This document shows positions 1 to 64,000 of a stretch of DNA of 64,000 nucleotides, one piece after another (within the stretch, counting starts at the first letter, position 1; every line of letters begins with the position of its first letter). This stretch comes from Salibaculum griseiflavum (lineage in GTDB: Bacteria > Pseudomonadota > Alphaproteobacteria > Rhodobacterales > Rhodobacteraceae), in assembly GCF_003129565.1 (NCBI RefSeq), contig NZ_QETF01000001.1, positions 248,001-312,000 of the forward strand, given 5' to 3'. The position numbers and the translations under genes are program-made. Under the pieces are notes generated by a model. That model did not search any database. It was given only the letters and a program-made list of their open reading frames with translations, and had not been told where the DNA came from.

Positions 1-988
1 GGCTTTCGGCGGACAGCGTGTCACCCGCCGCGACGGTTTGCTGGGGATAGATGGTTTCCGTCTGATAGACGCCGCTGCGGGGATTGTCCTCGTCGACGCC
101 GGCAGCTCGGGCCACCGACCGGAATTCAGAACCCGGCGCAGGGATGAGCGTGGTCATCCAGTACTTGTCGGTGAAGCCGACCCAGCCGTTTTCAACCACT
201 TCGACCCGACTTTCATCGGTCGAAAGATCGGGCATGTCGTCATAGTCGATCTCTTCGAGTTCACCATCCGACATCCGCACGACGCCTTCATGCAGGATGA
301 AGAATCCAACGGTATCCGGCTCTCCGTGGCGGGCGACCAGGCCATAGGGGCGCATCGCGACATCGGCGCCGCTGTTGTTCTCGACCGTCTGGTTCACAGT
401 GAACATGTAGTCGTCGTCTACCGCGAACGTCTTGCGGAAGGTCAGTCCGGCCCCATTGTCCCAGGTCAGCGTCACGGGTGCGCCGGGGGCCAGGGTGCTG
501 CCGCTCTCGACGGACCAGACAGTGTCCGGCCCCGGCACCTGATCCTGATCGACGCCGACCGTGGCGATCCAGCCATGAAGGGCGTAATAGGGCGCCTCGG
601 TGCCGACCGGTGAAAGCAGGCGCACCAGGTCCGAATCTTCGCTCAATTCCTCGCGGTAATCGGACAGGGAAAGGTCGTCTATCCGCCCCCCTTCCAGTGA
701 GATCGAGCCGGTCAGGCGCGGCGTCTCGATATCGACACGATCATTGCCTGCAAGCGCGGCATCGACCGTCTGGTCGGGCAGTTCGCCTGGGGCCTGGCTT
801 TCGGTCGGGGTGGCGACGCCGGGGCTTGCCACTTCGCCGGTCGCGGTCGAGGCTGGCGCTGTTACTTCGCCACTGGCATCGGTGACACCGGGGGCCTGTT
901 CGGGCGGTGGGAACAGCAGGAACCAGACCAGGATGACGACAAAGCTGAGCGCTGTCGCAAGAATGAGGTTCTTGTTCTGATCGTCCAT
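1..988 (-). CDS. yidC: Membrane protein insertase YidC (N-terminal part, cut by window edge)
   Basis: The first 329 codons are present; the gene continues beyond base 1. YidC inserts and folds inner-membrane proteins, alone or with SecYEG. The protein starts MDDQNKN, followed by one membrane segment (about residues 7-28, ending FLLFPP). A Pro/Ala/Thr-rich linker and the start of the large periplasmic beta-sandwich domain follow, with the conserved stretches 'YALHGWI' and 'GFTDKYW'. The five conserved C-terminal helices lie outside the window. Placement downstream of rpmH-rnpA-yidD fits the usual bacterial order, here interrupted by ttcA and an EAL gene. The 113-bp gap to the EAL gene leaves operon membership open. 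Confidence 0.93.
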   Translation of the reverse strand, partial: MDDQNKNLILATALSFVVILVWFLLFPPPEQAPGVTDASGEVTAPASTATGEVASPGVATPTESQAPGELPDQTVDAALAGNDRVDIETPRLTGSISLEGGRIDDLSLSDYREELSEDSDLVRLLSPVGTEAPYYALHGWIATVGVDQDQVPGPDTVWSVESGSTLAPGAPVTLTWDNGAGLTFRKTFAVDDDYMFTVNQTVENNSGADVAMRPYGLVARHGEPDTVGFFILHEGVVRMSDGELEEIDYDDMPDLSTDESRVEVVENGWVGFTDKYWMTTLIPAPGSEFRSVARAAGVDEDNPRSGVYQTETIYPQQTVAAGDTLSAES

Positions 989-1101
989 CTAAACCGCCTG
1001 CAATTGCTGATCTCGGGTCAGGGCGGTTCAACAGGTCGAGGGCGCAAAGGTCAAGCGATTTCGCCTGATTTTGCGGGCCGAACGGGGGGTGATGATCGGG
1101 G

Positions 1102-2538
1102 TCAGGCCCGTCGTCTTGGCAATTCCACCATCCGGTCAGCCAAGGCACCAAGATCGGCAAGCCACCGGTCGGCCTCGTCCCTTGGCATTGGGCGGGCGAA
1201 CAGGAAGCCTTGGGCATACCCGCAGCCCAGCCGGGTCAGCATGGCGTGTTCGCCGGGGGTTTCGACCCCCTCGGCAAGGGTTTGCAGGTTCAACCGGTCG
1301 GCCATGGTCATGATCGCGGCAATCATGTCTTGTTGTTCGCGGTCCTCGTCCACGCGCGTGATGAAACTGCGATCAATCTTGATACGGTTGATGGAAAGCG
1401 TCCGTATATTGGTGATCGAGGCATAGCCGGTGCCGAAATCGTCCAGGTCGATGCCGCAACCCAACCGCGACAGCCCGGCCAGGTTCCGTGCAACCTGATC
1501 GTCGGCGCAGCGCGCCACCACGGTTTCAAGAACTTCGATCACCAGCCGTTCGGGGGCGATATCGCGGGTTTCCAGCGTCATGGCGATCCTGTCGACCAGG
1601 TGCGGCGACTGCAATTCATCGGTCGAGAAGTTCACGCCCACCCGTGGCACATGATGGCCCAGCCCGTCCCAGTGGCGTAGCGCATCCAAAGCACCCGAAA
1701 CCATCAGCTGTCCAAGCTGTTCCATCCGCCCGGTTTCACGAAGAACCGGCAGGAACTCGGCCGGTGATACGAGGCCGCGCTTGGGATGGTGCCAGCGTGA
1801 CAGGGCCTCGAATCCCGCCAGGTGTCCGGTCGCAAGATCGAATTGCGGTTGGAAATACGGCTGTATCTGGCCGATTTCCAAGGCGACCTGGGCATCCCGA
1901 CCCAGCCGGCTGCGCGACGCGATGCGCTTGCGCATACCATCGGAAAAGGATCGGACCGCGGCGGGCCCATTGCGCTGAGCCTCGACCAGGGCGCAGGTCG
2001 CCGCGTGCAGAAGGGAGCGGGCGTCCGGATTGGTGATCCGGTCCGACATGGCCAGGCCGACCGATGCCGTCGCCTGGATCGCGCCGCTTTCCAATTGGCA
2101 GGGGGCCGCCAAAGCCTGTTGTATTCGCGTGGCAACCTGCAATCCGTGTTCAAGGGATGTGGCGTTGCGCCCAGTCAGGGCAACCGCAAATCGCGGCCCG
2201 CCAAGATGTGCGGTCACGGCCTCGGGCCCCAGTGGTTCGACAAGGCGAGCCGCGCAGTGACGCAGATACGCCGCGATGGTCACGTGATCATGCCGCTCTT
2301 CCAGTTTGTGGAACGCATCGATCTCGACAAGCGCGACCGCCGCCTCACCCCGGTGCGCTGCCGACGCGCTGCGCCTGTTCAACGCATCAAGAAACCCGTC
2401 GCGCGTGCCAAGCCGAGCCGCCGGGTCGAAAGTGTCCGGCGCTGCGGGGATATTGCCGGCCCCATGGACCCGCAGGCCAGGCACCAGACCATGTGCGAGA
2501 TTTGAGGCGAATTCGAAAGCCCGGGCCAACTGGCGCAT
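1102..2538 (-). CDS. Cyclic-di-GMP phosphodiesterase with degenerate GGDEF and intact EAL domain
   Basis: 478 residues. Residues ~45-200 resemble a GGDEF domain, but the signature reads GGPRF (113-117), so cyclase activity is unlikely. Residues ~215-465 form an EAL domain with the key motifs: EAL (244-246), the ET of 'VLETV', DDFGTGY (366-372), KIDR (387-390) and a late EGVET. These bind metal and the c-di-GMP phosphate, so the protein should hydrolyse c-di-GMP to pGpG. No membrane segment, PAS or receiver domain is evident, so its input signal is unknown; the degenerate GGDEF could bind GTP. An AGAAGGGA ribosome site lies about 9 bases before the ATG. Confidence 0.88.
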   Translation of the reverse strand: MRQLARAFEFASNLAHGLVPGLRVHGAGNIPAAPDTFDPAARLGTRDGFLDALNRRSASAAHRGEAAVALVEIDAFHKLEERHDHVTIAAYLRHCAARLVEPLGPEAVTAHLGGPRFAVALTGRNATSLEHGLQVATRIQQALAAPCQLESGAIQATASVGLAMSDRITNPDARSLLHAATCALVEAQRNGPAAVRSFSDGMRKRIASRSRLGRDAQVALEIGQIQPYFQPQFDLATGHLAGFEALSRWHHPKRGLVSPAEFLPVLRETGRMEQLGQLMVSGALDALRHWDGLGHHVPRVGVNFSTDELQSPHLVDRIAMTLETRDIAPERLVIEVLETVVARCADDQVARNLAGLSRLGCGIDLDDFGTGYASITNIRTLSINRIKIDRSFITRVDEDREQQDMIAAIMTMADRLNLQTLAEGVETPGEHAMLTRLGCGYAQGFLFARPMPRDEADRWLADLGALADRMVELPRRRA

Positions 2539-2612
2539 TTCTGGTGTCCCTTCTCTGTGCCCGAAACGGGGCAGACCGGGGGCCAGATTGCGGCAGGGCC
2601 TTGGACAGAGCG

Positions 2613-3473
2613 TTAATCGACCGGCGGAATATCCATAGAATTGTTCACACCGGCGCGCGTCAGCCCGGCAAAATCAAACAGGTTCGGGTCAAGCAGATGC
2701 GACGGGCGCGTGTTCATCAGGGCGCGAAACATCTTTTGCCGCCGCCCCGGCGCGTTCTTCTCCCAGCCGTCCAGCAAGGCTTTGACCTGTTGTCGCTGCA
2801 ATCCATCCTGGCTGCCGCAAAGGTCGCAGGGGATGATCGGATACTCCATGGCCCGGGCGAATCGCTCGCAATCCTCTTCGGCCACATGGGCCAGTGGGCG
2901 ATAGACGAACAGGTCGCCTTCCTCGTTCACCAGCTTGGGCGGCATCGTGGCCAGACGCGAGCCGTGAAACAGGTTCATGAAGAAGGTTTCGAGGATGTCG
3001 TCGCGGTGATGGCCCAGCACCACGGCCGAGCACCCTTCCTCACGGGCAATCCGGTAGAGGTTGCCACGGCGCAGCCGCGAACACAGTGCGCAAAAGGTCC
3101 GCCCCTGGGGCACCTTGTCCATGACGATGGAGTAGGTGTCCTGGTATTCGATCCGGTGAGGCACGCCCATCTTTTCAAGGAATTCCGGCAGGACCGTTGC
3201 GGGAAAGCCCGGCTGCCCCTGATCGAGATTGCAGGCCAACAGCTCCACCGGCAGCAGCCCGCGCCACTTGAGTTCATGCAGAACCGCCAGCAACGTATAG
3301 CTGTCCTTGCCGCCCGACAGGCAGACCAGCCATTTCGCGCCGGGCTCGATCATCCCGTACTGGTCGATCGCCTCGCGGGTGTTCTGCACGATGCGCTTGC
3401 GAAGTTTCTTGAACTCCGTCGTCTTCGGTGCGCCGTGAAAAAGCGGGTGGATGTCGTCTGCGTCATCAAGCAT
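2613..3473 (-). CDS. ttcA: tRNA 2-thiocytidine(32) synthetase TtcA
   Basis: 286 residues. TtcA thiolates cytidine 32 in certain tRNAs using ATP and an iron-sulfur cluster. The PP-loop ATP pyrophosphatase motif SGGKDS is at residues 53-58. Two CxxC pairs follow: C128/C131 (CALC) and C216/C219 (CDLC), the first supplying cluster ligands. The opening '[19 protein letters not shown]' is typical of alphaproteobacterial TtcA, supporting this start although no strong ribosome site precedes it. The gene lies between yidD and the EAL gene on the same strand and diverges from the lipoprotein gene. Confidence 0.94.
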
Positions 3474-3554
3474 GGCGTGGGAATACAGGGGGCAAGGCTT
3501 TGCGGCAAGTGAACTTGGCCAGATCCGATGAGGCCTCTGCGCCGTAAGAAGGTC

Positions 3555-4091
3555 ATGAAACAGCTTGCCCTTGCCCTGACCCTTTTTCTTGCCGCCTGCA
3601 CCGGTAAACCGTCATTTGACGATCCGGTCCTCAGTGATCGACAGTTGAACCTGGAAGAGTTCTTTGACGGCGAACTGGTCGCCTACGGGCAATTCCAGGA
3701 CATATTCGGCACCGTTCGCCGCAGCTTCGTCGTGGAGATCGAGGGCGATTGGAACGGGGAACGTCTGCGACTGGTCGAGGATTTCGTTTACGAGGACGGA
3801 TCGACCGAACGCCGCATCTGGACCCTGACCAAGACCGGCCCGGACAGTTGGACCGGCACGGCCCCGGGCGTGATCGGCACGGCGACGGGGCAGGAGAACG
3901 GGAACCGCTTCAACTGGCGCTACGAGATCGACCTGCCGGTGCCATCGGCCGATGGGCCCACGGAAACCCTGCGCGTCACTTTCGATGACTGGATGTGGCT
4001 GCAATCGGACGACAGGCTTCTGAACATTGCCTATGTCAAACGGTTCGGCGTCGATATCGGGCAGGTGGTGATCAGTTTCGAAAAGCAATAA
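3555..4091 (+). CDS. DUF3833-like lipoprotein
   Basis: 178 residues from this start. The N-terminus [15 protein letters not shown] is a lipoprotein signal with the lipobox LAAC, so the mature protein should be lipid-anchored in the envelope. The remainder is a beta-rich, lipocalin-like domain with '[14 protein letters not shown]' and a conserved C-terminal '[14 protein letters not shown]...KRFGV...VVISF', characteristic of the DUF3833 family; its function is unknown. An in-frame ATG at 3528 would add nine basic residues. I prefer 3555 because the lipoprotein signal begins there, although the AAGAAGG motif is only two bases upstream, so the start is not settled. Confidence 0.8.
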
Positions 4092-4115
4092 CTCGATGCC
4101 GATGAGGTCGGTCGA

Positions 4116-4337
4116 TCAGTCCGGCACGTTGTCCACGCCATGACCACCCCAGGGGTGACAGCGGGCGATCCGCCTGGCGGCCAGCCAACTGCCCTTGAAG
4201 GCGCCGTGTTTTTCCAGCGCTTCCATTGCGTAGGCGCTACAGGTCGGCTGGTAGCGGCAGCCATGGCCGACCCAGGGCGAGAACACGAGCCGGTAAAAGC
4301 GCACGGGCAGCGAGACGACATAGGCGAGGGGGGTCAT
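4116..4337 (-). CDS. yidD: Membrane protein insertion efficiency factor YidD
   Basis: 73 residues matching the small YidD family: 'FYRLVFSPW', then '[19 protein letters not shown]' and '[12 protein letters not shown]'. YidD is a peripheral inner-membrane protein that assists YidC-dependent insertion. Its start overlaps the rnpA stop by four bases, implying translational coupling. It converges on the lipoprotein gene with 24 bases between stop codons and no clear terminator there. Confidence 0.95.
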
Positions 4338-4717
4338 GAATGAACCTCGGACAGGGCCTTTCTCAGATCGTCGCGCATTTTATGGAAATCAAGGGTCGCG
4401 GTTGTGTCACGCCGCCCGATCAGCACGTAATCCCAACCGGGCCGCGCAAGGGCGGGCAGCTCGAACCGGGCGATTTCTCGCAGGCGACGCTTGGCGCGGT
4501 TGCGGGCCACGGCGTTGCCGACCTTCTTGGAACAGGTGAAACCCACACGCGCCGGGCCGTCTTCGCCCCGGTTGCGGGCTTGCAGAACGAACCCCTTGGC
4601 ATGGGCGACGCGGGCGCGGGCCGCGGCCAGGAAATCGCCGCGCTTTTTCAGCCCCTCCACACGAACGCAAACCGCCTCGGCAGGGGCCGGGGCGGTTGTC
4701 TTTTCATCAGAGGTCAT
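4334..4717 (-). CDS. rnpA: Ribonuclease P protein component
   Basis: 127 residues. The protein subunit of RNase P helps the catalytic RNA mature tRNA 5' ends. The family motif [16 protein letters not shown] is present, preceded by 'RVGFTCSKK' and by '[12 protein letters not shown]', the usual N-terminal element. About 18 extra residues lie before that element, so initiation slightly downstream is possible. The gene lies between rpmH and yidD on one transcript, the standard bacterial arrangement. Confidence 0.94.
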
Positions 4718-4745
4718 GGCGACCCCGTCCAGAGCTGGCAGCCGA

Positions 4746-4880
4746 TCAGGCGCTCAGCTTCTTGCGGCCGCGGGCACGGCGCGCGTTCAGGATCTTGCGG
4801 CCGGCCTTGGTGGCCATGCGGGCACGGAAACCGTGGCGGTTCTTGCGAACACGGTTGGACGGCTGAAATGTGCGCTTCAT
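4746..4880 (-). CDS. rpmH: 50S ribosomal protein L34
   Basis: 44 residues, starting [18 protein letters not shown] and ending RGRKKLSA, a complete bL34. The gene is short and very basic. It is the first gene of the rpmH-rnpA-yidD unit and is preceded by a good promoter at 4949-4977. A GGAGAT ribosome site lies upstream of the ATG. Confidence 0.97.
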
Positions 4881-4948
4881 CGCGTTATCTCCGATCTATG
4901 GGGCGAGTCCGATTTGGATTCGAGCCCCGTCTTCATCTCGAATCCCGT

Positions 4949-4977
4949 CCTTTAGAGGCCCCCCGCGCGCCTGTCAA
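4949..4977 (-). promoter_or_regulatory. Probable sigma-70 promoter of rpmH-rnpA-yidD
   Basis: On the minus strand the sequence reads TTGACA, exactly 17 bases, then TAAAGG. This is a perfect -35 and a fair -10, about 70 bases before the L34 start codon. The match is direct; its use as a promoter is inference. No other gene starts inside the rest of the 4881-5167 interval. Confidence 0.65.
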
Positions 4978-5167
4978 CGCGGCAGGCCCAGGTTTTCTGC
5001 AACATTTCCGGGTTTTCGACCCCGGTTTGTTACACCATCCCCGCGCAAGTGAAAGAATTCGCTGCAATCCTTCACCTGCCTTCAAGGCGGCGTGATGCCC
5101 CTGTCACAGCCCGTCCGGTTCCGCCATCTATGGCAGACCCTTGTCCCCGGCCCGAAGGAGGCACAAC

Positions 5168-5899
5168 GTGAGCGATATGACGAAGTCACCAGACCAGCCC
5201 TGGCTCAAGCGCCTGCCGATTCTGACCATCCTCGCGGTTGCCGCGCTGGGCGCGATCTATCTGCGCGACTACATCAGCTTCCAGGCGCTGGCCGAGAACC
5301 GCGAGGCGTTGCTTGCATATCGCGATGCGAATTTCGTGCTGACGGCCGGGCTTTTCGTGCTGCTCTATGCAGTCATCGTCGCCTTTTCCCTGCCCGGCGC
5401 CACGGTCATGACCCTGACCGGCGGGTTCCTGTTCGCCACCTTTCCGGGCGCCTTGTTCAACGTGACGGGCGCGACGATCGGTGCGGTCGGCATCTTCCTG
5501 GCGGCGCGTTGGGGGTTCGGTGAACAACTGGGGCGCAAGCTGGAAGGCTCTGAAGGCACGGTGAAGAAGATCAAGGACGGGATCGATGAGAACCAGTGGT
5601 CGATGCTGTTCCTGATCCGGCTCATCCCTGCCGTGCCGTTCTTTCTGGCCAACCTGATTCCGGCCTTTCTGGAAGTGCCATTGCGGCGCTTCGTCATCTC
5701 GACCTTCCTTGGCATCATACCCGGTGCCGTGGTCTATACCTCGGTCGGGGCCGGGCTGGGCGAGGTTTTCTCTCGCGGAGAATCGCCCGATCTGGGGGTG
5801 ATCTTCGAGCCGCACATCCTGCTCCCCATCCTCGGGCTTTGCGCGCTGGCGTTGCTGCCTGTCATGCTTAAGGCCGTGCGCGGCAAGAAAGGGCTGTGA
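5168..5899 (+). CDS. TVP38/TMEM64 (VTT domain) membrane protein
   Basis: 243 residues with a GTG start, chosen because AGGAGG ends six bases before it; the later ATG at 5177 is too far from that site. About five hydrophobic segments surround the VTT/SNARE-associated core: 'FSLPGATVMTLTGGFLFATFPG', 'GATIGAVGIFLAARWGFG', and 'FLIRLIPAVPFFLANLIPAF' with the conserved R-P pair. The family acts in membrane lipid or solute handling; the substrate here is unknown. Its stop nearly abuts the flavoprotein gene, and such pairs are common in bacteria, suggesting linked function. Confidence 0.85.
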   Translation: MSDMTKSPDQPWLKRLPILTILAVAALGAIYLRDYISFQALAENREALLAYRDANFVLTAGLFVLLYAVIVAFSLPGATVMTLTGGFLFATFPGALFNVTGATIGAVGIFLAARWGFGEQLGRKLEGSEGTVKKIKDGIDENQWSMLFLIRLIPAVPFFLANLIPAFLEVPLRRFVISTFLGIIPGAVVYTSVGAGLGEVFSRGESPDLGVIFEPHILLPILGLCALALLPVMLKAVRGKKGL

Positions 5900-5901
5900 C
5901 C

Positions 5902-7284
5902 ATGACGCGGATAAAGACGGATCTTTGCATCATCGGCGGCGGCTCTGGCGGGCTGTCCATCGCGGCCGGGGCGGTGCAGATGGGCGCGGACGTGGTCCTT
6001 CTGGAAGGCCACAAGATGGGCGGTGACTGCCTGAACGACGGCTGCGTGCCGTCCAAGGCGCTCTTGTCCGAGGGCAAGCGGGTCAAGGCCGGCCAGACCG
6101 TCGATTTCGGCGCCGCGAAGGATCACGTGGCCGACGTGATCGCCACCATCGAACCCCATGACAGCGTCGAGCGATTCGAGGGGCTGGGGGTCAAGGTGAT
6201 CCGCGAATACGGACGCTTCATCTCGCCCACGGAGGTGCAGGCGGGTGATACGGTGATCGAGGCGCGCCGCTTTGTCATCGCGACCGGGTCGGGTCCGCTG
6301 GTGCCGCCGATCGATGGGATCGAGGACGTGACCGTTCACACCAACGAAACCATTTTCGAGCTGCGTGACCGCCCCGAGCACCTGCTGATCATCGGCGGCG
6401 GCCCGATCGGAATGGAGATGGCGCAGGCGCATCGACGCCTGGGCTGCAAGGTGACGGTGATCGAAGAGGCCAAGGCGCTGGGCAAGGATGACCCCGACCT
6501 GGCTTCGATCGTGCTTGAAAAGCTGCGTGAGGAAGGAATCGAGATTATCGAAGGCGCGCAGGCCGAAAGTATCACGCGAAACGGTGACGAAATAACCGTT
6601 CGCACCGGGAAGGGTGACATCACCGGCTCGCATCTGCTGATGGCGGTTGGGCGCAAGGTCAATGTCGAGGGGCTTGATCTGGACAAAGCCGGGATCGACT
6701 GGGGCAGGAACGGCGTCGAGGTGGATGACCGCCTGCGTTCGACCTCCAACCGGCGGGTCTATGCGGTGGGCGATGTGGCCGGCGGGCTGCAGTTCACCCA
6801 TGTGGCCGGCTACCATGCCGGGGTCGTGATCCGCTCGGCCCTCCTGGGACTGCCCTCCAGGCAAAAGACCGGGCACATCCCGTGGACCACCTATACCGAC
6901 CCTGAACTGGCCCAGGTCGGGCTGACCGAGGCGCAGGCACGGAAGGTGCATGGTGACAAGCTGGTGGTCGCCGAAGCGGAATTCGCGGGCAATGACCGCG
7001 CCGTGGCCGAGGGGCGCACGACCGGCAGGATCAAGGTCATGGTGGTCAAGGGGCGGCCCGTTGGGGCAAGCATCGTCGGCCCCATGGCCGGGGAAATGAT
7101 CGCCATGTGGGCCATGGCCATCGCCAATAACCTCAAGATGTCGGCCATTTCGAACACGGTTCTGCCCTATCCGACCTTCAGCGAGATTAACAAACGCGCC
7201 GCGGGCGCCTACTTTAGCCCCAAGCTGTTCGAAAGCCGGACAGTGAAACGGGTAGTGCGCTTCGTGCAAAGGTGGCTGCCCTAG
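5902..7284 (+). CDS. Mercuric-reductase-like FAD pyridine nucleotide-disulfide oxidoreductase
   Basis: 460 residues. The FAD-binding GGGSGG is at ~12-17. A redox-active disulfide lies in GGDCLNDGCVPSKAL (C43 and C48). An NAD(P)-binding 'IIGGGPIGMEMA', a second FAD motif ('YAVGDVAG') and a C-terminal dimerisation domain follow. This matches the dihydrolipoamide dehydrogenase/mercuric reductase superfamily. The N-terminal heavy-metal domain and C-terminal cysteine pair of true MerA are absent, so mercury reduction is unlikely and the acceptor is unknown. A GTG at 5896 is an alternative start. It probably shares an operon with the VTT gene. Confidence 0.87.
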   Translation: MTRIKTDLCIIGGGSGGLSIAAGAVQMGADVVLLEGHKMGGDCLNDGCVPSKALLSEGKRVKAGQTVDFGAAKDHVADVIATIEPHDSVERFEGLGVKVIREYGRFISPTEVQAGDTVIEARRFVIATGSGPLVPPIDGIEDVTVHTNETIFELRDRPEHLLIIGGGPIGMEMAQAHRRLGCKVTVIEEAKALGKDDPDLASIVLEKLREEGIEIIEGAQAESITRNGDEITVRTGKGDITGSHLLMAVGRKVNVEGLDLDKAGIDWGRNGVEVDDRLRSTSNRRVYAVGDVAGGLQFTHVAGYHAGVVIRSALLGLPSRQKTGHIPWTTYTDPELAQVGLTEAQARKVHGDKLVVAEAEFAGNDRAVAEGRTTGRIKVMVVKGRPVGASIVGPMAGEMIAMWAMAIANNLKMSAISNTVLPYPTFSEINKRAAGAYFSPKLFESRTVKRVVRFVQRWLP

Positions 7285-7296
7285 GTCGGACAAGGC

Positions 7297-8697
7297 ATGC
7301 GGTTGTTGAACACACTTTCGGGGCGGTTCCTGATCCTGACCACCATCTTCGTGATGCTGGCAGAGATCCTTATCTTCGTCCCCTCGGTCGCGCGTTTTCG
7401 CGAGGATTACTTTCTCGCCCGACTCGAACGGGCCCAGATCGCGTCGCTGGCTCTTCTGGCCGACGACATGATCACGGAGGAGCTGGAACAGGAGCTTCTG
7501 ACCAATGCCGAAGTGTTCAACGTGGTGTTGCGGCGCGACGAGGTGCGCCAACTGGCGCTCAGCTCTCCGATACCGGCTCCGATCCATGCCACCTACGACA
7601 TGCGCGATCCGGCGCCCTGGGTGCTCATCCGCGATGCGATGGTCCGGCTGTCTGACACGGAAAACCGGATCATCCGTGTAATCGGCAACCCGGTGCGCGA
7701 TGGCGGCCTGCTGATCGAGATAACGATGGAGACGGCGCCATTGCGCATGGCGATGATTGATTATGGCCTGCGGATTCTGCTGTTGTCGGCGGTGATCTCG
7801 ATCGTCACGGCGGCACTGCTTTTCCTTGCGGTCCGTGTGGTTCTGGTCAAGCCGATCAAGGCCGTCGTGCGCAATATGCAGCGCTATGCGGCCGCGCCCG
7901 AGGATGCCCGTTCGGTTATCACGCCCGGATCGTCTGTCATCGAACTGCGCGAAGCCGAGGACGCCCTTGCCACGCTGCAAACACAGCTGACAGGGGCGCT
8001 CAAACAGAAGGAACGGCTGGCCCAGCTGGGGGGCGGCGTGTCCAAGATTAGCCATGACCTGCGCAACATTCTAACCTCGGCGCAATTGTTCACCGACCGC
8101 ATCGAAACATCCGAGGATCCGACCGTGCGCCGGCTGGCTCCGAAACTGGTCAATTCGATCAGCCGCGCCGTGAACCTTTGCGAGACGACTTTGGCCTTCG
8201 GTCGGGTCGAGGAACCTGCGCCGCGCCTGTCACGGCTGGTGCTGGCCGACGTGGTCGAGGATGTTCTCGACGGCGAACGCCTGGCAGCGGGTGAGTCGGA
8301 TATTTCCTTTTCAGCCGATATCCCGGTGGGGATGCAGGTGCGGGCCGATGGAGAGCAGCTTTATCGCGTTTTGGGAAATCTGGTTCGAAATGCGCGCCAG
8401 GCCATCGCCGCCACGAACCAGCCCGGCGAAATCAACATCCGTGCCTTCGAGGACGAAGACGCCTGGTGGATCCATGTGACCGACACCGGCCCGGGCCTGC
8501 CCCAAAAGGCGCGTGAACACCTGTTCGAAGCCTTCCACGGGGGCGCCCGGCGGGGTGGATCGGGCCTTGGCCTTGCGATCGCTGCGGAACTTGTCCGGGG
8601 CCATGGCGGCCGGCTGGAGCTGCGCCATACCGATGAAACCGGCACGGCCTTCGCGATCTGCCTGCCAAAGGCCGATGCCGCACTGGACACCGATTGA
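7297..8697 (+). CDS. Sensor histidine kinase
   Basis: 466 residues. Membrane segments at ~10-29 and ~157-181 flank a ~125-residue periplasmic sensor region. A HAMP-like linker and a HisKA helix follow, with SKISHDLRNILTS placing the phospho-accepting His at 253. The ATPase domain has the N-box 'LGNLVRNARQAI', G1 'DTGPGLP' and G2 'GGSGLGLAIA'. It begins 12 bases after the reductase stop, so it is probably the third gene of that operon. No response regulator lies nearby, so its partner is encoded elsewhere or it is a hybrid-network orphan. Confidence 0.9.
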   Translation: MRLLNTLSGRFLILTTIFVMLAEILIFVPSVARFREDYFLARLERAQIASLALLADDMITEELEQELLTNAEVFNVVLRRDEVRQLALSSPIPAPIHATYDMRDPAPWVLIRDAMVRLSDTENRIIRVIGNPVRDGGLLIEITMETAPLRMAMIDYGLRILLLSAVISIVTAALLFLAVRVVLVKPIKAVVRNMQRYAAAPEDARSVITPGSSVIELREAEDALATLQTQLTGALKQKERLAQLGGGVSKISHDLRNILTSAQLFTDRIETSEDPTVRRLAPKLVNSISRAVNLCETTLAFGRVEEPAPRLSRLVLADVVEDVLDGERLAAGESDISFSADIPVGMQVRADGEQLYRVLGNLVRNARQAIAATNQPGEINIRAFEDEDAWWIHVTDTGPGLPQKAREHLFEAFHGGARRGGSGLGLAIAAELVRGHGGRLELRHTDETGTAFAICLPKADAALDTD

Positions 8698-8749
8698 CGA
8701 CAATATCCGGCCGCGCACCAGAAAACTGAAGTTTCCGTCGCCTGCCCCC

Positions 8750-8778
8750 TTGCATTGCCCGTCGGACAGGTCTACATC
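8750..8778 (+). promoter_or_regulatory. Probable promoter of tRNA-Arg
   Basis: TTGCAT, 17 bases, then TACATC, ending 13 bases before the mature tRNA 5' end. Spacing and position fit a sigma-70 promoter for a single tRNA gene; use is inferred. Confidence 0.5.
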
Positions 8779-8791
8779 CGCGCCTCAGAGT

Positions 8792-8868
8792 GGACCGATA
8801 GCTCAGCTGGATAGAGTACTTGACTACGAATCAAGGGGTCGGGGGTTCGAATCCTCCTCGGTCCGCCA
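8792..8868 (+). tRNA. tRNA-Arg (anticodon ACG)
   Basis: 77 bases including an encoded CCA. The acceptor stem GGACCGA pairs with TCGGTCC. The D arm has GCTC/GAGT. The anticodon stem CTTGA/TCAAG holds the loop CTACGAA, giving anticodon ACG, and the T arm contains GTTCGAATC. The A34 of ACG would be deaminated to inosine by TadA to read CGU, CGC and CGA. It stands alone after the kinase gene. Confidence 0.97.
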
Positions 8869-9018
8869 CTCTCTCTCCGATAGAAGATACGCACGTTTCA
8901 GTTGCCTGAAATTGGCGGGCAGACACGTGCGGGTGTTCCAAAAACCATCGTCATCCGTGAGCCGCGGACCCCTTGCGGGGATCGCGGCCGGCTGCACGGA
9001 TAGTGGATCGAGTGCGTC

Positions 9019-9828
9019 CTAGAAATCCACTGACACGCCGGGCAGGTGCAGGGCCTTCATCAGTTCGCGCAACTCCTGCCGGGCTGCCAGGTTCGAGATG
9101 TTCAGGTTCTTGACCCCGATATCGCGCAGGTCCAACAGGGTCAGCCCTCGTGGGAACAACTCGCGGAAGATGACCCGTTCGTTGAAGCCCGGCGCGCTGC
9201 GAAACCCGATCCGTTTCGACAGCTTGTCGATCGCCTTTTCCATCTTCTGCTTGTTGACCATGTTCTGCGCACCCAGCCGGTTGCGCACCACGACCCAGTC
9301 GATCGGGTCAAACCCGGCCTGGGCCCGCAATTGCCGCGCATTCCAGACCATCGAGGAATAGACCGACGGCCCCTTGATGGTTTCCCCGTCTGCGTCGATC
9401 TGGGCCAGAAGGTCGAAATCGATGAAGCTGTCGTTCAGCGGCGTGATCAACGTATCGGCCAGCGAATGCGCGACCTGGCTCAGCCGGGTATGGCTGCCCG
9501 GGCAGTCGATCAGGATGAAGTCGCTATCCGGCTCCAGCCCGGCCACGGCCATGGACAGGCGGTGGTCGAAAATATTCTCGCCCTCGGACAGGCTGGCCGG
9601 GTCGATCTCGGGCAGTTCGTGATAGGTGGGCGTGGGCAGGTCCAGCCCCTCCTTTTCAACGAAGGCCCGGCGGTTTTCTATATAGCGGCCGAGGGTTTTC
9701 TGCCGCAGATCCAGGTCCAGCAAACCGACCTTGTGCCCCATGCGCGCAAGCGCGGTTGCCACATGCATGGACACGGTGGACTTGCCCGCGCCCCCCTTTT
9801 CGTTTCCGACAACGATGATATGCGCCAC
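9019..9828 (-). CDS. mipZ: MipZ-type ParA-family division-site ATPase
   Basis: 269 residues from a GTG start, chosen because GGAAGGGG lies just upstream and the protein then begins MAHIIVVGNEKGGAGKST. A deviant Walker A occupies residues 11-18. 'LLDLDLRQKTLGRYIENRR', 'DFILIDCPGS', 'PLNDSFIDFDLLAQID' and 'WVVVRNRLG' are hallmarks of MipZ rather than chromosomal ParA. In alphaproteobacteria MipZ forms a polar gradient through ParB and inhibits FtsZ assembly away from midcell. The reading frame runs 214 codons upstream without a stop, but that stretch does not resemble coding sequence of this family. It diverges from the helicase gene. Confidence 0.9.
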   Translation of the reverse strand: MAHIIVVGNEKGGAGKSTVSMHVATALARMGHKVGLLDLDLRQKTLGRYIENRRAFVEKEGLDLPTPTYHELPEIDPASLSEGENIFDHRLSMAVAGLEPDSDFILIDCPGSHTRLSQVAHSLADTLITPLNDSFIDFDLLAQIDADGETIKGPSVYSSMVWNARQLRAQAGFDPIDWVVVRNRLGAQNMVNKQKMEKAIDKLSKRIGFRSAPGFNERVIFRELFPRGLTLLDLRDIGVKNLNISNLAARQELRELMKALHLPGVSVDF

Positions 9829-10192
9829 TGCCCGGCCCCTTCCTGTGCCCCGGGACCCCAAGCCCGGAGCGTTGGCGTAACTATAGGGGCGCGAAGGTTC
9901 AAGGAAAAGCGTTGCGCGGCACGACGCTGTTGACTTGTGACGCCAAAAGCCCCATCTGACCCCAGACCGATGCCGCTGCCGCGTGAGCAGGGCGCCACTC
10001 CGAAACGGGGGTAGGGCGCGAATACGGCATCTTTCGAACAGGTTCCCACCATCACGCAGGGGTGCCGCGCCGGACCGGTATGCGGGCAATGATGCTCGTT
10101 TGCGAGGGTGTCGGCGCAACCCTATGACCGCCGCGCGCTTCTGCGGGCGGTTTGCCGTGCGGTTCCCGATGGGCCGCGCAGAAGGAATGACT
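9829..10192. other. 364-bp divergent intergenic region between mipZ and the helicase
   Basis: No credible gene lies here. Open frames on both strands extend in from the neighbours but match nothing. The plus strand has a TTGACT at 9930-9935 whose 17-base spacing leads to only a weak -10 (CATCTG). The region presumably holds both divergent promoters. Confidence 0.5.
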
Positions 10193-11458
10193 ATGGATTT
10201 CGATATGCTGGGCCTTGCGCCCCGCCTGACCAAAGCCCTTGCCGAGCAAGGCATCTCCGAGCCGACGCCGATCCAGGCCCAAGCCATCCCCCACGCCATG
10301 AACGGCCGCGATGTCATGGGCCTGGCCCAGACCGGCACCGGCAAGACAGCGGCCTTCGGCCTGCCGATGATCGACGCGCTGCTGAAAACCCAGGGCAAGG
10401 CCGCGCCCAAGACCGCCCGGGGCCTGATCCTCGCGCCGACTCGCGAATTGGCCAAGCAGATCGCCGACAACCTGACCGCCTATACCCAAGGCACGCACCT
10501 CAAGACCGTTCTGGTCGTGGGCGGCGCCGGGATCACCGGGCAGATGCGGCGGCTGGAAAAGGGCTGCGCGCTGCTGGTGGCGACACCGGGGCGCCTCATC
10601 GACTTGCTGGACCGTGGCGCCGTGCGGCTGGACGAAACCCAGTTCCTGGTGCTGGACGAGGCCGACCAGATGCTGGACCTCGGCTTCATCCACGCGCTGC
10701 GCAAGATCGCGCCTCTGCTGCCTGATGACCGCCAGACCATGCTGTTTTCGGCCACCATGCCCAAGCAGATGGCCGAACTGGCGGACACCTACCTGTCCAA
10801 CCCGATCCGGGTGCAGGTGAACCCGCCGGGCAAGGCGGCTGACAAGATCGCCCAGTCGGTGCATTTCATCGCCAAGGCGGAGAAGGCAAATCTTCTGGTC
10901 GAGCTTCTCGACGGCCATCGCGACGAACGTGCGATTGTCTTCGGCCGCACCAAGCACGGGTCGGAGAAGCTGTATCGCAAGCTGGAAAAGGACGGCTTCG
11001 CCGCTGCCTCGATCCACGGAAACAAGAGCCAGGGCCAGCGCGACCGCGCGCTCAAGGCGTTCAAGGCCGGTGAGGTCAAGGTGCTGGTTGCGACCGATGT
11101 GGCCGCGCGCGGGCTGGATATTCCCGAGGTCAAGCACGTCTACAATTTCGACCTGCCCAACGTGCCGGAAAACTACGTGCACCGGATCGGCCGCACCGCC
11201 CGTGCTGGTGCGGACGGCATGGCCGTGGCCTTCTGTGCGCCGGACGAGATGGCCGAACTGCGCGCGATCCAGAAGGCGATGAAAGCCGATATTCCCGTCG
11301 CTTCGGGCCGCCCGTGGGAAGTGGAAGAGCCCAAGCCGAAGCGGGGCGGTGGGCGTCGTCGGTTTGGCGGCAACAAGGGCAAAGGCGATGCCGGGGCCCC
11401 CGGTGGCCAGAAGCCCGGCGCTGGCCGACGCCGCCGGCCGCGCCGCAAGGCCGCTTGA
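10193..11458 (+). CDS. DEAD-box ATP-dependent RNA helicase (RhlE type)
   Basis: 421 residues from the ATG at 10193, seven bases after AGAAGG; an ATG at 10187 is too close to that site. Motifs in order are the Q-motif 'EPTPIQAQAIP', Walker A AQTGTGKT, 'PTRELA', 'TPGRL', DEAD in 'VLDEADQML', SAT, 'ATDVAARGLDIP' and 'HRIGRTARAG'. The C-terminal ~60 residues are rich in Gly, Arg and Lys, ending GRRRRPRRKAA, a typical nonspecific RNA-binding tail of RhlE-like helicases active in ribosome assembly and RNA turnover. It is followed by a strong hairpin terminator. Confidence 0.92.
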   Translation: MDFDMLGLAPRLTKALAEQGISEPTPIQAQAIPHAMNGRDVMGLAQTGTGKTAAFGLPMIDALLKTQGKAAPKTARGLILAPTRELAKQIADNLTAYTQGTHLKTVLVVGGAGITGQMRRLEKGCALLVATPGRLIDLLDRGAVRLDETQFLVLDEADQMLDLGFIHALRKIAPLLPDDRQTMLFSATMPKQMAELADTYLSNPIRVQVNPPGKAADKIAQSVHFIAKAEKANLLVELLDGHRDERAIVFGRTKHGSEKLYRKLEKDGFAAASIHGNKSQGQRDRALKAFKAGEVKVLVATDVAARGLDIPEVKHVYNFDLPNVPENYVHRIGRTARAGADGMAVAFCAPDEMAELRAIQKAMKADIPVASGRPWEVEEPKPKRGGGRRRFGGNKGKGDAGAPGGQKPGAGRRRRPRRKAA

Positions 11459-11464
11459 AACGAG

Positions 11465-11492
11465 AAAGGCCGCCCCTTGGGGCGGCCTTTTT
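11465..11492. terminator. Bidirectional rho-independent terminator
   Basis: AAAGGCCGCCCC, loop TT, GGGGCGGCCTTT, then further T residues. The inverted repeat is perfect, with A-runs on one side and T-runs on the other. It lies between the convergent helicase and rpmE genes and can serve both. Confidence 0.93.
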
Positions 11493-11513
11493 CCTTTCCG
11501 ACAGGCGGGCGTC

Positions 11514-11735
11514 TTAGAAGCCCAGGCCTTCGTACTTCTTCTTGAACTTCGACACGCGACCGCCCTGGTCCATCAGGCGCGACGAGCCACCGGTCCAGGC
11601 CGGGTGCACGCTGGGATCGATGTCCAGCGAGAGGGTCTCGCCTTCAGCGCCCCAGGTCGACCGCATCTGGACCACGTCGCCATTGGTCATCTTGACGTTG
11701 ATCGTGTGGTATTCGGGATGGATGTCTTTTTTCAT
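11514..11735 (-). CDS. rpmE: 50S ribosomal protein L31
   Basis: 73 residues, starting [19 protein letters not shown] and containing 'SVHPAWTGG' and '[10 protein letters not shown]', a complete bL31. It lacks the CxxC zinc pairs of the zinc-binding form, so it is the zinc-independent type common in alphaproteobacteria. It lies 12 bases downstream of rplS and ends the ribosomal block before the shared terminator. Confidence 0.95.
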
Positions 11736-11747
11736 GACAGGGCCTCC

Positions 11748-12134
11748 TTACGCGTCGGCGCCGCTGGACAGCGGGCGATAGTTGGTCTTTTCCGCGATAC
11801 GGGCCGACTTGCCGCGACGCGAGCGCAGGTAGTAAAGCTTGGCGCGGCGAACCTTGCCGCGGCGCACGACTTCGATGGATTCGATGTTGGTCGAATAGAG
11901 CGGGAACACACGTTCCACGCCTTCACCGAAGGAAATCTTGCGAACGGTGAACGATCCGGCGATGCCGTCGCCGTTCTTGCGGCTGATGCAGACGCCTTCA
12001 TAGTTCTGCACGCGGGTGCGCGTGCCTTCGGTCACCTTGTAGCCGACGCGGATGGTGTCGCCGGCCTTGAAGTCGGGAATCTTCTTCCCAAGTTCGGCGA
12101 TCTGTTCCGCCTCGAGTTGTGCGATCAGGTCCAT
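11748..12134 (-). CDS. rplS: 50S ribosomal protein L19
   Basis: 128 residues from the ATG six bases after AGGAGAT. The sequence '[29 protein letters not shown]', '[20 protein letters not shown]' and '[14 protein letters not shown]' is bL19, located at the 30S-50S interface. It is separated from trmD by 241 bases holding two hairpins, so its expression may be uncoupled from trmD. Confidence 0.95.
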
Positions 12135-12324
12135 CTGATCATCTCCTATATGGCTCGTGGTTGGTCCACGAAGGTTTGGTCGCAACAGAGCTCTGTGTCT
12201 TCTTCCGGGTCCGCCCGCATGGCGCCCGCCAGAGGTAACGCGTCATTCCTTGTCTTGTGCTGTGTCGCCCGGCGCCCGGTGCCGAAGAAAGCGGGGCATG
12301 TGCCATAACGAAACAGGCCCGGAC

Positions 12325-12374
12325 GACTCGAACGAGTCCCGGACCGCTGCCGTATAGTGGCAGGCAGCGGTCCG
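12325..12374 (-). promoter_or_regulatory. Tandem hairpins between trmD and rplS
   Basis: Directly after the trmD stop (12376-12378) lies a 12-bp perfect stem (12340-12351 with 12363-12374, 11-base loop; arm CGGACCGCTGCC). A second palindrome, GACTCG-AA-CGAGTC (12325-12338), comes immediately after it. Neither is followed by a T-run on the minus strand, so a classical terminator is doubtful. Attenuation, processing or mRNA 3'-end protection are possible roles. Confidence 0.6.
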
Positions 12375-12375
12375 A

Positions 12376-13182
12376 TCAACCCTTTTCGGGCGCTTTCGCG
12401 GTATGGCGCGCCCACATGTCCGGGCGGCGCGCGCGGGTCAGTTTCTCGCTCTGTTCGCGGCGCCAATCGGCGACTTTTCCATGATCGCCCGAGGTCAGGA
12501 CCTCGGGGATCGTGCGGCCCTGCCATTCGGCGGGGCGGGTATATTGCGGATGTTCCAGAAGGCCGGCGGAATGGCTTTCCTCGACTGCGCTTTCGGCATT
12601 GCCCAGAACCCCGGGCAGCAGCCGCACGCAGGCGTCGATCAGGGTCATGGCGGGCAGTTCGCCGCCGGTCAGGACATAGTCCCCCATGGACACTTCGAGG
12701 ATATCGTAATGCTCCAGCACCCGCTCATCCACGCCCTCGAAGCGGCCGCACACAAGCGTCACGCCGTCCTGCCGGGCCAGGTCGCGGGCCATGGCCTGGG
12801 TGAAGGGCACGCCGCGCGGGCTGAGATAGATCAACGGCATGCGTCCGCGGGCACCGCGCCGGGTCGCCTCGATCGCATTTCCCAGCACATCGGCGCGCAG
12901 CACCATCCCCGCGCCGCCGCCCGCCGGCGTGTCATCTACATTCCGGTGCTTGCCTTCACCGAAACGGCGCAAATCCGTTGTCTCCAGCTGCCAGATCCCG
13001 TCCTTGAGCGCCTTACCGGTCAGGCTGGTGCCCAGCAGGCCCGGAAAGGCCTCGGGGAACAGGGTAATCACCTGCGCCATCCAGGCCCGGGCCAGAGCCG
13101 GGCGGTCCGTCATCAGCTCTTGCGGCTGAAGGGTGGGGCGGATTGTCTTGCGACCGTGCGATTTGCTGGGGCGATCTGTCAT
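12376..13182 (-). CDS. trmD: tRNA (guanine-37-N1)-methyltransferase
   Basis: 268 residues in this frame. TrmD methylates G37 of tRNAs reading CNN codons, preventing frameshifts. The trefoil-knot SAM-binding motifs are present: 'LIYLSPRG', 'LVCGRFEGVDERVLE' and 'SMGDYVLTGGELPAM', plus the C-terminal 'HPQYTRP'. The enzyme proper begins near 'WMAQVITLFPEAFPG', about residue 35. The ATG at 13113 (residue 24) is therefore a plausible alternative start; the upstream residues are basic and unconserved-looking. The sulfotransferase gene lies 14 bases upstream. Confidence 0.94.
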   Translation of the reverse strand: MTDRPSKSHGRKTIRPTLQPQELMTDRPALARAWMAQVITLFPEAFPGLLGTSLTGKALKDGIWQLETTDLRRFGEGKHRNVDDTPAGGGAGMVLRADVLGNAIEATRRGARGRMPLIYLSPRGVPFTQAMARDLARQDGVTLVCGRFEGVDERVLEHYDILEVSMGDYVLTGGELPAMTLIDACVRLLPGVLGNAESAVEESHSAGLLEHPQYTRPAEWQGRTIPEVLTSGDHGKVADWRREQSEKLTRARRPDMWARHTAKAPEKG

Positions 13183-13196
13183 GGAGGCGTCATAGG

Positions 13197-13997
13197 TCAG
13201 GTCTTGGGGGAAAGCGAGTCCAGCAGGGCGGCCTTGCGCTCCATCAGGACGTCGTTGGCAAGGCTCGAACGGTTCAGGTCCAGAAGTTGCGGCGCAAGCG
13301 CCGGGTCGGGGCCGATATTCGCACGGGTCAACCCGCCCATACGCATCCGCTTTTCCGTCGGTATGCCCAATAGCTGGATCAACGGCGCCGCCGGTCCTTC
13401 GGGGTTGTCGGCAAGGGCTTCGATCCGCGCCGTGTGGACGGGGTAGGGGGCGACGGCCGCGCGGATGTCCTGGATCACAAGGTCGAAATCGGCGGTGTCC
13501 GAATGAATCTCGGCGTAGTTTTCGAAATTCAGCGTCAGGCGAGAGGTTCGCAGGTTGTGCATCCAGGTGCTGCGCAGCCAGTCCTCGGGATCACGCGTGG
13601 TGAAGACGAAATGGATATCGGCGTCTTTCTCCATGAAGCGCCGGATCACCCGGACCATGGCCGCCATCAGATCCGGCGCGCCGCCATATCCGGCCTGACC
13701 CTCGCGGCCCGGCATCCGGCCGGACAGGTTCTCGTCCGAGATAAGCACCGCCCGTTTGCCAAGGTTCAACCCGCCCAGGACCTCGGCCAGTCCACGGCGG
13801 AAACGGTTGAGGTCTGGCTGCGCGTTGCCCACGGAGTAGCGGACGGCATGGCGTGCCACCCTGGCCCGCGTCCGTCCCGGCAGCACCGTCGCGGCGTGCG
13901 GCCAGATCAGCGGGCCGTTGTCGAAGATGAATTTCTGGGCGCTGGTCGTCCCGGTCTTGTGAAAGCCGCCATGGATGACGATCCGGCGTCCTTCCAT
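13197..13997 (-). CDS. Sulfotransferase-like P-loop protein
   Basis: 266 residues. The N-terminal 'HGGFHKTGTTSAQKFI' (~9-24) is a PAPS 5'-phosphosulfate-binding loop with the key Lys. 'FVFTTRDPEDWLRSTW' supplies the Arg and Ser of the 3'-phosphate-binding motif. The acceptor cannot be read from sequence and no signal peptide is visible, so it should act in the cytoplasm. It sits between rimM (4-base gap) and trmD (14-base gap) in an otherwise canonical translation operon. It is unrelated in sequence to the sulfotransferase at 27952-28770. Confidence 0.78.
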   Translation of the reverse strand: MEGRRIVIHGGFHKTGTTSAQKFIFDNGPLIWPHAATVLPGRTRARVARHAVRYSVGNAQPDLNRFRRGLAEVLGGLNLGKRAVLISDENLSGRMPGREGQAGYGGAPDLMAAMVRVIRRFMEKDADIHFVFTTRDPEDWLRSTWMHNLRTSRLTLNFENYAEIHSDTADFDLVIQDIRAAVAPYPVHTARIEALADNPEGPAAPLIQLLGIPTEKRMRMGGLTRANIGPDPALAPQLLDLNRSSLANDVLMERKAALLDSLSPKT

Positions 13998-14001
13998 CGG
14001 C

Positions 14002-14517
14002 TCAGTCCTCGAACAACCCGCCGGGCGGATCGATCACGACACGGCCGCTGGCCAGGTCCACGGTCGGCACGATGGCCCGGGTAAAGGGAACCAGCACCGT
14101 GGCCCGAAGGCCGGGGCCATGGATTTCCAGCAGATCATCCGCGCCGTTGTTCTGAACCGATTTGATCCGGCCAAGGCTGTCGCCGCCGGTATCGAAGGCC
14201 TCCAGCCCGATCAGGTCTGCATGGTAGAACTCGTCATCGGGCAAGGCGGGCAGCTGACTGCGCCTGGCCCACAATTCGACCCCCTTCAGGGCGTCGGCCT
14301 CTTCCTTGGTCGTGATCCCGTCCATGCGGGCGACCAGGGCGCCCTTGGCTTGCCCGGTCAGAACGATGGTTTGCACTTCCGGGCCATCGGACCGGGTAAG
14401 TGGCGTGTAATCGGCAATCGCGGCAGGCTCGGCGCAGAAGCTCTTGAGACGCACCTCGCCCTTGACCCCGAAGGCCCCGGCAATACTGCCAACAATGATC
14501 TTTTCGTCGTCGCTCAT
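14002..14517 (-). CDS. rimM: 16S rRNA processing protein RimM
   Basis: 171 residues. The N-terminal beta-barrel begins '[21 protein letters not shown]', followed by '[13 protein letters not shown]' and the PRC-barrel with '[16 protein letters not shown]' and '[10 protein letters not shown]'. RimM binds S19 and assists 30S head maturation. It lies between rpsP and trmD as in most bacteria, except that a sulfotransferase gene intervenes. Confidence 0.94.
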
Positions 14518-14568
14518 GGGTTTGGGAACGCGCCGGGGCGTGCCGCTGGCACGCCCCGGACCGGCCGA

Positions 14569-14967
14569 TTACTCGGCGTTTTCTTCCGCAGCGGCTTCCT
14601 CGGCGGGTTCTTCGGCCGGGGCAGCAGCGGCAGCGGCCTTCTCGGCCTTCTCTTCAGCACGTTCCTGGGCCTTCTTGCCCGGGGTGCCCTTGTTGGGGTT
14701 GTTGCGCTCTTTCTTGTCCAGAACGCCAGCGGCTTCCAACATGCGGGCGACGCGGTCGGTGGGCTGGGCGCCCTTGTCGAGCCAGGCCTTCACCGCGTCC
14801 ACGTCCATCTTCACGCGGTCTTCGCTGTCTTTCGGGAGCAGCGGGTTGTAGGTGCCCAGCTTCTCGATGAAGCGGCCATCGCGGGGCATACGGCTGTCGG
14901 CCGCAACGATGCGATAGAAGGGGCGCTTTTTCGAGCCGCCACGGGCGAGACGGATTTTCATGGCCAT
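14569..14967 (-). CDS. rpsP: 30S ribosomal protein S16
   Basis: 132 residues. The core '[41 protein letters not shown]' is bS16. GGAG lies eight bases before the first ATG, which gives MAMKIRL. From about residue 100 the protein carries a tail of Ala and Glu runs ([16 protein letters not shown]), longer than in E. coli S16 (82 residues). Such acidic alanine tails occur in alphaproteobacterial S16; their function is unknown to me. Confidence 0.95.
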
Positions 14968-15006
14968 GTGAGTATCTCCTTTGAATGGCTGGGGCGCGGT
15001 GCCCCG

Positions 15007-15303
15007 TTATCCTTGGTGCTTTTTGTGGTGCTGAATGACTTCAGCGATGATGAAGTTCAGGAACTTCTTGGCGAATTCCGGATCCAGATCGGCATCCAGC
15101 GCCAACTTCTGTAGCCGTTCGATCTGACGCGCCTCGCGCTGGGGATCGGACGGTGGAAGGTCATGTTGGGCCTTGAGTTCTCCAACGGACTGGGTGTGCT
15201 TGAACCGTTCGGCCAGCGTGTAGACGAGGATCGCGTCGAGCCGGTCGATGCTGTCGCGGTGGCCGGCCAGCACGTCGGCGGCGCGTTGGGTCACGTCACT
15301 CAT
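15007..15303 (-). CDS. Chorismate mutase (AroQ class)
   Basis: 98 residues from the ATG following TTGGAG. All-helical AroQ fold: 'HRDSIDRLDAILVYTLAERFKHTQSVGELKA' supplies the first-helix Arg/Asp pattern and active-site Arg/Lys. 'PSDPQREARQIERLQKLA' and the final 'FLNFIIAEVIQHHKKHQ' complete it. It converts chorismate to prephenate for Phe/Tyr synthesis. It sits in the ffh-rpsP interval, an arrangement I associate with Rhodobacterales. The longer upstream frame is not needed. Confidence 0.88.
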   Translation of the reverse strand: MSDVTQRAADVLAGHRDSIDRLDAILVYTLAERFKHTQSVGELKAQHDLPPSDPQREARQIERLQKLALDADLDPEFAKKFLNFIIAEVIQHHKKHQG

Positions 15304-15340
15304 TGGGGGGCTCCAAAGCTGTGAGCGGGAAAAGAAAAGA

Positions 15341-15907
15341 TCAATGCAGCGCCCCCTTGTGGTGCCGGTAGACCAGCACGTCGGTTTCCTCGCCGTCATC
15401 GAACAGACCGTCAGACATGTTCGCGGTCCGTGTCGCCTCGTTATCCAGACAGGCGCCCAGGGTTTTTGCCACGCGGATCGAGCGGGCGTTGTCCTCGTCG
15501 ATGAATGAGATGGCCGTGTCCCGACCGATCTTGTCCCAACTCCACGGGATCAGTGTGCGCAAGGCTTCTGTGACGAGCCCGTGCCCCTCATGATCGCCGT
15601 CCCAGATCGACCAGCCGAATTCCAGCTCGGGCCAATCGAGCGGGTAATACGGCCCGAAGGCGCCGATCGGGGTATCGGGGCTGTCCTTCAAGGCCCCGAT
15701 GAACAGCGAATACCCGCGCGTCACCCAAAGCCCGGCAATATGGCCAAAGCCGCGCATGGCATCGCGCCGGTCCTTCGGGCCGCCGACGAATTTCGACCGC
15801 TCGGTCGCCATGAAATCCATCATCGGCTCGCAATCCGACATCTGCGGCGCCCGCAGGATCAGCCGCTCGGTTTCCAGCGTGGGGATATGGACTGTCAGGC
15901 CGGTCAT
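15341..15907 (-). CDS. GNAT-family N-acetyltransferase
   Basis: 188 residues. 'LETERLILRAPQMSD' is the standard opening of RimJ/RimL-type acetyltransferases. 'ELEFGWSIWDGDHEGHGLVTEAL' is the acetyl-CoA-binding motif A region, and 'SFIDEDNARSIRVAKTLGA' is motif B with the conserved N-x-R-S. The acceptor is unknown. Its ATG overlaps the upstream stop codon by four bases (ATGA), so it is translationally coupled to the secreted-protein gene. Confidence 0.85.
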   Translation of the reverse strand: MTGLTVHIPTLETERLILRAPQMSDCEPMMDFMATERSKFVGGPKDRRDAMRGFGHIAGLWVTRGYSLFIGALKDSPDTPIGAFGPYYPLDWPELEFGWSIWDGDHEGHGLVTEALRTLIPWSWDKIGRDTAISFIDEDNARSIRVAKTLGACLDNEATRTANMSDGLFDDGEETDVLVYRHHKGALH

Positions 15908-16335
15908 TGCGGGCTCACGCACTCGAAGCGGGTGCCGATGGACCAATCGCCGGTCCCGGAATTCTGCTGCGTATGCTGGAGGCTGGGCTCTTCCCAGTCG
16001 ATCAACCACAGGACCGGCACAAAGGTCGCGCCATTGAACTCTTCGGACGTGGCGACGGTCGTGAAACGGTCGCCTGGCGAGCCATTGCGCGTCGTATGCT
16101 GGAAAAGCACCTCGGGGGCATCCGGCGTCCCGTCCACGCCGATCCGAAAGATGTTGCCATCCCATTGCTGCACGAGCATCGAGATCTGACCGGACGGATC
16201 CTGAACGATTGTCCGGGTTTCCAGCGTCGTCTGCGGGCTGAGTTCGGATTTCAGGACGCAGGTCATCGACCGCTCGGCAATACCGGCGCTCGGCAACAGG
16301 AGTGTCGCAATCGATATGAATGCGGCGCGGATCAC
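15904..16335 (-). CDS. Small secreted protein of unknown function
   Basis: 143 residues from a GTG start that overlaps the ffh stop codon (GTGA). The N-terminus MIRAAFISIATLLLPSAGIA is a Sec signal, probably cleaved after AGIA. The mature part is beta-rich with two cysteines (near 'MTCVLKS' and 'FECVSPQ') that could form a disulfide joining the ends. I recognise no family. The start/stop overlaps on both sides show that ffh, this gene and the acetyltransferase are one coupled unit. Confidence 0.72.
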   Translation of the reverse strand: MIRAAFISIATLLLPSAGIAERSMTCVLKSELSPQTTLETRTIVQDPSGQISMLVQQWDGNIFRIGVDGTPDAPEVLFQHTTRNGSPGDRFTTVATSEEFNGATFVPVLWLIDWEEPSLQHTQQNSGTGDWSIGTRFECVSPQ

Positions 16336-17846
16336 TTCTTCTTCCCGAACCCGCTCAGGCCCGGGGGCAATTGCGACCCGCCGCCGAATCCCGGCATGCC
16401 GCCGGGCAGGCCTTTGCCACCACCCAGTGCCTTGGCAGCCTCTTCTATCGCCTTCGGGTCGTTCATGTCGGGCATGCCGCCGGGCATGTCGCCGCCCTTG
16501 CCCAGCATCCCCTTCATCGCCTGCTTCAGGGCGCCGCCTTTGCCCATCTTGCCCATCTTCTTCATCATGTCGGCCATCTGCCGCTGCATTTTCAGAAGCT
16601 GGTTCAGTTCGGACACTTCCAGCCCAGCGCCCTTGGCGATCCGCTTCTTGCGGCTGGCCTGAAGGATCTGCGGGTTGGCGCGCTCTTTCCTGGTCATCGA
16701 GTTGATCAGCGCAACCTGGCGCTTGAAGACGCTTTCGTCGATGCCCGCGTTTTCCATCTGCTTGGCGGCTTTCTTCATGCCCGGCATCATGCCCATGATG
16801 CCTTCCATGCCGCCCATCTTTTGCATCTGTTCCAGCTGCATCTTCATGTCGTTCATGTTGAAGCGGCCCTTCTGGAACCGTTTCATCATGCGTTCGGCCT
16901 GTTCGGCCTCGATGGTTTCCTGCGCCTTCTCGACGAGGCTGACGATGTCGCCCATGCCAAGGATGCGGCCAGCGATCCGTTCGGCGTGGAATTCCTCGAT
17001 CGCGTCCATCTTCTCGCCCAGGCCGACGAAGCGGATGGGCTTGCCCGTGACGGCACGCATGGACAGGGCGGCACCGCCGCGCCCGTCGCCATCCATCCGG
17101 GTCAGGACAACGCCCGAGACGCCGATCTTGTCGTCGAATTCGGTCGCAACGTTCACCGCATCCTGGCCGGTCAGGCCGTCGACCACCAGAAGGGTCTCAC
17201 GCGGGTTGGCCACGTCGCGCACCTCGGCGGCCTGTTGGATCAGCTCGGCGTCGATATGCAACCGGCCGGCGGTATCGAGCATATAGACGTCATAACCACC
17301 AAGGCTGGCCTGCGTCTTGGCGCGTTTGGCAATCTGCACCGGGCTTTCGCCCTTGACGATGGGCAGGGTGTCGACGCCGATCTGGACGCCGAGGATCTGC
17401 AACTGTTCCATCGCCGCGGGCCGGTTCACGTCGAGCGACGCCATCAGGACCTTCTTGCCCTCGCGCTCTTTCAGCCGCTTGGCCAGCTTGGCCGTGGTCG
17501 TGGTCTTACCCGAGCCCTGAAGGCCGACCATCAGGATCGGGGCGGGCGGATTATCGACCTTGAGCTTGCCGGGGTCTTCGTCGCCGGTCAGGACATGGAC
17601 CAGTTCGTCATGGACGATCTTCACGACCTGCTGGCCGGGCGTGACCGATTTCGTTACCGCCTGACCGGTGGCCTTGTCCTGCACGGCCTTGACGAAATCG
17701 CGGGCCACCGGAAGAGACACGTCCGCCTCCAACAGGGCGACGCGGACTTCGCGCAGGGCGGTCTTGACGTCATCCTCGGATAGGGCGCCCTGCTTGGTCA
17801 GGCGCTCGAAGACGCCGGACAGGCGGTCTGAAAGGCTCTCGAACAT
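16332..17846 (-). CDS. ffh: Signal recognition particle GTPase Ffh
   Basis: 504 residues. N domain, then the G domain with 'GLQGSGKTTTTAKLAKRL' (G1), 'LDVNRPAAMEQL', 'LDTAGRLHIDAEL' (G3), 'LTRMDGDGRGGAAL' (TKMD-like) and 'FVGLGEKMDAIEEF'. The methionine-rich M domain follows from about residue 300. The C-terminal ~60 residues are rich in Gly, Met and Pro and end GFGKKK. Ffh binds signal sequences and targets nascent membrane proteins to FtsY/SecYEG. The second of two adjacent ATGs (17846) is six bases from AAGGAGG and is preferred. Confidence 0.97.
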   Translation of the reverse strand: MFESLSDRLSGVFERLTKQGALSEDDVKTALREVRVALLEADVSLPVARDFVKAVQDKATGQAVTKSVTPGQQVVKIVHDELVHVLTGDEDPGKLKVDNPPAPILMVGLQGSGKTTTTAKLAKRLKEREGKKVLMASLDVNRPAAMEQLQILGVQIGVDTLPIVKGESPVQIAKRAKTQASLGGYDVYMLDTAGRLHIDAELIQQAAEVRDVANPRETLLVVDGLTGQDAVNVATEFDDKIGVSGVVLTRMDGDGRGGAALSMRAVTGKPIRFVGLGEKMDAIEEFHAERIAGRILGMGDIVSLVEKAQETIEAEQAERMMKRFQKGRFNMNDMKMQLEQMQKMGGMEGIMGMMPGMKKAAKQMENAGIDESVFKRQVALINSMTRKERANPQILQASRKKRIAKGAGLEVSELNQLLKMQRQMADMMKKMGKMGKGGALKQAMKGMLGKGGDMPGGMPDMNDPKAIEEAAKALGGGKGLPGGMPGFGGGSQLPPGLSGFGKKK

Positions 17847-18111
17847 CATGCGCCTCCTTGCGGCGGTTGTCTCTTCTGTCCGGTCCATATAGGCACGAAC
17901 GGCTCAATGCAGTAGCGCCCCCGTGGGCGAAACCTCGCTGACGGGGGGCGATCCCTGAAGAAACAGGGACCGGAAAGGCTACGCTCTCCGGATATGGTCG
18001 GGGCTTTAGGCGGGTTGGAATGGCGAGTCAAGCTCCGGCTGGACTTTGCCGCATTCATGCCCATCTATGGAAGAAAGCGGCTTCAATGTTCAGCCGCGCA
18101 CAGGAGGCCCT

Positions 18112-18990
18112 ATGGATAACTGGGATGAGGTCCGAACCGCCTACCAGGTGGCTCGCGTTGGAACCGTCAGCGGCGCGGCCGAGGTGTTGGGCGTGCATCA
18201 TGCCACGGTGATCCGCCATATCGACGCTCTGGAGGAGCGTTTGGGGACACGGTTGTTCCAGCGCCACGCCCGCGGCTACACCCCGACCGAGGCCGGGCAG
18301 GACCTTCTGCAGGTTGCCGCCGCCACCGATGACCAGCTGACCCAGTTGGCGGGGCGGATCCGCGGCCAGGGCGAAGGGGTGACCGGCGAATTGGTCGTGA
18401 CGTCTCTTGAGGCGTTTTCGCCCGAGCTGACTCCCGTGTTGGCCTCTTTCCGCGAGACCTATCCCGAGATCAGGGTCCGTTACCTGACTGGCCAGCGCCT
18501 GTTCCGTCTGGAATACGGCGAGGCCCATGTGGCGATCCGTGCCGGCAAGGCCCCTGACCAACCCGACAACGTGGTGCAGAAATTCATAAGGCAATCGGCG
18601 CACCTGGTGGCGTCCAAGGCCTACATCGCCCAGCATGGCCAGCCCGCAGGCGAAGATGATCTGGCCCAGCATTGGTTCGTCGGTCCAGATGAAAAGGGCA
18701 ACCGTGCACCCTACAACCAATGGCTGGCCGAGATCGTGCCCGATAAGCGGGTGATTTTCCGCACGTCGACCACGCGCAACGTGGTGGATGCTATCCTTGC
18801 CGGAGTCGGGATCGGCTTCGTGGGGCGAGGTGAGCTGGATCGCCATGACGACCTGATCGAGGTGTTGCCATCACGAACCGAATGGGGCGGCCAATTGTGG
18901 CTTGTGACCCATGTGGACCTGCATCGCACGACCAAGGTTCAGGCGTTTCTCAAGCATTTGAAGGAGGCGGCCAAGGACTGGGACACCTAG
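18112..18990 (+). CDS. LysR-family transcriptional regulator
   Basis: 292 residues from the ATG six bases after AGGAGG. The N-terminal winged HTH reads 'WDEVRTAYQVARVGTVSGAAEVLGVHHATVIRHIDALEERLG'; a substrate-binding-like domain follows from ~90 to the end. The effector is unknown. LysR regulators usually control a divergent neighbour, but here the divergent gene is ffh, 265 bases away, so its targets may be elsewhere. Its stop codon overlaps that of the convergent ArsR gene. Confidence 0.87.
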   Translation: MDNWDEVRTAYQVARVGTVSGAAEVLGVHHATVIRHIDALEERLGTRLFQRHARGYTPTEAGQDLLQVAAATDDQLTQLAGRIRGQGEGVTGELVVTSLEAFSPELTPVLASFRETYPEIRVRYLTGQRLFRLEYGEAHVAIRAGKAPDQPDNVVQKFIRQSAHLVASKAYIAQHGQPAGEDDLAQHWFVGPDEKGNRAPYNQWLAEIVPDKRVIFRTSTTRNVVDAILAGVGIGFVGRGELDRHDDLIEVLPSRTEWGGQLWLVTHVDLHRTTKVQAFLKHLKEAAKDWDT

Positions 18991-19313
18991 TCCGGTCGCA
19001 ATTCGCCCTCGAGGAACCGCTCGAAAGCGTCCAGATCGATCTGATCGAATTGGCCGAAACTCTGCATCCAGACACTGGCCGCGCGCAGCGCGTCCGGCTC
19101 CAGCTTGCACCATTTGACGCGCCCGCGCTTTTCCTGGCTGATCAAGCCGGCGCGAGTCAGGATGCCGAGGTGCTTGGAAATCGCGGCGAGCGACATCTCG
19201 AAGGGCTCTGCCACATCGGTGACGGCCATGTCGTCTTCGAGCAGCATCATCAGGATCGTCCGTCGGGTCGGGTCGGCCAGGGCTGCAAAAACGGTATCGA
19301 GGGGCGCGCTCAT
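18987..19313 (-). CDS. ArsR-family transcriptional regulator
   Basis: 108 residues. The winged HTH 'VFAALADPTRRTILMMLLEDDMAVTDVAEPFEMSLAAISKHLGILTRAGLISQEKRGRVKWCKLEP' matches ArsR regulators without the metal-binding ELCVCD box, the type usually paired with SRPBCC proteins; no such partner is adjacent. No Shine-Dalgarno precedes the ATG. A perfect inverted repeat lies 31 bases upstream. Stops of this gene and the LysR gene share the palindrome CTAG. Confidence 0.87.
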   Translation of the reverse strand: MSAPLDTVFAALADPTRRTILMMLLEDDMAVTDVAEPFEMSLAAISKHLGILTRAGLISQEKRGRVKWCKLEPDALRAASVWMQSFGQFDQIDLDAFERFLEGELRPD

Positions 19314-19343
19314 GCGCCCATCAAGCGGCAATCTCGAAAAACG

Positions 19344-19359
19344 TCAACCGTTTGGTTGA
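19344..19359. promoter_or_regulatory. Probable ArsR operator
   Basis: TCAACC-GTTT-GGTTGA, a perfect inverted repeat just upstream of the ArsR gene. The motif resembles sites I recall for this ArsR subgroup. On the minus strand a TTGACG overlaps one arm, so binding could block transcription; autoregulation is inferred. Confidence 0.55.
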
Positions 19360-19462
19360 ATATGGCGCAATCCGCAATTCCCTGACTTCGGCCGGTGCGG
19401 CAGGGTGGCGCGCCATGGTTTAATTATTATGAATCAGTGGGTTGTGCGGCGTGATGGTAGAG

Positions 19463-19491
19463 TTGACTCTGACACTCCCCACGCTTAGCAC
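19463..19491 (+). promoter_or_regulatory. Probable promoter of the ATP synthase F0 operon
   Basis: TTGACT, 17 bases, then TAGCAC, ending 27 bases before the atpI start. It is the only good -35/-10 pair in the 205-base gap before the operon. Confidence 0.55.
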
Positions 19492-19518
19492 ATCCTCAAC
19501 CGATGAAAGGGGCTGATC

Positions 19519-19863
19519 TTGTCCGATCATGATCCATCAGACCGCCTGCAGGCGCTGGAGGAAAAGATCGCGGCAGCCAAGACCGGCAAGGTCGAGAAGC
19601 ACCATTCCGAGGAGCACTATTCGCAAGCGCAGCTTGCCTGGCGGATGGTGATCGAGCTTGTGGCCGGTCTGGGGATCGGTTTCGGCATCGGATACGGGCT
19701 GGACTACCTGCTGGGTACGACGCCTTGGTTGATGGTGCTTTTCGTTTTCTTCGGCCTCGCGGCTGGTGTCAAAACCATGATGCGGTCGGCGGAAGAGATA
19801 CAAAGAACGCAGCTGTCCGAGCAGGGCGGCGAGGACGGGAAAGACAAACGCGATGGCGACTGA
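19519..19863 (+). CDS. atpI: F0F1 ATP synthase-associated protein AtpI
   Basis: 114 residues with a TTG start after GAAAGGGG. A charged N-terminal helix is followed by two membrane segments: '[20 protein letters not shown]' and '[20 protein letters not shown]'. AtpI assists c-ring assembly or Mg2+ handling in related organisms. The rare TTG start suggests low expression relative to the structural subunits. It overlaps the start of atpB by 11 bases. Confidence 0.88.
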
Positions 19864-20608
19864 GACGAACGGCGGAGAAAGCAGCCTGGTCTTCCACCCG
19901 ATGGACCAGTTCATTGTCGAGCCTCTTTTCGGGAACGGCCCGATCCACTGGTACACACCCACCAACGTGACGTTGTGGATGGCACTGGCCGTCGTCGGGG
20001 TGATCCTGCTTCTGGTCGTCGGCACCCGCCGTCGGGCCATCGTGCCCAACCGCACCCAGTCGATCGCCGAGCTTGCCTACGGTTTCATCTACAAGATGGT
20101 CGAGGATGTCGCGGGCAAGGATGCCGTGGGGTTCTTCCCCTACATTATGACCCTGTTCATGTTCATCGTTTTCGCCAACTTCCTTGGGCTGGTGCCAACC
20201 GCCTTCACCACGACCTCGCATTTCGCCGTTACCGTGGTGCTTGCCCTGGCCGTCTTCCTGACCGTCACGATCGTCGGGTTCGTCAAGAACGGGTCGAAAT
20301 TCCTGGGGCTGTTCTGGGTGTCCAGCGCGCCGCTCGCTCTGCGCCCGATCCTGGCCGTGATCGAGCTTATCTCTTACTTCGTGCGTCCGGTCAGCCACTC
20401 CATTCGTCTTGCCGGCAACCTGATGGCCGGTCACGCGGTGATCAAGGTTTTCGCCGGCTTCGCCGCGATTGCCCTTGTCAGCCCGCTGTCGGTGCTGGCG
20501 ATCACGGCGATGTACGGTCTCGAAGTCCTGGTATCCTTCATCCAGGCCTATGTCTTCACCATTCTGACCTGCGTGTATCTGAAGGATGCGCTGCACCCGT
20601 CGCACTAA
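19853..20608 (+). CDS. atpB: ATP synthase F0 subunit a
   Basis: 251 residues, mostly hydrophobic. '[22 protein letters not shown]' contains the essential proton-channel Arg, and '[24 protein letters not shown]' is the conserved last helix. Together with the c-ring it forms the proton path. It overlaps atpI and is followed 51 bases later by atpE. Confidence 0.96.
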
Positions 20609-20659
20609 GGTCCGAACTGCACTCTCGAAACTTCCAAATCAATCGTAAGGAGAATTCTC

Positions 20660-20884
20660 ATGGAAGGTGAACTCGCACATATCGGCGCTGGTCTGGCTGC
20701 AATCGGTTCCGGCGCTGCCGCAATCGGTGTGGGCACCGTTGCCGGCAACTTCCTGGCCGGCGCCCTGCGCAACCCGTCCGCCGCTGGCGGCCAGACGGCC
20801 ACCCTGTTCATCGGCATCGCCTTCGCAGAGGCCCTGGGGATCTTCTCGTTCCTCGTCGCCCTGCTGCTGATGTTCGCCGTCTAA
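20660..20884 (+). CDS. atpE: ATP synthase F0 subunit c
   Basis: 74 residues: two membrane hairpin helices with glycine-rich '[29 protein letters not shown]' and the proton-binding Glu in '[14 protein letters not shown]'. The ion-site residues indicate H+ rather than Na+. A strong TAAGGAG (20646-20652), seven bases before ATG in an A/T-rich leader, and a GC-rich hairpin after the stop should favour the high expression a multi-copy ring needs. Confidence 0.97.
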
Positions 20885-20910
20885 GCCTTACGGAACACTT
20901 TCCTTACGCG

Positions 20911-20936
20911 CGGGCGGCTCGGCAACGGGCCGCCCG
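20911..20936 (+). promoter_or_regulatory. Intercistronic hairpin after atpE
   Basis: CGGGCGGC pairs perfectly with GCCGCCCG across a 10-base loop, between atpE and the b' gene. There is no T-run, so it is more likely an mRNA stabiliser or partial attenuator than a terminator. Confidence 0.6.
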
Positions 20937-20967
20937 ATAGTGAGACCCAGTTCCGACGGAGGACGTC

Positions 20968-21516
20968 ATGGCGACCGAAACAACCGGGGAAACCGCAAGC
21001 ACCTGTGTCGGTGTTGATGGCTCTGCCATCGGCATGCCGCAGCTGTGTTTTGACTGGTGGCCCAACCAGATTTTCTGGCTTCTTCTCACGCTCGTCGTGA
21101 TCTACTTCGTGCTGTCCCGCATCGCGCTGCCCCGCATTTCCGCGGTTCTGGCCGAACGCGCGGGCACCATAACCAATGATATCGCCGCTGCCGAAGAGCT
21201 GAAGCAGAAGGCACAAGAGGCCGAGGCCGCCTATGAAAAGGCGCTTGCCGATGCCCGTGCCGAAGCCCAGCGTATCGTCGCGGAATCGAAGGCCGAGATC
21301 CAGGCCGAGCTCGACGCGGAGATGGCCAAGGCCGACGCCGAGATTGCCGCTCGCACTGCCGAGAGCGAGAAGGCGATCGCCGAGATCCAGGCCAATGCCA
21401 TGGACAGCGTCAAGGACGTGGCCAAGGACGTGGCCAAGGACATCGTTGCCGCCATGGGTGGGAAGGCAGATGCCCGCACCGTGACAGCGGCCGTCAACGC
21501 CCGGATGAAAGGGTAA
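20968..21516 (+). CDS. ATP synthase F0 subunit b'
   Basis: 182 residues. A short N-terminal tail with two cysteines precedes one membrane helix ('[21 protein letters not shown]'). A long alpha-helical, Ala/Glu/Lys-rich stalk follows. Two diverged b-type subunits in tandem, b' then b, are typical of alphaproteobacteria and cyanobacteria; they form a heterodimeric peripheral stalk. The gene is usually called atpG or atpX, so I leave the symbol blank. Confidence 0.92.
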
Positions 21517-21521
21517 GCGCC

Positions 21522-22088
21522 ATGAAAAAACTCATGACCACCGCCGCCCTGTCGCTCGTCGCCTCTCCTGCCTTCGCGGCGTCGGGCGATTACGGCTTCT
21601 TCTCGCTCAAGAACACCGACTTCATCGTTCTTCTGGGCTTTATCGTCTTCCTTGCCGTGCTGGCCTATTTCAAGGTCCCCGGCATGATCGGCAAGATGCT
21701 GGACGACCGTGCCGAGGGCATCAAGTCCGAGCTGGACGAAGCCAAGGCCCTGCGTGAAGAGGCGCAGACCCTGCTGGCATCCTACGAGCGCAAGCAGAAA
21801 GAGGTTCAGGCCCAGGCCGATCGGATCGTCACGACCGCCAAGGAAGAGGCGACGGCCGCGGCCGAGCAGGCCAAGGACGACATCAAGGCCTCTGTTGCGC
21901 GCCGTCTGGCCGCTGCCGAAGAGCAGATCGAGAGCGCCAAGGACTCGGCTGTCCGTGACGTGCAATCCAAGGCCGTCGCTGTCGCAATCGGTGCCGCGCA
22001 GGACGTGATCGCAAAGCAGACCACGGCAACCGAGGCCAACAAGCTGATTGATGAGGCGATCGCCGAGGTGGGTGCCAAGCTGCACTGA
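21522..22088 (+). CDS. atpF: ATP synthase F0 subunit b
   Basis: 188 residues. A signal-like leader MKKLMTTAALSLVASPAFA precedes the membrane helix ('FIVLLGFIVFLAVLAYFKV') and a long coiled-coil stalk rich in Glu, Ala and Lys. It starts five bases after the b' stop. The operon ends here: F1 genes do not follow, as expected in alphaproteobacteria where F0 and F1 operons are split. Confidence 0.94.
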   Translation: MKKLMTTAALSLVASPAFAASGDYGFFSLKNTDFIVLLGFIVFLAVLAYFKVPGMIGKMLDDRAEGIKSELDEAKALREEAQTLLASYERKQKEVQAQADRIVTTAKEEATAAAEQAKDDIKASVARRLAAAEEQIESAKDSAVRDVQSKAVAVAIGAAQDVIAKQTTATEANKLIDEAIAEVGAKLH

Positions 22089-22111
22089 CCAGACGAAACC
22101 CGACGAAATGG

Positions 22112-22144
22112 AAAGGCCCGGTGCTTCATGCCCGGGCCTTTTTT
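22112..22144. terminator. Rho-independent terminator of the F0 operon
   Basis: AAAGGCCCGG, 10-base loop, CCGGGCCTTT and further T residues: a perfect 10-bp stem plus a T-run. The reverse strand has only a short A/T stretch, but the element also abuts the convergent oxidoreductase stop. Confidence 0.93.
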
Positions 22145-22893
22145 CATGCTTGGTGGGTTATGAAGGGCGTGACTTCCGGGGCATCGGCTTTCAACCGGCC
22201 ATTTTCATCGAAATCCGTGTCCCCGTTGAACCGCACCCTGGGCCGGTCACCCCAGCCCGCCAGCAGGCTCGGCTGGTCGGACAGCGCCTTGGACATGCGG
22301 GCTTCCATCTCGGTGCGGGCTGACCCTTTGTGGTATCCGTGCACGCCGTGAACAAAGACAGGATCCAGCACCTCGAATCCGCAATAGCGAAGCGCATACA
22401 TGAATGGCCACAGCACCAGCCGGATATTCCCCTCGCGGCCATCGGGGGCTGTTTCGATCGCATCGGCGCCGGTCGTCGCACAGATGAGCACCGACTTGCC
22501 CCGGGCCAACCCCTTGTCGAACCGCTGGCTGCCCTTGTGGAGGACGCCGTTCACGAGGCACCTGTCCATCCAGCCTTTCAGGATCGCGGGCGGCCCGAAC
22601 CACCAGACAGGGAAATGCAGGATCAGCCGGTCGGCCTTTTGAATCTTTCCTAGTTCGCGGGCGACGTCGCCGGGCAGCTTGCCGGTCTGCGCGGCGGCTT
22701 CCTGCGCCTTGAGGGTATCGAACGGCCCTTCTTGCCAATAATGACTGGCCCGTTCGACCGGGTCGAACCCGTCCTGAACCAGATGACTTTCAAGAGGATC
22801 CCGGCAGGCGTTCGCGCTCGCCCGCGCCCACTGATGGGTGAAGCTGCCTGAATCGGCGTTGGCAGTGACGACAAGGGTTTGGGGCGCGGTCAT
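22144..22893 (-). CDS. NAD(P)H:quinone oxidoreductase-like flavodoxin-fold protein
   Basis: 249 residues. The N-terminal flavodoxin-like start 'TLVVTANADSGSFTHQWA' and the signature 'LHFPVWWFGPPAILKGWMDRC' match the KefF/MdaB/NQO1 family of FMN- or FAD-dependent two-electron quinone reductases. 'CATTGADAI' corresponds to the second flavin-binding loop. Its ATG overlaps the stop of the GntR gene by four bases, so it is co-translated with that regulator and probably controlled by it. Confidence 0.85.
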   Translation of the reverse strand: MTAPQTLVVTANADSGSFTHQWARASANACRDPLESHLVQDGFDPVERASHYWQEGPFDTLKAQEAAAQTGKLPGDVARELGKIQKADRLILHFPVWWFGPPAILKGWMDRCLVNGVLHKGSQRFDKGLARGKSVLICATTGADAIETAPDGREGNIRLVLWPFMYALRYCGFEVLDPVFVHGVHGYHKGSARTEMEARMSKALSDQPSLLAGWGDRPRVRFNGDTDFDENGRLKADAPEVTPFITHQA

Positions 22894-23657
22894 TTTCCGA
22901 TTTCGTGTTCGTAACGTTGACGCGCGATCCGCTCGTTGTGCTCGGCCTGTTGATGATCGGTGAGGGCCTGTTCGACGAAGGAAAGGTGGGCCTCGACCGC
23001 CGCACGGGCCGCAGTCGCATCGCGGGCCTGAAGCGCATCATTGATCGCGCGGTGCTGGTCCAGCAGGCTCTCGCGGGTCATGCGCTGCTTGAACATGATC
23101 TGGCGGTTGTAGAAGACGCCTTCCCGAAGCAGCTGGTACATAGAGCGCATCATGTGCAGCATGATGACATTGTGGCTCGCCTCGATGATCGAAAGGTGGA
23201 AATCCGCGTCCAGCGCCGCCTCTTGCTGAGGGTTCCGCTTGCGATGGGCCGCTTCCATCTTCTGAAAGATCGTGTCGATGACCTTCAGGTCGGTCTCGGT
23301 TCCGTGGGCGGCGGCCCGCTCGGCGGCCAGTCCTTCCATGTCGCGGCGAAAAGCGATGTAGTCGAAGACCGCCTCGTCATGGGTGGAAAACAGCCGCACC
23401 AGGGCATCCGAGAAGGCATTTCCGAAGACTTCGGCCACGTAGACCCCCGAACCGGCCTTGCTGGTCAGCAACCCGTTCTCCTGCAATTCGGCAAGGGCCT
23501 CGCGGAGGGACGGGCGCGACACGCCCAACCGTTCGGAAAGTTCCCGTTCCGAAGGCAGCCGTTCACCGGGGCGCAGTATGCCGCGCAGGATCAATTTCTC
23601 GATCTGGCGAACAACCGATTGCGACAGCTTCTCGGGCTGGACGGGTTCAAATGGCAT
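22890..23657 (-). CDS. GntR-family (FCD/FadR-type) transcriptional regulator
   Basis: 255 residues. The winged HTH, residues ~8-75, contains 'LRPGERLPSERELSERLGVSRPSLREALAELQENGLL'. The helical FCD ligand domain has the metal-site pattern 'DADFHLSIIEASHN' ... 'DQHRAINDALQARDATAARAAVEAHL'. Regulators of this subgroup sense carboxylic acids. GGAGG precedes the ATG. A 39-base near-palindrome covers its own promoter, and a site with the same core spacing covers the glcDEF promoter, so a hydroxy- or keto-acid effector such as glycolate is a reasonable guess, no more. Confidence 0.9.
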   Translation of the reverse strand: MPFEPVQPEKLSQSVVRQIEKLILRGILRPGERLPSERELSERLGVSRPSLREALAELQENGLLTSKAGSGVYVAEVFGNAFSDALVRLFSTHDEAVFDYIAFRRDMEGLAAERAAAHGTETDLKVIDTIFQKMEAAHRKRNPQQEAALDADFHLSIIEASHNVIMLHMMRSMYQLLREGVFYNRQIMFKQRMTRESLLDQHRAINDALQARDATAARAAVEAHLSFVEQALTDHQQAEHNERIARQRYEHEIGK

Positions 23658-23665
23658 GGTGGCCT

Positions 23666-23711
23666 CCGCTGGCTCTGGTCAAGACATATGACCAAAGCCA
23701 GCGGGGCTCAA
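23666..23711 (-). promoter_or_regulatory. GntR promoter overlapped by a long palindromic operator
   Basis: Minus strand: TTGAGC, 17 bases, TATGTC (23711 down to 23683). The palindrome has 16-base arms (23666-23681 and 23689-23704) with one mismatch around a 7-base spacer containing the -10. The inner half-sites are TGGTCA and TGACCA. Binding of a dimer or tetramer there would block RNA polymerase. Confidence 0.72.
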
Positions 23712-23734
23712 TGGGCCGTGCGGACGGCTCCGGT

Positions 23735-24394
23735 TCAGGCGTTCGGCGTGATCGTGATTTCCACCCGCCGGTTCTGAGCCCGACCTTCGGGTGTCAGGTT
23801 CGTTGCGATAGGGGCATCCTCGCCCCGTCCGATCGACCGGATGCGGTTCGGTGTGACGCCGGCACCGATCAAAACCGAGCTGACCGCTTGGGCGCGACGG
23901 GCCGAAAGATCCTGGTTGTAGGCAGCGCTGCCGGTGTTGTCGGTATGGCCGATCACATTGATCGTGGTCCCCGGGTAGCGGTTGATCGAGGCGGCCAGCG
24001 TGGTCAGATCGCTGCGCAGCGCGCCGGTGAGCTGGGCGCTATCGGTAGCGAACAGGATGTCCTGCGGCAGGGTCACGATCAGCTGGTCGCCGGTGTTCAC
24101 GATGGTCGCGTTGGAGCCCATCTGCTGGCGCAGCTCGGCCTCCTGGCGATCCAGCTGTGCGCCTCCGATGGCACCCAACCCGCCACCGACCAGAGCGCCG
24201 ACAACGGCGCCGCGGCGGCGTTCCTCGGCATTGTCACCCGAGGCGATGCCCACCAGTGCGCCAAGGCCCGCCCCCACGGCAGCGCCGGTTTGCTGGTTGC
24301 GGTTGGGGTTGTTGGGGTCGGTCATCTCGGCACAGCCGGCGACGACGAACAGGGACGAGGCCACCAGGGCCGTGGTCAGCTTTGAAATCTTCAT
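23735..24394 (-). CDS. OmpA-family lipoprotein with glycine zipper
   Basis: 219 residues from the ATG at 24394, after AAAGAAG. The signal 'LTTALVASSLFVVAGC' ends in a lipobox (VAGC). A glycine-zipper segment follows ('GAAVGAGLGALVGIASGD', 'GAVVGALVGGGLGAIGG'), which may insert in or lie along a membrane. The C-terminal OmpA domain has 'INVIGHTDNTGSAAYNQDLSARRAQAV' and 'GRGEDAPIATN', the peptidoglycan-binding signature. It likely tethers the outer membrane to the cell wall, like YiaD-type proteins. Confidence 0.9.
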   Translation of the reverse strand: MKISKLTTALVASSLFVVAGCAEMTDPNNPNRNQQTGAAVGAGLGALVGIASGDNAEERRRGAVVGALVGGGLGAIGGAQLDRQEAELRQQMGSNATIVNTGDQLIVTLPQDILFATDSAQLTGALRSDLTTLAASINRYPGTTINVIGHTDNTGSAAYNQDLSARRAQAVSSVLIGAGVTPNRIRSIGRGEDAPIATNLTPEGRAQNRRVEITITPNA

Positions 24395-24506
24395 CGGTCT
24401 TCTTTCACTTTTGGGCGCGCATGCATCGCGCGTCTGTGCCATCTTATCGCGGTGCGGCCCCTGTTATCCAATATCAGCGGATCTACACGCGGTTTATCGC
24501 CGATCC

Positions 24507-25343
24507 TCAAGCGTCGGCGCGGGCGGATTCCCAGGCCAATATGGCGCGTTTGACCGGCAGCCCCCAGTGATACCCGCCAAGCCCGCCCGATTTGCGGATG
24601 GCACGATGGCAGGGAATGAGGAAGCTGACGGGGTTCCGGCCCACTGCACTGCCGACGGCGCGTACCGCGTTGGGATTGCCGATGGCGGTCGCGATCTCGG
24701 AATAGGTCGTCACGTGGCCCGAGGGGATCGCGAGCAACGCCTCCCAGACCTTGATCTGAAGAGGCGTGCCAATCAGGTGGAGTGGCGTCGGCTTGGCGAT
24801 ATTCTCGCCAAAGGCGGCTTGCACCCACGGGCGCAGCGCGTCCGGATCTTCTACGAAATCCGCGTTGGGCCATCGCCCGGTCAGGTCGGCCATCGCGGCC
24901 TCGTCCCCTGTTTCCTCGGTAAAACCGATCCCGCAAAGGCCCTTGTCCGTGCCCATGACCAGCGCTCGGCCGAACGGGCTGTCGAACCAGCCCCAGCGTA
25001 CGGTCAGGCCTGCACCGGCACGGGCATAGTCGCCTGGGCTCATGGCTTCCCAGCGAAGAAACAGGTCATGCAGGCGGCCCGAGCCGGACAGGCCCACCGC
25101 ATCGGCCGTTTCCAGGGTGGTGAACCGGTCCTTGAGCAGCGCCTTGGCATGTCCCAGGGCAAGGTATTGCTGGTAGCGTTTTGGACTGACCCCAACCCAC
25201 CGCGAGAATAGCCTCTGGAAATGGGCGGGCGACATTTCCATCCGCGCGGCAAGGTCTTCCAGCGATAGAGGCGCGGGCGCGGCGTCGATCTCTTCGATGG
25301 CGCGGCGCATGACGTGGTAATGGTAACGGCTGTCCTGGGTCAT
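24507..25343 (-). CDS. AraC-type HTH fused to O6-alkylguanine-DNA alkyltransferase (Ada-like)
   Basis: 278 residues. Residues ~1-105 are an AraC-type HTH ('LSLEDLAARMEMSPAHFQRLFSRWVGVSPKRYQQY'). Residues ~110-275 are the alkyltransferase domain with the active cysteine in PCHRAI, the helix 'NPNAVRAVGSAVGRNP' and 'GGYHWGLPVKRAIL'. Compared with E. coli Ada, the N-terminal zinc domain that senses methylphosphotriesters is missing. The enzyme should repair O6-methylguanine; how the HTH is controlled without that domain is unclear. Confidence 0.9.
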   Translation of the reverse strand: MTQDSRYHYHVMRRAIEEIDAAPAPLSLEDLAARMEMSPAHFQRLFSRWVGVSPKRYQQYLALGHAKALLKDRFTTLETADAVGLSGSGRLHDLFLRWEAMSPGDYARAGAGLTVRWGWFDSPFGRALVMGTDKGLCGIGFTEETGDEAAMADLTGRWPNADFVEDPDALRPWVQAAFGENIAKPTPLHLIGTPLQIKVWEALLAIPSGHVTTYSEIATAIGNPNAVRAVGSAVGRNPVSFLIPCHRAIRKSGGLGGYHWGLPVKRAILAWESARADA

Positions 25344-25459
25344 GGTCTGATCTTAGGCCTCGCCGCTGCGGCAGGCGACCCGGTTCTTGCGCCAAACCCA
25401 GGTGTTTTTGGCTTCCTTCCCCTTGCCGCCTGCCTGCGGCTCGGCCAAAAGGGTCCGCG

Positions 25460-26104
25460 ATGGCAAAACAGCTTGCATATCCTAAGATGCGCGCCGTGTT
25501 CGAACGCTTCCGGGCTGCCGAACCGGAACCGAAGGGCGAATTGAATCACGTCAACGCCTACACGCTGGTCGTGGCCGTGGCCCTGTCGGCGCAGGCAACC
25601 GACGCGGGGGTGAACAAGGCCACCGAAAAGCTGTTCCAGATTGCCGACACCCCCGAGAAGATGCTGGCGCTGGGCGAAGAGGGCGTGATCGAGCATATCA
25701 AGACGATCGGGCTCTATCGAAACAAGGCCAAGAACGTCATCAAGCTGTCGAAAATCCTTGTCGAGGACTATGGCGGCGAGGTTCCCAATTCCCGCGCCGC
25801 GCTGCAATCGCTGCCCGGCGTAGGGCGCAAGACCGCCAACGTGGTGCTGAACATGTGGTGGCATTACCCGGCCCAGGCGGTCGACACGCATATCTTCCGT
25901 GTCGGCAACCGCACGGGCATCTGCCCCGGCAAGGACGTCGTGGCCGTGGAACGCGCGATCGAGGACAACGTGCCGGTCGATTTCCAGCAGCATGCCCATC
26001 ACTGGCTGATCCTGCACGGGCGCTATATCTGCGTGGCCCGGAAACCCAAATGCGGCGCCTGTGTCATTCGTGACCTGTGCCAGTTCGAGGACAAGACGGA
26101 ATGA
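25460..26104 (+). CDS. nth: Endonuclease III
   Basis: 214 residues. Base-excision-repair DNA glycosylase/AP lyase for oxidised pyrimidines. The helix-hairpin-helix 'LPGVGRKTANVVL' has the catalytic Lys, and the catalytic Asp lies in 'VDTHIFRVGNR'. Four cysteines in C-x6-C-x2-C-x5-C spacing near the C-terminus ligate a 4Fe-4S cluster. Its TGA overlaps the ATG of the kinase gene (ATGA), so the two are co-translated. Confidence 0.95.
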   Translation: MAKQLAYPKMRAVFERFRAAEPEPKGELNHVNAYTLVVAVALSAQATDAGVNKATEKLFQIADTPEKMLALGEEGVIEHIKTIGLYRNKAKNVIKLSKILVEDYGGEVPNSRAALQSLPGVGRKTANVVLNMWWHYPAQAVDTHIFRVGNRTGICPGKDVVAVERAIEDNVPVDFQQHAHHWLILHGRYICVARKPKCGACVIRDLCQFEDKTE

Positions 26105-27093
26105 AGAAATACCAGGTTGTCGGCATCGGGAATGCCATGGCCGACGTGCTGACCCGCGAGGCCGAGGAGTTCCTGTCTGAGATGGGGATCGAAAAGGGCA
26201 TCATGCAGCTGATCGACATGGAACGCGCGGTCCAGCTTTATGACAATGTCGGCCCCGCAGAAGAAATAAGCGGCGGATCGGCCGCGAACACCATCGCCGG
26301 GATTGCCCACTTGGGCGGGCGCTGCGCCTATGTGGGCAAGGTCAAGGACGACCAGCTGGGCCGGATCTTTGCCCATGACCTGCGGGCGCAAGGGGCCGAT
26401 TACGAGACCGTGCTCGCCCCCAAGGACGCCGAGCATGAAACCGGTCGCTGCATCGTGATCGTCACGCCCGATGGCGAGCGGTCGATGAACACCTACCTCG
26501 GTGTCACCGAGTTTCTGGAACCGTCGGATATCGACCCGTCGCAGATGGCCGATACCGATTGGATCTACCTGGAAGGTTATCGCTTTGACGGGCCCGACAG
26601 CCACGCGGCCTTTGCCAAGGCGATCAATGCCTGCAAGCCCCATGGCGGCAAGGTGGCCCTGACCCTGTCCGATCCGTTCTGCGTGGAACGGCACCGCGAT
26701 GCCTTTCGTCTGATGATCCGCGAGGACGTGGACCTTCTCTTTGCGAACCGGGCCGAGGTCATGTCGATGTATCAGACCGAGGATTTCGCGGCGGCGCGGG
26801 CTGCCGCGGCGGCAGATGTCGAGATCGCCATCTGCACCGACAGCGAGAATGGCGTCTATGTTCTGTCGGGCGGCGAGGAAACCCATGTGCCCGCCGTGCC
26901 CACGCAGATCGTCGATGCCACAGGGGCAGGGGATCTCTTTGCCGGCGCCTTCCTGTGGGGCCTCTGCGAGGGTCACCCATTGGAAATATGTGCGCGGATG
27001 GGGAACGTGGCGGCCTCGGAGGTGATCAGCCACATCGGCGCCCGCGCCCAGGCGGATCTCAAGGCGCTGTTCGGCAAACACGGCCTGCTCTGA
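26101..27093 (+). CDS. PfkB-family sugar/nucleoside kinase (adenosine kinase-like)
   Basis: 330 residues. 'SGGSAANTIAGIAHLGGRCAYVGKVKDD' is the N-terminal PfkB signature and 'DATGAGDLFAGAFLWGL' the C-terminal one with the catalytic Asp and anion hole. 'KKYQVVGIGNAMADVL' at the start resembles alphaproteobacterial adenosine-kinase-like proteins; the substrate is not certain. The start overlaps the nth stop. It converges with the next gene, with no bases between their stop codons. Confidence 0.88.
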   Translation: MKKYQVVGIGNAMADVLTREAEEFLSEMGIEKGIMQLIDMERAVQLYDNVGPAEEISGGSAANTIAGIAHLGGRCAYVGKVKDDQLGRIFAHDLRAQGADYETVLAPKDAEHETGRCIVIVTPDGERSMNTYLGVTEFLEPSDIDPSQMADTDWIYLEGYRFDGPDSHAAFAKAINACKPHGGKVALTLSDPFCVERHRDAFRLMIREDVDLLFANRAEVMSMYQTEDFAAARAAAAADVEIAICTDSENGVYVLSGGEETHVPAVPTQIVDATGAGDLFAGAFLWGLCEGHPLEICARMGNVAASEVISHIGARAQADLKALFGKHGLL

Positions 27094-27876
27094 TCATTCC
27101 TGCCTGACATCTCGGGCATGGCGGAAGCTGGCGACAGGATCGGCCAGGTTTGTCGACGGCAGGCGCTGTTTCAGCGCGGACCATTCCAGTTTCAGCGCCT
27201 CGCGCTCCAGCCTCAGGATGTCTTTCAGGTCGCTGACCTGGACCCCACCATCACGCAGGTGACGCAGCAATTGGTGCGAATGGATGATCCGCGGGATGGC
27301 GTCCAGCGGCTCCCATGCATCGAGCATCGTAACCCGTCGAAGGTTCCATTCCGGCGGCAGCACCCAGAACCGCAGGTCAGAGGCCCAAAGCAAGCCCTTG
27401 AGCGTGACCTGGTCGCGCGCCACGCCGGCCGTGTCATAGGCGGCTGACCAATCGCCGAGAAAGCGGAGCATTGGCGCGCTCTTGTTATAGAACATGACGC
27501 CGGAATTATGCTGGCAAAAGGTCGATGGCCCATCGCCCGCCTCGATCAGTTCGGACGAGCGCCGCACATCATGGGCGATGGCCAGATCGAAGCGGTCAAG
27601 AATATCAAACCCGTCGCGCACAGGCCCCACAACCAGCGTGTCGCAATCCATGAACAAGGTGCGTTCGAAGGGGCTTGCGGCCATGGCTGCAATCTTGGCG
27701 CGCGCGCAGCCGACCGGAATGGGATGCACCGCATCGAACGGGAAATCGACATGCGCCTGGTCGGTGAACAAGTGAACCGGAAGCACAGGGTCGATCTCGC
27801 GCAAGCTGGCCGCGCTTTGACAGGCCAAGGCGGCATATTCGGCCCCTTCGCCCACGTAGATGACCCCGTTCTTCAT
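27094..27876 (-). CDS. Putative nucleotide-sugar glycosyltransferase
   Basis: 260 residues from the ATG seven bases after GGAGG. 'YVGEGAEYAALACQSAASLR' at the N-terminus, then 'RTLFMDCDTLVVGPV' with a DxD-type motif (77-79) that would bind Mn2+ and the sugar nucleotide. 'CQHNSGVMFYNKS' and 'ARDQVTLKGLLWAS' recall the acceptor-side motifs of GT8-like enzymes. A C-terminal ~60-residue helical stretch follows. No signal or membrane segment, so it acts in the cytoplasm. It lies in the same direction as the following sulfotransferase. Confidence 0.7.
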   Translation of the reverse strand: MKNGVIYVGEGAEYAALACQSAASLREIDPVLPVHLFTDQAHVDFPFDAVHPIPVGCARAKIAAMAASPFERTLFMDCDTLVVGPVRDGFDILDRFDLAIAHDVRRSSELIEAGDGPSTFCQHNSGVMFYNKSAPMLRFLGDWSAAYDTAGVARDQVTLKGLLWASDLRFWVLPPEWNLRRVTMLDAWEPLDAIPRIIHSHQLLRHLRDGGVQVSDLKDILRLEREALKLEWSALKQRLPSTNLADPVASFRHARDVRQE

Positions 27877-27951
27877 AGCTCGCCTCCTGCAGGAACACCG
27901 GTGAGATGTGGCGGCCAACGCGGTCGTCAATGTCTTGGGGGCCGGGGCGAC

Positions 27952-28770
27952 CTATTCGCCAAGTTTGGCGTGGACCTCGTCAAGGTCGATCTCGGCGACC
28001 GGCATCTTGTTGGACGGGTCCTCGAAATCGTATTTGAAGAGCTGGAAGTCCTTCTTGTAGATTTCGTAGACCAGATGCATCGACAGGTCGTCGAAGTAGT
28101 CTTCGACCGGGTGGGCGCGCTTGGGGCCGTGGCCCTCGGATTCATTGAAACGGGGCACCTTGTCCAGCTTGACACCGACGGGGGTTTCGATGGCGTCCAG
28201 CACCGATTGCATCCCCTCGTTGAACTTCTCGGTCCAGAAGATGTTGTCGTAGGTGCCGCCGTTCAGGATGAAGGTGCTGACATGGCCGGACATGGCCGAC
28301 CAGTGAATGTCGGGGTCCATGGGGCGGCGCCAGCGGATCGTGTCGCGCGCAAACAGAAGGAAGCGGCGGAAGCTCTTGATCTGGTCGAACTCGAAACCGT
28401 CCTCGGGGCTGCCCACCTCGATCCCGTATTTCTGGATCAGTAGGGGGACGAGGTTGCCGCGATAGCGCCGGCCATTGCGCTGAATGCCGCAGATCTTGTC
28501 GAAGAAGGATGACAGGATGCGCGTGTAGGGGTTACGCACACAGGTGAAGGCATAGCTTTTATGGCCCTGCACGTTCTCGGTGATCTTGGGCTGGCTGTCT
28601 TCGAAGGCCCATTTGTGCATGCCGCTGTCGGCATCGTGGATGTCCCCATCGAAGAACTTGCCGTGGTCCGAAAAGAACATGATCTGACCAATGGTCGAAC
28701 ACGCGCATTTCGGAACCACGCGGTAGACCACGCTTTCGCTTTCGGTCATCCAGGTCCCGGGAAACCCCAT
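27952..28770 (-). CDS. Sulfotransferase (carbohydrate, Sulfotransfer_2-like)
   Basis: 272 residues from the ATG eight bases after GGAGG. 'YRVVPKCACSTIGQIMFF' is the phosphosulfate loop of the carbohydrate sulfotransferase type, and 'FTCVRNPYTRILSSFFDK' the 3'-phosphate site. 'LVYEIYKKDFQLFKYDF' near the end resembles the conserved C-terminus of the family. Such enzymes transfer sulfate from PAPS to polysaccharides. With a glycosyltransferase downstream and a GT14-like enzyme divergent, a sulfated surface glycan is a reasonable hypothesis. Confidence 0.8.
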   Translation of the reverse strand: MGFPGTWMTESESVVYRVVPKCACSTIGQIMFFSDHGKFFDGDIHDADSGMHKWAFEDSQPKITENVQGHKSYAFTCVRNPYTRILSSFFDKICGIQRNGRRYRGNLVPLLIQKYGIEVGSPEDGFEFDQIKSFRRFLLFARDTIRWRRPMDPDIHWSAMSGHVSTFILNGGTYDNIFWTEKFNEGMQSVLDAIETPVGVKLDKVPRFNESEGHGPKRAHPVEDYFDDLSMHLVYEIYKKDFQLFKYDFEDPSNKMPVAEIDLDEVHAKLGE

Positions 28771-28910
28771 TCTTGCTGCCTCCAAAAAAACCGGCCTTGT
28801 TGTGCCTTGGCCGTTTCCCGCAAAAAAGCAAAGAAACCGTGTTTATTCAATCTGTCTTCACGTTTAGACAGTTAGAACAATCCAGTCCGGAGGGGTAGAC
28901 TGTTTCCAGT

Positions 28911-30488
28911 ATGGCGCGAATTGCCTTCATATTGCTGTGTCACAAGGACCCCAAGGCGATTATCCGTCAGGCGGAACAGCTGACGGCTGTCGGCGACTAC
29001 ATCTCGATCCATTTCGATGCCCGTGCGCCGAAGGACGCCTACGCGATGATCCGCGATGCTCTCGCGGACAATTCCAACGTCACCTTCGCCAGGAAACGGA
29101 TCAGATGTGGTTGGGGGGAATGGTCGCTGGTCCAGGCCACGCTGCATGCGGTCGAGGCGGCGGTCGAGGCGTTTCCACGTGCCACGCATTTCTACATGGT
29201 TTCGGGCGATTGCATGGCGATCAAGTCGGCGCAATATGCCCATGCGGTGCTGGATGCCGATGATGTCGACTACATCGAAAGCTTCGATTTCTTCGAAAGC
29301 GACTGGATCAAGACCGGCATGAAGGAAGAGCGCCTGATCTACCGGCACTGGTTCAACGAACGCAATCAGAAAACGCTGTTCTACCGTTCCTGGTGGTTGC
29401 AGCGGCGATTGGGCCTGGAGCGCTCGGTGCCAGCCGATTTGCAGGTGATGATCGGCAGCCAGTGGTGGTGCCTGCGCCGGCGGACCATCGAATGGATCCT
29501 CGATTTCACCCGCAAACGGCGCGACGTGATGCGCTTTTTCCGCACCACCTGGATCCCGGACGAGACTTTTTTCCAGACACTCGTGCGCCACCTGGTGCCG
29601 GAACCCGAAATTCGCACCCGGACCCTGACCTTTCTGATGTTCACCGACTACGGGATGCCGGTGACCTTCTACAACGATCACTACGATCTGCTGCTGAGCC
29701 AGGACTACCTGTTCGCCCGCAAGATCAGCCCCGAGGCGGGACAGCTGAAAGAGCGGTTGGGGCGGCTCTATGCCTCGGACAGAACGGATTTCAAGATATC
29801 GGACGAGGGCCGCAAGCTGTTCCAGTTCCTGACGGGCCGAGGCCGGATCGGGCGACGGTTCGCGCCGCGGTTCTGGGAGACCGAGACCTCGCTCGGGCGG
29901 GAACGGGAACTGATGATCATCGCCTGCAAGAAATGGCATGTGGCCAAGCGATTGGTGGGGTCGATCAAACACCACACGAACCTGACGGCGATCGACTACC
30001 TCTTCAACGAAGAAGACACACCGTTACCGGATCTGGGCGGCATCCAGACGACGTTGGAAAAGCGCACGCGGCATCGACGGGCGTTGATGCGAATGCTGTT
30101 CGATTACCACGAAACCGACCGGCTGATCTTCTGCATAGACACCGCCAATCTGGACCTGATGCAGGATTTCTTTTCCGACCGCAGCACCACGCGCCTGCTG
30201 GAGATCGCGTGCGAATTCACCGACGAGTACCTGGCCGGTCATGCCAAGAGGGTCGGGCTGGCGGGGGAAGAAACCTCGGATGAGACACTCAAGCAATTGC
30301 TGCCCACGATCCGCTATGATGTGGTCTTCGAGGCGGATCGAATCCGCGATGCGGGTTTCCCCAATCACGGCAAGATCCGGGAACGCAACACGCCCGAGGA
30401 AAATGCGGCCAGGATTGCCGAGTTCCTGAGCGTACCCGAGGACACGGCACGCAGCATCGCCCAGACACCCTATCTTTTTGCAGATTGA
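28911..30488 (+). CDS. GT14-like glycosyltransferase with C-terminal domain of unknown function
   Basis: 525 residues. Residues 1 to ~290 match the Core-2/I-branching (GT14) fold: 'IAFILLCHKDP', 'YISIHFDAR', 'FYMVSGDCMAIKS', 'IGSQWWCLRRRTIEWIL' and 'WIPDETFFQTL' with the candidate catalytic Glu. Residues ~325-525 are a separate domain I cannot name with certainty (DUF5927/5928-like from memory). An in-frame stop at 28896 excludes an upstream start; the only purine-rich site (28889-28895) is 15 bases from the ATG, too far, so initiation is unusual. The bacterial acceptor is unknown. Confidence 0.8.
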   Translation: MARIAFILLCHKDPKAIIRQAEQLTAVGDYISIHFDARAPKDAYAMIRDALADNSNVTFARKRIRCGWGEWSLVQATLHAVEAAVEAFPRATHFYMVSGDCMAIKSAQYAHAVLDADDVDYIESFDFFESDWIKTGMKEERLIYRHWFNERNQKTLFYRSWWLQRRLGLERSVPADLQVMIGSQWWCLRRRTIEWILDFTRKRRDVMRFFRTTWIPDETFFQTLVRHLVPEPEIRTRTLTFLMFTDYGMPVTFYNDHYDLLLSQDYLFARKISPEAGQLKERLGRLYASDRTDFKISDEGRKLFQFLTGRGRIGRRFAPRFWETETSLGRERELMIIACKKWHVAKRLVGSIKHHTNLTAIDYLFNEEDTPLPDLGGIQTTLEKRTRHRRALMRMLFDYHETDRLIFCIDTANLDLMQDFFSDRSTTRLLEIACEFTDEYLAGHAKRVGLAGEETSDETLKQLLPTIRYDVVFEADRIRDAGFPNHGKIRERNTPEENAARIAEFLSVPEDTARSIAQTPYLFAD

Positions 30489-30498
30489 GGAGAGCGGA

Positions 30499-30861
30499 AT
30501 GGATTTCGCCTACGACGACCAGAACATCTTTGCGAAAATTCTACGGGGCGAGATCCCCAATGACACTGTCTTCGAGAATGATCATGCCCTTGCGTTTCGG
30601 GACATCCAGCCGCAGGCGCCGGTCCATGTGCTGGTGATCCCGAAAGGGCCGTATGTGTCGATGGACCATTTTGCTCGTGATGCCAGTGCCGAAGAGCAGG
30701 CGGGCTTCTTTGCCGCCGTGGCCGCGGTCTGCGACAGTGAAGGCGTCGAGGACGGGTTCCGCGCGATTTCGAACACGCGCGCACATGGCGTGCAGGAGGT
30801 GCCGCATTTCCACCTGCACATCCTCGGCGGTCGCCCGATGGGGCGAATGTTGTCCAATTGA
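30499..30861 (+). CDS. HIT-family protein (HINT-like nucleotide hydrolase)
   Basis: 120 residues from the ATG after GAGGAG. 'DNQNIFAKILRGEIP'-type opening (here YDDQNIFAKILRGEIP), 'VLVIPKGPYVSMDHF' and the histidine triad HFHLHI near the end. HINT proteins hydrolyse adenosine phosphoramidates and aminoacyl-adenylates. It starts ten bases after the GT14 gene stop, but probably as a housekeeping gene. A GC-rich repeat element follows. Confidence 0.93.
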   Translation: MDFAYDDQNIFAKILRGEIPNDTVFENDHALAFRDIQPQAPVHVLVIPKGPYVSMDHFARDASAEEQAGFFAAVAAVCDSEGVEDGFRAISNTRAHGVQEVPHFHLHILGGRPMGRMLSN

Positions 30862-30887
30862 GTGCTGCGCACGCTTTGTAGATTGAA

Positions 30888-30940
30888 TGAGGGGGCGCTG
30901 CCCCCTCAAACTCCCCCGCGGTATTTTCGACCCAAAGAAG
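30888..30940. repeat. GC-rich small repeat element, copy A
   Basis: A 9-bp hairpin built on GGGGGCGCTGCCCCC, a 6-base spacer, then a T-C-rich block leading to TATTTT and CCAAAGAA. It lies between the convergent HIT and ABC genes. The same 15-mer and a closely matching second half recur at 40816-40872 on the other strand. Confidence 0.6.
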
Positions 30941-30944
30941 CCTG

Positions 30945-31871
30945 TCAGCTCTTGGTGAGCGACAGGAAGACGTCTTCGAGGTCGGCCTCTTCGGTGCGGA
31001 CATCTGCGATGGAGATGCCCGCCGCGCGCACAGCGGCGAGGATCGATTCGGCCGGCGTGGTGCTGGTGCGATAGGTGAAATGCATGGTGCCGTCGGGCAT
31101 CGCCTCTGCCGCGACATCCTCTGGCATCGCCGGGAGAATGGCATCGCCATCCGGTCGGATCACCATGGTCTTGCTGTCCAGGCGGGACAGGAGGTTCGCG
31201 GTGCTGTCATTGGCGATGACCGTGCCGTGGTTGATGATGGCGATCTGGTCGCACATCTGTTCGGCCTCTTCGAGGTAATGGGTCGTCAGGATGATCGTCA
31301 TGCCCTGTTCGTTCAGCATACGCACATTCTGCCACAGCATGTTGCGCAGCTCGATATCGACGCCGGCGGTGGGTTCATCCAGAACCAGCACTTGCGGCGA
31401 ATGGACCAGCGCCTTGCCCAGGAGCAGTCGCCGCCGCATGCCGCCAGAGAGCGAGCGGGCATAGGCTTCGGCCTTGTCGGCCAGCCCGATGAGTTCCAGC
31501 AGTTCCTCGGTGCGGCGTTTGTGTTTCGGGACCCCATAGAGACCGGCCTGCACGTCGAGCGAACCCCGCGGCGTGAAGAAGGCATCGAGATTGGGCTCTT
31601 GCGGCATGATCCCGATGGCGGCGCGCGACTGGCGCGGGTTCTCGTCCTGGTCGAAGCCCCAGATGCGAACGCTGCCGGCGGATTTGACCACCAGCCCGGC
31701 CAGGATATTGATCAACGTGGACTTGCCCGCACCGTTGGGTCCCAGCAGGCCAAAGATCGACCCGCGCGGCACCGTCAGGTCGATGCCGGTCAGGGCCTCT
31801 TTCGCGGGTGAGCGGCGGGTTGCGGCATAGGTCTTGCGCAGGCCCTCGATTTCGATGGCGTTCTCGGCCAT
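30945..31871 (-). CDS. ABC transporter ATP-binding protein
   Basis: 308 residues. Walker A '[15 protein letters not shown]', Q-loop 'IGIMPQEPN', signature '[12 protein letters not shown]', Walker B '[12 protein letters not shown]' and H-loop '[12 protein letters not shown]'. This DrrA/CcmA-like type works with an ABC-2 permease, which is not adjacent, so its partner is elsewhere. The C-terminal ~80 residues carry the DUF4162-like extension ending '[14 protein letters not shown]'. It diverges from the zinc-finger gene. Confidence 0.92.
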
Positions 31872-31953
31872 TTCGGCTGTCCCTTCTCTTGTCGGTGCCG
31901 GGGAAAACGTAGTATGCCCTGACCTAGCCCGCAGCCCAGAAAGAGGCAATGAC

Positions 31954-32133
31954 ATGTCCATTCCCGCGCCCGAGACCAAGATCGTCAACAGCCACCGCGT
32001 TGCCTGCGATGGCGGCGAGGGGGCGCTGGGCCATCCGCGTGTCTGGTTGCAGATCCCGGAAGACACCGGCTGGGTCGAATGCCCCTATTGCGACGCCCGT
32101 TATGTCTACGGTGAGGATGCCAAGTCGGCCTGA
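31954..32133 (+). CDS. CHCC-type zinc-finger protein
   Basis: 59 residues. Cys in 'RVACDGG', His in 'ALGHPRVWL' and the pair CPYC fit a single zinc-finger CHCC domain, which is also found in the mitochondrial complex I subunit NDUFS6. The bacterial role is unknown, perhaps linked to respiratory complex I. AGAGG precedes the ATG. It lies between the ABC gene and polA. Confidence 0.85.
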
Positions 32134-32204
32134 CCCGCGACAACGCCGTTGAACCCCGCGCCTGCGCCGGATACCACTGACCGGGTCTGGCACAGGAGGC
32201 GCGC

Positions 32205-35009
32205 ATGGCGTTCGGCAAAGGTTGTCACCTACACCTGATCGACGGGTCTGCCTACATTTTCCGCGCCTATCACGCGCTGCCGCCGCTGACGCGGAAATCC
32301 GATGGCCTGCCGGTAGGCGCGGTCAGCGGCTTTTGCAACATGTTGCAGCGTTACGTGGATGAGAATGTCGATTCCGACGTGACCCATGTGGCGGTGATTT
32401 TCGACAAGGGCAGTCACACCTTTCGCAACGACCTTTATGATCAATACAAGGCCAACCGGGACGAGATGCCCGAGGATCTGCGCCCGCAGATCCCGCTGAC
32501 GCGCCGCGCGACCGAGGCGTTCAATATAGCCTGCAAGGAAATGGAAGGCTACGAGGCGGACGACATCATCGCGACCCTCGCCTGCCAAGCCCGGGCGGCG
32601 GGTGGCCGCGTCACCATCCTGTCGTCTGACAAGGACCTGATGCAGCTGGTGGGTGACGGCGTCGAGATGCTGGACCCGATGAAGAACCGCACGATCGACA
32701 GCGAAGGGGTCGAGGAGAAATTCGGCGTCGGCCCGGACCGGGTGGTGGACGTGCAGGCGCTTGCAGGGGACAGCGTGGACAACGTGCCAGGCGCGCCGGG
32801 GATCGGGATCAAGACGGCGGCGCTGCTGATCAACGAGTTCGGTTCGTTGGAGGAGTTGCTGGACCGGGCCGAGGAGATCAAGCAGCCCAAGCGCCGCCAG
32901 ACCCTGATCGAAAAGCGCGACCAGATCGAGCTTTCGAAAAAGCTCGTGCAGCTGGATTGCGAAACGCCCATCGACTTCACGCTGGACGATCTGGAGGTGC
33001 GCGACGCCGAGCCTGACGTGCTGCTTGGTTTCCTGGCGGAAATGGAGTTCCGCACCATTACCAAGCGCATTGCCGACAAGCTGGACATCGAGCCGCCGGT
33101 GATCGAGGACAAGACCCCAGAAGGCGCCAACCCGCCTGAACAGGAGGACGGCCCCGAGGCGCTGCCCTTCGAGCCGGAGAAGTACGAGACGGTGCGTGAT
33201 GCTCAGGCGCTGCAGGCCTGGATCGACCGCGCCTATGAACGCGGCTATGTCGCCGTCGATACCGAAACCACCGGGCTGGACGACATGGTCGTGGACCTCG
33301 TGGGCATCTGCCTGAGCGTGGATCCCGGAAAGGCCTGCTATGTCCCGTTGGCCCATGTCTCGGACGAGGGCGGGGACCTGTTCGGGTCCGACGCCAAACT
33401 CGACGGGCAGATGGACATGGACAGGTGCCTGGAGATGCTGAAGCCGCTTCTTGAAGATGACGGCGTGCTGAAGATCTTCCAGAACGCCAAGTATGACTGC
33501 AAGATTTTCGCGCGCTACGGTGTCACGGTCGCCCCGTTCGATGACACGATGCTGATGAGCTATGCTCTCAATGCCGGGCTGCACGGGCACGGGATGGATG
33601 CGCTGAGCGAACGCTACCTGTCGCACAATCCGATCGAGATCAAGACGCTGCTTGGCACCGGCAAGTCTGCCAAGACCTTTGACAAGGTTCCGATCGACGA
33701 GGCGACGAAATATGCTGCCGAGGACGCGGATATCACATTGCGCCTGTGGCAGGTCTTCAAGCCGCAACTGCATCGCAAACAGGTGACGACAGTCTACGAG
33801 ACCCTCGAACGCCCCCTGTCGCCGGTTCTGGCGCAGATGGAACGCAACGGGATCAAGGTGGATCGCAACACGCTGTCGCAGATGTCCAATGCCTTTGCGC
33901 AGAAGATGGCCGGGCTGGAATCCGAGATCCATGAGCTGGCGGGAGAGGAATTCAACGTTGGCAGCCCCGCGCAGGTGGGCGAAATCCTGTTCGGCAAGAT
34001 GGGACTGGAGGGCGGCAAGCGCGGCAAGACCGGGAAGTATTCCACCCCGGCGGACGTGCTGGAGGATCTGGCCACCGAGCACGACCTGCCCGCGCGCATT
34101 CTGGATTGGCGCCAACTGTCGAAGCTCAAATCGACCTATACCGATGCGCTTCAGACGCATATCAATGCCGAAACCGGGCGGGTCCATACCTCTTACGTGC
34201 AGACGGGGGCGAATACCGGCCGATTGGCCTCCACCGATCCGAACCTGCAGAACATCCCCGTGCGCACCGAGGAAGGCCGCCGTATCCGAGAGGCCTTCGT
34301 CGCCGAAAAGGGCAATGTTCTGGTCAGCCTCGACTATTCCCAGATCGAGCTGCGCATCCTTGCCCATGTGGCGGAAATCGACGCCCTGAAACAGGCGTTC
34401 CGGGAAGGGCAGGACATTCATGCCGCTACCGCGTCGGAGATGTTTGGCGTGCCGCTGGACGAGATGACCCCGGATGTGCGGCGTCAGGCCAAGGCGATCA
34501 ATTTCGGGGTGATCTACGGGATCTCGGCCTTCGGGCTGGCGCGCAACCTGCGCATTCCGCGGGAAGAGGCCAAGGGCTTCATCGACAGATATTTCGAACG
34601 GTTCCCCGGTATCCGCACCTACATGGATGACACGGTGGACTTCGCGAAGGAACACAAGTTCGTCCAGACGCTGTTCGGTCGCAAGATTCATACGCCCGAG
34701 ATCAACGCCAAGGGCCCCGGCGCCGGGTTTGCCAAGCGGGCGGCGATCAACGCTCCGATCCAGGGCACGGCGGCCGACGTGATCCGCCGCGCCATGGTGC
34801 GGATGCCAGATGCCATCGCCAACCTGCCTGCCAGAATGCTGCTACAGGTCCATGACGAATTGCTATTCGAGGTCGACGCGTCCGCCGTGGAAGACCTGAT
34901 CGGGGCCGCGCGCGAGGTGATGGAAAATGCGGCCGACCCCGCAGTAAAGATCGACGTGCCGCTGGTCGTCGATGCCGGGCAGGGCGATACCTGGGCCGAG
35001 GCGCATTAG
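32205..35009 (+). CDS. polA: DNA polymerase I
   Basis: 934 residues with all three domains. The 5'-3' exonuclease covers 1-~290 ('HLIDGSAYIFRAYHAL', 'YEADDIIATLA', 'ALAGDSVDNVPGAPGIGIKTAA'). The 3'-5' proofreading domain has an intact Exo I motif, 'VDTETTGL' (~351). The polymerase domain has motif A 'SLDYSQIELRILAHV' (~706), motif B 'RRQAKAINFGVIYGIS' (~760) and motif C 'QVHDELLFEV' (~882). It repairs DNA and removes Okazaki primers. AGGAGG precedes the ATG. Confidence 0.97.
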   Translation: MAFGKGCHLHLIDGSAYIFRAYHALPPLTRKSDGLPVGAVSGFCNMLQRYVDENVDSDVTHVAVIFDKGSHTFRNDLYDQYKANRDEMPEDLRPQIPLTRRATEAFNIACKEMEGYEADDIIATLACQARAAGGRVTILSSDKDLMQLVGDGVEMLDPMKNRTIDSEGVEEKFGVGPDRVVDVQALAGDSVDNVPGAPGIGIKTAALLINEFGSLEELLDRAEEIKQPKRRQTLIEKRDQIELSKKLVQLDCETPIDFTLDDLEVRDAEPDVLLGFLAEMEFRTITKRIADKLDIEPPVIEDKTPEGANPPEQEDGPEALPFEPEKYETVRDAQALQAWIDRAYERGYVAVDTETTGLDDMVVDLVGICLSVDPGKACYVPLAHVSDEGGDLFGSDAKLDGQMDMDRCLEMLKPLLEDDGVLKIFQNAKYDCKIFARYGVTVAPFDDTMLMSYALNAGLHGHGMDALSERYLSHNPIEIKTLLGTGKSAKTFDKVPIDEATKYAAEDADITLRLWQVFKPQLHRKQVTTVYETLERPLSPVLAQMERNGIKVDRNTLSQMSNAFAQKMAGLESEIHELAGEEFNVGSPAQVGEILFGKMGLEGGKRGKTGKYSTPADVLEDLATEHDLPARILDWRQLSKLKSTYTDALQTHINAETGRVHTSYVQTGANTGRLASTDPNLQNIPVRTEEGRRIREAFVAEKGNVLVSLDYSQIELRILAHVAEIDALKQAFREGQDIHAATASEMFGVPLDEMTPDVRRQAKAINFGVIYGISAFGLARNLRIPREEAKGFIDRYFERFPGIRTYMDDTVDFAKEHKFVQTLFGRKIHTPEINAKGPGAGFAKRAAINAPIQGTAADVIRRAMVRMPDAIANLPARMLLQVHDELLFEVDASAVEDLIGAAREVMENAADPAVKIDVPLVVDAGQGDTWAEAH

Positions 35010-35087
35010 CGCCGCGCAGTGCCGCTTTCGGACAGCCCTGTGGCTGTGTGATAGATATCTGGCAGGTTCCGATTGAAAGGACATGCC

Positions 35088-35498
35088 ATGACCCGCGAAA
35101 CCAAGTTGATCCTGTGCCCGCTGAACCTCAGGCATATCAAGCATGACTATGCCGCCTACGAAGAGGCGGTCGAGATGGCGCAGCGGCGCGGGGCAAAGCT
35201 CATCGTGACCACGGTCGCCCCCGAGATCGAGCGCAACATGAACATCTACGACAGCGATGCCTATTGGGGCCAGGAGCTGCGCAAGTTCATCCAGGCGCAT
35301 CCGGCCGAGGGAGTCGATGTGGAACTGATCGTGCGCAAGGGCGCGGTGCACCGCCAGATCGTGAAACTGGCGCGCGAACGCAAGGTCGACCTGATCGTGA
35401 TGGAGGCCGCGAACCCCAAGATCCAGGACTACCTTCTGGGCACCACGGCCAGCCATGTCGTCGCCCATGCCTATTGTTCGGTCTACGTGGTGCGCTAG
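35088..35498 (+). CDS. Universal stress protein (UspA family)
   Basis: 136 residues from the ATG six bases after AAAGGA. The alpha/beta Usp fold is visible: 'KLILCPLNLRH', 'GAKLIVTTVAP' and 'KVDLIVMEAANPKIQDYLLGTTASHVVAHAYCSVYVV'. The last segment is the usual nucleotide-binding G-x2-G-x(9)-G/S loop region, here altered (LLGTTASHVV), so ATP binding is uncertain. Monocistronic by position. Confidence 0.85.
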   Translation: MTRETKLILCPLNLRHIKHDYAAYEEAVEMAQRRGAKLIVTTVAPEIERNMNIYDSDAYWGQELRKFIQAHPAEGVDVELIVRKGAVHRQIVKLARERKVDLIVMEAANPKIQDYLLGTTASHVVAHAYCSVYVVR

Positions 35499-35603
35499 GG
35501 AATCACCTCGCGCCAAACGCGCGCGCCCCTCTTGCAGTGCCGCCCCTTGCCGCCCATCCTCTGACCAAACAAACAACAAGCGGCGGTGAAGGGTATCGAG
35601 CGG

Positions 35604-36791
35604 ATGGCCAAGGACAGCGACACGATCGTTTCGGATGGCGGGCGCAATCATGCGCACCACCTGGATTTCCAGAAGACATCGAAAGACGGCAACGAGCATC
35701 ACAGCTGGTTTCGCGGAGAACACACCAACAAGACCCCCAAGCTGGATCAGCTGTTCAGCGTGCAGGGGATGCGAGACTACGTCCTGCACGGTTTTCTGCC
35801 CGAAGAGCCACCGATCGACGAGGCCACGCAGATCACCGCCTTCGGGTCCTGTTTCGCGTCGAACATCTCGGGCTACCTGGCCCGGCGCAATTTCGCCGTG
35901 GCCGGACGCGAGGGGGACGACAACAACGCCTACGTGATCCGATGCGGCGAGGGGATGGTGAACACCTTCGTCATCCGCCAGCAATTCGAATGGGCCTGGG
36001 AGAACCGCACTTTCGAGGGCGAACTCTGGCATGGCTACAAGGCCGAGGCCTACGGTTACGACGAAGAGGTGCGAAAGGCGACCAAGGCCATCTTCGACCG
36101 CACCGACGTCTTCATCCTGACGCTCGGCCTGTCCGAGGTTTGGTATGACGAACCGACCGGCAACGTCTTCTGGCGCACCATTCCCAAGGATGTCTACGAC
36201 CCCGAGCGGCACCGGTTCCGCGTGGCCAGCGTGTCCGAAAACAAGGACAATATCGCCGCGATCTGTGCGTTGATCCGCAAGCATCGGCCCGAGGCGAAGA
36301 TCGTTCTGACCCTGTCGCCCATTCCCCTGATCGCGACGTTCCGCGATCAATCCTGCCTCGCCTCGAACGAAGTCAGCAAGGCAACGCTGCGGGTGGCGTT
36401 GGATGAATTCCTGCGCGAAAACCCCGGCGCGGCCTATTACTGGCCCTCCTACGAGATCGTCCGGCAAGTCTTTGATGGCGGCCTCAAAGAGGACATGCGC
36501 CATCCCGACCCGACCATCATCAATTTCATCATGAGCCTCTTCGAACTGACCTGGTGCAAGGACCGCGCCGACAAGGTTGATGTGAATACGCGGCTGGGCT
36601 TGGCCCATGTCGCCAGTGGCCGGATGCTGCCTTTCCTGGGGCGTATCCTGCGGCGTCGCGATACCGAGGCGCTTAAGGAGTTCATGGATCGCAAGAACGT
36701 CGCCAACAAGCTGGATGACGATTGCGAGGCCGCGGTGCGCGACTTGCTGGCCGAGATCGAAGCCGAGTGGGAGAGGGTCCCGAAAATTTGA
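35604..36791 (+). CDS. GSCFA-family SGNH-like protein
   Basis: 395 residues from the ATG at 35604; a GTG at 35586 is an alternative start. The motif FGSCFASNIS (N-terminal third) is the GSCFA signature, and 'FILTLGLSEVWYD' and 'KIVLTLSPIPL' fit block motifs of that family. GSCFA proteins are predicted SGNH-fold esterases or acyltransferases acting on polysaccharides. No signal peptide is visible. In this window it joins the glycosyl- and sulfotransferase genes 5-8 kb upstream as a possible glycan modifier, but is not in one operon with them. Confidence 0.82.
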   Translation: MAKDSDTIVSDGGRNHAHHLDFQKTSKDGNEHHSWFRGEHTNKTPKLDQLFSVQGMRDYVLHGFLPEEPPIDEATQITAFGSCFASNISGYLARRNFAVAGREGDDNNAYVIRCGEGMVNTFVIRQQFEWAWENRTFEGELWHGYKAEAYGYDEEVRKATKAIFDRTDVFILTLGLSEVWYDEPTGNVFWRTIPKDVYDPERHRFRVASVSENKDNIAAICALIRKHRPEAKIVLTLSPIPLIATFRDQSCLASNEVSKATLRVALDEFLRENPGAAYYWPSYEIVRQVFDGGLKEDMRHPDPTIINFIMSLFELTWCKDRADKVDVNTRLGLAHVASGRMLPFLGRILRRRDTEALKEFMDRKNVANKLDDDCEAAVRDLLAEIEAEWERVPKI

Positions 36792-36901
36792 GGACCGCAT
36801 GATCCGGGTAGGCTGCCCGTGCCCTTGATGCAAAAGGGCCGAGGCAGGCGCCTCGACCCTTCACGAAGGAAACGGGCGGTGTGGGGCCGCCCACTTCGCG
36901 A

Positions 36902-37378
36902 TCAGTTGACCTTGTCGGCCTCAAGCACGCCGGCACTGGTCGGCGCATCGGACTTCGCGATCTCGATCCGGCGCGGCTTCAAAGCCTCCGGCACTTCGCG
37001 CACGAGGTCCACGTGTAGCATGCCGTTCTCGTGGGTGGCTCCGGTCACGCGAACATGGTCGGCCAAGGTGAAGCGACGCTCGAACGCGCGCGTGGCGATG
37101 CCGCGATGCAGGAAGGTGCGGTCCTGCGCTTGGGCATCTTCGGATTTGCGGCCCGAGATAAGCAGCGCATTCTCGCGCAGCTCGACGTTCAGGTCCTCGT
37201 CGGAAAAGCCGGCGACCGCAACGGAAATCCGCCATGCGTCATCGTCGGTTTTCTCGATGTTGTAAGGGGGGTAGCTCTGGGTGCCGGCATCATTGGCCAG
37301 AACCCGGTCCATCATGTCGGCGATCTGGTCGAAGCCGACAGTGGCACGGTAGAGCGGTGCAAGATCGAAACGTGTCAT
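36902..37378 (-). CDS. Small heat shock protein (Hsp20/IbpA type)
   Basis: 158 residues. An alpha-crystallin domain runs from ~40 to ~135: 'YPPYNIEKTDDDAWRISVAVAGFSDEDLNVEL', 'LISGRKSE', 'RGIATRAFERRFTLADHVRV' and 'GMLHVDLVREVPEALKPRRIEI', with an IEI-type anchor. It binds unfolding proteins. AAAGGAGG lies before the ATG, and a candidate heat-shock promoter is at 37475-37503. Confidence 0.95.
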   Translation of the reverse strand: MTRFDLAPLYRATVGFDQIADMMDRVLANDAGTQSYPPYNIEKTDDDAWRISVAVAGFSDEDLNVELRENALLISGRKSEDAQAQDRTFLHRGIATRAFERRFTLADHVRVTGATHENGMLHVDLVREVPEALKPRRIEIAKSDAPTSAGVLEADKVN

Positions 37379-37474
37379 GGGTCATCCTCCTTTGAGCGAT
37401 AACAATATGTTGCGCCTTCCCGGCATGGGACAGGCAAGGACGCGGAACCCGGACTTGGCATTCCGCGAAAAAGA

Positions 37475-37503
37475 ATTTGGGAAGGGCAAAGTGACGTTTC
37501 AAG
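37475..37503 (-). promoter_or_regulatory. Candidate RpoH (sigma-32) promoter of hsp20
   Basis: Minus strand CTTGAA, 16 bases, CCCAAAT, about 100 bases before the hsp20 ATG and inside the gap to the protease gene. The -35 is a good heat-shock match; the -10 is only partial. Confidence 0.45.
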
Positions 37504-37508
37504 GCCTG

Positions 37509-38321
37509 TCAGGGCCGGACGAACAACGCCCCCGTGTCCGACCGTTCACCCGGGCGCAAGACCCGCGCCTCGCCCGGTATCGTGTCGAAGACAGCTCTGC
37601 CCGTGGCCAGTTCCTGTCGCAGTATCCTCAGCGGGCGGGCAAGGTCCATGCCCAACGCGACCCGTTCGCCGTTCAGGTCGGCCATGGAGGACACGACGGA
37701 TACCAACCGCATCACGCCCGCCTCGTCCCGGAAGATCGGCGCCCCCGAGGCGCCGAAGTCGATATCGCAATCCATGACAAGTGCCGGTCCCGCGGTGCCC
37801 AGCACGTTGCAGACCTTCTGAAGCGATGGATGCTCTGCACGATCCTTGGCATAGGACACGATTCCGACCTCGGTGCCGCGTCCGACCGTGCGGGATATCT
37901 CGAAGGGCTGGATGCGCGTGGTGCGAATGGGGTGGTCCAGTTCAAGCAGGGCAAGATCGGCGCTCACACGAGTAGCGTCGGGCGTTTCGGAGAATACGTA
38001 ATCGGGGTGGATCACGGCGCGACGGACCCTGCGGCTTGCCTCTGCACGCCCTTCGCGCAGCCCGGCCCGAAATTCCAGATCGTTCAGCGCCTGTGCCTGC
38101 CCGGTGCGACGGCTGAACAGGCAATGGGCGGCGGTCAGGACCAGCTCGGGCGCGATGAGTGTGCCGGTGCAAAAACCACCTTCGGCCATGTCAATGCGCC
38201 CCACGGCCTCCCAGCCACGGGCATCGATCCCGTTGAGCAGGGGCTGCAGGCCGCTGTCCTGCGCCTGCGCCCCCGAAGCCAGGGCAAGGGCGGCCAAAAG
38301 GGCGAGTAGAGATTTCCGCAT
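37509..38321 (-). CDS. Secreted trypsin-like (S1) serine protease
   Basis: 270 residues with a Sec signal (MRKSLLALLAALALASGAQA). The catalytic His lies in 'VLTAAHCLF', the Asp in 'SADLALLELD' and the Ser in 'DFGASGAPIF'. The segment before the Ser reads G-A-S, not G-D-S, so the Asp194 that orders the oxyanion hole in chymotrypsin is replaced by Ala. Two further cysteines (near 'KVCNV' and 'VMDCD') may form a disulfide. The protein should be periplasmic or exported; activity is not assured. Confidence 0.85.
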   Translation of the reverse strand: MRKSLLALLAALALASGAQAQDSGLQPLLNGIDARGWEAVGRIDMAEGGFCTGTLIAPELVLTAAHCLFSRRTGQAQALNDLEFRAGLREGRAEASRRVRRAVIHPDYVFSETPDATRVSADLALLELDHPIRTTRIQPFEISRTVGRGTEVGIVSYAKDRAEHPSLQKVCNVLGTAGPALVMDCDIDFGASGAPIFRDEAGVMRLVSVVSSMADLNGERVALGMDLARPLRILRQELATGRAVFDTIPGEARVLRPGERSDTGALFVRP

Positions 38322-38383
38322 CGATCAAGGCCTTTTCGCTGGACTTAAGCGCATATCGCCCCGGTAGGGCAAGATTAAGGCGG

Positions 38384-39697
38384 TCAGCGTAGCTTGGGCA
38401 CGGCCATGTCGGCAGCATTCAGCGCAGGCGGCTTCGGTCCACCCGTGGCCCAGTCGAGCAGTTCCACGGTGTGCACAACCGGTAGATCGGTGCCACCGCC
38501 GATCTGCATCATGCAGCCGATATTCCCGGCCGCGATCACGTCCGGGCGCACCGCTTCCAATGTCTGCACCTTGCGCTCCTTCAGCTGCTTGGAAATCGCG
38601 GGCTGCATCAGGTTATAGGTGCCGGCGCTGCCACAACACAGATGCGGGTCGGTGGGTTCGGCAACCGTGAACCCGGCCCGCTTCAGCAGGTCCTTGGGAT
38701 AGGTCTTGATCTGTTGCCCGTGCTGCAGGGAACAGGCCGCGTGATAGGCAACGCTCAGCTCCGGCGCGCTGCCCGCAGGCAGGTCGAGATCCATCAGGAC
38801 TTCACTGACATCCTTGGCGATGGCGCTGACCCGTGCGGCATCCTCGGCCAGGGGGTCATTGCGGAACATGTGGCCGTAATCCTTGACCGTCGTGCCACAG
38901 CCGCTGGTGTTTATGACAACCGCATCCAGCCCCTCTCCATCCAGCTCCGCCGCCCAGGCCCGGATGTTCTTGGCCGCCGTGGCATGGCTTTCGTCGGTCT
39001 TGCCCATGTGATGGGTCAGCGCCCCGCAACAGCCTGCGCCCTCGGCGACCACCACTTCGCAGCCCAGCCGGGTCAGCAGGCGGATCGTGGCGTCGTTGAT
39101 ATCGGTGTTCAGTGCGCGCTGGGCACAGCCGGTCATCAGCGCGACCCGCATCTTGCGCGGGGTCGCGGGCGCAAAGCTCTGCGGGTCGTCGTTGCGGCTG
39201 ACCGGCGGAATCTGTTTCGGCGCCATTTCCAGCATGGCGCGCAGACGGGCATCTGGCATGAACCGCACGAAAGGCCGCCCGATCCTGGCCCCCAACAGGG
39301 CGATGCGGAACCGCATCGGGTAGGGCAGGATCTTTGACAGGACCCAGCGTAGCGCCCGGTCAGACCAGGGCCGGTCGTAGTGCCGTTCGATGTAGTCGCG
39401 GGCATGGTCGACAAGGTGCATGTAATGAACGCCCGAGGGGCAGGTCGTCATGCAGGCCAGACAGGACAGGCAGCGATCAATATGGGTGACGGTTTTCTCG
39501 TCCGGCACCCGCTCGTTTTCCAGCATGTCCTTGATCAGGTATATGCGGCCGCGGGGGCTGTCCAATTCATCGCCCAGCACCTGGTAGGTCGGGCAGGTCG
39601 CGGTGCAGAACCCGCAATGCACGCAAGCCCGCAGGATTTCGTTGGCGCGCGCGGTGCCGGGATCCTTCAACTGGTCTTCGGTGAATGTCGTCTGCAT
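38384..39697 (-). CDS. glcF: Glycolate oxidase iron-sulfur subunit
   Basis: 437 residues. Two 4Fe-4S binding clusters near the N-terminus: 'CVHCGFCTATCP' and 'CLSCLACMTTCPSG'. Two CCG domains follow ('EGAGCCGALTHH' and 'HLCCGSAGTYN'). GlcF passes electrons from the flavin subunits to the respiratory chain. Its ATG overlaps the glcE stop by one base (TGATG), which implies coupled translation. Confidence 0.95.
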   Translation of the reverse strand: MQTTFTEDQLKDPGTARANEILRACVHCGFCTATCPTYQVLGDELDSPRGRIYLIKDMLENERVPDEKTVTHIDRCLSCLACMTTCPSGVHYMHLVDHARDYIERHYDRPWSDRALRWVLSKILPYPMRFRIALLGARIGRPFVRFMPDARLRAMLEMAPKQIPPVSRNDDPQSFAPATPRKMRVALMTGCAQRALNTDINDATIRLLTRLGCEVVVAEGAGCCGALTHHMGKTDESHATAAKNIRAWAAELDGEGLDAVVINTSGCGTTVKDYGHMFRNDPLAEDAARVSAIAKDVSEVLMDLDLPAGSAPELSVAYHAACSLQHGQQIKTYPKDLLKRAGFTVAEPTDPHLCCGSAGTYNLMQPAISKQLKERKVQTLEAVRPDVIAAGNIGCMMQIGGGTDLPVVHTVELLDWATGGPKPPALNAADMAVPKLR

Positions 39698-40815
39698 CAG
39701 CCCATGACCCCCGGGTTGAGAATGCCGCGCGGGTCGAATTTCGCCCGCAAGCCTTCGGACAGCCGTGCCACCACCGGGTTTTCCGGTTGGAACACGGGCA
39801 GGGCGCGGCGGGTGTCGTCGCTGGCGCGGATCAGGGTGGCATGGCCCCGGAATGTCCCGAGCTTGGCACGCAAATCGGCGCCCTCGGGCATCAACAGCCA
39901 GACCAACCCGCCCCCCCAATCGTAGCGCACCGCTTCCGCGCCGGATTTCGCCACAAGCGCGGGTGCGTCCGAGGGTTTGACCGAGAGCCGCCAGACATCA
40001 CCATCCCGCCCCGCGAAATCGGTCACGTCGCGGATCGCGGCCCAGGTTTCGGCGGTGGCCGCCTTGCCGTGTGTTACGTCCGCTGTCCCGAACTGGGCGA
40101 GCAGGTCGGAAATCCGTCCGGCGCGATAGGCAACGGAGGTGGCGAACCCCTCGATCCGCAGGTATGTCGCGCCGGCCTCGGGGTCATGGGCGGCCCCGGA
40201 TACCTCGAATGGCGATCCCAGCGCGGCGGACATTGCCCGTACCGCGTCGACATCGGAGAGGCCCGACAACGTCACCGTTGCCGCGTCGTCCACATCCGGC
40301 AAGACCTTGAGGGCCACTTCGGTCAGAATGCCCAATGTGCCGTAGCTACCCGCCATCAGCTTGACGAGGTCATAGCCGGTCACGTTCTTCATGACACGGC
40401 CTCCGTTCTTGAGGATCGTCCCGCGCCCATCGACGAAACGCACCCCCAACATGAAATCCCGGCAAGCCCCCACGGCGATCCGGCGTGGCCCGCTGGCATT
40501 GGTGGCGACGATGCCGCCGATGGTCGGGACGTTCTTCGTTCCAAGCAACGGGCGATGGTCGATCGGCTCGAACGGGAGCCGCTGGCCCTCTGCCTCCAGA
40601 GCCGCCTCGACGGCTGCGACGGGTGTTCCCGACTTCACCACGAGTGTCAGCGCACCCGGTTCGTACAATTCGATCCCGGTCAGCGCATCCGTCGACAGCG
40701 TGGCCCCCTCGACCGGCGTGCCGATGGGCCGTGTTCCACCGCCGACGATCCGCAGCGGCCCCTCGGCAGCGCGGATCGCCTCGGACAACTCTGCCTCGCT
40801 CGCTGGTGTGATCAT
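39697..40815 (-). CDS. glcE: Glycolate oxidase FAD-binding subunit GlcE
   Basis: 372 residues. A PCMH-type FAD-binding domain includes 'PLRIVGGGTRP', 'TIGGIVATNASGPRRIAVGACRDFMLGVRFVDGRG' and 'NVTGYDLVKLMAGSYGTLGILTEV'. It is shorter than GlcD, as is normal. The start ATG is embedded in the end of repeat copy B (CCAAAGAAAATG), with no good Shine-Dalgarno, so its translation may depend on coupling from upstream. Confidence 0.94.
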   Translation of the reverse strand: MITPASEAELSEAIRAAEGPLRIVGGGTRPIGTPVEGATLSTDALTGIELYEPGALTLVVKSGTPVAAVEAALEAEGQRLPFEPIDHRPLLGTKNVPTIGGIVATNASGPRRIAVGACRDFMLGVRFVDGRGTILKNGGRVMKNVTGYDLVKLMAGSYGTLGILTEVALKVLPDVDDAATVTLSGLSDVDAVRAMSAALGSPFEVSGAAHDPEAGATYLRIEGFATSVAYRAGRISDLLAQFGTADVTHGKAATAETWAAIRDVTDFAGRDGDVWRLSVKPSDAPALVAKSGAEAVRYDWGGGLVWLLMPEGADLRAKLGTFRGHATLIRASDDTRRALPVFQPENPVVARLSEGLRAKFDPRGILNPGVMG

Positions 40816-40872
40816 TTTCTTTGGACTCCAAATATCCCGGGGGGAGGCCGTAGGCCGGGGGGCAGCGCCCCC
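40816..40872. repeat. GC-rich small repeat element, copy B
   Basis: On the minus strand: GGGGGCGCTGCCCCC, a 12-base spacer with a small GGCC hairpin, then C-rich sequence, GGGATATTT and CCAAAGAA. It fills the glcD-glcE gap and runs into the glcE start codon. It matches copy A (30888-30940) in order, motif and approximate spacing. Confidence 0.6.
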
Positions 40873-40874
40873 TA

Positions 40875-42314
40875 TCACGCGGCGGCAACCCTGTGCGCGG
40901 CGCTGGCCTCCAGCGGGAAGACCTTGGCAGGGTTCAGCAGCCAGGCGGGATCGAAAACATCCTTGACGGCCATCTGGGCGGCCAGGTCGGCCCTGGTATA
41001 CTGCACGCCCATCAGGTCGCGCTTTTCGATGCCGACGCCATGCTCTCCGGTCAGGCACCCGCCCACTTCGACGCACAGTTTCAGGATATCCGCACCGAAG
41101 GCTTCGCATTTCTCCAACTCGCCGGGCGTGTTGGCATCGTAGAGGATCAGCGGGTGCATGTTGCCGTCGCCGGCATGGAACACGTTGCCGACGCCGAGGC
41201 CGTATGCCTTGGACATCTCGCCGATACGTCGCAGCACGTAGGGCAGTTCGCTGACCGGGATCGTTCCGTCAAGGCACATGTAATCGTTGATCTGACCCAT
41301 GGCGCCGAAGGCCGATTTGCGGCCAAGCCAGATGCGGCCGGCCTCATCGGCATCCTTCGCTTCGCGCAGTTCGACAGGGTTGTGCTTGCTTGCGATTTGC
41401 TTGATCAGGCCAAGCTGTTCGTCGATCTCGGCCTCCGATCCCTCGACCTCAACGATCAGAAGTGCTTCGCACATCGGATAGCCGGCCTTGGCAAAGGCCT
41501 CGGTGGCCTCGATGCAGGGGCGGTCCATGAATTCGATGGCTACCGGCAGGACACCAGCCTTGATGATGTCGCTGACCACCTGGCCGGCGACCTCGTTGCT
41601 GTCATAGCCCATCAGGACGGGCCGTGCGCCTTCGGGCTTGCGCAGGATGCGCAGGGTGGCTTCGGTCACCACGCCCAACTGCCCCTCGGAGCCGCAGATC
41701 ACGCCGAGAAGGTCCAGCCCCCCGGCATCCAGATGCGCTCCGCCGATCTCGGTCACCGTTCCGTCCATCATGACCATGGTCACACCCAGCAGGTTGTTCG
41801 TCGTTACCCCGTATTTCAGGCAATGCGCGCCGCCGGAGTTCATCGCGATGTTGCCTGCTATGGCGCAGGCCAGCTGGCTGGACGGGTCGGGCGCATAGAA
41901 AAAGCCGTCCGCCTCGACCGCACCGGTTACTGAAAGGTTTGTCCGGCCCGACTGCACCCGGATATAGCGGTCGTCGTAGCTCGTCTCGATCACCGCGTTC
42001 AGGCGAGCCGTTCCCAGTAGCACCGCATCCGCCGTGGGCAGCGCCCCCCCGGCCAGTGATGTGCCTGCCCCGCGCGGCACGACCGGCACGCCTTCCTCGT
42101 GGCAGATCTTGAGGACCGCAGAGACTTCCTCGGTGCTGGTGGGCAGCACCGCACAGAGGGGCGGGCACTTGTATGCGGTCAAGGCATCGCATTCATAGGC
42201 ACGGACTTCGGGTCGCTCGTGGATAACCGCGCCGGTGGGCAAAACGGATTGCAGCCTCTCGACGATCCGCGCCTTGCGCGAGAGGATCGCCGCATCGGGG
42301 TCCGGCATCTGCAT
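40875..42314 (-). CDS. glcD: Glycolate oxidase subunit GlcD
   Basis: 479 residues from the ATG seven bases after GGAGG. The FAD-binding PCMH domain has 'PVVPRGAGTSLAGGALP' and 'APDPSSQLACAIAGNIAMNSGGAHCLKYG'. The C-terminal FAD-oxidase domain has 'NVFHAGDGNMHPL' and 'GGCLTGEHGVGIEKRDLM'. With GlcE and GlcF it oxidises glycolate to glyoxylate, feeding algal photosynthate or 2-phosphoglycolate salvage products into metabolism. It is first in the operon, under a promoter covered by a GntR-type operator. Confidence 0.96.
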   Translation of the reverse strand: MQMPDPDAAILSRKARIVERLQSVLPTGAVIHERPEVRAYECDALTAYKCPPLCAVLPTSTEEVSAVLKICHEEGVPVVPRGAGTSLAGGALPTADAVLLGTARLNAVIETSYDDRYIRVQSGRTNLSVTGAVEADGFFYAPDPSSQLACAIAGNIAMNSGGAHCLKYGVTTNNLLGVTMVMMDGTVTEIGGAHLDAGGLDLLGVICGSEGQLGVVTEATLRILRKPEGARPVLMGYDSNEVAGQVVSDIIKAGVLPVAIEFMDRPCIEATEAFAKAGYPMCEALLIVEVEGSEAEIDEQLGLIKQIASKHNPVELREAKDADEAGRIWLGRKSAFGAMGQINDYMCLDGTIPVSELPYVLRRIGEMSKAYGLGVGNVFHAGDGNMHPLILYDANTPGELEKCEAFGADILKLCVEVGGCLTGEHGVGIEKRDLMGVQYTRADLAAQMAVKDVFDPAWLLNPAKVFPLEASAAHRVAAA

Positions 42315-42334
42315 GGTTACGCCTCCGTCCATAA

Positions 42335-42372
42335 TTGGTAATATTTCTATACCAAACTGAATCCCATAACAA
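42335..42372 (-). promoter_or_regulatory. glcDEF promoter with overlapping GntR-type operator
   Basis: Minus strand: TTGTTA (42372-42367), 17 bases, TAGAAA (42349-42344). The inverted repeat TTGGTA-N9-TACCAA spans 42335-42355 and covers the -10. Its TGGT-N11-ACCA core has the same spacing as the operator at 23676-23694, implying repression by the same or a related regulator. Confidence 0.6.
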
Positions 42373-42423
42373 GCACTGCCTATTTGGCTTGCGGGTGCCG
42401 CGCCGGGGCGGCAGTAATGGCCC

Positions 42424-42834
42424 ATGGATTGGATCAAGGTCATACACCTGCTTTGCGTCATGGGCTGGATGGCGGGGATTTTCGTCGCGCCGCGCGGACT
42501 GATCTACTGGAAACGTGAATATGCCACGACGGGACAATTCGGCCCGGCCGGGGACCTGACCTTTCGCGTCTACCGGTTTTCGTTGGGCCTGGGCGTTCTG
42601 GCGGTGGCCACGGGGGTGATCCTGGCCTTTCACTGGAACTGGCAGGGCTGGGTCTGGGCCAAGCTGGCCCTGGTCGCGCTTCTGGCGGTTCACTACGGTT
42701 GGACCGGGCGCTTGGTGGCACGGGCCAAGCAGGGCCGCTTTGAAGAAAGCGAATTCTACCTGCGCGTCTTCAACGAGGTCAGCGTTCTTGGGACGCTTGT
42801 GGTGCTTTACCTGGTCGTGTTCAAGCCGTTCTGA
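42424..42834 (+). CDS. HemJ/CopD-like membrane protein
   Basis: 136 residues with about four membrane helices. 'MDWIKVIHLLCVMGWMAGIFVAPRGLIYWKRE' carries the His and Pro-Arg of HemJ, and 'RVFNEVSVLGTLVVLYLVVFKPF' matches its C-terminus (HemJ: NEVPT...VVKPF). HemJ is the oxygen-independent protoporphyrinogen oxidase of many alphaproteobacteria. The middle is less alike, so a paralogue is possible. Its stop overlaps the next start by one base. Confidence 0.7.
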   Translation: MDWIKVIHLLCVMGWMAGIFVAPRGLIYWKREYATTGQFGPAGDLTFRVYRFSLGLGVLAVATGVILAFHWNWQGWVWAKLALVALLAVHYGWTGRLVARAKQGRFEESEFYLRVFNEVSVLGTLVVLYLVVFKPF

Positions 42835-43529
42835 TGCCCGCAACCTTTGCCGATCTCGCCCCGCTTCTTACGCTTCTGGATCTCGCAGCGGTGCTGCTGT
42901 TGGTCGGCGGGGCCTGGATCATCGGCTGGCGTATCGAGCATCCGGCGTCCTCGCGCCCGTCTGTCACAGTGATGATGGCCGATCACCGGCTGGCGTGGAT
43001 GCAGCGCTTTGCCGAGCGTGACAACCGGATCTTCGACAGCCAGATTCTCGCCAATCTGCGGCAGAGCACGACGTTCTTCGCCTCCAGTTGCTTGCTGGCG
43101 ATCGGTGGTGTGCTTGCCCTGATCGGCAACGTCGAACCGCTCGCCGGCCTTGCCGAAGAGCTGCACGCGGATGCCGCACCAACGTTGCTTTGGCAGCTCA
43201 AGCTGGTGCTCGTCGCCTTGTTCCTCGCGCAGGCCTTCCTGCGCTTCGTCTGGTCCAACCGGGTTTTCGGGTATTGCGCGGTCCTGATGGGCGCCATGCC
43301 CAATGAACCCGACCACCCGGAAGTGCCCGCGATGGTGCAGCGGGCCACCCAGCTCAACGTGCGCGCCGCGATCAACTTCAACCGTGGCCTGAGAGCGATG
43401 TATTTCGCTTTGGGGGCGGCGGCGTGGCTGGTGGGGCCGATCCCGCTGATGGTGGCGTCCGTCTTCTCACTCTGGGTGGTCTGGAGCCGCGAATTCACCT
43501 CGATCCCCCGAGATATCCTGTCGCGATGA
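42834..43529 (+). CDS. DUF599-family membrane protein
   Basis: 231 residues, four predicted membrane segments (~9-30, ~80-98, ~118-138, ~190-220). 'NRIFDSQILANLRQSTTFFASSCLLAIGG' and 'RFVWSNRVFGYCAVLMGAMPN' are typical of DUF599, a family without known function. It is translationally coupled to the HemJ-like gene (TGATG). Confidence 0.82.
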   Translation: MPATFADLAPLLTLLDLAAVLLLVGGAWIIGWRIEHPASSRPSVTVMMADHRLAWMQRFAERDNRIFDSQILANLRQSTTFFASSCLLAIGGVLALIGNVEPLAGLAEELHADAAPTLLWQLKLVLVALFLAQAFLRFVWSNRVFGYCAVLMGAMPNEPDHPEVPAMVQRATQLNVRAAINFNRGLRAMYFALGAAAWLVGPIPLMVASVFSLWVVWSREFTSIPRDILSR

Positions 43530-43570
43530 TGTGACATGTGCGCGGCTGCCGATCTGCTAGGCTAGGAACC

Positions 43571-43918
43571 ATGAGATTTGCCGTTGTCTGCCTTCTGGTT
43601 GCCACTCCGGTGTTTGCCGACCCGCCCTCGATCACCGATGCGACAGCGCGCGGGGTGGCGGGCGGCTGGACCTTTGCCGTGACCATCGCTCATCCCGATG
43701 CCGGCTGGGACCATTATGCCGATGGCTGGCGGGTGGAGCTGGACGATGGCACTATCCTGGGCACCCGTGTTCTGGCCCATCCCCATGTGAGGGAGCAGCC
43801 GTTCACCCGGTCCTTGTCAGGGGTTGAGATTCCGCCGGGAACGACAACGGTCTTCCTGCGCGCCAAATGTCTCGTCGATGGCTGGAACACCGAGACGACA
43901 GCGCTGGCCTTGCCCTGA
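43571..43918 (+). CDS. Small secreted beta-rich protein, function unknown
   Basis: 115 residues. The signal 'MRFAVVCLLVATPVFA' is short but clear, preceded by AGGA. The mature part reads 'GGWTFAVTIAHPDAGWDHYADGWRVELDDGTILGTRVLAHPHVREQPFTRSL', suggesting an immunoglobulin-like beta sandwich. I recognise no named family. It may be co-transcribed with DUF599, 41 bases upstream. Confidence 0.75.
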   Translation: MRFAVVCLLVATPVFADPPSITDATARGVAGGWTFAVTIAHPDAGWDHYADGWRVELDDGTILGTRVLAHPHVREQPFTRSLSGVEIPPGTTTVFLRAKCLVDGWNTETTALALP

Positions 43919-43924
43919 TCGCGG

Positions 43925-43953
43925 GCAACGAATTTCAAGAAATTCGTGTCGCC
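43925..43953. repeat. Intergenic AATTC/GAATT-type hairpin, copy 1
   Basis: ACGAATTTC-AA-GAAATTCGT, a 9-bp perfect stem inside a partly pairing GGC...GCC frame, filling the 34-base gap between convergent stops. No T-run follows. Related hairpins are at 57350-57377 and 62039-62062. Confidence 0.6.
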
Positions 43954-46028
43954 TAGCGACGCCCTTCGCGGAGCCAGGCTCCGACGATCAGAGTCGCCGC
44001 GATCAACAGGAAGGCCCAGGCCGGCAGGATCGGTGAAACGGTGATATCCGCTGTTCGGTAGGCCCCACGGGGCGTGATCCCGATCCAGCCATTGCCCGAG
44101 GCGGGCCGCCCGGCGCGGACGTCCCGCAGGTCGGGCAGCCCGTCGGAAATGGACAATACCCCGCCATTCACGGTGTCGATGACCGGCGCGATCTCTTCGC
44201 CGCTGGCGATGGTTTGCTCGAATTCCCGCGGTGCCGAGGGGCCAAGCGCGATCACGGTTTCCTCGTCCCCGTCAGTCAGACGATAGAGGCCGATTTCCGG
44301 GGCTTCCCACAGCGTTTCGAACCGACCAGGGCTGACTTGGTCAAGGTCGATCGTCGTCTCGGTCCCGTCGGGATGCGTGATCGTTACCGGGCCCACCTCT
44401 TCGCCAAGGGTGCGGCGGATGATGCGCATGGTCTGGCCGGTGGGCTCGACCCAGAGCGCCTCTTCCTCCAGTTCCGGTTCCTTCATCATCCAGTGGGCCA
44501 GCCGGCGCAGCAGTTCCAGTTGCGGCCCGCCCCCTTCGAAGCCGCGATTCCACAGCCAGGCATGGTCGGAACCCATCAGCGCCACGCGCCCCTCGCCGAC
44601 CCTCTCCAACATCAGCAAGGGCTGGCCATCGACACCGCTCATGACGGTGGTGGCACCGGGTGTCGGCGTCACTTCAATATGACGGAACCAGCGACCCCAA
44701 CCGGGGGTGCCGTCCGCAGCGTTGGGCAATGGGGCGAAATCAGTCAGGCCCTCGGTTACCGGGTGGCGCTCGCCCAGTTCGGTAAGGGTCGGGCGGAAAC
44801 CCTGTTCATAGACCCGCGCCGTGGGATTGCCCGGCAGAACCGCCCCCAATGGCGAGCGGAAAAGGGAATCGGCGCTTGCGTAGTCCGGCCCGGCGGCGAT
44901 CAGCACCGCGCCGCCGTTGCGCACGTAGGAGGCCACGTTGTCGAGATAGACCGAGGGCAGGATACCCCGTCTCTGGTAGCGGTCGAAGATGATCAGGTCG
45001 AATTCGTCGATCTTCTCGAGGAACAATTCGCGGGTCGGAAACGCGATCAGAGAAAGCTCATTGACCGGCACGCCATCCTGTTTTTCCGGCGGGCGCAGGA
45101 TGGTGAAATGCACAAGGTCCACCGCCGAGTCCGACTTCAGCAGGTTGCGCCAAGTGCGTTCTCCCGGATGCGGCTCGCCAGAAACCAGCAGCACCCGCAG
45201 CCGGTCGCGCACGCCATTGATCTGGACAACGGCGGCGTTGTTGCGGTCGGTCAGTTCGCCCTCGGCCTCGGGCGTGGCGAATTGCAGGACGTTCATGCCG
45301 CCATGGGGTATGTCGATGGGCAGCTCGATGTCCTCGTTGACCGGCACCTGAAACTGCATCGGTTCGCCGCCATCAATGGCGATGGACAGGTCGACCAGCC
45401 CGGGGTCGGGCGCAGCGCCTTGATCCTCGACCCGCAGGGTCAGGGTGACGGGTTCACCGAGAATGGCGAAGCTGGGCGCGTTGCGCACGACAAGACGGCG
45501 ATCCCAGTCATCGGCCTGGCCGGTCAACAGCGCGTGCAGAGGTGCGGGCAGGTCGGGTGGCGCATTGGCCAAGTCATGGGCGCGGCCATCGGTGATCAGG
45601 ACCATGCCTGCCACGCGGGCGCGCGGCTCCTCGGCCAGGGCCTCGGACAGGGCCGTCATCAATTGCGTGCCACGGTCGCCTTCGCCATCTTCGAGCGTGA
45701 CCACGCGCAGTTCCGTATTGCTGCGGCTGGCCACCTCGGCGCGCAGCTTCTCAAGCGCGGCCTGACTCTGGGCCGGGCGGTCCGCTATGCGCTGGCTGGC
45801 CGTTTCATCGACGACCGCGATGATGATGTCGGAAAGCGCCGCGCGTTGCTCGTTCTGGAGCGAGGGGTTGGCGATGGCGGCCAGCAGAACCAGCGCGGCC
45901 AGCGCCCGGAGCGCCCAACCCGCCAGCCGCCTCCAGACGGCGATTACAAGCGCCAATCCGGCCAGTGCGGCCAGGCCGTAGATCAGCGCCAGCGGAATCA
46001 AAGGGTCCAGAAGGATCTGTCCGGTCAT
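43953..46028 (-). CDS. Membrane protein with glutamine-amidotransferase-like fold (MoxR operon, gene 4)
   Basis: 691 residues. Two N-terminal membrane helices (~12-30, ~38-55) are followed by a large periplasmic part and a single helix at the C-terminus ('AWAFLLIAATLIVGAWLREG'). The middle includes 'RLRVLLVSGEPHPGERTWRNLLKSD', 'YVRNGGAVLIAAGPDYASA' and 'VALMGSDHAWLWNRGFEGGGPQLELLRRLAHWMM'. These are typical of class I glutamine-amidotransferase-like proteins beside MoxR/DUF58 genes. The catalytic Cys is not apparent, so it is probably non-enzymatic. It overlaps the upstream stop by four bases. Confidence 0.72.
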   Translation of the reverse strand: MTGQILLDPLIPLALIYGLAALAGLALVIAVWRRLAGWALRALAALVLLAAIANPSLQNEQRAALSDIIIAVVDETASQRIADRPAQSQAALEKLRAEVASRSNTELRVVTLEDGEGDRGTQLMTALSEALAEEPRARVAGMVLITDGRAHDLANAPPDLPAPLHALLTGQADDWDRRLVVRNAPSFAILGEPVTLTLRVEDQGAAPDPGLVDLSIAIDGGEPMQFQVPVNEDIELPIDIPHGGMNVLQFATPEAEGELTDRNNAAVVQINGVRDRLRVLLVSGEPHPGERTWRNLLKSDSAVDLVHFTILRPPEKQDGVPVNELSLIAFPTRELFLEKIDEFDLIIFDRYQRRGILPSVYLDNVASYVRNGGAVLIAAGPDYASADSLFRSPLGAVLPGNPTARVYEQGFRPTLTELGERHPVTEGLTDFAPLPNAADGTPGWGRWFRHIEVTPTPGATTVMSGVDGQPLLMLERVGEGRVALMGSDHAWLWNRGFEGGGPQLELLRRLAHWMMKEPELEEEALWVEPTGQTMRIIRRTLGEEVGPVTITHPDGTETTIDLDQVSPGRFETLWEAPEIGLYRLTDGDEETVIALGPSAPREFEQTIASGEEIAPVIDTVNGGVLSISDGLPDLRDVRAGRPASGNGWIGITPRGAYRTADITVSPILPAWAFLLIAATLIVGAWLREGRR

Positions 46029-48811
46029 TGGCCCAACCTGTCCAGAAGTGCGGGCACATGCACCTGGTCGGATTTGTAGTTTCCGGTCAGCACATGCATG
46101 ATGAGGTTTACGCCGAACCGCATGGCGATCTCGCGCTGGCGTTCCCCGGCCATGCCGCGCCCGATCGGCACCAGCGGGTTGCCGGTCTCATCGGTTGCCC
46201 AGGCGGCTGCCCAGTCGTTTCCGCCGATCACCACCGGCGTTACCCCGTCATTGAGATCGCGGAACGGCATGCCTTCGGCGGCCTGGGCATCGGCCGGCGC
46301 CGCTTCGACCCAGACATCCCGGCTGGCATGGCGGCCCGGGAAATCCTGCAACAGGTAGAAGGTGCGGGTAAGGACGTGATCTTGCGGGATCGGTTCCAGC
46401 GGCGGGATGTCCAGTCCGCGCGCGATGGCTTGCAGGCGTTGGCCTTCCGGGCTGGAAGAGCCAAAGCGCGCAAGGTCCGCATCGCGGGTGTCGAACAGGA
46501 TCATGCCCCCCGAACGGAGGTAACGGTTCAGCTTGGCATAGGCCTCGCGGCTGGGCAGGTCCTGGTCGGCAGTGACGGGCCAGTAGAGGAACGGGAAGAA
46601 CGCCAACTCGTCGGTTTCCGGGTCGATACCCATGGGCATGGCCGGCTCGATCGAGGTGCGTTGGAACAAGATGTTCGATAGCCCGTAAAGGCCGGCCTCG
46701 GACATTTCGTCGACGCGGGGGTTGCCGGTCTGCACATAGGCCAGCACCACGTTCGAGGTGGCGGCCACGGCGAATTCCTCGGGCACCGGTGCCGGGCTTT
46801 CGGCCTCTTGTGCCTGCGGTGGGGTCGGCAGCCCGGCCATGGCGAGGACGACAATGGCTGCGGTCACCCCGGCGCGGGGGCCGCGCAAGCGCCCCGACAG
46901 GGCCAGCGCAGCCAGGATATCCAGCATCAGGAGCACCAGCGCCGCCCCTAGCAGCCACCCCTTGAGCGGCGTTTCACGGACCACGTCCAACCCTTCGACG
47001 GGGATGCGGGCCGGCCAGGCGGTCGCCGAAAGCGTGCTGTCGGCGTTCAGGACGTTGACCGCGATGCGGCGGTCCTCTCCGGCATAAAGCCCCGGCGGCA
47101 TGTCCGCGGCGGGCGTCATCTGCGCCAGGCGTGCGCCGTCCACACCCGGAAGCGCGCCCGCATCCTGAAGCACGCCAAAGGCATCGAGCACGTCCTCGGG
47201 CATCCAGCTTGTTCCTTCCATCGCCTCCATGTCCGGCATGGCGGGCCGTGTCGAAACCGCCAGGCGTTCCAGCATTTGCACGAACAGGCCCGACAGTGGC
47301 AGGGTCGACCATTCGGCATTGGCGGTGACATGAAACAGGACGATCCGGCCCTGCCCGGTGTCCTTGCGGGTAACCAACGGCGTGCCATCGGCCAGCCCGG
47401 CGATGACACGGTCGGCCAATGTCGGGTCGGGCTGGGCGATGACCTGGGCGTTGACGGCGACATCGTCGGGGATGGCGAGCCCGAAAAAGGGGCTGTCCGC
47501 GTCGAAGGGGGCCAGTGCCTTGGGCTCTCCCCAACTCATGGCACCCCCGATGGATCGGCCGCCGACGCGCAGGCGCACGGGCATCAGCGGGTCCTCGGCG
47601 TCCCGGCTGACATCGCTGGCGGCCAGGCGTGGCCCGGCAAAACGCACCAGCAGGCCGCCGGCCTCGACCCAGGTTTGGAGGTCCTGGCTTTCGAGTTCCG
47701 ACAAAGTTGCGACATCGGCCAATATGATCACATCGGGATTGGCCAACAGGACATCCGACAGCGTGCCATCGACAAGATCCGCAGAGGGGGTCAGGGCCTG
47801 TCGCAGGTAGTGCAGCGGATCCAGAAGCTCCAGCCCCTCGCGGTCGTTGCCCCCTGACAGCAGCGCAACCTCGCGCCGCTTGAGCGCGTCATCCGTCAGC
47901 GCCACGGCCCCGGCGGACGACAGGCCTTGAACCTCGAACCGCGTAATGCGGTTTCGCAGCTCCGGTGGTAGCGACAGGTCCAGTGTCGCGGCCTTGGCAT
48001 CTGGTTCGAATATCACCCCTTCGCTGGCCAGTCGCCGCTCGACGCCAGCCGGGTCCAGGCCGATGGCATCAACACGGATCTCCGTATCAGGCCCGGTTTG
48101 CGCCCGCAGTGCTTCGATGGAGATTGCGCCGTCCTCGTAGCGCGGCGGTTTGAGTGCGAAGACCGGGCGTGGGCTTTCGAATATTCGGACCGAACCGCGG
48201 TTTTCCAGCGCCGCCAAAAGAACGGCGCGCGAGTCGCGGGACACGCCATCCGACAGCCAGAACGTGTCGAAATCGCCCGAAAGCGTGGCGGCCCAGGCGG
48301 CAATCGCAGCCGGGTCAGGGTCATGCGGGCGCGGCACAAGCCCCGCGACGCCCTGCGCCACGGCCTGCGCATCCTGAAAGACCGGACCCTCCGCAGGCAA
48401 ATCCGTCAGCTGCACAAGCGCTGCCGGGCGTCCATCGCTCGCCGCGTTGTCCAATGCGGCCTCGATCCGGTCGAGGCGACGCGGCCAGTCGCGGGCGTCG
48501 GCCCAGGTGCCATCGACCAGCACCAGAAGGGGGCCGCTGCCCGGTTGGTCGTCCTGCGGGTTCAGGACCGGCCCGGCGAAACCGGTGATGACGGCGGCAA
48601 CAGCCAGCATCCTGAGAAGCAGCAGCCACCACGGTGTGCGGTCGGTCTGGCTTTCGTCATCCGAAAGGCCCAGCAGCAGGGTCACGCCGGGGAAACGCCT
48701 CCGGAGCGGCGCGGGCGGCACGGCCCGCAACAGCAGCCACAGGATCGGCAAGGCGATCAGCCCCAGCAGAAGCCAAGGTGCCCCGAACGCGATTGGATCC
48801 AAGGACCACAT
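46025..48811 (-). CDS. DUF4159 membrane protein with N-terminal BatA-like domain (gene 3)
   Basis: 928 residues. An aerotolerance BatA-type N-terminus ('FGAPWLLLGLIALPILWLLLR', a second helix near 63-82) leads into a VWA-like region. Further hydrophobic segments near ~645-690 precede the C-terminal DUF4159 domain ('GLSNILFQRTSIEPAMPMGIDPETDELAFFPFLYWPV'). DUF4159 proteins pair with MoxR ATPases; their substrate is unknown. Start overlaps the DUF58 stop by one base. Confidence 0.8.
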   Translation of the reverse strand: MWSLDPIAFGAPWLLLGLIALPILWLLLRAVPPAPLRRRFPGVTLLLGLSDDESQTDRTPWWLLLLRMLAVAAVITGFAGPVLNPQDDQPGSGPLLVLVDGTWADARDWPRRLDRIEAALDNAASDGRPAALVQLTDLPAEGPVFQDAQAVAQGVAGLVPRPHDPDPAAIAAWAATLSGDFDTFWLSDGVSRDSRAVLLAALENRGSVRIFESPRPVFALKPPRYEDGAISIEALRAQTGPDTEIRVDAIGLDPAGVERRLASEGVIFEPDAKAATLDLSLPPELRNRITRFEVQGLSSAGAVALTDDALKRREVALLSGGNDREGLELLDPLHYLRQALTPSADLVDGTLSDVLLANPDVIILADVATLSELESQDLQTWVEAGGLLVRFAGPRLAASDVSRDAEDPLMPVRLRVGGRSIGGAMSWGEPKALAPFDADSPFFGLAIPDDVAVNAQVIAQPDPTLADRVIAGLADGTPLVTRKDTGQGRIVLFHVTANAEWSTLPLSGLFVQMLERLAVSTRPAMPDMEAMEGTSWMPEDVLDAFGVLQDAGALPGVDGARLAQMTPAADMPPGLYAGEDRRIAVNVLNADSTLSATAWPARIPVEGLDVVRETPLKGWLLGAALVLLMLDILAALALSGRLRGPRAGVTAAIVVLAMAGLPTPPQAQEAESPAPVPEEFAVAATSNVVLAYVQTGNPRVDEMSEAGLYGLSNILFQRTSIEPAMPMGIDPETDELAFFPFLYWPVTADQDLPSREAYAKLNRYLRSGGMILFDTRDADLARFGSSSPEGQRLQAIARGLDIPPLEPIPQDHVLTRTFYLLQDFPGRHASRDVWVEAAPADAQAAEGMPFRDLNDGVTPVVIGGNDWAAAWATDETGNPLVPIGRGMAGERQREIAMRFGVNLIMHVLTGNYKSDQVHVPALLDRLGQ

Positions 48812-49682
48812 CAGCTGCGCCGCTCCAGCGCGGAATAGAGCCAGAGCAGCGCCGCGCTTGCGCTGTCGCCGGTGTGGTGGGTGTGGAATTGCCAGCCGCT
48901 GAGGCGGGCCAGTTCGGCCAAGCGGTCCTTGCGACGGGCCAGACGGTCGAGATACCGGTCACGCAGGTCGGCGGCCTTCAGCGTCTCATGCCGCATCGCG
49001 CCGGTCATGCTTTCGAAGATCGTGCGCCCATCGAAGGGAAAGGCCTCTTCCGCCGGGTCCAGAACCTGGACAAGCGCCCCCCGAATATCGCGGTCGGCTG
49101 CCTCGGACAGGGCCCGCTCCACGGCGTCGATATCGCCGAGAAAATCCGACACGAAGACGGCGCGGGAATGATGCAGCATCCCGTCGGCCACCGGCGCACC
49201 GAAATCGTCCGTGTGATCCTCGGACAGAAGCGCCGCCATCTGCGCGGCCTGCGCCTCGCCTCGTTTCGGAGGCAGCAGCCCGCCGGTCAACCCGACCCGT
49301 TCGCCGCCGCGCAGCAACAGGATCGCCGAGGCCAGCGCCAGCACGCGGGCCCGGTCCGCCTTGGAGGGCAGGTCATCGCGAGAGGCATAGGACATCGAGG
49401 CCGACTGATCGACCCAGACCTGAACCGACTGGGCGATCTGCCATTCCTTGTCCTGCACGAACTGATTGTCCGACTTGGCGCTGCGGCGCCAGTCGATATG
49501 GCGGCGTTCGTCGTGATACTGCGCAGGTCGGTATTGCCAGAATGTATCGCCCAATCCCGCGCGCCGGCGGCCATGGTCGCCCACGATAACGGTCGTGGCC
49601 AGATGCTCGGCTTCGGCCAGAAGCGGCGGCAACGGCGCGGCAAGCGCCTCGGCCCCGCTGCGCAGGGTGAGCGGCCGTTCGG

Positions 49683-49686
<4 letters not shown>
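48811..49686 (-). CDS. DUF58 protein (VWA-type, MoxR partner)
   Basis: 291 residues. The DUF58 signature 'YRPAQYHDERRHIDWRRSAKSDNQFVQDKEWQ' is followed by a VWA-like segment 'VWVDQSASMSYASRDDLPSKADRARVLALASAILLLRGGERVGL' with a MIDAS-like DQSAS. No N-terminal membrane helices, unlike many DUF58 proteins. It overlaps moxR by four bases. Confidence 0.88.
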
Positions 49687-50690
<1,004 letters not shown>

Positions 50691-50752
50691 GGCAAAATCT
50701 CCTTCGAAGACTATATTTCATTGCAGTTGAACAGATATCGCGCCGGACCCCA

Positions 50753-51343
50753 ATGGCAAAGACAAACCCGAATGACACATCCGTGACCGTTTCCGCGGAA
50801 AACATAGCCTCATCTGCCCGTGCGGCCAGCAAGGGCCGCGGATTGCCGCCGGTCGAGAAATGGAATCCGCCGTTTTGCGGCGATCTGGACATGCGTATCG
50901 CGCGCGACGGCACCTGGTTCTACCTGGGCACACCGATCGGGCGGCCTGAATTGGTGCGCCTGTTCTCGACCATCCTGCGCAAGGACGGGGATGACTATTT
51001 CCTTGTCACCCCGGTCGAAAAGGTCGGGATCACGGTTGATGACGCACCTTTCGTCGCCGTGGATTTCGAACGGGAGGGCGACGGGCTGCGGTTCGAGACC
51101 AATGTCGGAGACTACGCTGTCGCCGGGCCGGATCATCCGATCCGGGTGGAGCGCGACCCGGAAACCGGCGAGCCGTCGCCCTATGTGCTGATCCGCCGGA
51201 ATCTTGAGGCGCTTATTGATCGCAAGTCATTCTACCGACTGGTCGAGATCGGCGAAACGGCGCCACATGAGGGTGAAGAATGGTTCGGCCTGCGCTCGCA
51301 AGGTGAGTTTTTCCCGATCATTCCGGCGGCCGAGCTACCATGA
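50753..51343 (+). CDS. DUF1285-family protein
   Basis: 196 residues. 'PPVEKWNPPFCGDLDMRIARDGTWFYLGTPIGRPELVRLFSTILRKDGD.YFLVTPVEKVGI' is the conserved core of DUF1285, a small cytoplasmic beta-rich family of unknown function. It is commonly found next to the MoxR/DUF58 locus, here divergent from it. The longer frame to 50675 overlaps moxR and is not needed. Confidence 0.85.
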   Translation: MAKTNPNDTSVTVSAENIASSARAASKGRGLPPVEKWNPPFCGDLDMRIARDGTWFYLGTPIGRPELVRLFSTILRKDGDDYFLVTPVEKVGITVDDAPFVAVDFEREGDGLRFETNVGDYAVAGPDHPIRVERDPETGEPSPYVLIRRNLEALIDRKSFYRLVEIGETAPHEGEEWFGLRSQGEFFPIIPAAELP

Positions 51344-51363
51344 TGGCAGAAGGGTAATTCGAA

Positions 51364-52119
51364 GTGCCCAGATTCTGCGCCAATCTGACGACGCTGTTCA
51401 CCGAGGCGCCGCTGCTTGATCGGCCGGCGCTCGCGGCCGAGGCTGGCTTCGAGGCGGTTGAAATCCTGTTTCCCTATGATGTCGACGCCAAGGCGCTGGG
51501 CCGGGCGCTGTCGCAATCGGGCCTGCCGCTGGCGCTGATCAATTGTCCGCCCCCGAACTATGCCGATCCCGATGGCCCACGGGGCTTTGCCGCCGTGCCC
51601 GAACAGCAAGAACGGTTCCGGAAGGCGTTTCAGCGGTCCTTGCGTTACATGGATGTCCTTGGGGCCGAGAGGCTGCATGTCATGGCAGGCCTTGCCGAGG
51701 GGCCGGAGGCCGCCGCGGTCTTTGCCGACAACCTTGCTTGGGCGGCAGACACGGCCGAGGGGCGGCAGCTGACCATCGAGCCGATCAACCCGCATGACAT
51801 GCCGGGCTATTTCCTGGACGATTTCTCGGTCGCGCTGGCGCTTCTGGACGAGGTCGGCGCGCCCAATCTGGGCCTGCAATTCGATGCCTACCATGCCCAT
51901 CGCATAACCGGTGATGTGATGAATACATGGGCCATGCACGGCCACCGCACTGCGCATGTGCAGGTGGCCGGGCATCCCGGCCGGCATGAACCCATGGGCG
52001 GCGCGATCGACTATTCCGGGTTTTTCGCGCGTCTCGACAAAGATGGCTACCAAGGCTGGGTCAGCGGCGAATATAACCCGCGAACCCGCACCGAAGACGG
52101 CCTTGGCTGGATCACTTAG
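51364..52119 (+). CDS. Hydroxypyruvate isomerase-family TIM-barrel protein
   Basis: 251 residues with a GTG start after AGAAGGG. Xylose-isomerase-like TIM barrel: 'FCANLTTLFTEAPLLDRPALAAEAGFEAVEILFPYD', metal ligands in 'LTIEPINPHDMPGYFL', 'GLQFDAYHAHRI', 'HVQVAGHPGRHEP' and 'GWVSGEYNP'. This matches Hyi, which interconverts hydroxypyruvate and tartronate semialdehyde in glyoxylate assimilation. That complements the glycolate oxidase 9 kb away, although the genes are not linked in an operon. Confidence 0.87.
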   Translation: MPRFCANLTTLFTEAPLLDRPALAAEAGFEAVEILFPYDVDAKALGRALSQSGLPLALINCPPPNYADPDGPRGFAAVPEQQERFRKAFQRSLRYMDVLGAERLHVMAGLAEGPEAAAVFADNLAWAADTAEGRQLTIEPINPHDMPGYFLDDFSVALALLDEVGAPNLGLQFDAYHAHRITGDVMNTWAMHGHRTAHVQVAGHPGRHEPMGGAIDYSGFFARLDKDGYQGWVSGEYNPRTRTEDGLGWIT

Positions 52120-53348
52120 GGCCGCCGCGCGGTCAAAAGCGCTTTGCCCTCCGGCCCACCGATCAGCATGAGCGCCCCGGTTTCATCGAAATCGAACCGC
52201 TGCACTTGGCCGAGGGCCTCCAGCATCTTGCGCTCAAGATCCATCAGGGCCGGGGCGCAGGCCATCTGTGTCGAGGCCATCTGCCCAAAGGACACCCCTT
52301 CGCCGGTCAGCTCATAACCGCCGAAGTACCGGTTGCAGGCGGCCCGCCCACTGACGCGCCCCTTGCCGTCAAAGGCGATCGTCACTTCGGCGGCGTCGAT
52401 CACGCCACCGCCCATGACATCCTCGATCCGCCACTCTGCACCAGCCAGAAGGTCTTGGGGGTCGCCGGCACAGCCGCGATAGTCTACGCCATCCAGCGTC
52501 AGCACCGCGCGGTATGGATAGGGCATGCCGCTCATGTCGTCATGACACAGCCCGCCTTCGATCCGCAGGCGTGTGGCAATCTGCGGCATGTCGAAGACAT
52601 AGCCGCCAGCCTCGATCCCCTCCTCGGGTCGGGGCGCACGCTTGGTCACCTCGCCATATTGCGCGATGACCTCGACCTCGTTTTCGCCGATGTCCACATG
52701 CCAGCCCGGCTCGTTCCCGCGTGCCCGGTAGGGGGAGGTGCTGTCTTCAAGCGGCGTGCATTCGGGATAGGCCTCGCCTGATACCGTCAGCATCGCGCTA
52801 TCACCTTTCGACCAGAATTCGATCTGATCGTCCGGCCCCCCGACATAACGCGCGCCCGAGGCGGAAACCTTCTGCGTCATGGCGTGGTCCTGTCCGTCGA
52901 TCCGAAGGGTGGCGCGGTCGTCCAGAACGCCGAAGGAAACCTCCTTGCCGCCACAATCAAGGCGCGTGGCAAAGGCGAGGGGCGTCATCGGGTCCATCCA
53001 CAGCGGCCCCAGATCCACGTTATCCTCACCGGCGGCAAAGGGAATATCCTGCACGATCCAACCCGTCGCCCCATGGCTGCGGATCACGGCGCTGACCTGC
53101 CCGCCAATCCCCTTGGGCACCGTCAACTCGAAATCCAACGGCACCTGCTTGCCTTCGGTGGCGAACTGCGCCCGGTCCAGAACCGTATCAAAAAGGCCCA
53201 TCGCCTCGATGGTCACCTCGGCCCCCGGCGGAAGGGCGATCTTGGCCCTATAAGTCAACGCACCGCCGATCTGGCGCGTGTCGTCATTGGCGACGGCCGG
53301 AAACGCCGCGACAATGCCCAAGGCCGCAGACAGGAAAAAACGCAACAT
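52116..53348 (-). CDS. Periplasmic four-domain protein (YbaY, MliC-like, COG3650-like, META)
   Basis: 410 residues with a cleavable signal (MLRFFLSAALGIVAAFPAVA) and no lipobox. In order: a YbaY/YscW-type domain (~25-125, 'GGALTYRAKIALPPGAEVTIEA'); an MliC-like lysozyme-inhibitor domain (~145-215, 'VSFGVLDDRATLRIDGQDHAM'); a COG3650-like domain (~220-320, 'RGNEPGWHVDIGENEVEV'); and a META/HslJ domain (~325-405, 'WRIEDVMGGGVIDAAEVTIAFDGKG' through 'GRAACNRYFGGYEL'). All four families are envelope-stress or lysozyme-resistance types, suggesting envelope defence; the combined role is inferred. Its stop overlaps the hyi stop tail-to-tail. Confidence 0.8.
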   Translation of the reverse strand: MLRFFLSAALGIVAAFPAVANDDTRQIGGALTYRAKIALPPGAEVTIEAMGLFDTVLDRAQFATEGKQVPLDFELTVPKGIGGQVSAVIRSHGATGWIVQDIPFAAGEDNVDLGPLWMDPMTPLAFATRLDCGGKEVSFGVLDDRATLRIDGQDHAMTQKVSASGARYVGGPDDQIEFWSKGDSAMLTVSGEAYPECTPLEDSTSPYRARGNEPGWHVDIGENEVEVIAQYGEVTKRAPRPEEGIEAGGYVFDMPQIATRLRIEGGLCHDDMSGMPYPYRAVLTLDGVDYRGCAGDPQDLLAGAEWRIEDVMGGGVIDAAEVTIAFDGKGRVSGRAACNRYFGGYELTGEGVSFGQMASTQMACAPALMDLERKMLEALGQVQRFDFDETGALMLIGGPEGKALLTARRP

Positions 53349-53498
53349 GAAACCACCTTCGATGCGGGTTGTGCTGCGGTGAATATAGGGGGCTTGAGCC
53401 GCGAATTGAAATGCCCGGGGGCAGGTCGCGCAAAAAAGCCGCGCGCCCTGAGGGCCAGGACGCGTGGCGCGATTGGTCAAAGTTGAAGGGCGAAGCGA

Positions 53499-54968
53499 TC
53501 ACACGCTCATGCAGACGTATTTCATCTCCATGAATTCCTCGATCCCATGGTGGCTGCCTTCGCGGCCCAAGCCCGATTGCTTGACCCCGCCGAAGGGTGC
53601 GACCTCGGTCGAGATGATGCCGGTATTGATCCCGACGATTCCGTATTCCAGCGCTTCGGCCACCTTGTAGACCCGCGAGATGTCCTTGGCGTAGAAATAG
53701 CTGGCCAGCCCGAAGATCGTGTCATTGGCCATGGCGATCACCTCGTCCTCGTCGGTGAAACGGAACAGCGGGGCAAAGGGGCCGAAGGTCTCGTCGGTGG
53801 CGACTTTCATCTCGGTGGTCGCGTCGCAGACGATGGTTGGCTCGAAGAACAAACCCTCGATGGCTTTGCCGCCGGTCAGGACGGACCCGCCCTTGGCCAG
53901 AGCATCGTCGAGATGGTCGCGGACCTTGTCGATCGCGGCGGTAGAAATCAGCGGGCCGAGGTCCGAGCCATCTTCCAGCCCATCACCGACCTTGAGCGCC
54001 TCGACCGCGTCCTTCAGCTTGGCCGCGAAGGCGTCATAGACCCCGTCCTGCACGTAGATGCGGTTGGCGCAGACACAGGTCTGCCCGTTGTTGCGGAACT
54101 TGCAGGCGATGGCCCCGGCGACCGCGGCATCGAGATCCGCGTCGTCGAAGACGATGAACGGCGCGTTGCCGCCCAGCTCCATGGAGCATTTCATGACCTG
54201 GTCGGCCGCCTGGCGCAGCAGGATACGCCCGACATTGGTGGACCCGGTGAAGGTCAGCTTGCGCACCAATGGGTTCTCGCAGAATTCCTGGCCGATGGCG
54301 GGGGCGTCAAGGCCGGGCACGACCGAGAAGACACCGGGTGGCAGGCCTGCCTCTTCGGCCAGCTTGGCCATGGCCAGCGCCGAGAGCGGTGTCAGTTCCG
54401 AGGGACGCGCGACGATCGCACACCCTGCGGCCAGGGCCGGGCCGACCTTGCGGGCGATCATTGCGTTGGGGAAGTTCCAGGGCGTGATCGAGGCGCACAC
54501 TCCGATCGGCTGGCGGATCACGGTGATGCGTTTGTCGGGTTGGTGGCCGGGGATGGTCTCGCCATAGAGCCGCTTGGCCTCTTCGCCGAACCACTCGATG
54601 AACGAGGCGCCATAGGCGATCTCGCCGCGCGCCTCTGCCAAGGGTTTACCCTGTTCAACCGTCATGATCCGGGCCAGATCCTCCTGGTTCTGCATAAGCA
54701 GGTCAAACCAGCGGCGCAGGATCTGGGCGCGCTCCTTGGCGGTTCGCGCGGCCCAGGCGTGGCGGGTTTCTTCGGCCTTCTCGATGGCTTTCGCGACATC
54801 GGCGCGGGACAGGTCCGCAACCTGCGCGATGACGTCGCCCCGGGCGGGATTGATCACGTCGAAGGTCTTGCCCTCCTCCGCATCGACCCATTCCCCGCCG
54901 ACGAAAGCCTTTTCGATGACGAGGTCGGGGCGCGAAAGGATGTCCTTGAGTTCTGTGGTGCCGGTCAT
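53499..54968 (-). CDS. gabD: NAD(P)-dependent succinate-semialdehyde dehydrogenase-like aldehyde dehydrogenase
   Basis: 489 residues from the ATG seven bases after GGAGG. 'ITPWNFPNAMIARKVGPALAAGC' binds the cofactor, 'LTFTGSTNVGRIL' is the glycine motif, 'MELGGNAPFIV' holds the catalytic Glu, and 'NNGQTCVCANRIYV' the nucleophilic Cys. Similarity is greatest to GabD, which oxidises succinate semialdehyde to succinate. GabT is not adjacent, so the physiological substrate is not proved. Confidence 0.88.
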   Translation of the reverse strand: MTGTTELKDILSRPDLVIEKAFVGGEWVDAEEGKTFDVINPARGDVIAQVADLSRADVAKAIEKAEETRHAWAARTAKERAQILRRWFDLLMQNQEDLARIMTVEQGKPLAEARGEIAYGASFIEWFGEEAKRLYGETIPGHQPDKRITVIRQPIGVCASITPWNFPNAMIARKVGPALAAGCAIVARPSELTPLSALAMAKLAEEAGLPPGVFSVVPGLDAPAIGQEFCENPLVRKLTFTGSTNVGRILLRQAADQVMKCSMELGGNAPFIVFDDADLDAAVAGAIACKFRNNGQTCVCANRIYVQDGVYDAFAAKLKDAVEALKVGDGLEDGSDLGPLISTAAIDKVRDHLDDALAKGGSVLTGGKAIEGLFFEPTIVCDATTEMKVATDETFGPFAPLFRFTDEDEVIAMANDTIFGLASYFYAKDISRVYKVAEALEYGIVGINTGIISTEVAPFGGVKQSGLGREGSHHGIEEFMEMKYVCMSV

Positions 54969-55064
54969 GCCGTGGCCTCCAATATGCGCGAACAGGTTTC
55001 CGCCAGACCTAACGTCTTGCCCGGCGTGGGCCAAGCCACCTAGCGGACTGGACCTATCGAAAAC

Positions 55065-56045
55065 TCATGCACGCTCGGCCCAGCACGGACACACATCGCC
55101 CGGGGCGGGCGTGGCGGCATGAACGCCCCGCGCAATCGCACGGGCCAGGCAAGTGGCCGCGGCATGACCAAGGGCGAGCATGTCTCCAGCCGGAGCGGTC
55201 AGCGCCCTGTCCCCGGTGCTGGCTGCGAAGACAAGGTCGCCATCCATCGGGGTATGCGCGGGCACCAGGGCGCGGGCCATGCCGTCATGGGCAGCGGTGG
55301 CAAGGCGCGTGCATTGGGCCTGGGTCAGCGCAGCGTCGGTGGCGACGATTGCAATGGTGGTGTTGCGTGGCGCGTCGAGCTTCGTCCGGTGCTGTTGCGG
55401 GAAGTCTCGGGCGGGGCCGAGGCCACCGAATTCATCGCCCTGTTCGAAGGGCGCGGCCCAGAAATGCCGTCCATCGCCGACCGTGGCGCTGCCGAGCGCG
55501 TTGACCGCGACCAATGCGCCGACGGTATGGCCGTTGTCGAGTATTGCCGAGGCCGAGCCGAGCCCGCCCTTGAATGTCGACGTGGTGCAGCCGGTTCCCG
55601 CACCGATACTGCCGAGGTTGAAATCCGCTGACGCCGTGTCCAGCGCGGTGCGGCCGAGGGTGGGGTATGGGGTGTCCTGCCAACCGTGATCGCCGCCCGC
55701 CATCAGGTCGAAGAGGATCGCGGCAGGCACGATCGGCACCCGGTGCGGACCGACAGCAAAGCCGCGGCCCATCGCCCTGAGCCCGGTCATCACACCGTCC
55801 GCGGCCGCCAGTCCGAAAGCAGAGCCGCCCGACAGGACCAGCGCATCGACCTGCTCGACGGTTTTGTCGGGGGCCAGAAGATCCGTTTCACGGGTGCCGG
55901 GCGCCCCGCCCATAATGGCCACACCGGCGACGAAAGGCGCATCGGCGGTCAAGACGGTAACGCCCGATTTCAATCCGGCATCCTGCGCATTGCCCACCTG
56001 TAGACCGGCCACGTCCGTAATCAGGTTGCGCGCACCCGGTGTCAT
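55065..56045 (-). CDS. P1-family peptidase (DmpA/S58-like)
   Basis: 326 residues. 'NLITDVAGLQVGNAQD' and 'GVTVLTADAPFVAGVAIMGGAPGTRETDLL' open the family. 'SADFNLGSIGAGTGCTTSTFKGGLGSAS' is at the autoprocessing/nucleophile region, and 'ALVAVNALGSA' follows. These self-cleaving Ntn-fold aminopeptidases remove N-terminal residues or D-amino acids. It is on the same strand as gabD, 96 bases upstream. Confidence 0.88.
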   Translation of the reverse strand: MTPGARNLITDVAGLQVGNAQDAGLKSGVTVLTADAPFVAGVAIMGGAPGTRETDLLAPDKTVEQVDALVLSGGSAFGLAAADGVMTGLRAMGRGFAVGPHRVPIVPAAILFDLMAGGDHGWQDTPYPTLGRTALDTASADFNLGSIGAGTGCTTSTFKGGLGSASAILDNGHTVGALVAVNALGSATVGDGRHFWAAPFEQGDEFGGLGPARDFPQQHRTKLDAPRNTTIAIVATDAALTQAQCTRLATAAHDGMARALVPAHTPMDGDLVFAASTGDRALTAPAGDMLALGHAAATCLARAIARGVHAATPAPGDVCPCWAERA

Positions 56046-56151
56046 CGGGCGCAGCCTCCGGGGCCGACAGGTGTCATGGTGCGATGGCTCATGCCGGGCA
56101 CTCTGCGGCATCAGGCCGCCGATGACCAGCCATCCGTGCCCGGTCCCTGGA

Positions 56152-57270
56152 TCAGGCGTTTTCCTGGCCCGCATATGTGATCCGCCGCAAGACCCATTCG
56201 AAGGGTCCCAAGGCAAAAAACATGCGCCAGACCGCGACCAGGGCGATCAGAACAACGGTGACGGCAAGGGCGATCCCCGTCGCGGTGGCCCGGTCCAGCG
56301 CCCCCCATAGCCCCAGGCCATAGCCAGCGAATATGGTCGACAGCAGGATGGACTGGCCGAGATAGATGGTCAGGCTTGACCCGCCAGCCGCGAGGGCGCG
56401 GGACAGGATCGGACCCGGTGGGCGGGCGATGGCGGCGATAAGACCGAGATAGCCGAGCGTTGCCACTGGCGCGACCGCGATCGTCAGGGCGGCGCCCGCA
56501 ACGGTCGGACCCCATTGCCAAGCTGCGGCGGTGCCGAGGCTGAGGACGAGGCCGGGGCCAAGGCACCAGCGGCGTGCCCGGCGCCAGAGCGGATGCGCCG
56601 CGTTGTCGATCATGCCCGACTTCACCGCCGCCAATCCCAGGCAGAACCACCCCAGTGCTGAAATACCTTGAATGATCAGGAAGGCGGGAAGGGTGAACGC
56701 GAAGCCGATGGCTCGGAACACGATCACCTCCGGGAAACCGCCACGGGTCATGATCTCGCGTTCCAGTGCAATCATGTCGGCCGGTGCGTCCGGGATCGAC
56801 AGCAGGATGGGTGGCGCGATCACGACTTGGACCAACAGAAGTGCCATCCCGACGCGTACAAGCCTGACGGCAGGCCAGGTTCGAAAGCGGTAGAGAGCCG
56901 CGCCGGTCACCGCGTAGATGACCAGGATATCGCCTGGAAAGAACAGACAGCCATGGACGAAACCGAGGGCCAGCAGGCCGAGCATCCGGTTGCGATAAAC
57001 GCGGCCGAAGGCCAGCTCGCGCCGTTCCGTCGATCGCATCAAAAAGCCCAGCCCGACCCCGAACATGAAGGAAAACAAGCCGTAGGTCTTGAGCGTTGCA
57101 ACTCCGTTGACCAGCCAGAGCGTCACTGCGTCTGCCGGGGTGGCGCCGCCCGGATCGGCAAAGCCGTGCAGCGAGGAAAAGGCCATGTACTGCACATTCA
57201 CGACCACGATGCCAAAAAGTGCCGCAAGGCGTAGGTAATCGGGCATGAGGGCGCGGCGGCTATCGGTCAT
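56152..57270 (-). CDS. DUF418-family membrane protein
   Basis: 372 residues, about nine to ten membrane helices. 'MPDYLRLAALFGIVVVNVQYMAF', 'YGLFSFMFGVGLGF' and the C-terminal 'SLTIYLGQSILLSTIFAGYGLGLWG' followed by 'GPFEWVLRRITY' are characteristic of DUF418 (YeiB-like) proteins, of unknown function and related in fold to acyltransferase-3. It diverges from creatinase. The start is taken at MTDSRR; an upstream in-frame start is possible. Confidence 0.87.
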   Translation of the reverse strand: MTDSRRALMPDYLRLAALFGIVVVNVQYMAFSSLHGFADPGGATPADAVTLWLVNGVATLKTYGLFSFMFGVGLGFLMRSTERRELAFGRVYRNRMLGLLALGFVHGCLFFPGDILVIYAVTGAALYRFRTWPAVRLVRVGMALLLVQVVIAPPILLSIPDAPADMIALEREIMTRGGFPEVIVFRAIGFAFTLPAFLIIQGISALGWFCLGLAAVKSGMIDNAAHPLWRRARRWCLGPGLVLSLGTAAAWQWGPTVAGAALTIAVAPVATLGYLGLIAAIARPPGPILSRALAAGGSSLTIYLGQSILLSTIFAGYGLGLWGALDRATATGIALAVTVVLIALVAVWRMFFALGPFEWVLRRITYAGQENA

Positions 57271-57349
57271 GGTTGGCCTTATAACTGGCGAAAAGTGAAA
57301 TGCCGACCTCTGGCTCGCCAATCACACGGCACCGCAGTCAAGACCGGGC

Positions 57350-57377
57350 GGCAACAAAATTCTGGAATTTCGTTGCC
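57350..57377. repeat. Intergenic AATTC/GAATT-type hairpin, copy 2
   Basis: GGCAACAAAATTC-TG-GAATTTCGTTGCC, a 13-bp stem with one mismatch that becomes G-U on the minus-strand RNA. It lies in the divergent gap between DUF418 and creatinase, so it is not a terminator for either gene. Confidence 0.65.
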
Positions 57378-57482
57378 TGTCTGCCTAAGGAGGGTCTTGC
57401 GCGGGGCGCGATGGCGTCGCCCCCATTTCCTGCGCCTGTCCGTCCTGAACGCCGGGACCTCTTTTAGCGAAGGGGGCCAAAC

Positions 57483-58685
57483 ATGGACCGTCCTGACTTC
57501 TACCGTTTTCATCAAGGCGACCGGGTGTTGCCGTTCGAAGCCTCGGAATACGAAGCGCGGCTCGCCGATCTGCGCGCCGCGATGGAAGACAATGGCATGA
57601 CAGCCTGCGTCTTCACCTCGATGCACAACATCGCCTATTACTCGGGCTTTCTTTACTGCGCGTTCGGGCGGCCCTACGGGCTGGTTGTCACCGAGACCGA
57701 CTGCGTCACCATCAGCGCCGGGATCGACGCGGCCCAGCCCTGGCGGCGATCCTTCGGCGACAGCATCACCTATACCGACTGGCAGCGGCACAACTACTGG
57801 CGGGCGATCAAGTCCGTCACCGGCGCCGGGGCCGTGATCGGGATTGAGGCGGACCACCTGACGCTGGCGCAGCGCGATCTGCTGGAGGACTTCCTAGAAC
57901 CGGCCGTGACGCTCGATATCGCCCCCGCCACCATGGCGCAGCGCATGCGCAAGTCCGAGGCCGAGATCGCCCTGATCCGGGCTGGTGCCAACGTGGCCGA
58001 TGTGGGCGGCTACGCGATCCGCGACGCGGTGCGCGAAGGCGCACGCGAGATCGACGTGGCCATGGCCGGGCGCGACGCCATGGAACTGGAAATCGCCAAG
58101 CGCTTTCCCGACGCCGAATACCGCGACACCTGGGTCTGGTTCCAGTCGGGGATCAACACCGATGGCGCCCATAACCCGGTGACGGCGCGCAAGTTGCAGC
58201 GCGGCGATATCCTGTCACTGAACACCTTTCCGATGATTTCCGGCTACTATACGGCACTGGAACGGACCATGTTCGTGGGCGAGGTGGACGAGGCCAGCCT
58301 GAAGATCTGGGAGGCCAATGTCGCCGCCCATGAATACGGCATGTCGCTGCTGAAACCCGGTGTCAGCTGTGCCGAGGTCACCGAGAAGATCAATGCTTTC
58401 TTCGCCGAGCGCGACCTTCTGCAATACCGGACCTTCGGATACGGCCATTCCTTTGGCGTCCTGTCGCACTACTATGGCCGCGAGGCGGGTCTGGAACTGC
58501 GCGAGGATATCGACACGGTGCTGGAACCCGGCATGGTGATCTCGATGGAGCCGATGCTGACCATCCCCGAGGGCCAGCCGGGCGCCGGTGGCTATCGTGA
58601 ACATGATATCCTGGTCATCAACGAGGAGGGCAACGAGAACATCACCGGCTATCCCTACGGGCCGGAATTCAACGTGGTCGGCTAG
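57483..58685 (+). CDS. Creatinase (creatine amidinohydrolase)
   Basis: 400 residues, the usual length (about 400). N-terminal creatinase domain ('HNIAYYSGFLYCAFGRPYGLVV') and a pita-bread C-terminal domain with the catalytic His in 'GYGHSFGVLSHYYGREAGLELRED'. The segment 'VLEPGMVISMEPMLTIPEGQPGAGGYREHDI' is close to known creatinases, more so than to aminopeptidase P, whose metal ligands are partly missing here. It should split creatine into sarcosine and urea. No creatininase or sarcosine oxidase lies nearby. GAAGGGGG precedes the ATG. Confidence 0.88.
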   Translation: MDRPDFYRFHQGDRVLPFEASEYEARLADLRAAMEDNGMTACVFTSMHNIAYYSGFLYCAFGRPYGLVVTETDCVTISAGIDAAQPWRRSFGDSITYTDWQRHNYWRAIKSVTGAGAVIGIEADHLTLAQRDLLEDFLEPAVTLDIAPATMAQRMRKSEAEIALIRAGANVADVGGYAIRDAVREGAREIDVAMAGRDAMELEIAKRFPDAEYRDTWVWFQSGINTDGAHNPVTARKLQRGDILSLNTFPMISGYYTALERTMFVGEVDEASLKIWEANVAAHEYGMSLLKPGVSCAEVTEKINAFFAERDLLQYRTFGYGHSFGVLSHYYGREAGLELREDIDTVLEPGMVISMEPMLTIPEGQPGAGGYREHDILVINEEGNENITGYPYGPEFNVVG

Positions 58686-58813
58686 GCCGGAATGCGCGCT
58701 TTCCGTTTCCCGGCCCAGGCCCAGAGACCGAAAGCGCGCTGCCGTTCCTTTTGCCGGGATTGCCATGCAGCCCGTGGGTGCTAGTCTGCCGTCGACTGAC
58801 AAAGGAAAATTCC

Positions 58814-59653
58814 ATGCGCTCAATGCTTCGTTTTCTTATCCCGCTGGTTTCGTTGTTGGCCCTTCTGGGCTGTGCGCGTGGCCCTGAACTCGTCGGCGGC
58901 GTTCCGGTGAACGAAATCGTGGCCGACTACGGCGTGATCGAGGATGGCGACTACACCTTGCCACCTGTGCCGCCGGAATACCTGCAGGGCGTCAATCGCC
59001 GCACAGCAGTGGTCTATGACGGCCCCGAAGAGCCTGGCACGATCATCGTCGATCCCCATGCCAAGTTTCTCTATTTCGTCGAAGAGGATGGCGCGGCAAT
59101 GCGTTACCCGATCGCCGTCGGACGGGCTGGCTTGCGTATGCGCGGCGATTCCACGGTGGGCATGAAGCGGGAATGGCCGGGCTGGACGCCGACGGCCAAC
59201 ATGCTGCGGACCCAGCCCGAGGTTTACGGCCCCTTCGCCGAAGGGGTCGAGGGGGGGCTTGCCAGCCCCTTGGGCGCCCGGGCGCTCTACCTCTATCAGA
59301 ACGGGCGCGACACCTTCTTCCGGATTCATGGCACCAATGACCTGCCCTCGATAGGGAATTCCGGGTCGGCGGGCTGCATCCGGCTGTTCAACCATGATGT
59401 CATCGACCTTTACGAGCGGGTCGAGCGGGGCGCCCGCGTCACCGTGCGCACCTATGAGGAAAGCGTGGCCGCCGAAGGTGAGGAGCTGGCCAATCGCGGC
59501 GTTGAATTGCCGCCCACGATCATCGACCCGGAATCCATTTATGGCGCAACCGATGTCGAGGCCGGTGAGGACACGGAGGGCGAGGCGTCAGCCCAGGACG
59601 AAACCGTCGCCGACGCCGATCCATCTGCCGAGGCAGAGAGCGAAGACGCCTGA
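58814..59653 (+). CDS. L,D-transpeptidase (YkuD) lipoprotein
   Basis: 279 residues from the ATG after AAAGGA. Lipobox LLGC at the end of the signal. The YkuD domain (~80-215) has the catalytic motif 'IHGTNDLPSIGNSGSAGCIRL' with the Cys in SAGC. It makes 3-3 peptidoglycan cross-links or anchors proteins. A Glu/Ala/Asp-rich tail of ~60 residues follows and is likely disordered. Confidence 0.92.
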   Translation: MRSMLRFLIPLVSLLALLGCARGPELVGGVPVNEIVADYGVIEDGDYTLPPVPPEYLQGVNRRTAVVYDGPEEPGTIIVDPHAKFLYFVEEDGAAMRYPIAVGRAGLRMRGDSTVGMKREWPGWTPTANMLRTQPEVYGPFAEGVEGGLASPLGARALYLYQNGRDTFFRIHGTNDLPSIGNSGSAGCIRLFNHDVIDLYERVERGARVTVRTYEESVAAEGEELANRGVELPPTIIDPESIYGATDVEAGEDTEGEASAQDETVADADPSAEAESEDA

Positions 59654-59805
59654 TTTGACAGGTGGGGCCGCTATGGCGTTCCAGGTCGGCCCGGCATTCC
59701 GGGTCGGTCAGATCGGTGTGTCGGCATTTCCCGCTACACCGGTCGTCAAATTGCCATTAATATCGCTCATATCAGTTCAGACAGTTGAAACAGTGAGGAT
59801 TCCAA

Positions 59806-60882
59806 ATGGCCGATTTCGATGCCCAGATTCGCGAGTCGCAAACCCAGGTCCAGGACGCGCAGGCAAAGATCCAGGAGCTGACCAGCCGTATCGAGATCGC
59901 GCGCCAGAAGATGGAAAGCGGCGAAGACATCGCCGTTGATATCGAAAATGCCACTCTGGAAGACGTTCACGCCCATACCGAGGCGATGAACGCCAATATC
60001 GCGGAACTCATCATGGGTCTGGACGATGTCACCGCCGGTTTCCAGAAGGATTTCGACGAGATGCGGTCCAAGACCGGCTGGGAGACATTTGTCGGCTTCT
60101 TTTCCAAGGGCAAGGCCGAGTCGATGCGGCAAGAGCGGATGCGCACCGCCAGCGTGGATGACAAACTGCAGGACCTGATTTCCAAGTCCGATGTCATCAC
60201 CAGCCTTCTGGAGGGGCAGCTGGCCGTGCTCAACGAGCAAAAAGACAAGGTCGAGGGCAACTTGTCGGTCACCCTGGATGAGCGCGAGGCCGTGGTGGGC
60301 GAACTGGAGACCGCGCGAGCCGAGATTCTGGCGATGGACCCGAAGATCATCGAATTGGAGAACAAGATCAGCGTCGAACAGGATGCCGCTGCCCGCACCA
60401 AGCTGGAGACCGAGCTGGCCGAGTTGAACGCGAAATACAACGAACTGGTACAGTCCGAACAGGTGAAGCTGGCCAAGAGCCAGACGCTGGAACGCTATAT
60501 CGAGAAGGGCAAGACCTGGATCGACAGCCTGCAGAACCAGGCGGCGACACAGATGGTGCTGATCAACAAGCTGCAGACCGATACCAAGCAGCGCGTTGTG
60601 CTTTACGATGCGCTGACGAAGTCGTTGAAGACCGCGCAGCAGCAGGACGTGGCCCACCGGATCAACGAGATCGGGGTTAAGACGGACGAAGAGGCCCAGA
60701 CGGCCATGGCCGCCATCGGCTCAGCCACCAACGCCCGGATGGCCGACATGCTGGAAGCGCACGAGGATCACATGGTCTTTGCCCGCGAGGTGCTGGAACA
60801 GAAGGCCAAGGCGGATGAACGCTTTGTCCGCCGGTTCCAGAAGATCGTCGAGAAGCACGACAAGAACCTCTACGGCGCCTGA
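59806..60882 (+). CDS. Coiled-coil protein, TelA-like (first gene of AAA+ locus)
   Basis: 358 residues, highly charged and almost entirely helical, with heptad-rich stretches through most of its length and a less helical break near residue 90-105 ('TGWETFVGFFSKGKAESM'). No signal peptide or membrane segment, so cytoplasmic. The FFSKGKAES... and 'LLEGQLAVLNEQKDKVEGN' segments loosely recall TelA/toxic-anion-resistance proteins, which is a weak resemblance. TGAGGA lies six bases before the ATG. Two genes follow in the same direction after gaps of 36 and 48 bases. Confidence 0.72.
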   Translation: MADFDAQIRESQTQVQDAQAKIQELTSRIEIARQKMESGEDIAVDIENATLEDVHAHTEAMNANIAELIMGLDDVTAGFQKDFDEMRSKTGWETFVGFFSKGKAESMRQERMRTASVDDKLQDLISKSDVITSLLEGQLAVLNEQKDKVEGNLSVTLDEREAVVGELETARAEILAMDPKIIELENKISVEQDAAARTKLETELAELNAKYNELVQSEQVKLAKSQTLERYIEKGKTWIDSLQNQAATQMVLINKLQTDTKQRVVLYDALTKSLKTAQQQDVAHRINEIGVKTDEEAQTAMAAIGSATNARMADMLEAHEDHMVFAREVLEQKAKADERFVRRFQKIVEKHDKNLYGA

Positions 60883-60918
60883 TGCCGCCGGATTGCGCCA
60901 GACGAAAGGGCGCGGCCC

Positions 60919-62034
60919 ATGCCTGATACGCCGCTCGACCATTTCCAGCTTGAAGATACCCGCGTCACCCGGCGCTATTTCGACAAGTTCGAACGGATCA
61001 CCGGGCATCTGGCGCGGGTGGCGGCGAACATGGAGGTCGAGGGCCGGTTGTCGAAGCGCGAGGTCGAGGTGCTGGCCCGCTACCTGACCGCGTTGACCTT
61101 CACCTTTCGGGCCTTGGCCCACAAGTACCAGTTTTCGGGCCGTTTCGCCCATGCGGGCAAGCTGACATTCGACCGGGTCGAAAGCGGCTTTCCGGTGGCC
61201 ACGGAACTGATGACAATGGCCAACGACGCGGCACAGGCGGACCGGCACCTTGCGGGGATGCGCACCGAAGAGCAGCTGAAAGATGAAATGGTCCGCGTCA
61301 TCCTGCGTGACCGAGAGATCCCGACAAAGCTGCAATACGCCCTGTCGCAAAGGCTCTATTACGAGGAACTGGCCCGGGGCGAGCTGTTCTGGGCGCGCAA
61401 CGATCCGCAGGCAATCTGGCTGGGCGATGACGCGGACCGGCGCCGGTTCCTGATCCATTGGGCGGTCTATGACAGCCAGATCAACCTACCGACGATCTAC
61501 CTGATGGAGTTGGAGGATTCCGGACGGGTCGGCCTGCCCAAGGACGACCGCCGCTGGCCCGAGGTTCAGGCCCACCTGATGGCGCAGGCTTTGGCGCATC
61601 TGAAACTGCTGACGATTGCCCGCGGCTTCGACAAGGATTTCGACGATCTGCACCCGAAACGGCTGCGCCGGTTCCATGTCGGCCCGATGTATTCCCATGC
61701 CTTCACCCGGCAGGCCGGTCCGCTGCGTGAGGTTCTGGAACTGGCCAAGGCCCCCGAGGGCGAGGACTGGGCGCTGGTCTGGACCGAGGAGGAACTGGTC
61801 AGCGATCGTGTCGAGCGGGAGAAATCCGGCTGGTTCGGGTCGGTGGAACGACAGGTCTTCGCACTGGATCCGTTCGCCGGACAGGGGGCTGATACCGGGG
61901 CGACGCGGATGGAACGGTCGATCATCCTGCCGCAGCGGCCCTATCAGGCGCTGGAAGACCGCAACCCGCCGGGGTTCCGTGACGTCCGCAAATTCGTGGT
62001 CAGTCCCGCGGGGCGGGTTTTGAGTTATCGTTGA
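60919..62034 (+). CDS. DUF6638-like protein (second gene of AAA+ locus)
   Basis: 371 residues, mostly helical, without membrane segments. The N-terminal ~120 residues are helical ('RYFDKFERITGHLARVAANMEVEGRLSKREVEVLARYLTAL'). The middle contains 'IWLGDDADRRRFLIHWAVYDSQINLPTIYLMELEDSG' and the C-terminus 'RMERSIILPQRPYQALEDRNPPG'. I believe it belongs to DUF6638, a family of unknown function; that name is from memory. AAAGGG precedes the ATG. Conservation next to an AAA+ ATPase suggests it is an adaptor or substrate-recognition protein. Confidence 0.62.
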   Translation: MPDTPLDHFQLEDTRVTRRYFDKFERITGHLARVAANMEVEGRLSKREVEVLARYLTALTFTFRALAHKYQFSGRFAHAGKLTFDRVESGFPVATELMTMANDAAQADRHLAGMRTEEQLKDEMVRVILRDREIPTKLQYALSQRLYYEELARGELFWARNDPQAIWLGDDADRRRFLIHWAVYDSQINLPTIYLMELEDSGRVGLPKDDRRWPEVQAHLMAQALAHLKLLTIARGFDKDFDDLHPKRLRRFHVGPMYSHAFTRQAGPLREVLELAKAPEGEDWALVWTEEELVSDRVEREKSGWFGSVERQVFALDPFAGQGADTGATRMERSIILPQRPYQALEDRNPPGFRDVRKFVVSPAGRVLSYR

Positions 62035-62038
62035 GGTG

Positions 62039-62062
62039 GACCGGAATTCTGGAATTCCGGTC
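62039..62062. repeat. Intergenic AATTC/GAATT-type hairpin, copy 3
   Basis: GACCGGAATTC-TG-GAATTCCGGTC, a perfect 11-bp stem, five bases after the DUF6638-like stop and 20 bases before the next ATG. With no T-run it may tune expression between the two genes. Confidence 0.65.
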
Positions 62063-62082
62063 GTCCCGCAGAGAGGTATGAG

Positions 62083-64000
62083 ATGAGCCAGACAAGCGAT
62101 CAGATGGAGCTTCGCGAAGAAGACATCGTCAAGCACTACGAGGCTGCGACAGCGATGTTGCAGGGCTTTGACCACGCCCCCCGGATTGCCAAGCCGAAAG
62201 AGGAGGCACCGAAGGAACGCTCCAGCGGGATCGGCACGCGGCGGGCGTTCCGCTCGACCACGCCAGGACTTGTCACGCGGCGGCAGGTGCGGACCGAGGG
62301 CGTGCAACTGGTGGCGCGGGTCGAGGAAAGTGACGGCGGCGATGCGCTGATGTCCCCAACGCAGGCGACGGTGCTGCACGGGCTGCGCCGGGCGCTGGCC
62401 ATCGCGCTGGCCATGGGCGAGCAATATTCCGAGCGCACCGGCCTTGCCGACCTGAAACGCGCCAACCTCGAAGGCAGTCTGCCTGCGGGCAAGAAGACCG
62501 AGTTCAGCGAATTGCTGACCGCCGAGGCTTTGGCCGTCGCCTATACCTTCGCCAACGCCACGGCCTTCCTGATCGCGCCGCATGCGAGTGAGGAAACGGT
62601 CGAGATCGGCGAGGTCGAGGAGGTGCTGACCGACAACGCGCAACTGGCGCTGCATGGCGCGCTGTGGGAGTTGGACCAGGACATCGGGGCGTTCGTGACG
62701 ACCGAGAGCAGGCTCGTCCCGACGGTCCTCGCCTTTGCCGAACAGCTGATGGCGAAACTCGCGGGGCGCGCCAGCACGGCGGCGCTGCTGGAGCCGTTCG
62801 AGGGCGCGACCTGGAAGGTTGAGGCCGATGACCTGACCATTCGCGGCTCCACGCCTGCGCGGGCGGCGAAATCGCAGAGCCTGACCATGACGTTCAAGAA
62901 ACCGAACGAGGTCGTGGGCAACCACATCGCGAAATACCAGGCGCTGAAGCTTTCCAAGATGCTGATGGCCTATGATTTCGACCGGCGCCTGAACCCGTTC
63001 GCCGAACTCGGCGGGTTCATCTTCACCTTCATGGGTGACGGCGCGCCGGGGACGGGGAAGACGACGCTCATTCAAATGATGGCAGGGCTGATCAACGACT
63101 ATTGCGGCGCTGCGGGCTACACGTTCCGCTACCAGAATTTCGGCATCGACAATATCGACAGCTACCAGGGCAAGTCGGGCCAGAACGCCCGGGCCTTCAT
63201 CAACAACGTGATCGAACCGGGCGTGATCGGCTTCGGCACCATCGACGATATCGACCAGATCGCGGGCAAGCGCGGCGACCGACAATCCAGCGCGGGCCAG
63301 CAAGAGGTCACGGCGGTCTTCATGGAGGCCTTTGCCGGGGCCAACACGGTGGTGCGCGGCAATTGCACCTTTGGCATGTTTTCCAACTACCCCGAGAATG
63401 TCGACGACGCCCTGCGCCAGCGGGCAGGAGCCCGCTTCCTCGTCGACGGGCCGCAAACGCGCGAGGATTATATCGACATCCTCTACCTGCTGATGGGCAA
63501 GAACCATTCGATCCCCGTGGGCGAGCACGAAGTGTTCGCGGCGCAGGAGATCAAGAAGGCCGTTGAGGCCAGTTTCGAGAGCCATTCGCGGCCCCATGAG
63601 GAGGGGCTTTTGAAGGTGTTCGAGCAGGTCCGCTCCGAGATCGGCGAACTGGACACGATCGCCAAGCTGGGCACCTACCTGAAGGGCATCCAGGAGGCAG
63701 ACGAACGGTTCACGGGCCGGGCAATCAAGAACATCACCGACGCGGTGAAGGTCCGCGCGATGGATTTCGAACTGCCCGATGAATGGATGGAGAACCCCGA
63801 GCTTTTCGTCTGGAAGGACTACGACACCAAAAGGGACATGATTTCCGAACTGCGCCAGCCGATCACCATCGACATGGTGATCCAGGAAATCAACCGCTAC
63901 GCGGACAGCGAATTCCGCTATGCCGACAAGTCCGACGAGGTGGCGATTGAGGGCATGGTCCGCGACTACGCCCGACAGGAAGAGGCGAAGCGGCGATATC
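62083..64000 (+). CDS. AAA+ ATPase with N-terminal extension (cut by window edge)
   Basis: At least 639 residues; continues past the window. The ATG is six bases after AGAGG. Residues 1-~300 are a helical non-AAA region. The AAA core has Walker A 'GDGAPGTGKTTL' (~319-328), then 'VIGFGTIDDIDQIAGKRGDRQ' where the expected DE reads DD (388-389), and sensor 1/arginine finger 'MFSNYPENVDDALRQRAGARF'. The fold resembles classical FtsH/katanin-type AAA proteins (DEID-x-IAGKRG). No protease or membrane part is visible in the available portion. Substrate unknown. Confidence 0.85.
   Translation, partial: MSQTSDQMELREEDIVKHYEAATAMLQGFDHAPRIAKPKEEAPKERSSGIGTRRAFRSTTPGLVTRRQVRTEGVQLVARVEESDGGDALMSPTQATVLHGLRRALAIALAMGEQYSERTGLADLKRANLEGSLPAGKKTEFSELLTAEALAVAYTFANATAFLIAPHASEETVEIGEVEEVLTDNAQLALHGALWELDQDIGAFVTTESRLVPTVLAFAEQLMAKLAGRASTAALLEPFEGATWKVEADDLTIRGSTPARAAKSQSLTMTFKKPNEVVGNHIAKYQALKLSKMLMAYDFDRRLNPFAELGGFIFTFMGDGAPGTGKTTLIQMMAGLINDYCGAAGYTFRYQNFGIDNIDSYQGKSGQNARAFINNVIEPGVIGFGTIDDIDQIAGKRGDRQSSAGQQEVTAVFMEAFAGANTVVRGNCTFGMFSNYPENVDDALRQRAGARFLVDGPQTREDYIDILYLLMGKNHSIPVGEHEVFAAQEIKKAVEASFESHSRPHEEGLLKVFEQVRSEIGELDTIAKLGTYLKGIQEADERFTGRAIKNITDAVKVRAMDFELPDEWMENPELFVWKDYDTKRDMISELRQPITIDMVIQEINRYADSEFRYADKSDEVAIEGMVRDYARQEEAKRRY

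Follow-up and report, generated by a model that had tools for sequence, protein, structure and literature searches.

Genes at the locus

The window analysed here is a 64,000-nucleotide stretch of DNA (G000:C1:248001-312000). At its right end, positions 59806-64000 of the + strand hold three open reading frames, A, B and C, separated by gaps of 36 and 48 bases. Our ORF listing agrees in this with an earlier note made from the sequence alone. Since gene order is kept across relatives, we take A, B and C to be real genes and not chance frames. The features are as follows.

59654..59805, + strand: upstream region of A; the GATGTAA-type inverted repeat is degenerate in this genome
59806..60882, + strand: gene A, 358 aa, all-helical
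60919..62034, + strand: gene B, 371 aa, in no known family
62083..64000, + strand: gene C, a classical AAA+ ATPase of 644 aa, with its stop 17 bases beyond the window end

The reading frame of C was open at the window end and was completed from the flank. The operon had been expected to run on past this edge, and it does: C is followed by D (a small hydrophobic ORF), E (DUF6638) and F (DUF1523). No 19-residue stretch in A, B or C reached a Kyte-Doolittle mean >1.6, which bears out the claim that these proteins have no membrane segment, and E likewise has no transmembrane stretch. An Rfam search of the 20-kb flank gave zero matches.

Among 76 named relatives, 39 have GATGTAA ahead of A, for the most part arranged as an inverted repeat like that of an operator; of 12 more operator-like places, 8 were examined. 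A scan for sigma-70 promoters returned 1 site against 1.5 expected, and the operator patterns of LexA, CtrA, sigma-E, RpoH and sigma-54 were not enriched upstream of A. CenR was considered as a match for the inverted repeat and rejected because its motif, given as TGA-N8-TGA in PMC9275681, differs.

A, B, C and E are conserved as a unit

A comparison of gene neighborhoods, which the earlier note had named beforehand as the test that could refute its grouping, came out strongly for joint conservation: 73 of the 80 named loci, which are the best 80 of 452 and are biased to near relatives, carry A-B-C-E-F in order on one strand. Of the other seven, five stop at contig edges and the last two genomes have E elsewhere. 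In one genome (L173) C stands alone, apart from E-F. The gene order was also identical in 17 of 20 related genomes with C, our own genome counted, the remaining three being cut by contig ends. Three loci, L034, L084 and L172, show a 4-base overlap between C and E.

Searches at the level of class and phylum found 20 new genomes, and loci were fetched from 17 of them; all 17 had A-B-C-E in order, and nine lay outside the family. Among 151 Rhizobiaceae-type genomes A occurs in 94 and C in 88, with A present in every one of the 88 C carriers. Loci were drawn from 17 of the 94 genomes with A, and all 13 intact loci fetched had A-B-C-E in order. The four genes are also carried by Vibrio megaplasmids, in order in both records examined (2 of 4). 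It is therefore well supported that A-B-C-E is a conserved module, and this four-protein set is kept together by many marine and soil bacteria.

For trees and distances we took 92 loci (every second named locus), of which 85 were kept. Pairwise protein distances of A, B, C and E correlate with r of 0.970-0.984, as would also be expected from shared descent. A Halomonas-type pair fell beside the same two Rhodobacteraceae-type loci in the A, B, C and E trees (FastTree support 0.946-0.99), and this placement in all four trees shows joint transfer of the four genes.

The Vibrio megaplasmids raise the question of whether the module serves anti-phage defence or another mobile-element function. There were PADLOC matches of A to REase_II (E 6.2e-4) and LmuB (0.025) and of C to TRIP13 (6.7e-4) and IetA (0.0072), all weak, and in PHROG C has matches to AAA families, a clamp loader among them (E 7e-7). 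We regard this explanation as extremely improbable, as the PADLOC matches fit a general AAA or coiled-coil likeness, the PHROG matches of C fall to its AAA domain, B and E have no PADLOC match at all, and gene order is stable over two families. Given the weakness of the PADLOC hits, a defence-system identity was not adopted. A phage origin was rejected: neither a tblastn search of 50,697 phage records at E up to 0.01 nor a set of 88 pattern matches from viral contigs turned up a relative of C.

C is a classical AAA+ ATPase with an unusual Walker B

Residues 320-453 of C match PF00004 (E 9.7e-12, 45.9 bits against a gathering cut-off of 21.2), which confirms the N-terminal non-AAA region of about 300 residues that had been described for this protein. 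The Walker A motif lies at 318-327, and G323-T324-G325-K326-T327 is invariant in 14 diverse rows, as are the sensor-1 residue N435 and the arginine fingers R445/R447/R451, which were aligned to PDB chains. In pore loop 1, Y361-Q-G is invariant and matches the pore loop of i-AAA and AFG2, whose Tyr aligns with Y361. The assignment of C as a remodeller-type AAA holds. The pore loop argues for threading of a polypeptide, while it leaves the client unnamed.

Walker B reads Asp388-Asp389 and not the usual Asp-Glu, and the pair is invariant in the 14, 18 and 21 rows of three alignments. Because Asp for Glu at this position occurs in other AAA+ clades, we consider C to be an AAA variant that is still within AAA; its hydrolysis could be slow or altered.

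C aligns with i-AAA, fidgetin-like, AFG2, katanin and Vps4 chains, and its best PDB match is the ATPase domain of an i-AAA protease. Unlike FtsH and the i-AAA protease, it has no Peptidase M41 match in Pfam and no transmembrane stretch. Pfam at E up to 1 also gave no MIT or Vps4_C match.

B and E are separate proteins

E is a member of DUF6638 (PF20343) over profile positions 1-439 of 439 (E-value 2e-257, 854.5 bits), a family that is not mentioned in the literature searched. The earlier note, whose gene grouping, remodeller-type AAA and operon continuation stood, erred in calling B DUF6638-like, and its weak TelA-like hint for A was not supported (see below). B has no Pfam match at E up to 1, and a profile comparison of B with E found no relation; the true DUF6638 gene is E, outside the window. 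Nor is B simply a helical protein, as had been proposed: its confident model pairs a helical N-terminal half with a large beta-sheet half at the C-terminus, where a b-b-a-a-b-b stretch at about 174-303 is weakly T-fold-like. A Foldseek search of PDB and BFVD with B gave zero hits at E 0.001, and profile searches of the PDB, run for A, B and E, returned nothing below E 0.18. The alignments used for folding held the window plus, for A, 66 of the 75 usable named rows and, for B, 72 of 77.

Membrane-protein genes recur beside the module

The DUF1523 gene F is present at 75 of the 80 named loci and at 12 of the 17 further loci, DUF2333 is found in all 13 intact Rhizobiaceae-type loci fetched, and 55 of 70 long C-E gaps contain a TM-like ORF. 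The putative membrane link of the module comes only from these neighbor genes.

One explanation of this pattern is that A is an adaptor or scaffold in the same module and the client is a membrane protein, either the DUF1523 or DUF2333 partner or an envelope complex, which C would extract or assemble in the manner of an Msp1- or FtsH-type enzyme without a protease. In addition to the recurring neighbors, this would fit the i-AAA protease domain as best PDB match of C and the loci, described below, where A stays beside DUF2333 although B, C and E are gone. On the other hand, C has neither a transmembrane segment nor a protease domain, and the two Vibrio loci examined have neither DUF1523 nor DUF2333 as neighbors. 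We consider this explanation possible but doubtful.

A is a long helical protein with a conserved segment

The AlphaFold model of A is of low confidence (pLDDT 70.7) and shows a long helical hairpin, with helices at 117-190 and 194-316. Conservation is highest at about 221-290, above all at about 270-292, and the confidence of the model drops at this best conserved block. Such a drop fits the expectation for a partner-binding region, although the low confidence may reflect merely a shallow alignment.

Five rhizobial orphan loci bear on this segment. In each, an A-like gene (A') lies between the genes for thymidine kinase and DUF2333, without B, C and E there. The conserved SLKTAQQQDVAHRINEIG stretch of A is kept in none of the five A' proteins: about 22 residues of the best conserved part are missing from all five, within 271-302. 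The edges of the deletion vary with the alignment and fall at 271-292 in three orphans and at about 281-302 in two. The DUF2333 tree groups the orphan loci together (82/85), so B, C and E may have been lost in one event, and the deletion may count only once. That A persists without the ATPase in these genomes indicates that it serves, or once served, an independent purpose.

A fold search with A gave structural matches up to Z 13.9, a mixture of long-helix proteins (MukF, SMC, SNAREs, alpha-pore toxins and F-BAR) that names no family. The modelled hairpin, the pairing of a helical protein with a classical AAA and the alignment of C with Vps4, katanin and fidgetin chains, among others, would be consistent with an ESCRT-III/Vps4-like system in which A forms helical filaments on the membrane that C disassembles. 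This is quite unlikely, in our judgment, as the fold matches are to generic long-helix proteins, A has no match to PF04012 and C none to MIT or Vps4_C. Membership of A in PspA/ESCRT-III was rejected on the same PF04012 result (E up to 1); our own genome contains no PspA match at E 0.001.

Another possibility is that A is a remote TelA-family protein acting in the response to metal, toxic-anion or envelope stress. Profile comparison (31 TelA and 157 A rows, of which hhalign filtered A to 66; out-of-range lengths and the five orphans were dropped) gave as best match a short KTGWExFVG / RxWWEKLLGR motif, which scored 21.6; shuffles averaged 16.1 (sd 2.6), 1 of 40 scored as high, and a reversed control reached 17.3. 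Among the top 34 viral structure matches of A, all weak fold matches, three carry the name tellurite resistance or TelA-like. However, the profile-profile E is 0.07-0.14 over about 20 columns only, the A model is of low confidence, A has no PF05816 match in Pfam at E up to 1, and a true TelA is encoded elsewhere in our own genome and in 33 of 60 relatives. We therefore rejected TelA as the identity of A and consider the explanation very unlikely, while a weak profile hint remains. A literature search on TelA, AAA ATPase and stress contained nothing about A-B-C-E among the matches listed, and the literature search returned no report linking toxic anion resistance, AAA and Rhodobacteraceae.

A putative remodelling machine

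Our preferred reading, which we hold to be somewhat probable, is that A, B, C and E form a single ATP-driven protein-remodelling machine in which C acts on A by threading or remodelling it, or else receives clients from A. A ring of C would hydrolyse ATP and draw polypeptide through its pore, with A as the most likely threaded polypeptide or hand-over factor. Contact with B, C or E could be made by residues 221-290 of A, above all about 270-292. B and E would act as dedicated cofactors, recruiting A to the ring or positioning it there, and lineage-specific membrane proteins may dock the machine at the cytoplasmic membrane. In Rhodobacterales these would be DUF1523 and the small TM proteins, and in Rhizobiaceae DUF2333. 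We infer the hexamer, the threading, A as client and the membrane docking.

A bolder proposal, which we think unlikely, is that this is an undescribed machine in which the AAA ring would disassemble or cycle a helical, membrane-associated assembly of A. It would work like ESCRT-III/Vps4 with unrelated A, B and E, lineage-swapped membrane partners and the segment of about 22 residues as a handle on A.

If our preferred reading is right, Rhodobacterales and Rhizobiales have a widely conserved, energy-driven machine to which no function has been assigned. The orphan loci offer an interface hypothesis (A residues of about 270-292), and the swap between DUF1523 and DUF2333 beside one core provides a handle on two further uncharacterised families.

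Comparison with known systems

TelA is a long helical protein. A resembles it in this respect and in one short motif; it differs in having no significant sequence match to TelA, for which these genomes carry a gene of its own.

The T-fold group includes uricase, dihydroneopterin aldolase, QueF and GTP cyclohydrolase I. For B, 39 of 50 listed structural rows belong to this group, many of them the same enzyme, and cover B residues of about 161-334, with Z of only 3.4-4.8, a range flagged by the tool as possibly a common arrangement. The best T-fold row has Z 4.8 over 120 residues at 3.9 A, while the top row overall (Z 5.0) is another fold. There is no sequence match to these enzymes, and B also differs by its helical N-terminal half.

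Operons of PspA/Snf7 with AAA ATPases have been described by Ravi et al. 2024 (PMC11237479), and as in those operons the gene for a helical protein here adjoins one for a classical AAA ATPase. In contrast, A is not PspA/Snf7 by Pfam, and the A-B-C-E set is not described in the AAA, TelA, toxic anion, DUF1523 or Rhodobacter passages of that paper.

Lastly, C shares with the FtsH/YME1, fidgetin, katanin and Vps4 groups its Walker A, the second region of homology (Asn435 and Arg445/447/451) and an aromatic pore loop 1. It is set apart from these classical AAA groups by an N-terminal region of about 300 aa without a Pfam domain, by its different operon partners and by the invariant Walker-B Asp in place of Glu.

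Organization of the locus

The three plus-strand genes at 59806-64000 that the earlier note had described, separated by gaps of 36 and 48 bases, were reproduced by an ORF search; we refer to them as A, B and C. As that note had supposed, the operon runs on past the edge of the window: the stop codon of C lies 17 bases beyond it and is followed by three further genes, D, E and F. The genome containing the window is 3.27 Mb.

Features of the locus (coordinates are those of the window)
Upstream of A: M24 peptidase gene (Pfam)
58751-59653, same strand as A and directly upstream: L,D-transpeptidase (YkuD) gene (Pfam)
59654-59805: upstream region of A, with a degenerate operator-like element
59806-64000, plus strand: A (358 aa, helical), B (371 aa) and C (644-aa AAA+ ATPase)
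3' of C, outside the window: D, small hydrophobic ORF, 114 aa
3' of D, outside the window: E, DUF6638, 449 aa
3' of E, outside the window: F, DUF1523, 224 aa
3' of F, opposite strand: aldehyde-dehydrogenase-like frame (name assigned by eye)

The upstream neighbors (YkuD and M24 peptidase) vary among relatives; a YkuD gene lies 5' of A in some and is missing there in others.

A, B, C and E form a conserved module

The proposal that the three genes are kept together was borne out, and the set proved to be larger. C was present in 20 of 61 genomes (our own and 60 relatives), and A-B-C-E-F was complete and ordered in 17 of these 20; the other loci (G003, G025 and G031) are cut by contig ends. Profile searches, own genome included, recovered A from 7 of the 385 genomes searched in the class and E from 20 of the 299 searched in the phylum. 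Seventeen of the 20 new genomes were fetched, nine from outside the family. A-B-C-E stood in order in every one of the 17, and 12 had F. In a scan of named genomes, 452 stretches encoded a C relative; of the best 80, a sample biased toward near relatives, 73 had A-B-C-E-F in order on one strand, and five of the other seven break off at the edge of a contig. In L116, A-B-C is present and E lies at a different place in the genome; in L173, C stands by itself and a different contig carries E-F. The top named match to C (92%) came from GSL.Bin4, an alphaproteobacterial MAG. The A-B-C-E gene set is a conserved module.

Of 75 named loci, 70 had a C-E gap longer than 250 bases; an ORF of at least 60 aa with a TM-like stretch occurred in 55 of these 70 long gaps (for example, L002 6118-6462 and L147 8935-9732). 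C and E overlap by 4 bases in L034, L084 and L172.

Distribution and transfer of the gene set

We use Rhodobacteraceae-type (family f1, that of our genome) and Rhizobiaceae-type (f174) as labels inferred from named matches. Among 151 Rhizobiaceae-type genomes, 94 carried A and 88 carried C, and none of the 88 C-bearing genomes was without A. The six with A only comprise four orphans (discussed below), G1053, whose genome is 68% complete, and G963, whose A match (92 residues, E 8e-4) is probably spurious. In 12 of 13 fetched non-orphan loci of this type, DUF2333 rather than DUF1523 came next after A-B-C-E; L248 is cut by a contig end. Sinorhizobium meliloti has the same order, with endonuclease-domain and IS4-type transposase genes between C and E.

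In the two Vibrio loci examined, A-B-C-E is followed by mfd; these lie on circular plasmids of 0.88-0.93 Mb from V. parahaemolyticus (L198) and V. vulnificus (L201). An RNase H family gene also occurs near A-B-C-E on both. Four Vibrio plasmid records (882-938 kb) encode C. G460 pairs with a named Halomonas, so its class is probably Gammaproteobacteria. At E up to 1e-20, C was found in only 1 of 274 genomes of that class (G460 itself), so spread is rare there; the copies are those of Halomonas sp. ALS9 (L172), G460 (L084) and the four Vibrio plasmid records.

L172 and L084 carry complete A-B-C-E-F outside Alphaproteobacteria. In all A, B, C and E trees (85 loci) they pair beside L093 and L174 (Leisingera; support 0.946-0.99), and the four distance matrices correlate (r 0.970-0.984), a match that common descent also predicts. 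The nesting of L084/L172 within Rhodobacteraceae-type copies points to movement of the whole unit by horizontal transfer.

Orphan copies of A

Five loci, on R. leguminosarum pSK03 and in four genomes, retain thymidine kinase, an A protein (A') and DUF2333. B, C and E were not found in the surrounding 18-21 kb of any of the five, and a search of the four genomes for C (E up to 1e-20) was negative. The segment SLKTAQQQDVAHRINEIG, nearly invariant in A where C is present, was kept in none of the five A' proteins. In three of them 22 residues are missing at about 271-292; the other two (L233 and L234) lack 22 at about 281-302, preceded by unlike sequence, and are missing part of the long helices as well. 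The five orphans group together in the DUF2333 tree (82/85), and the thymidine-kinase tree calls for two changes, on branches with weak support, so a single loss is possible. The segment with SLKTAQQQDVAHRINEIG may be a contact with B, C or E, a suggestion that rests on one or two loss events.

An operator-like element upstream of A

GATGTAA occurs upstream of A in 39 of 76 named loci. The 7-mer was present in 39 of 77 upstream regions compared to at most 10 in shuffles, a count inflated by related strains. The element is mostly GATGTAAAT-N4/5-GTAACATT, an inverted repeat, followed by a -10-like TATAT or TATCTT. Allowing up to two mismatches, the pattern matched in 15 of 16 genomes, compared to five hits in four genomes for the reversed control. 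By our count, 12 other places carried it besides the A site; all eight of those fetched, in eight genomes, adjoin one conserved gene, and the sites there are often tandem. In the two cases scanned this gene is DUF2852, with an RDD gene and an ATE-family transferase gene as neighbors.

Proteins A, B and E

The DUF6638 label, given to B in the earlier note, fits E instead, which covers the whole PF20343 profile. We found no publication on DUF6638 in the literature searched, although printed work may exist. B had no Pfam, NCBIfam or PADLOC match at E up to 1, only PHROGs matches at E 0.19 or worse, and no relation to the E profile by hhalign. Its predicted model is confident (pLDDT 89.8, pTM 0.88), with helices in the N-terminal half, a sheet in the C-terminal half and a b-b-a-a-b-b order at about 174-303. 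Among the 50 structures listed by VIA-align, the best was a fructose bisphosphatase (Z 5.0), and 39 by our count were T-fold enzymes, many of them uricase (Z 3.4-4.8, residues about 161-334). This likeness is a lead rather than evidence of membership.

A is modeled as two long helices (pLDDT 70.7). In the later portion of A the two measures diverge: conservation peaks at residues 221-290 (0.77-0.90 by block), where pLDDT falls from 87 to 46. With all blocks taken together, r was -0.30. These opposite trends would fit a segment that takes up its fold on binding a partner, although a shallow alignment may equally account for the low confidence. The TelA-like look once ascribed to A survives only as a weak hint of kinship. 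A matched neither TelA nor PspA in Pfam, and 34 of 61 genomes, our own included, carry TelA as a gene apart from A. An hhalign comparison (31 TelA and 157 A rows) scored 21.6 (E 0.07), equaled by 1 of 40 column shuffles, against 17.3 for reversed TelA, and the resemblance is confined to a short motif. Among the top 34 viral fold matches, three had tellurite-resistance or TelA-like names, amid many unrelated helical proteins.

The ATPase C and known AAA proteins

The reading of the gene set that we slightly favor is an AAA remodeller that works on A or by way of it. The best alignments of C were to i-AAA, fidgetin-like 1, AFG2, katanin and Vps4 chains. Across 14 diverse rows, Walker A, D388, D389, Y361-Q362-G363, N435 and R445/R447/R451 are invariant. 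Such a set is typical of threading, ring-forming AAA proteins, and by its motifs C appears to carry their equipment: Y361 aligns with the pore-loop Tyr of i-AAA and of AFG2. In every C aligned (Rhodobacteraceae-type, Rhizobiaceae-type and Vibrio copies), the position of the Walker-B catalytic Glu is occupied by Asp389, a replacement unusual within classical AAA.
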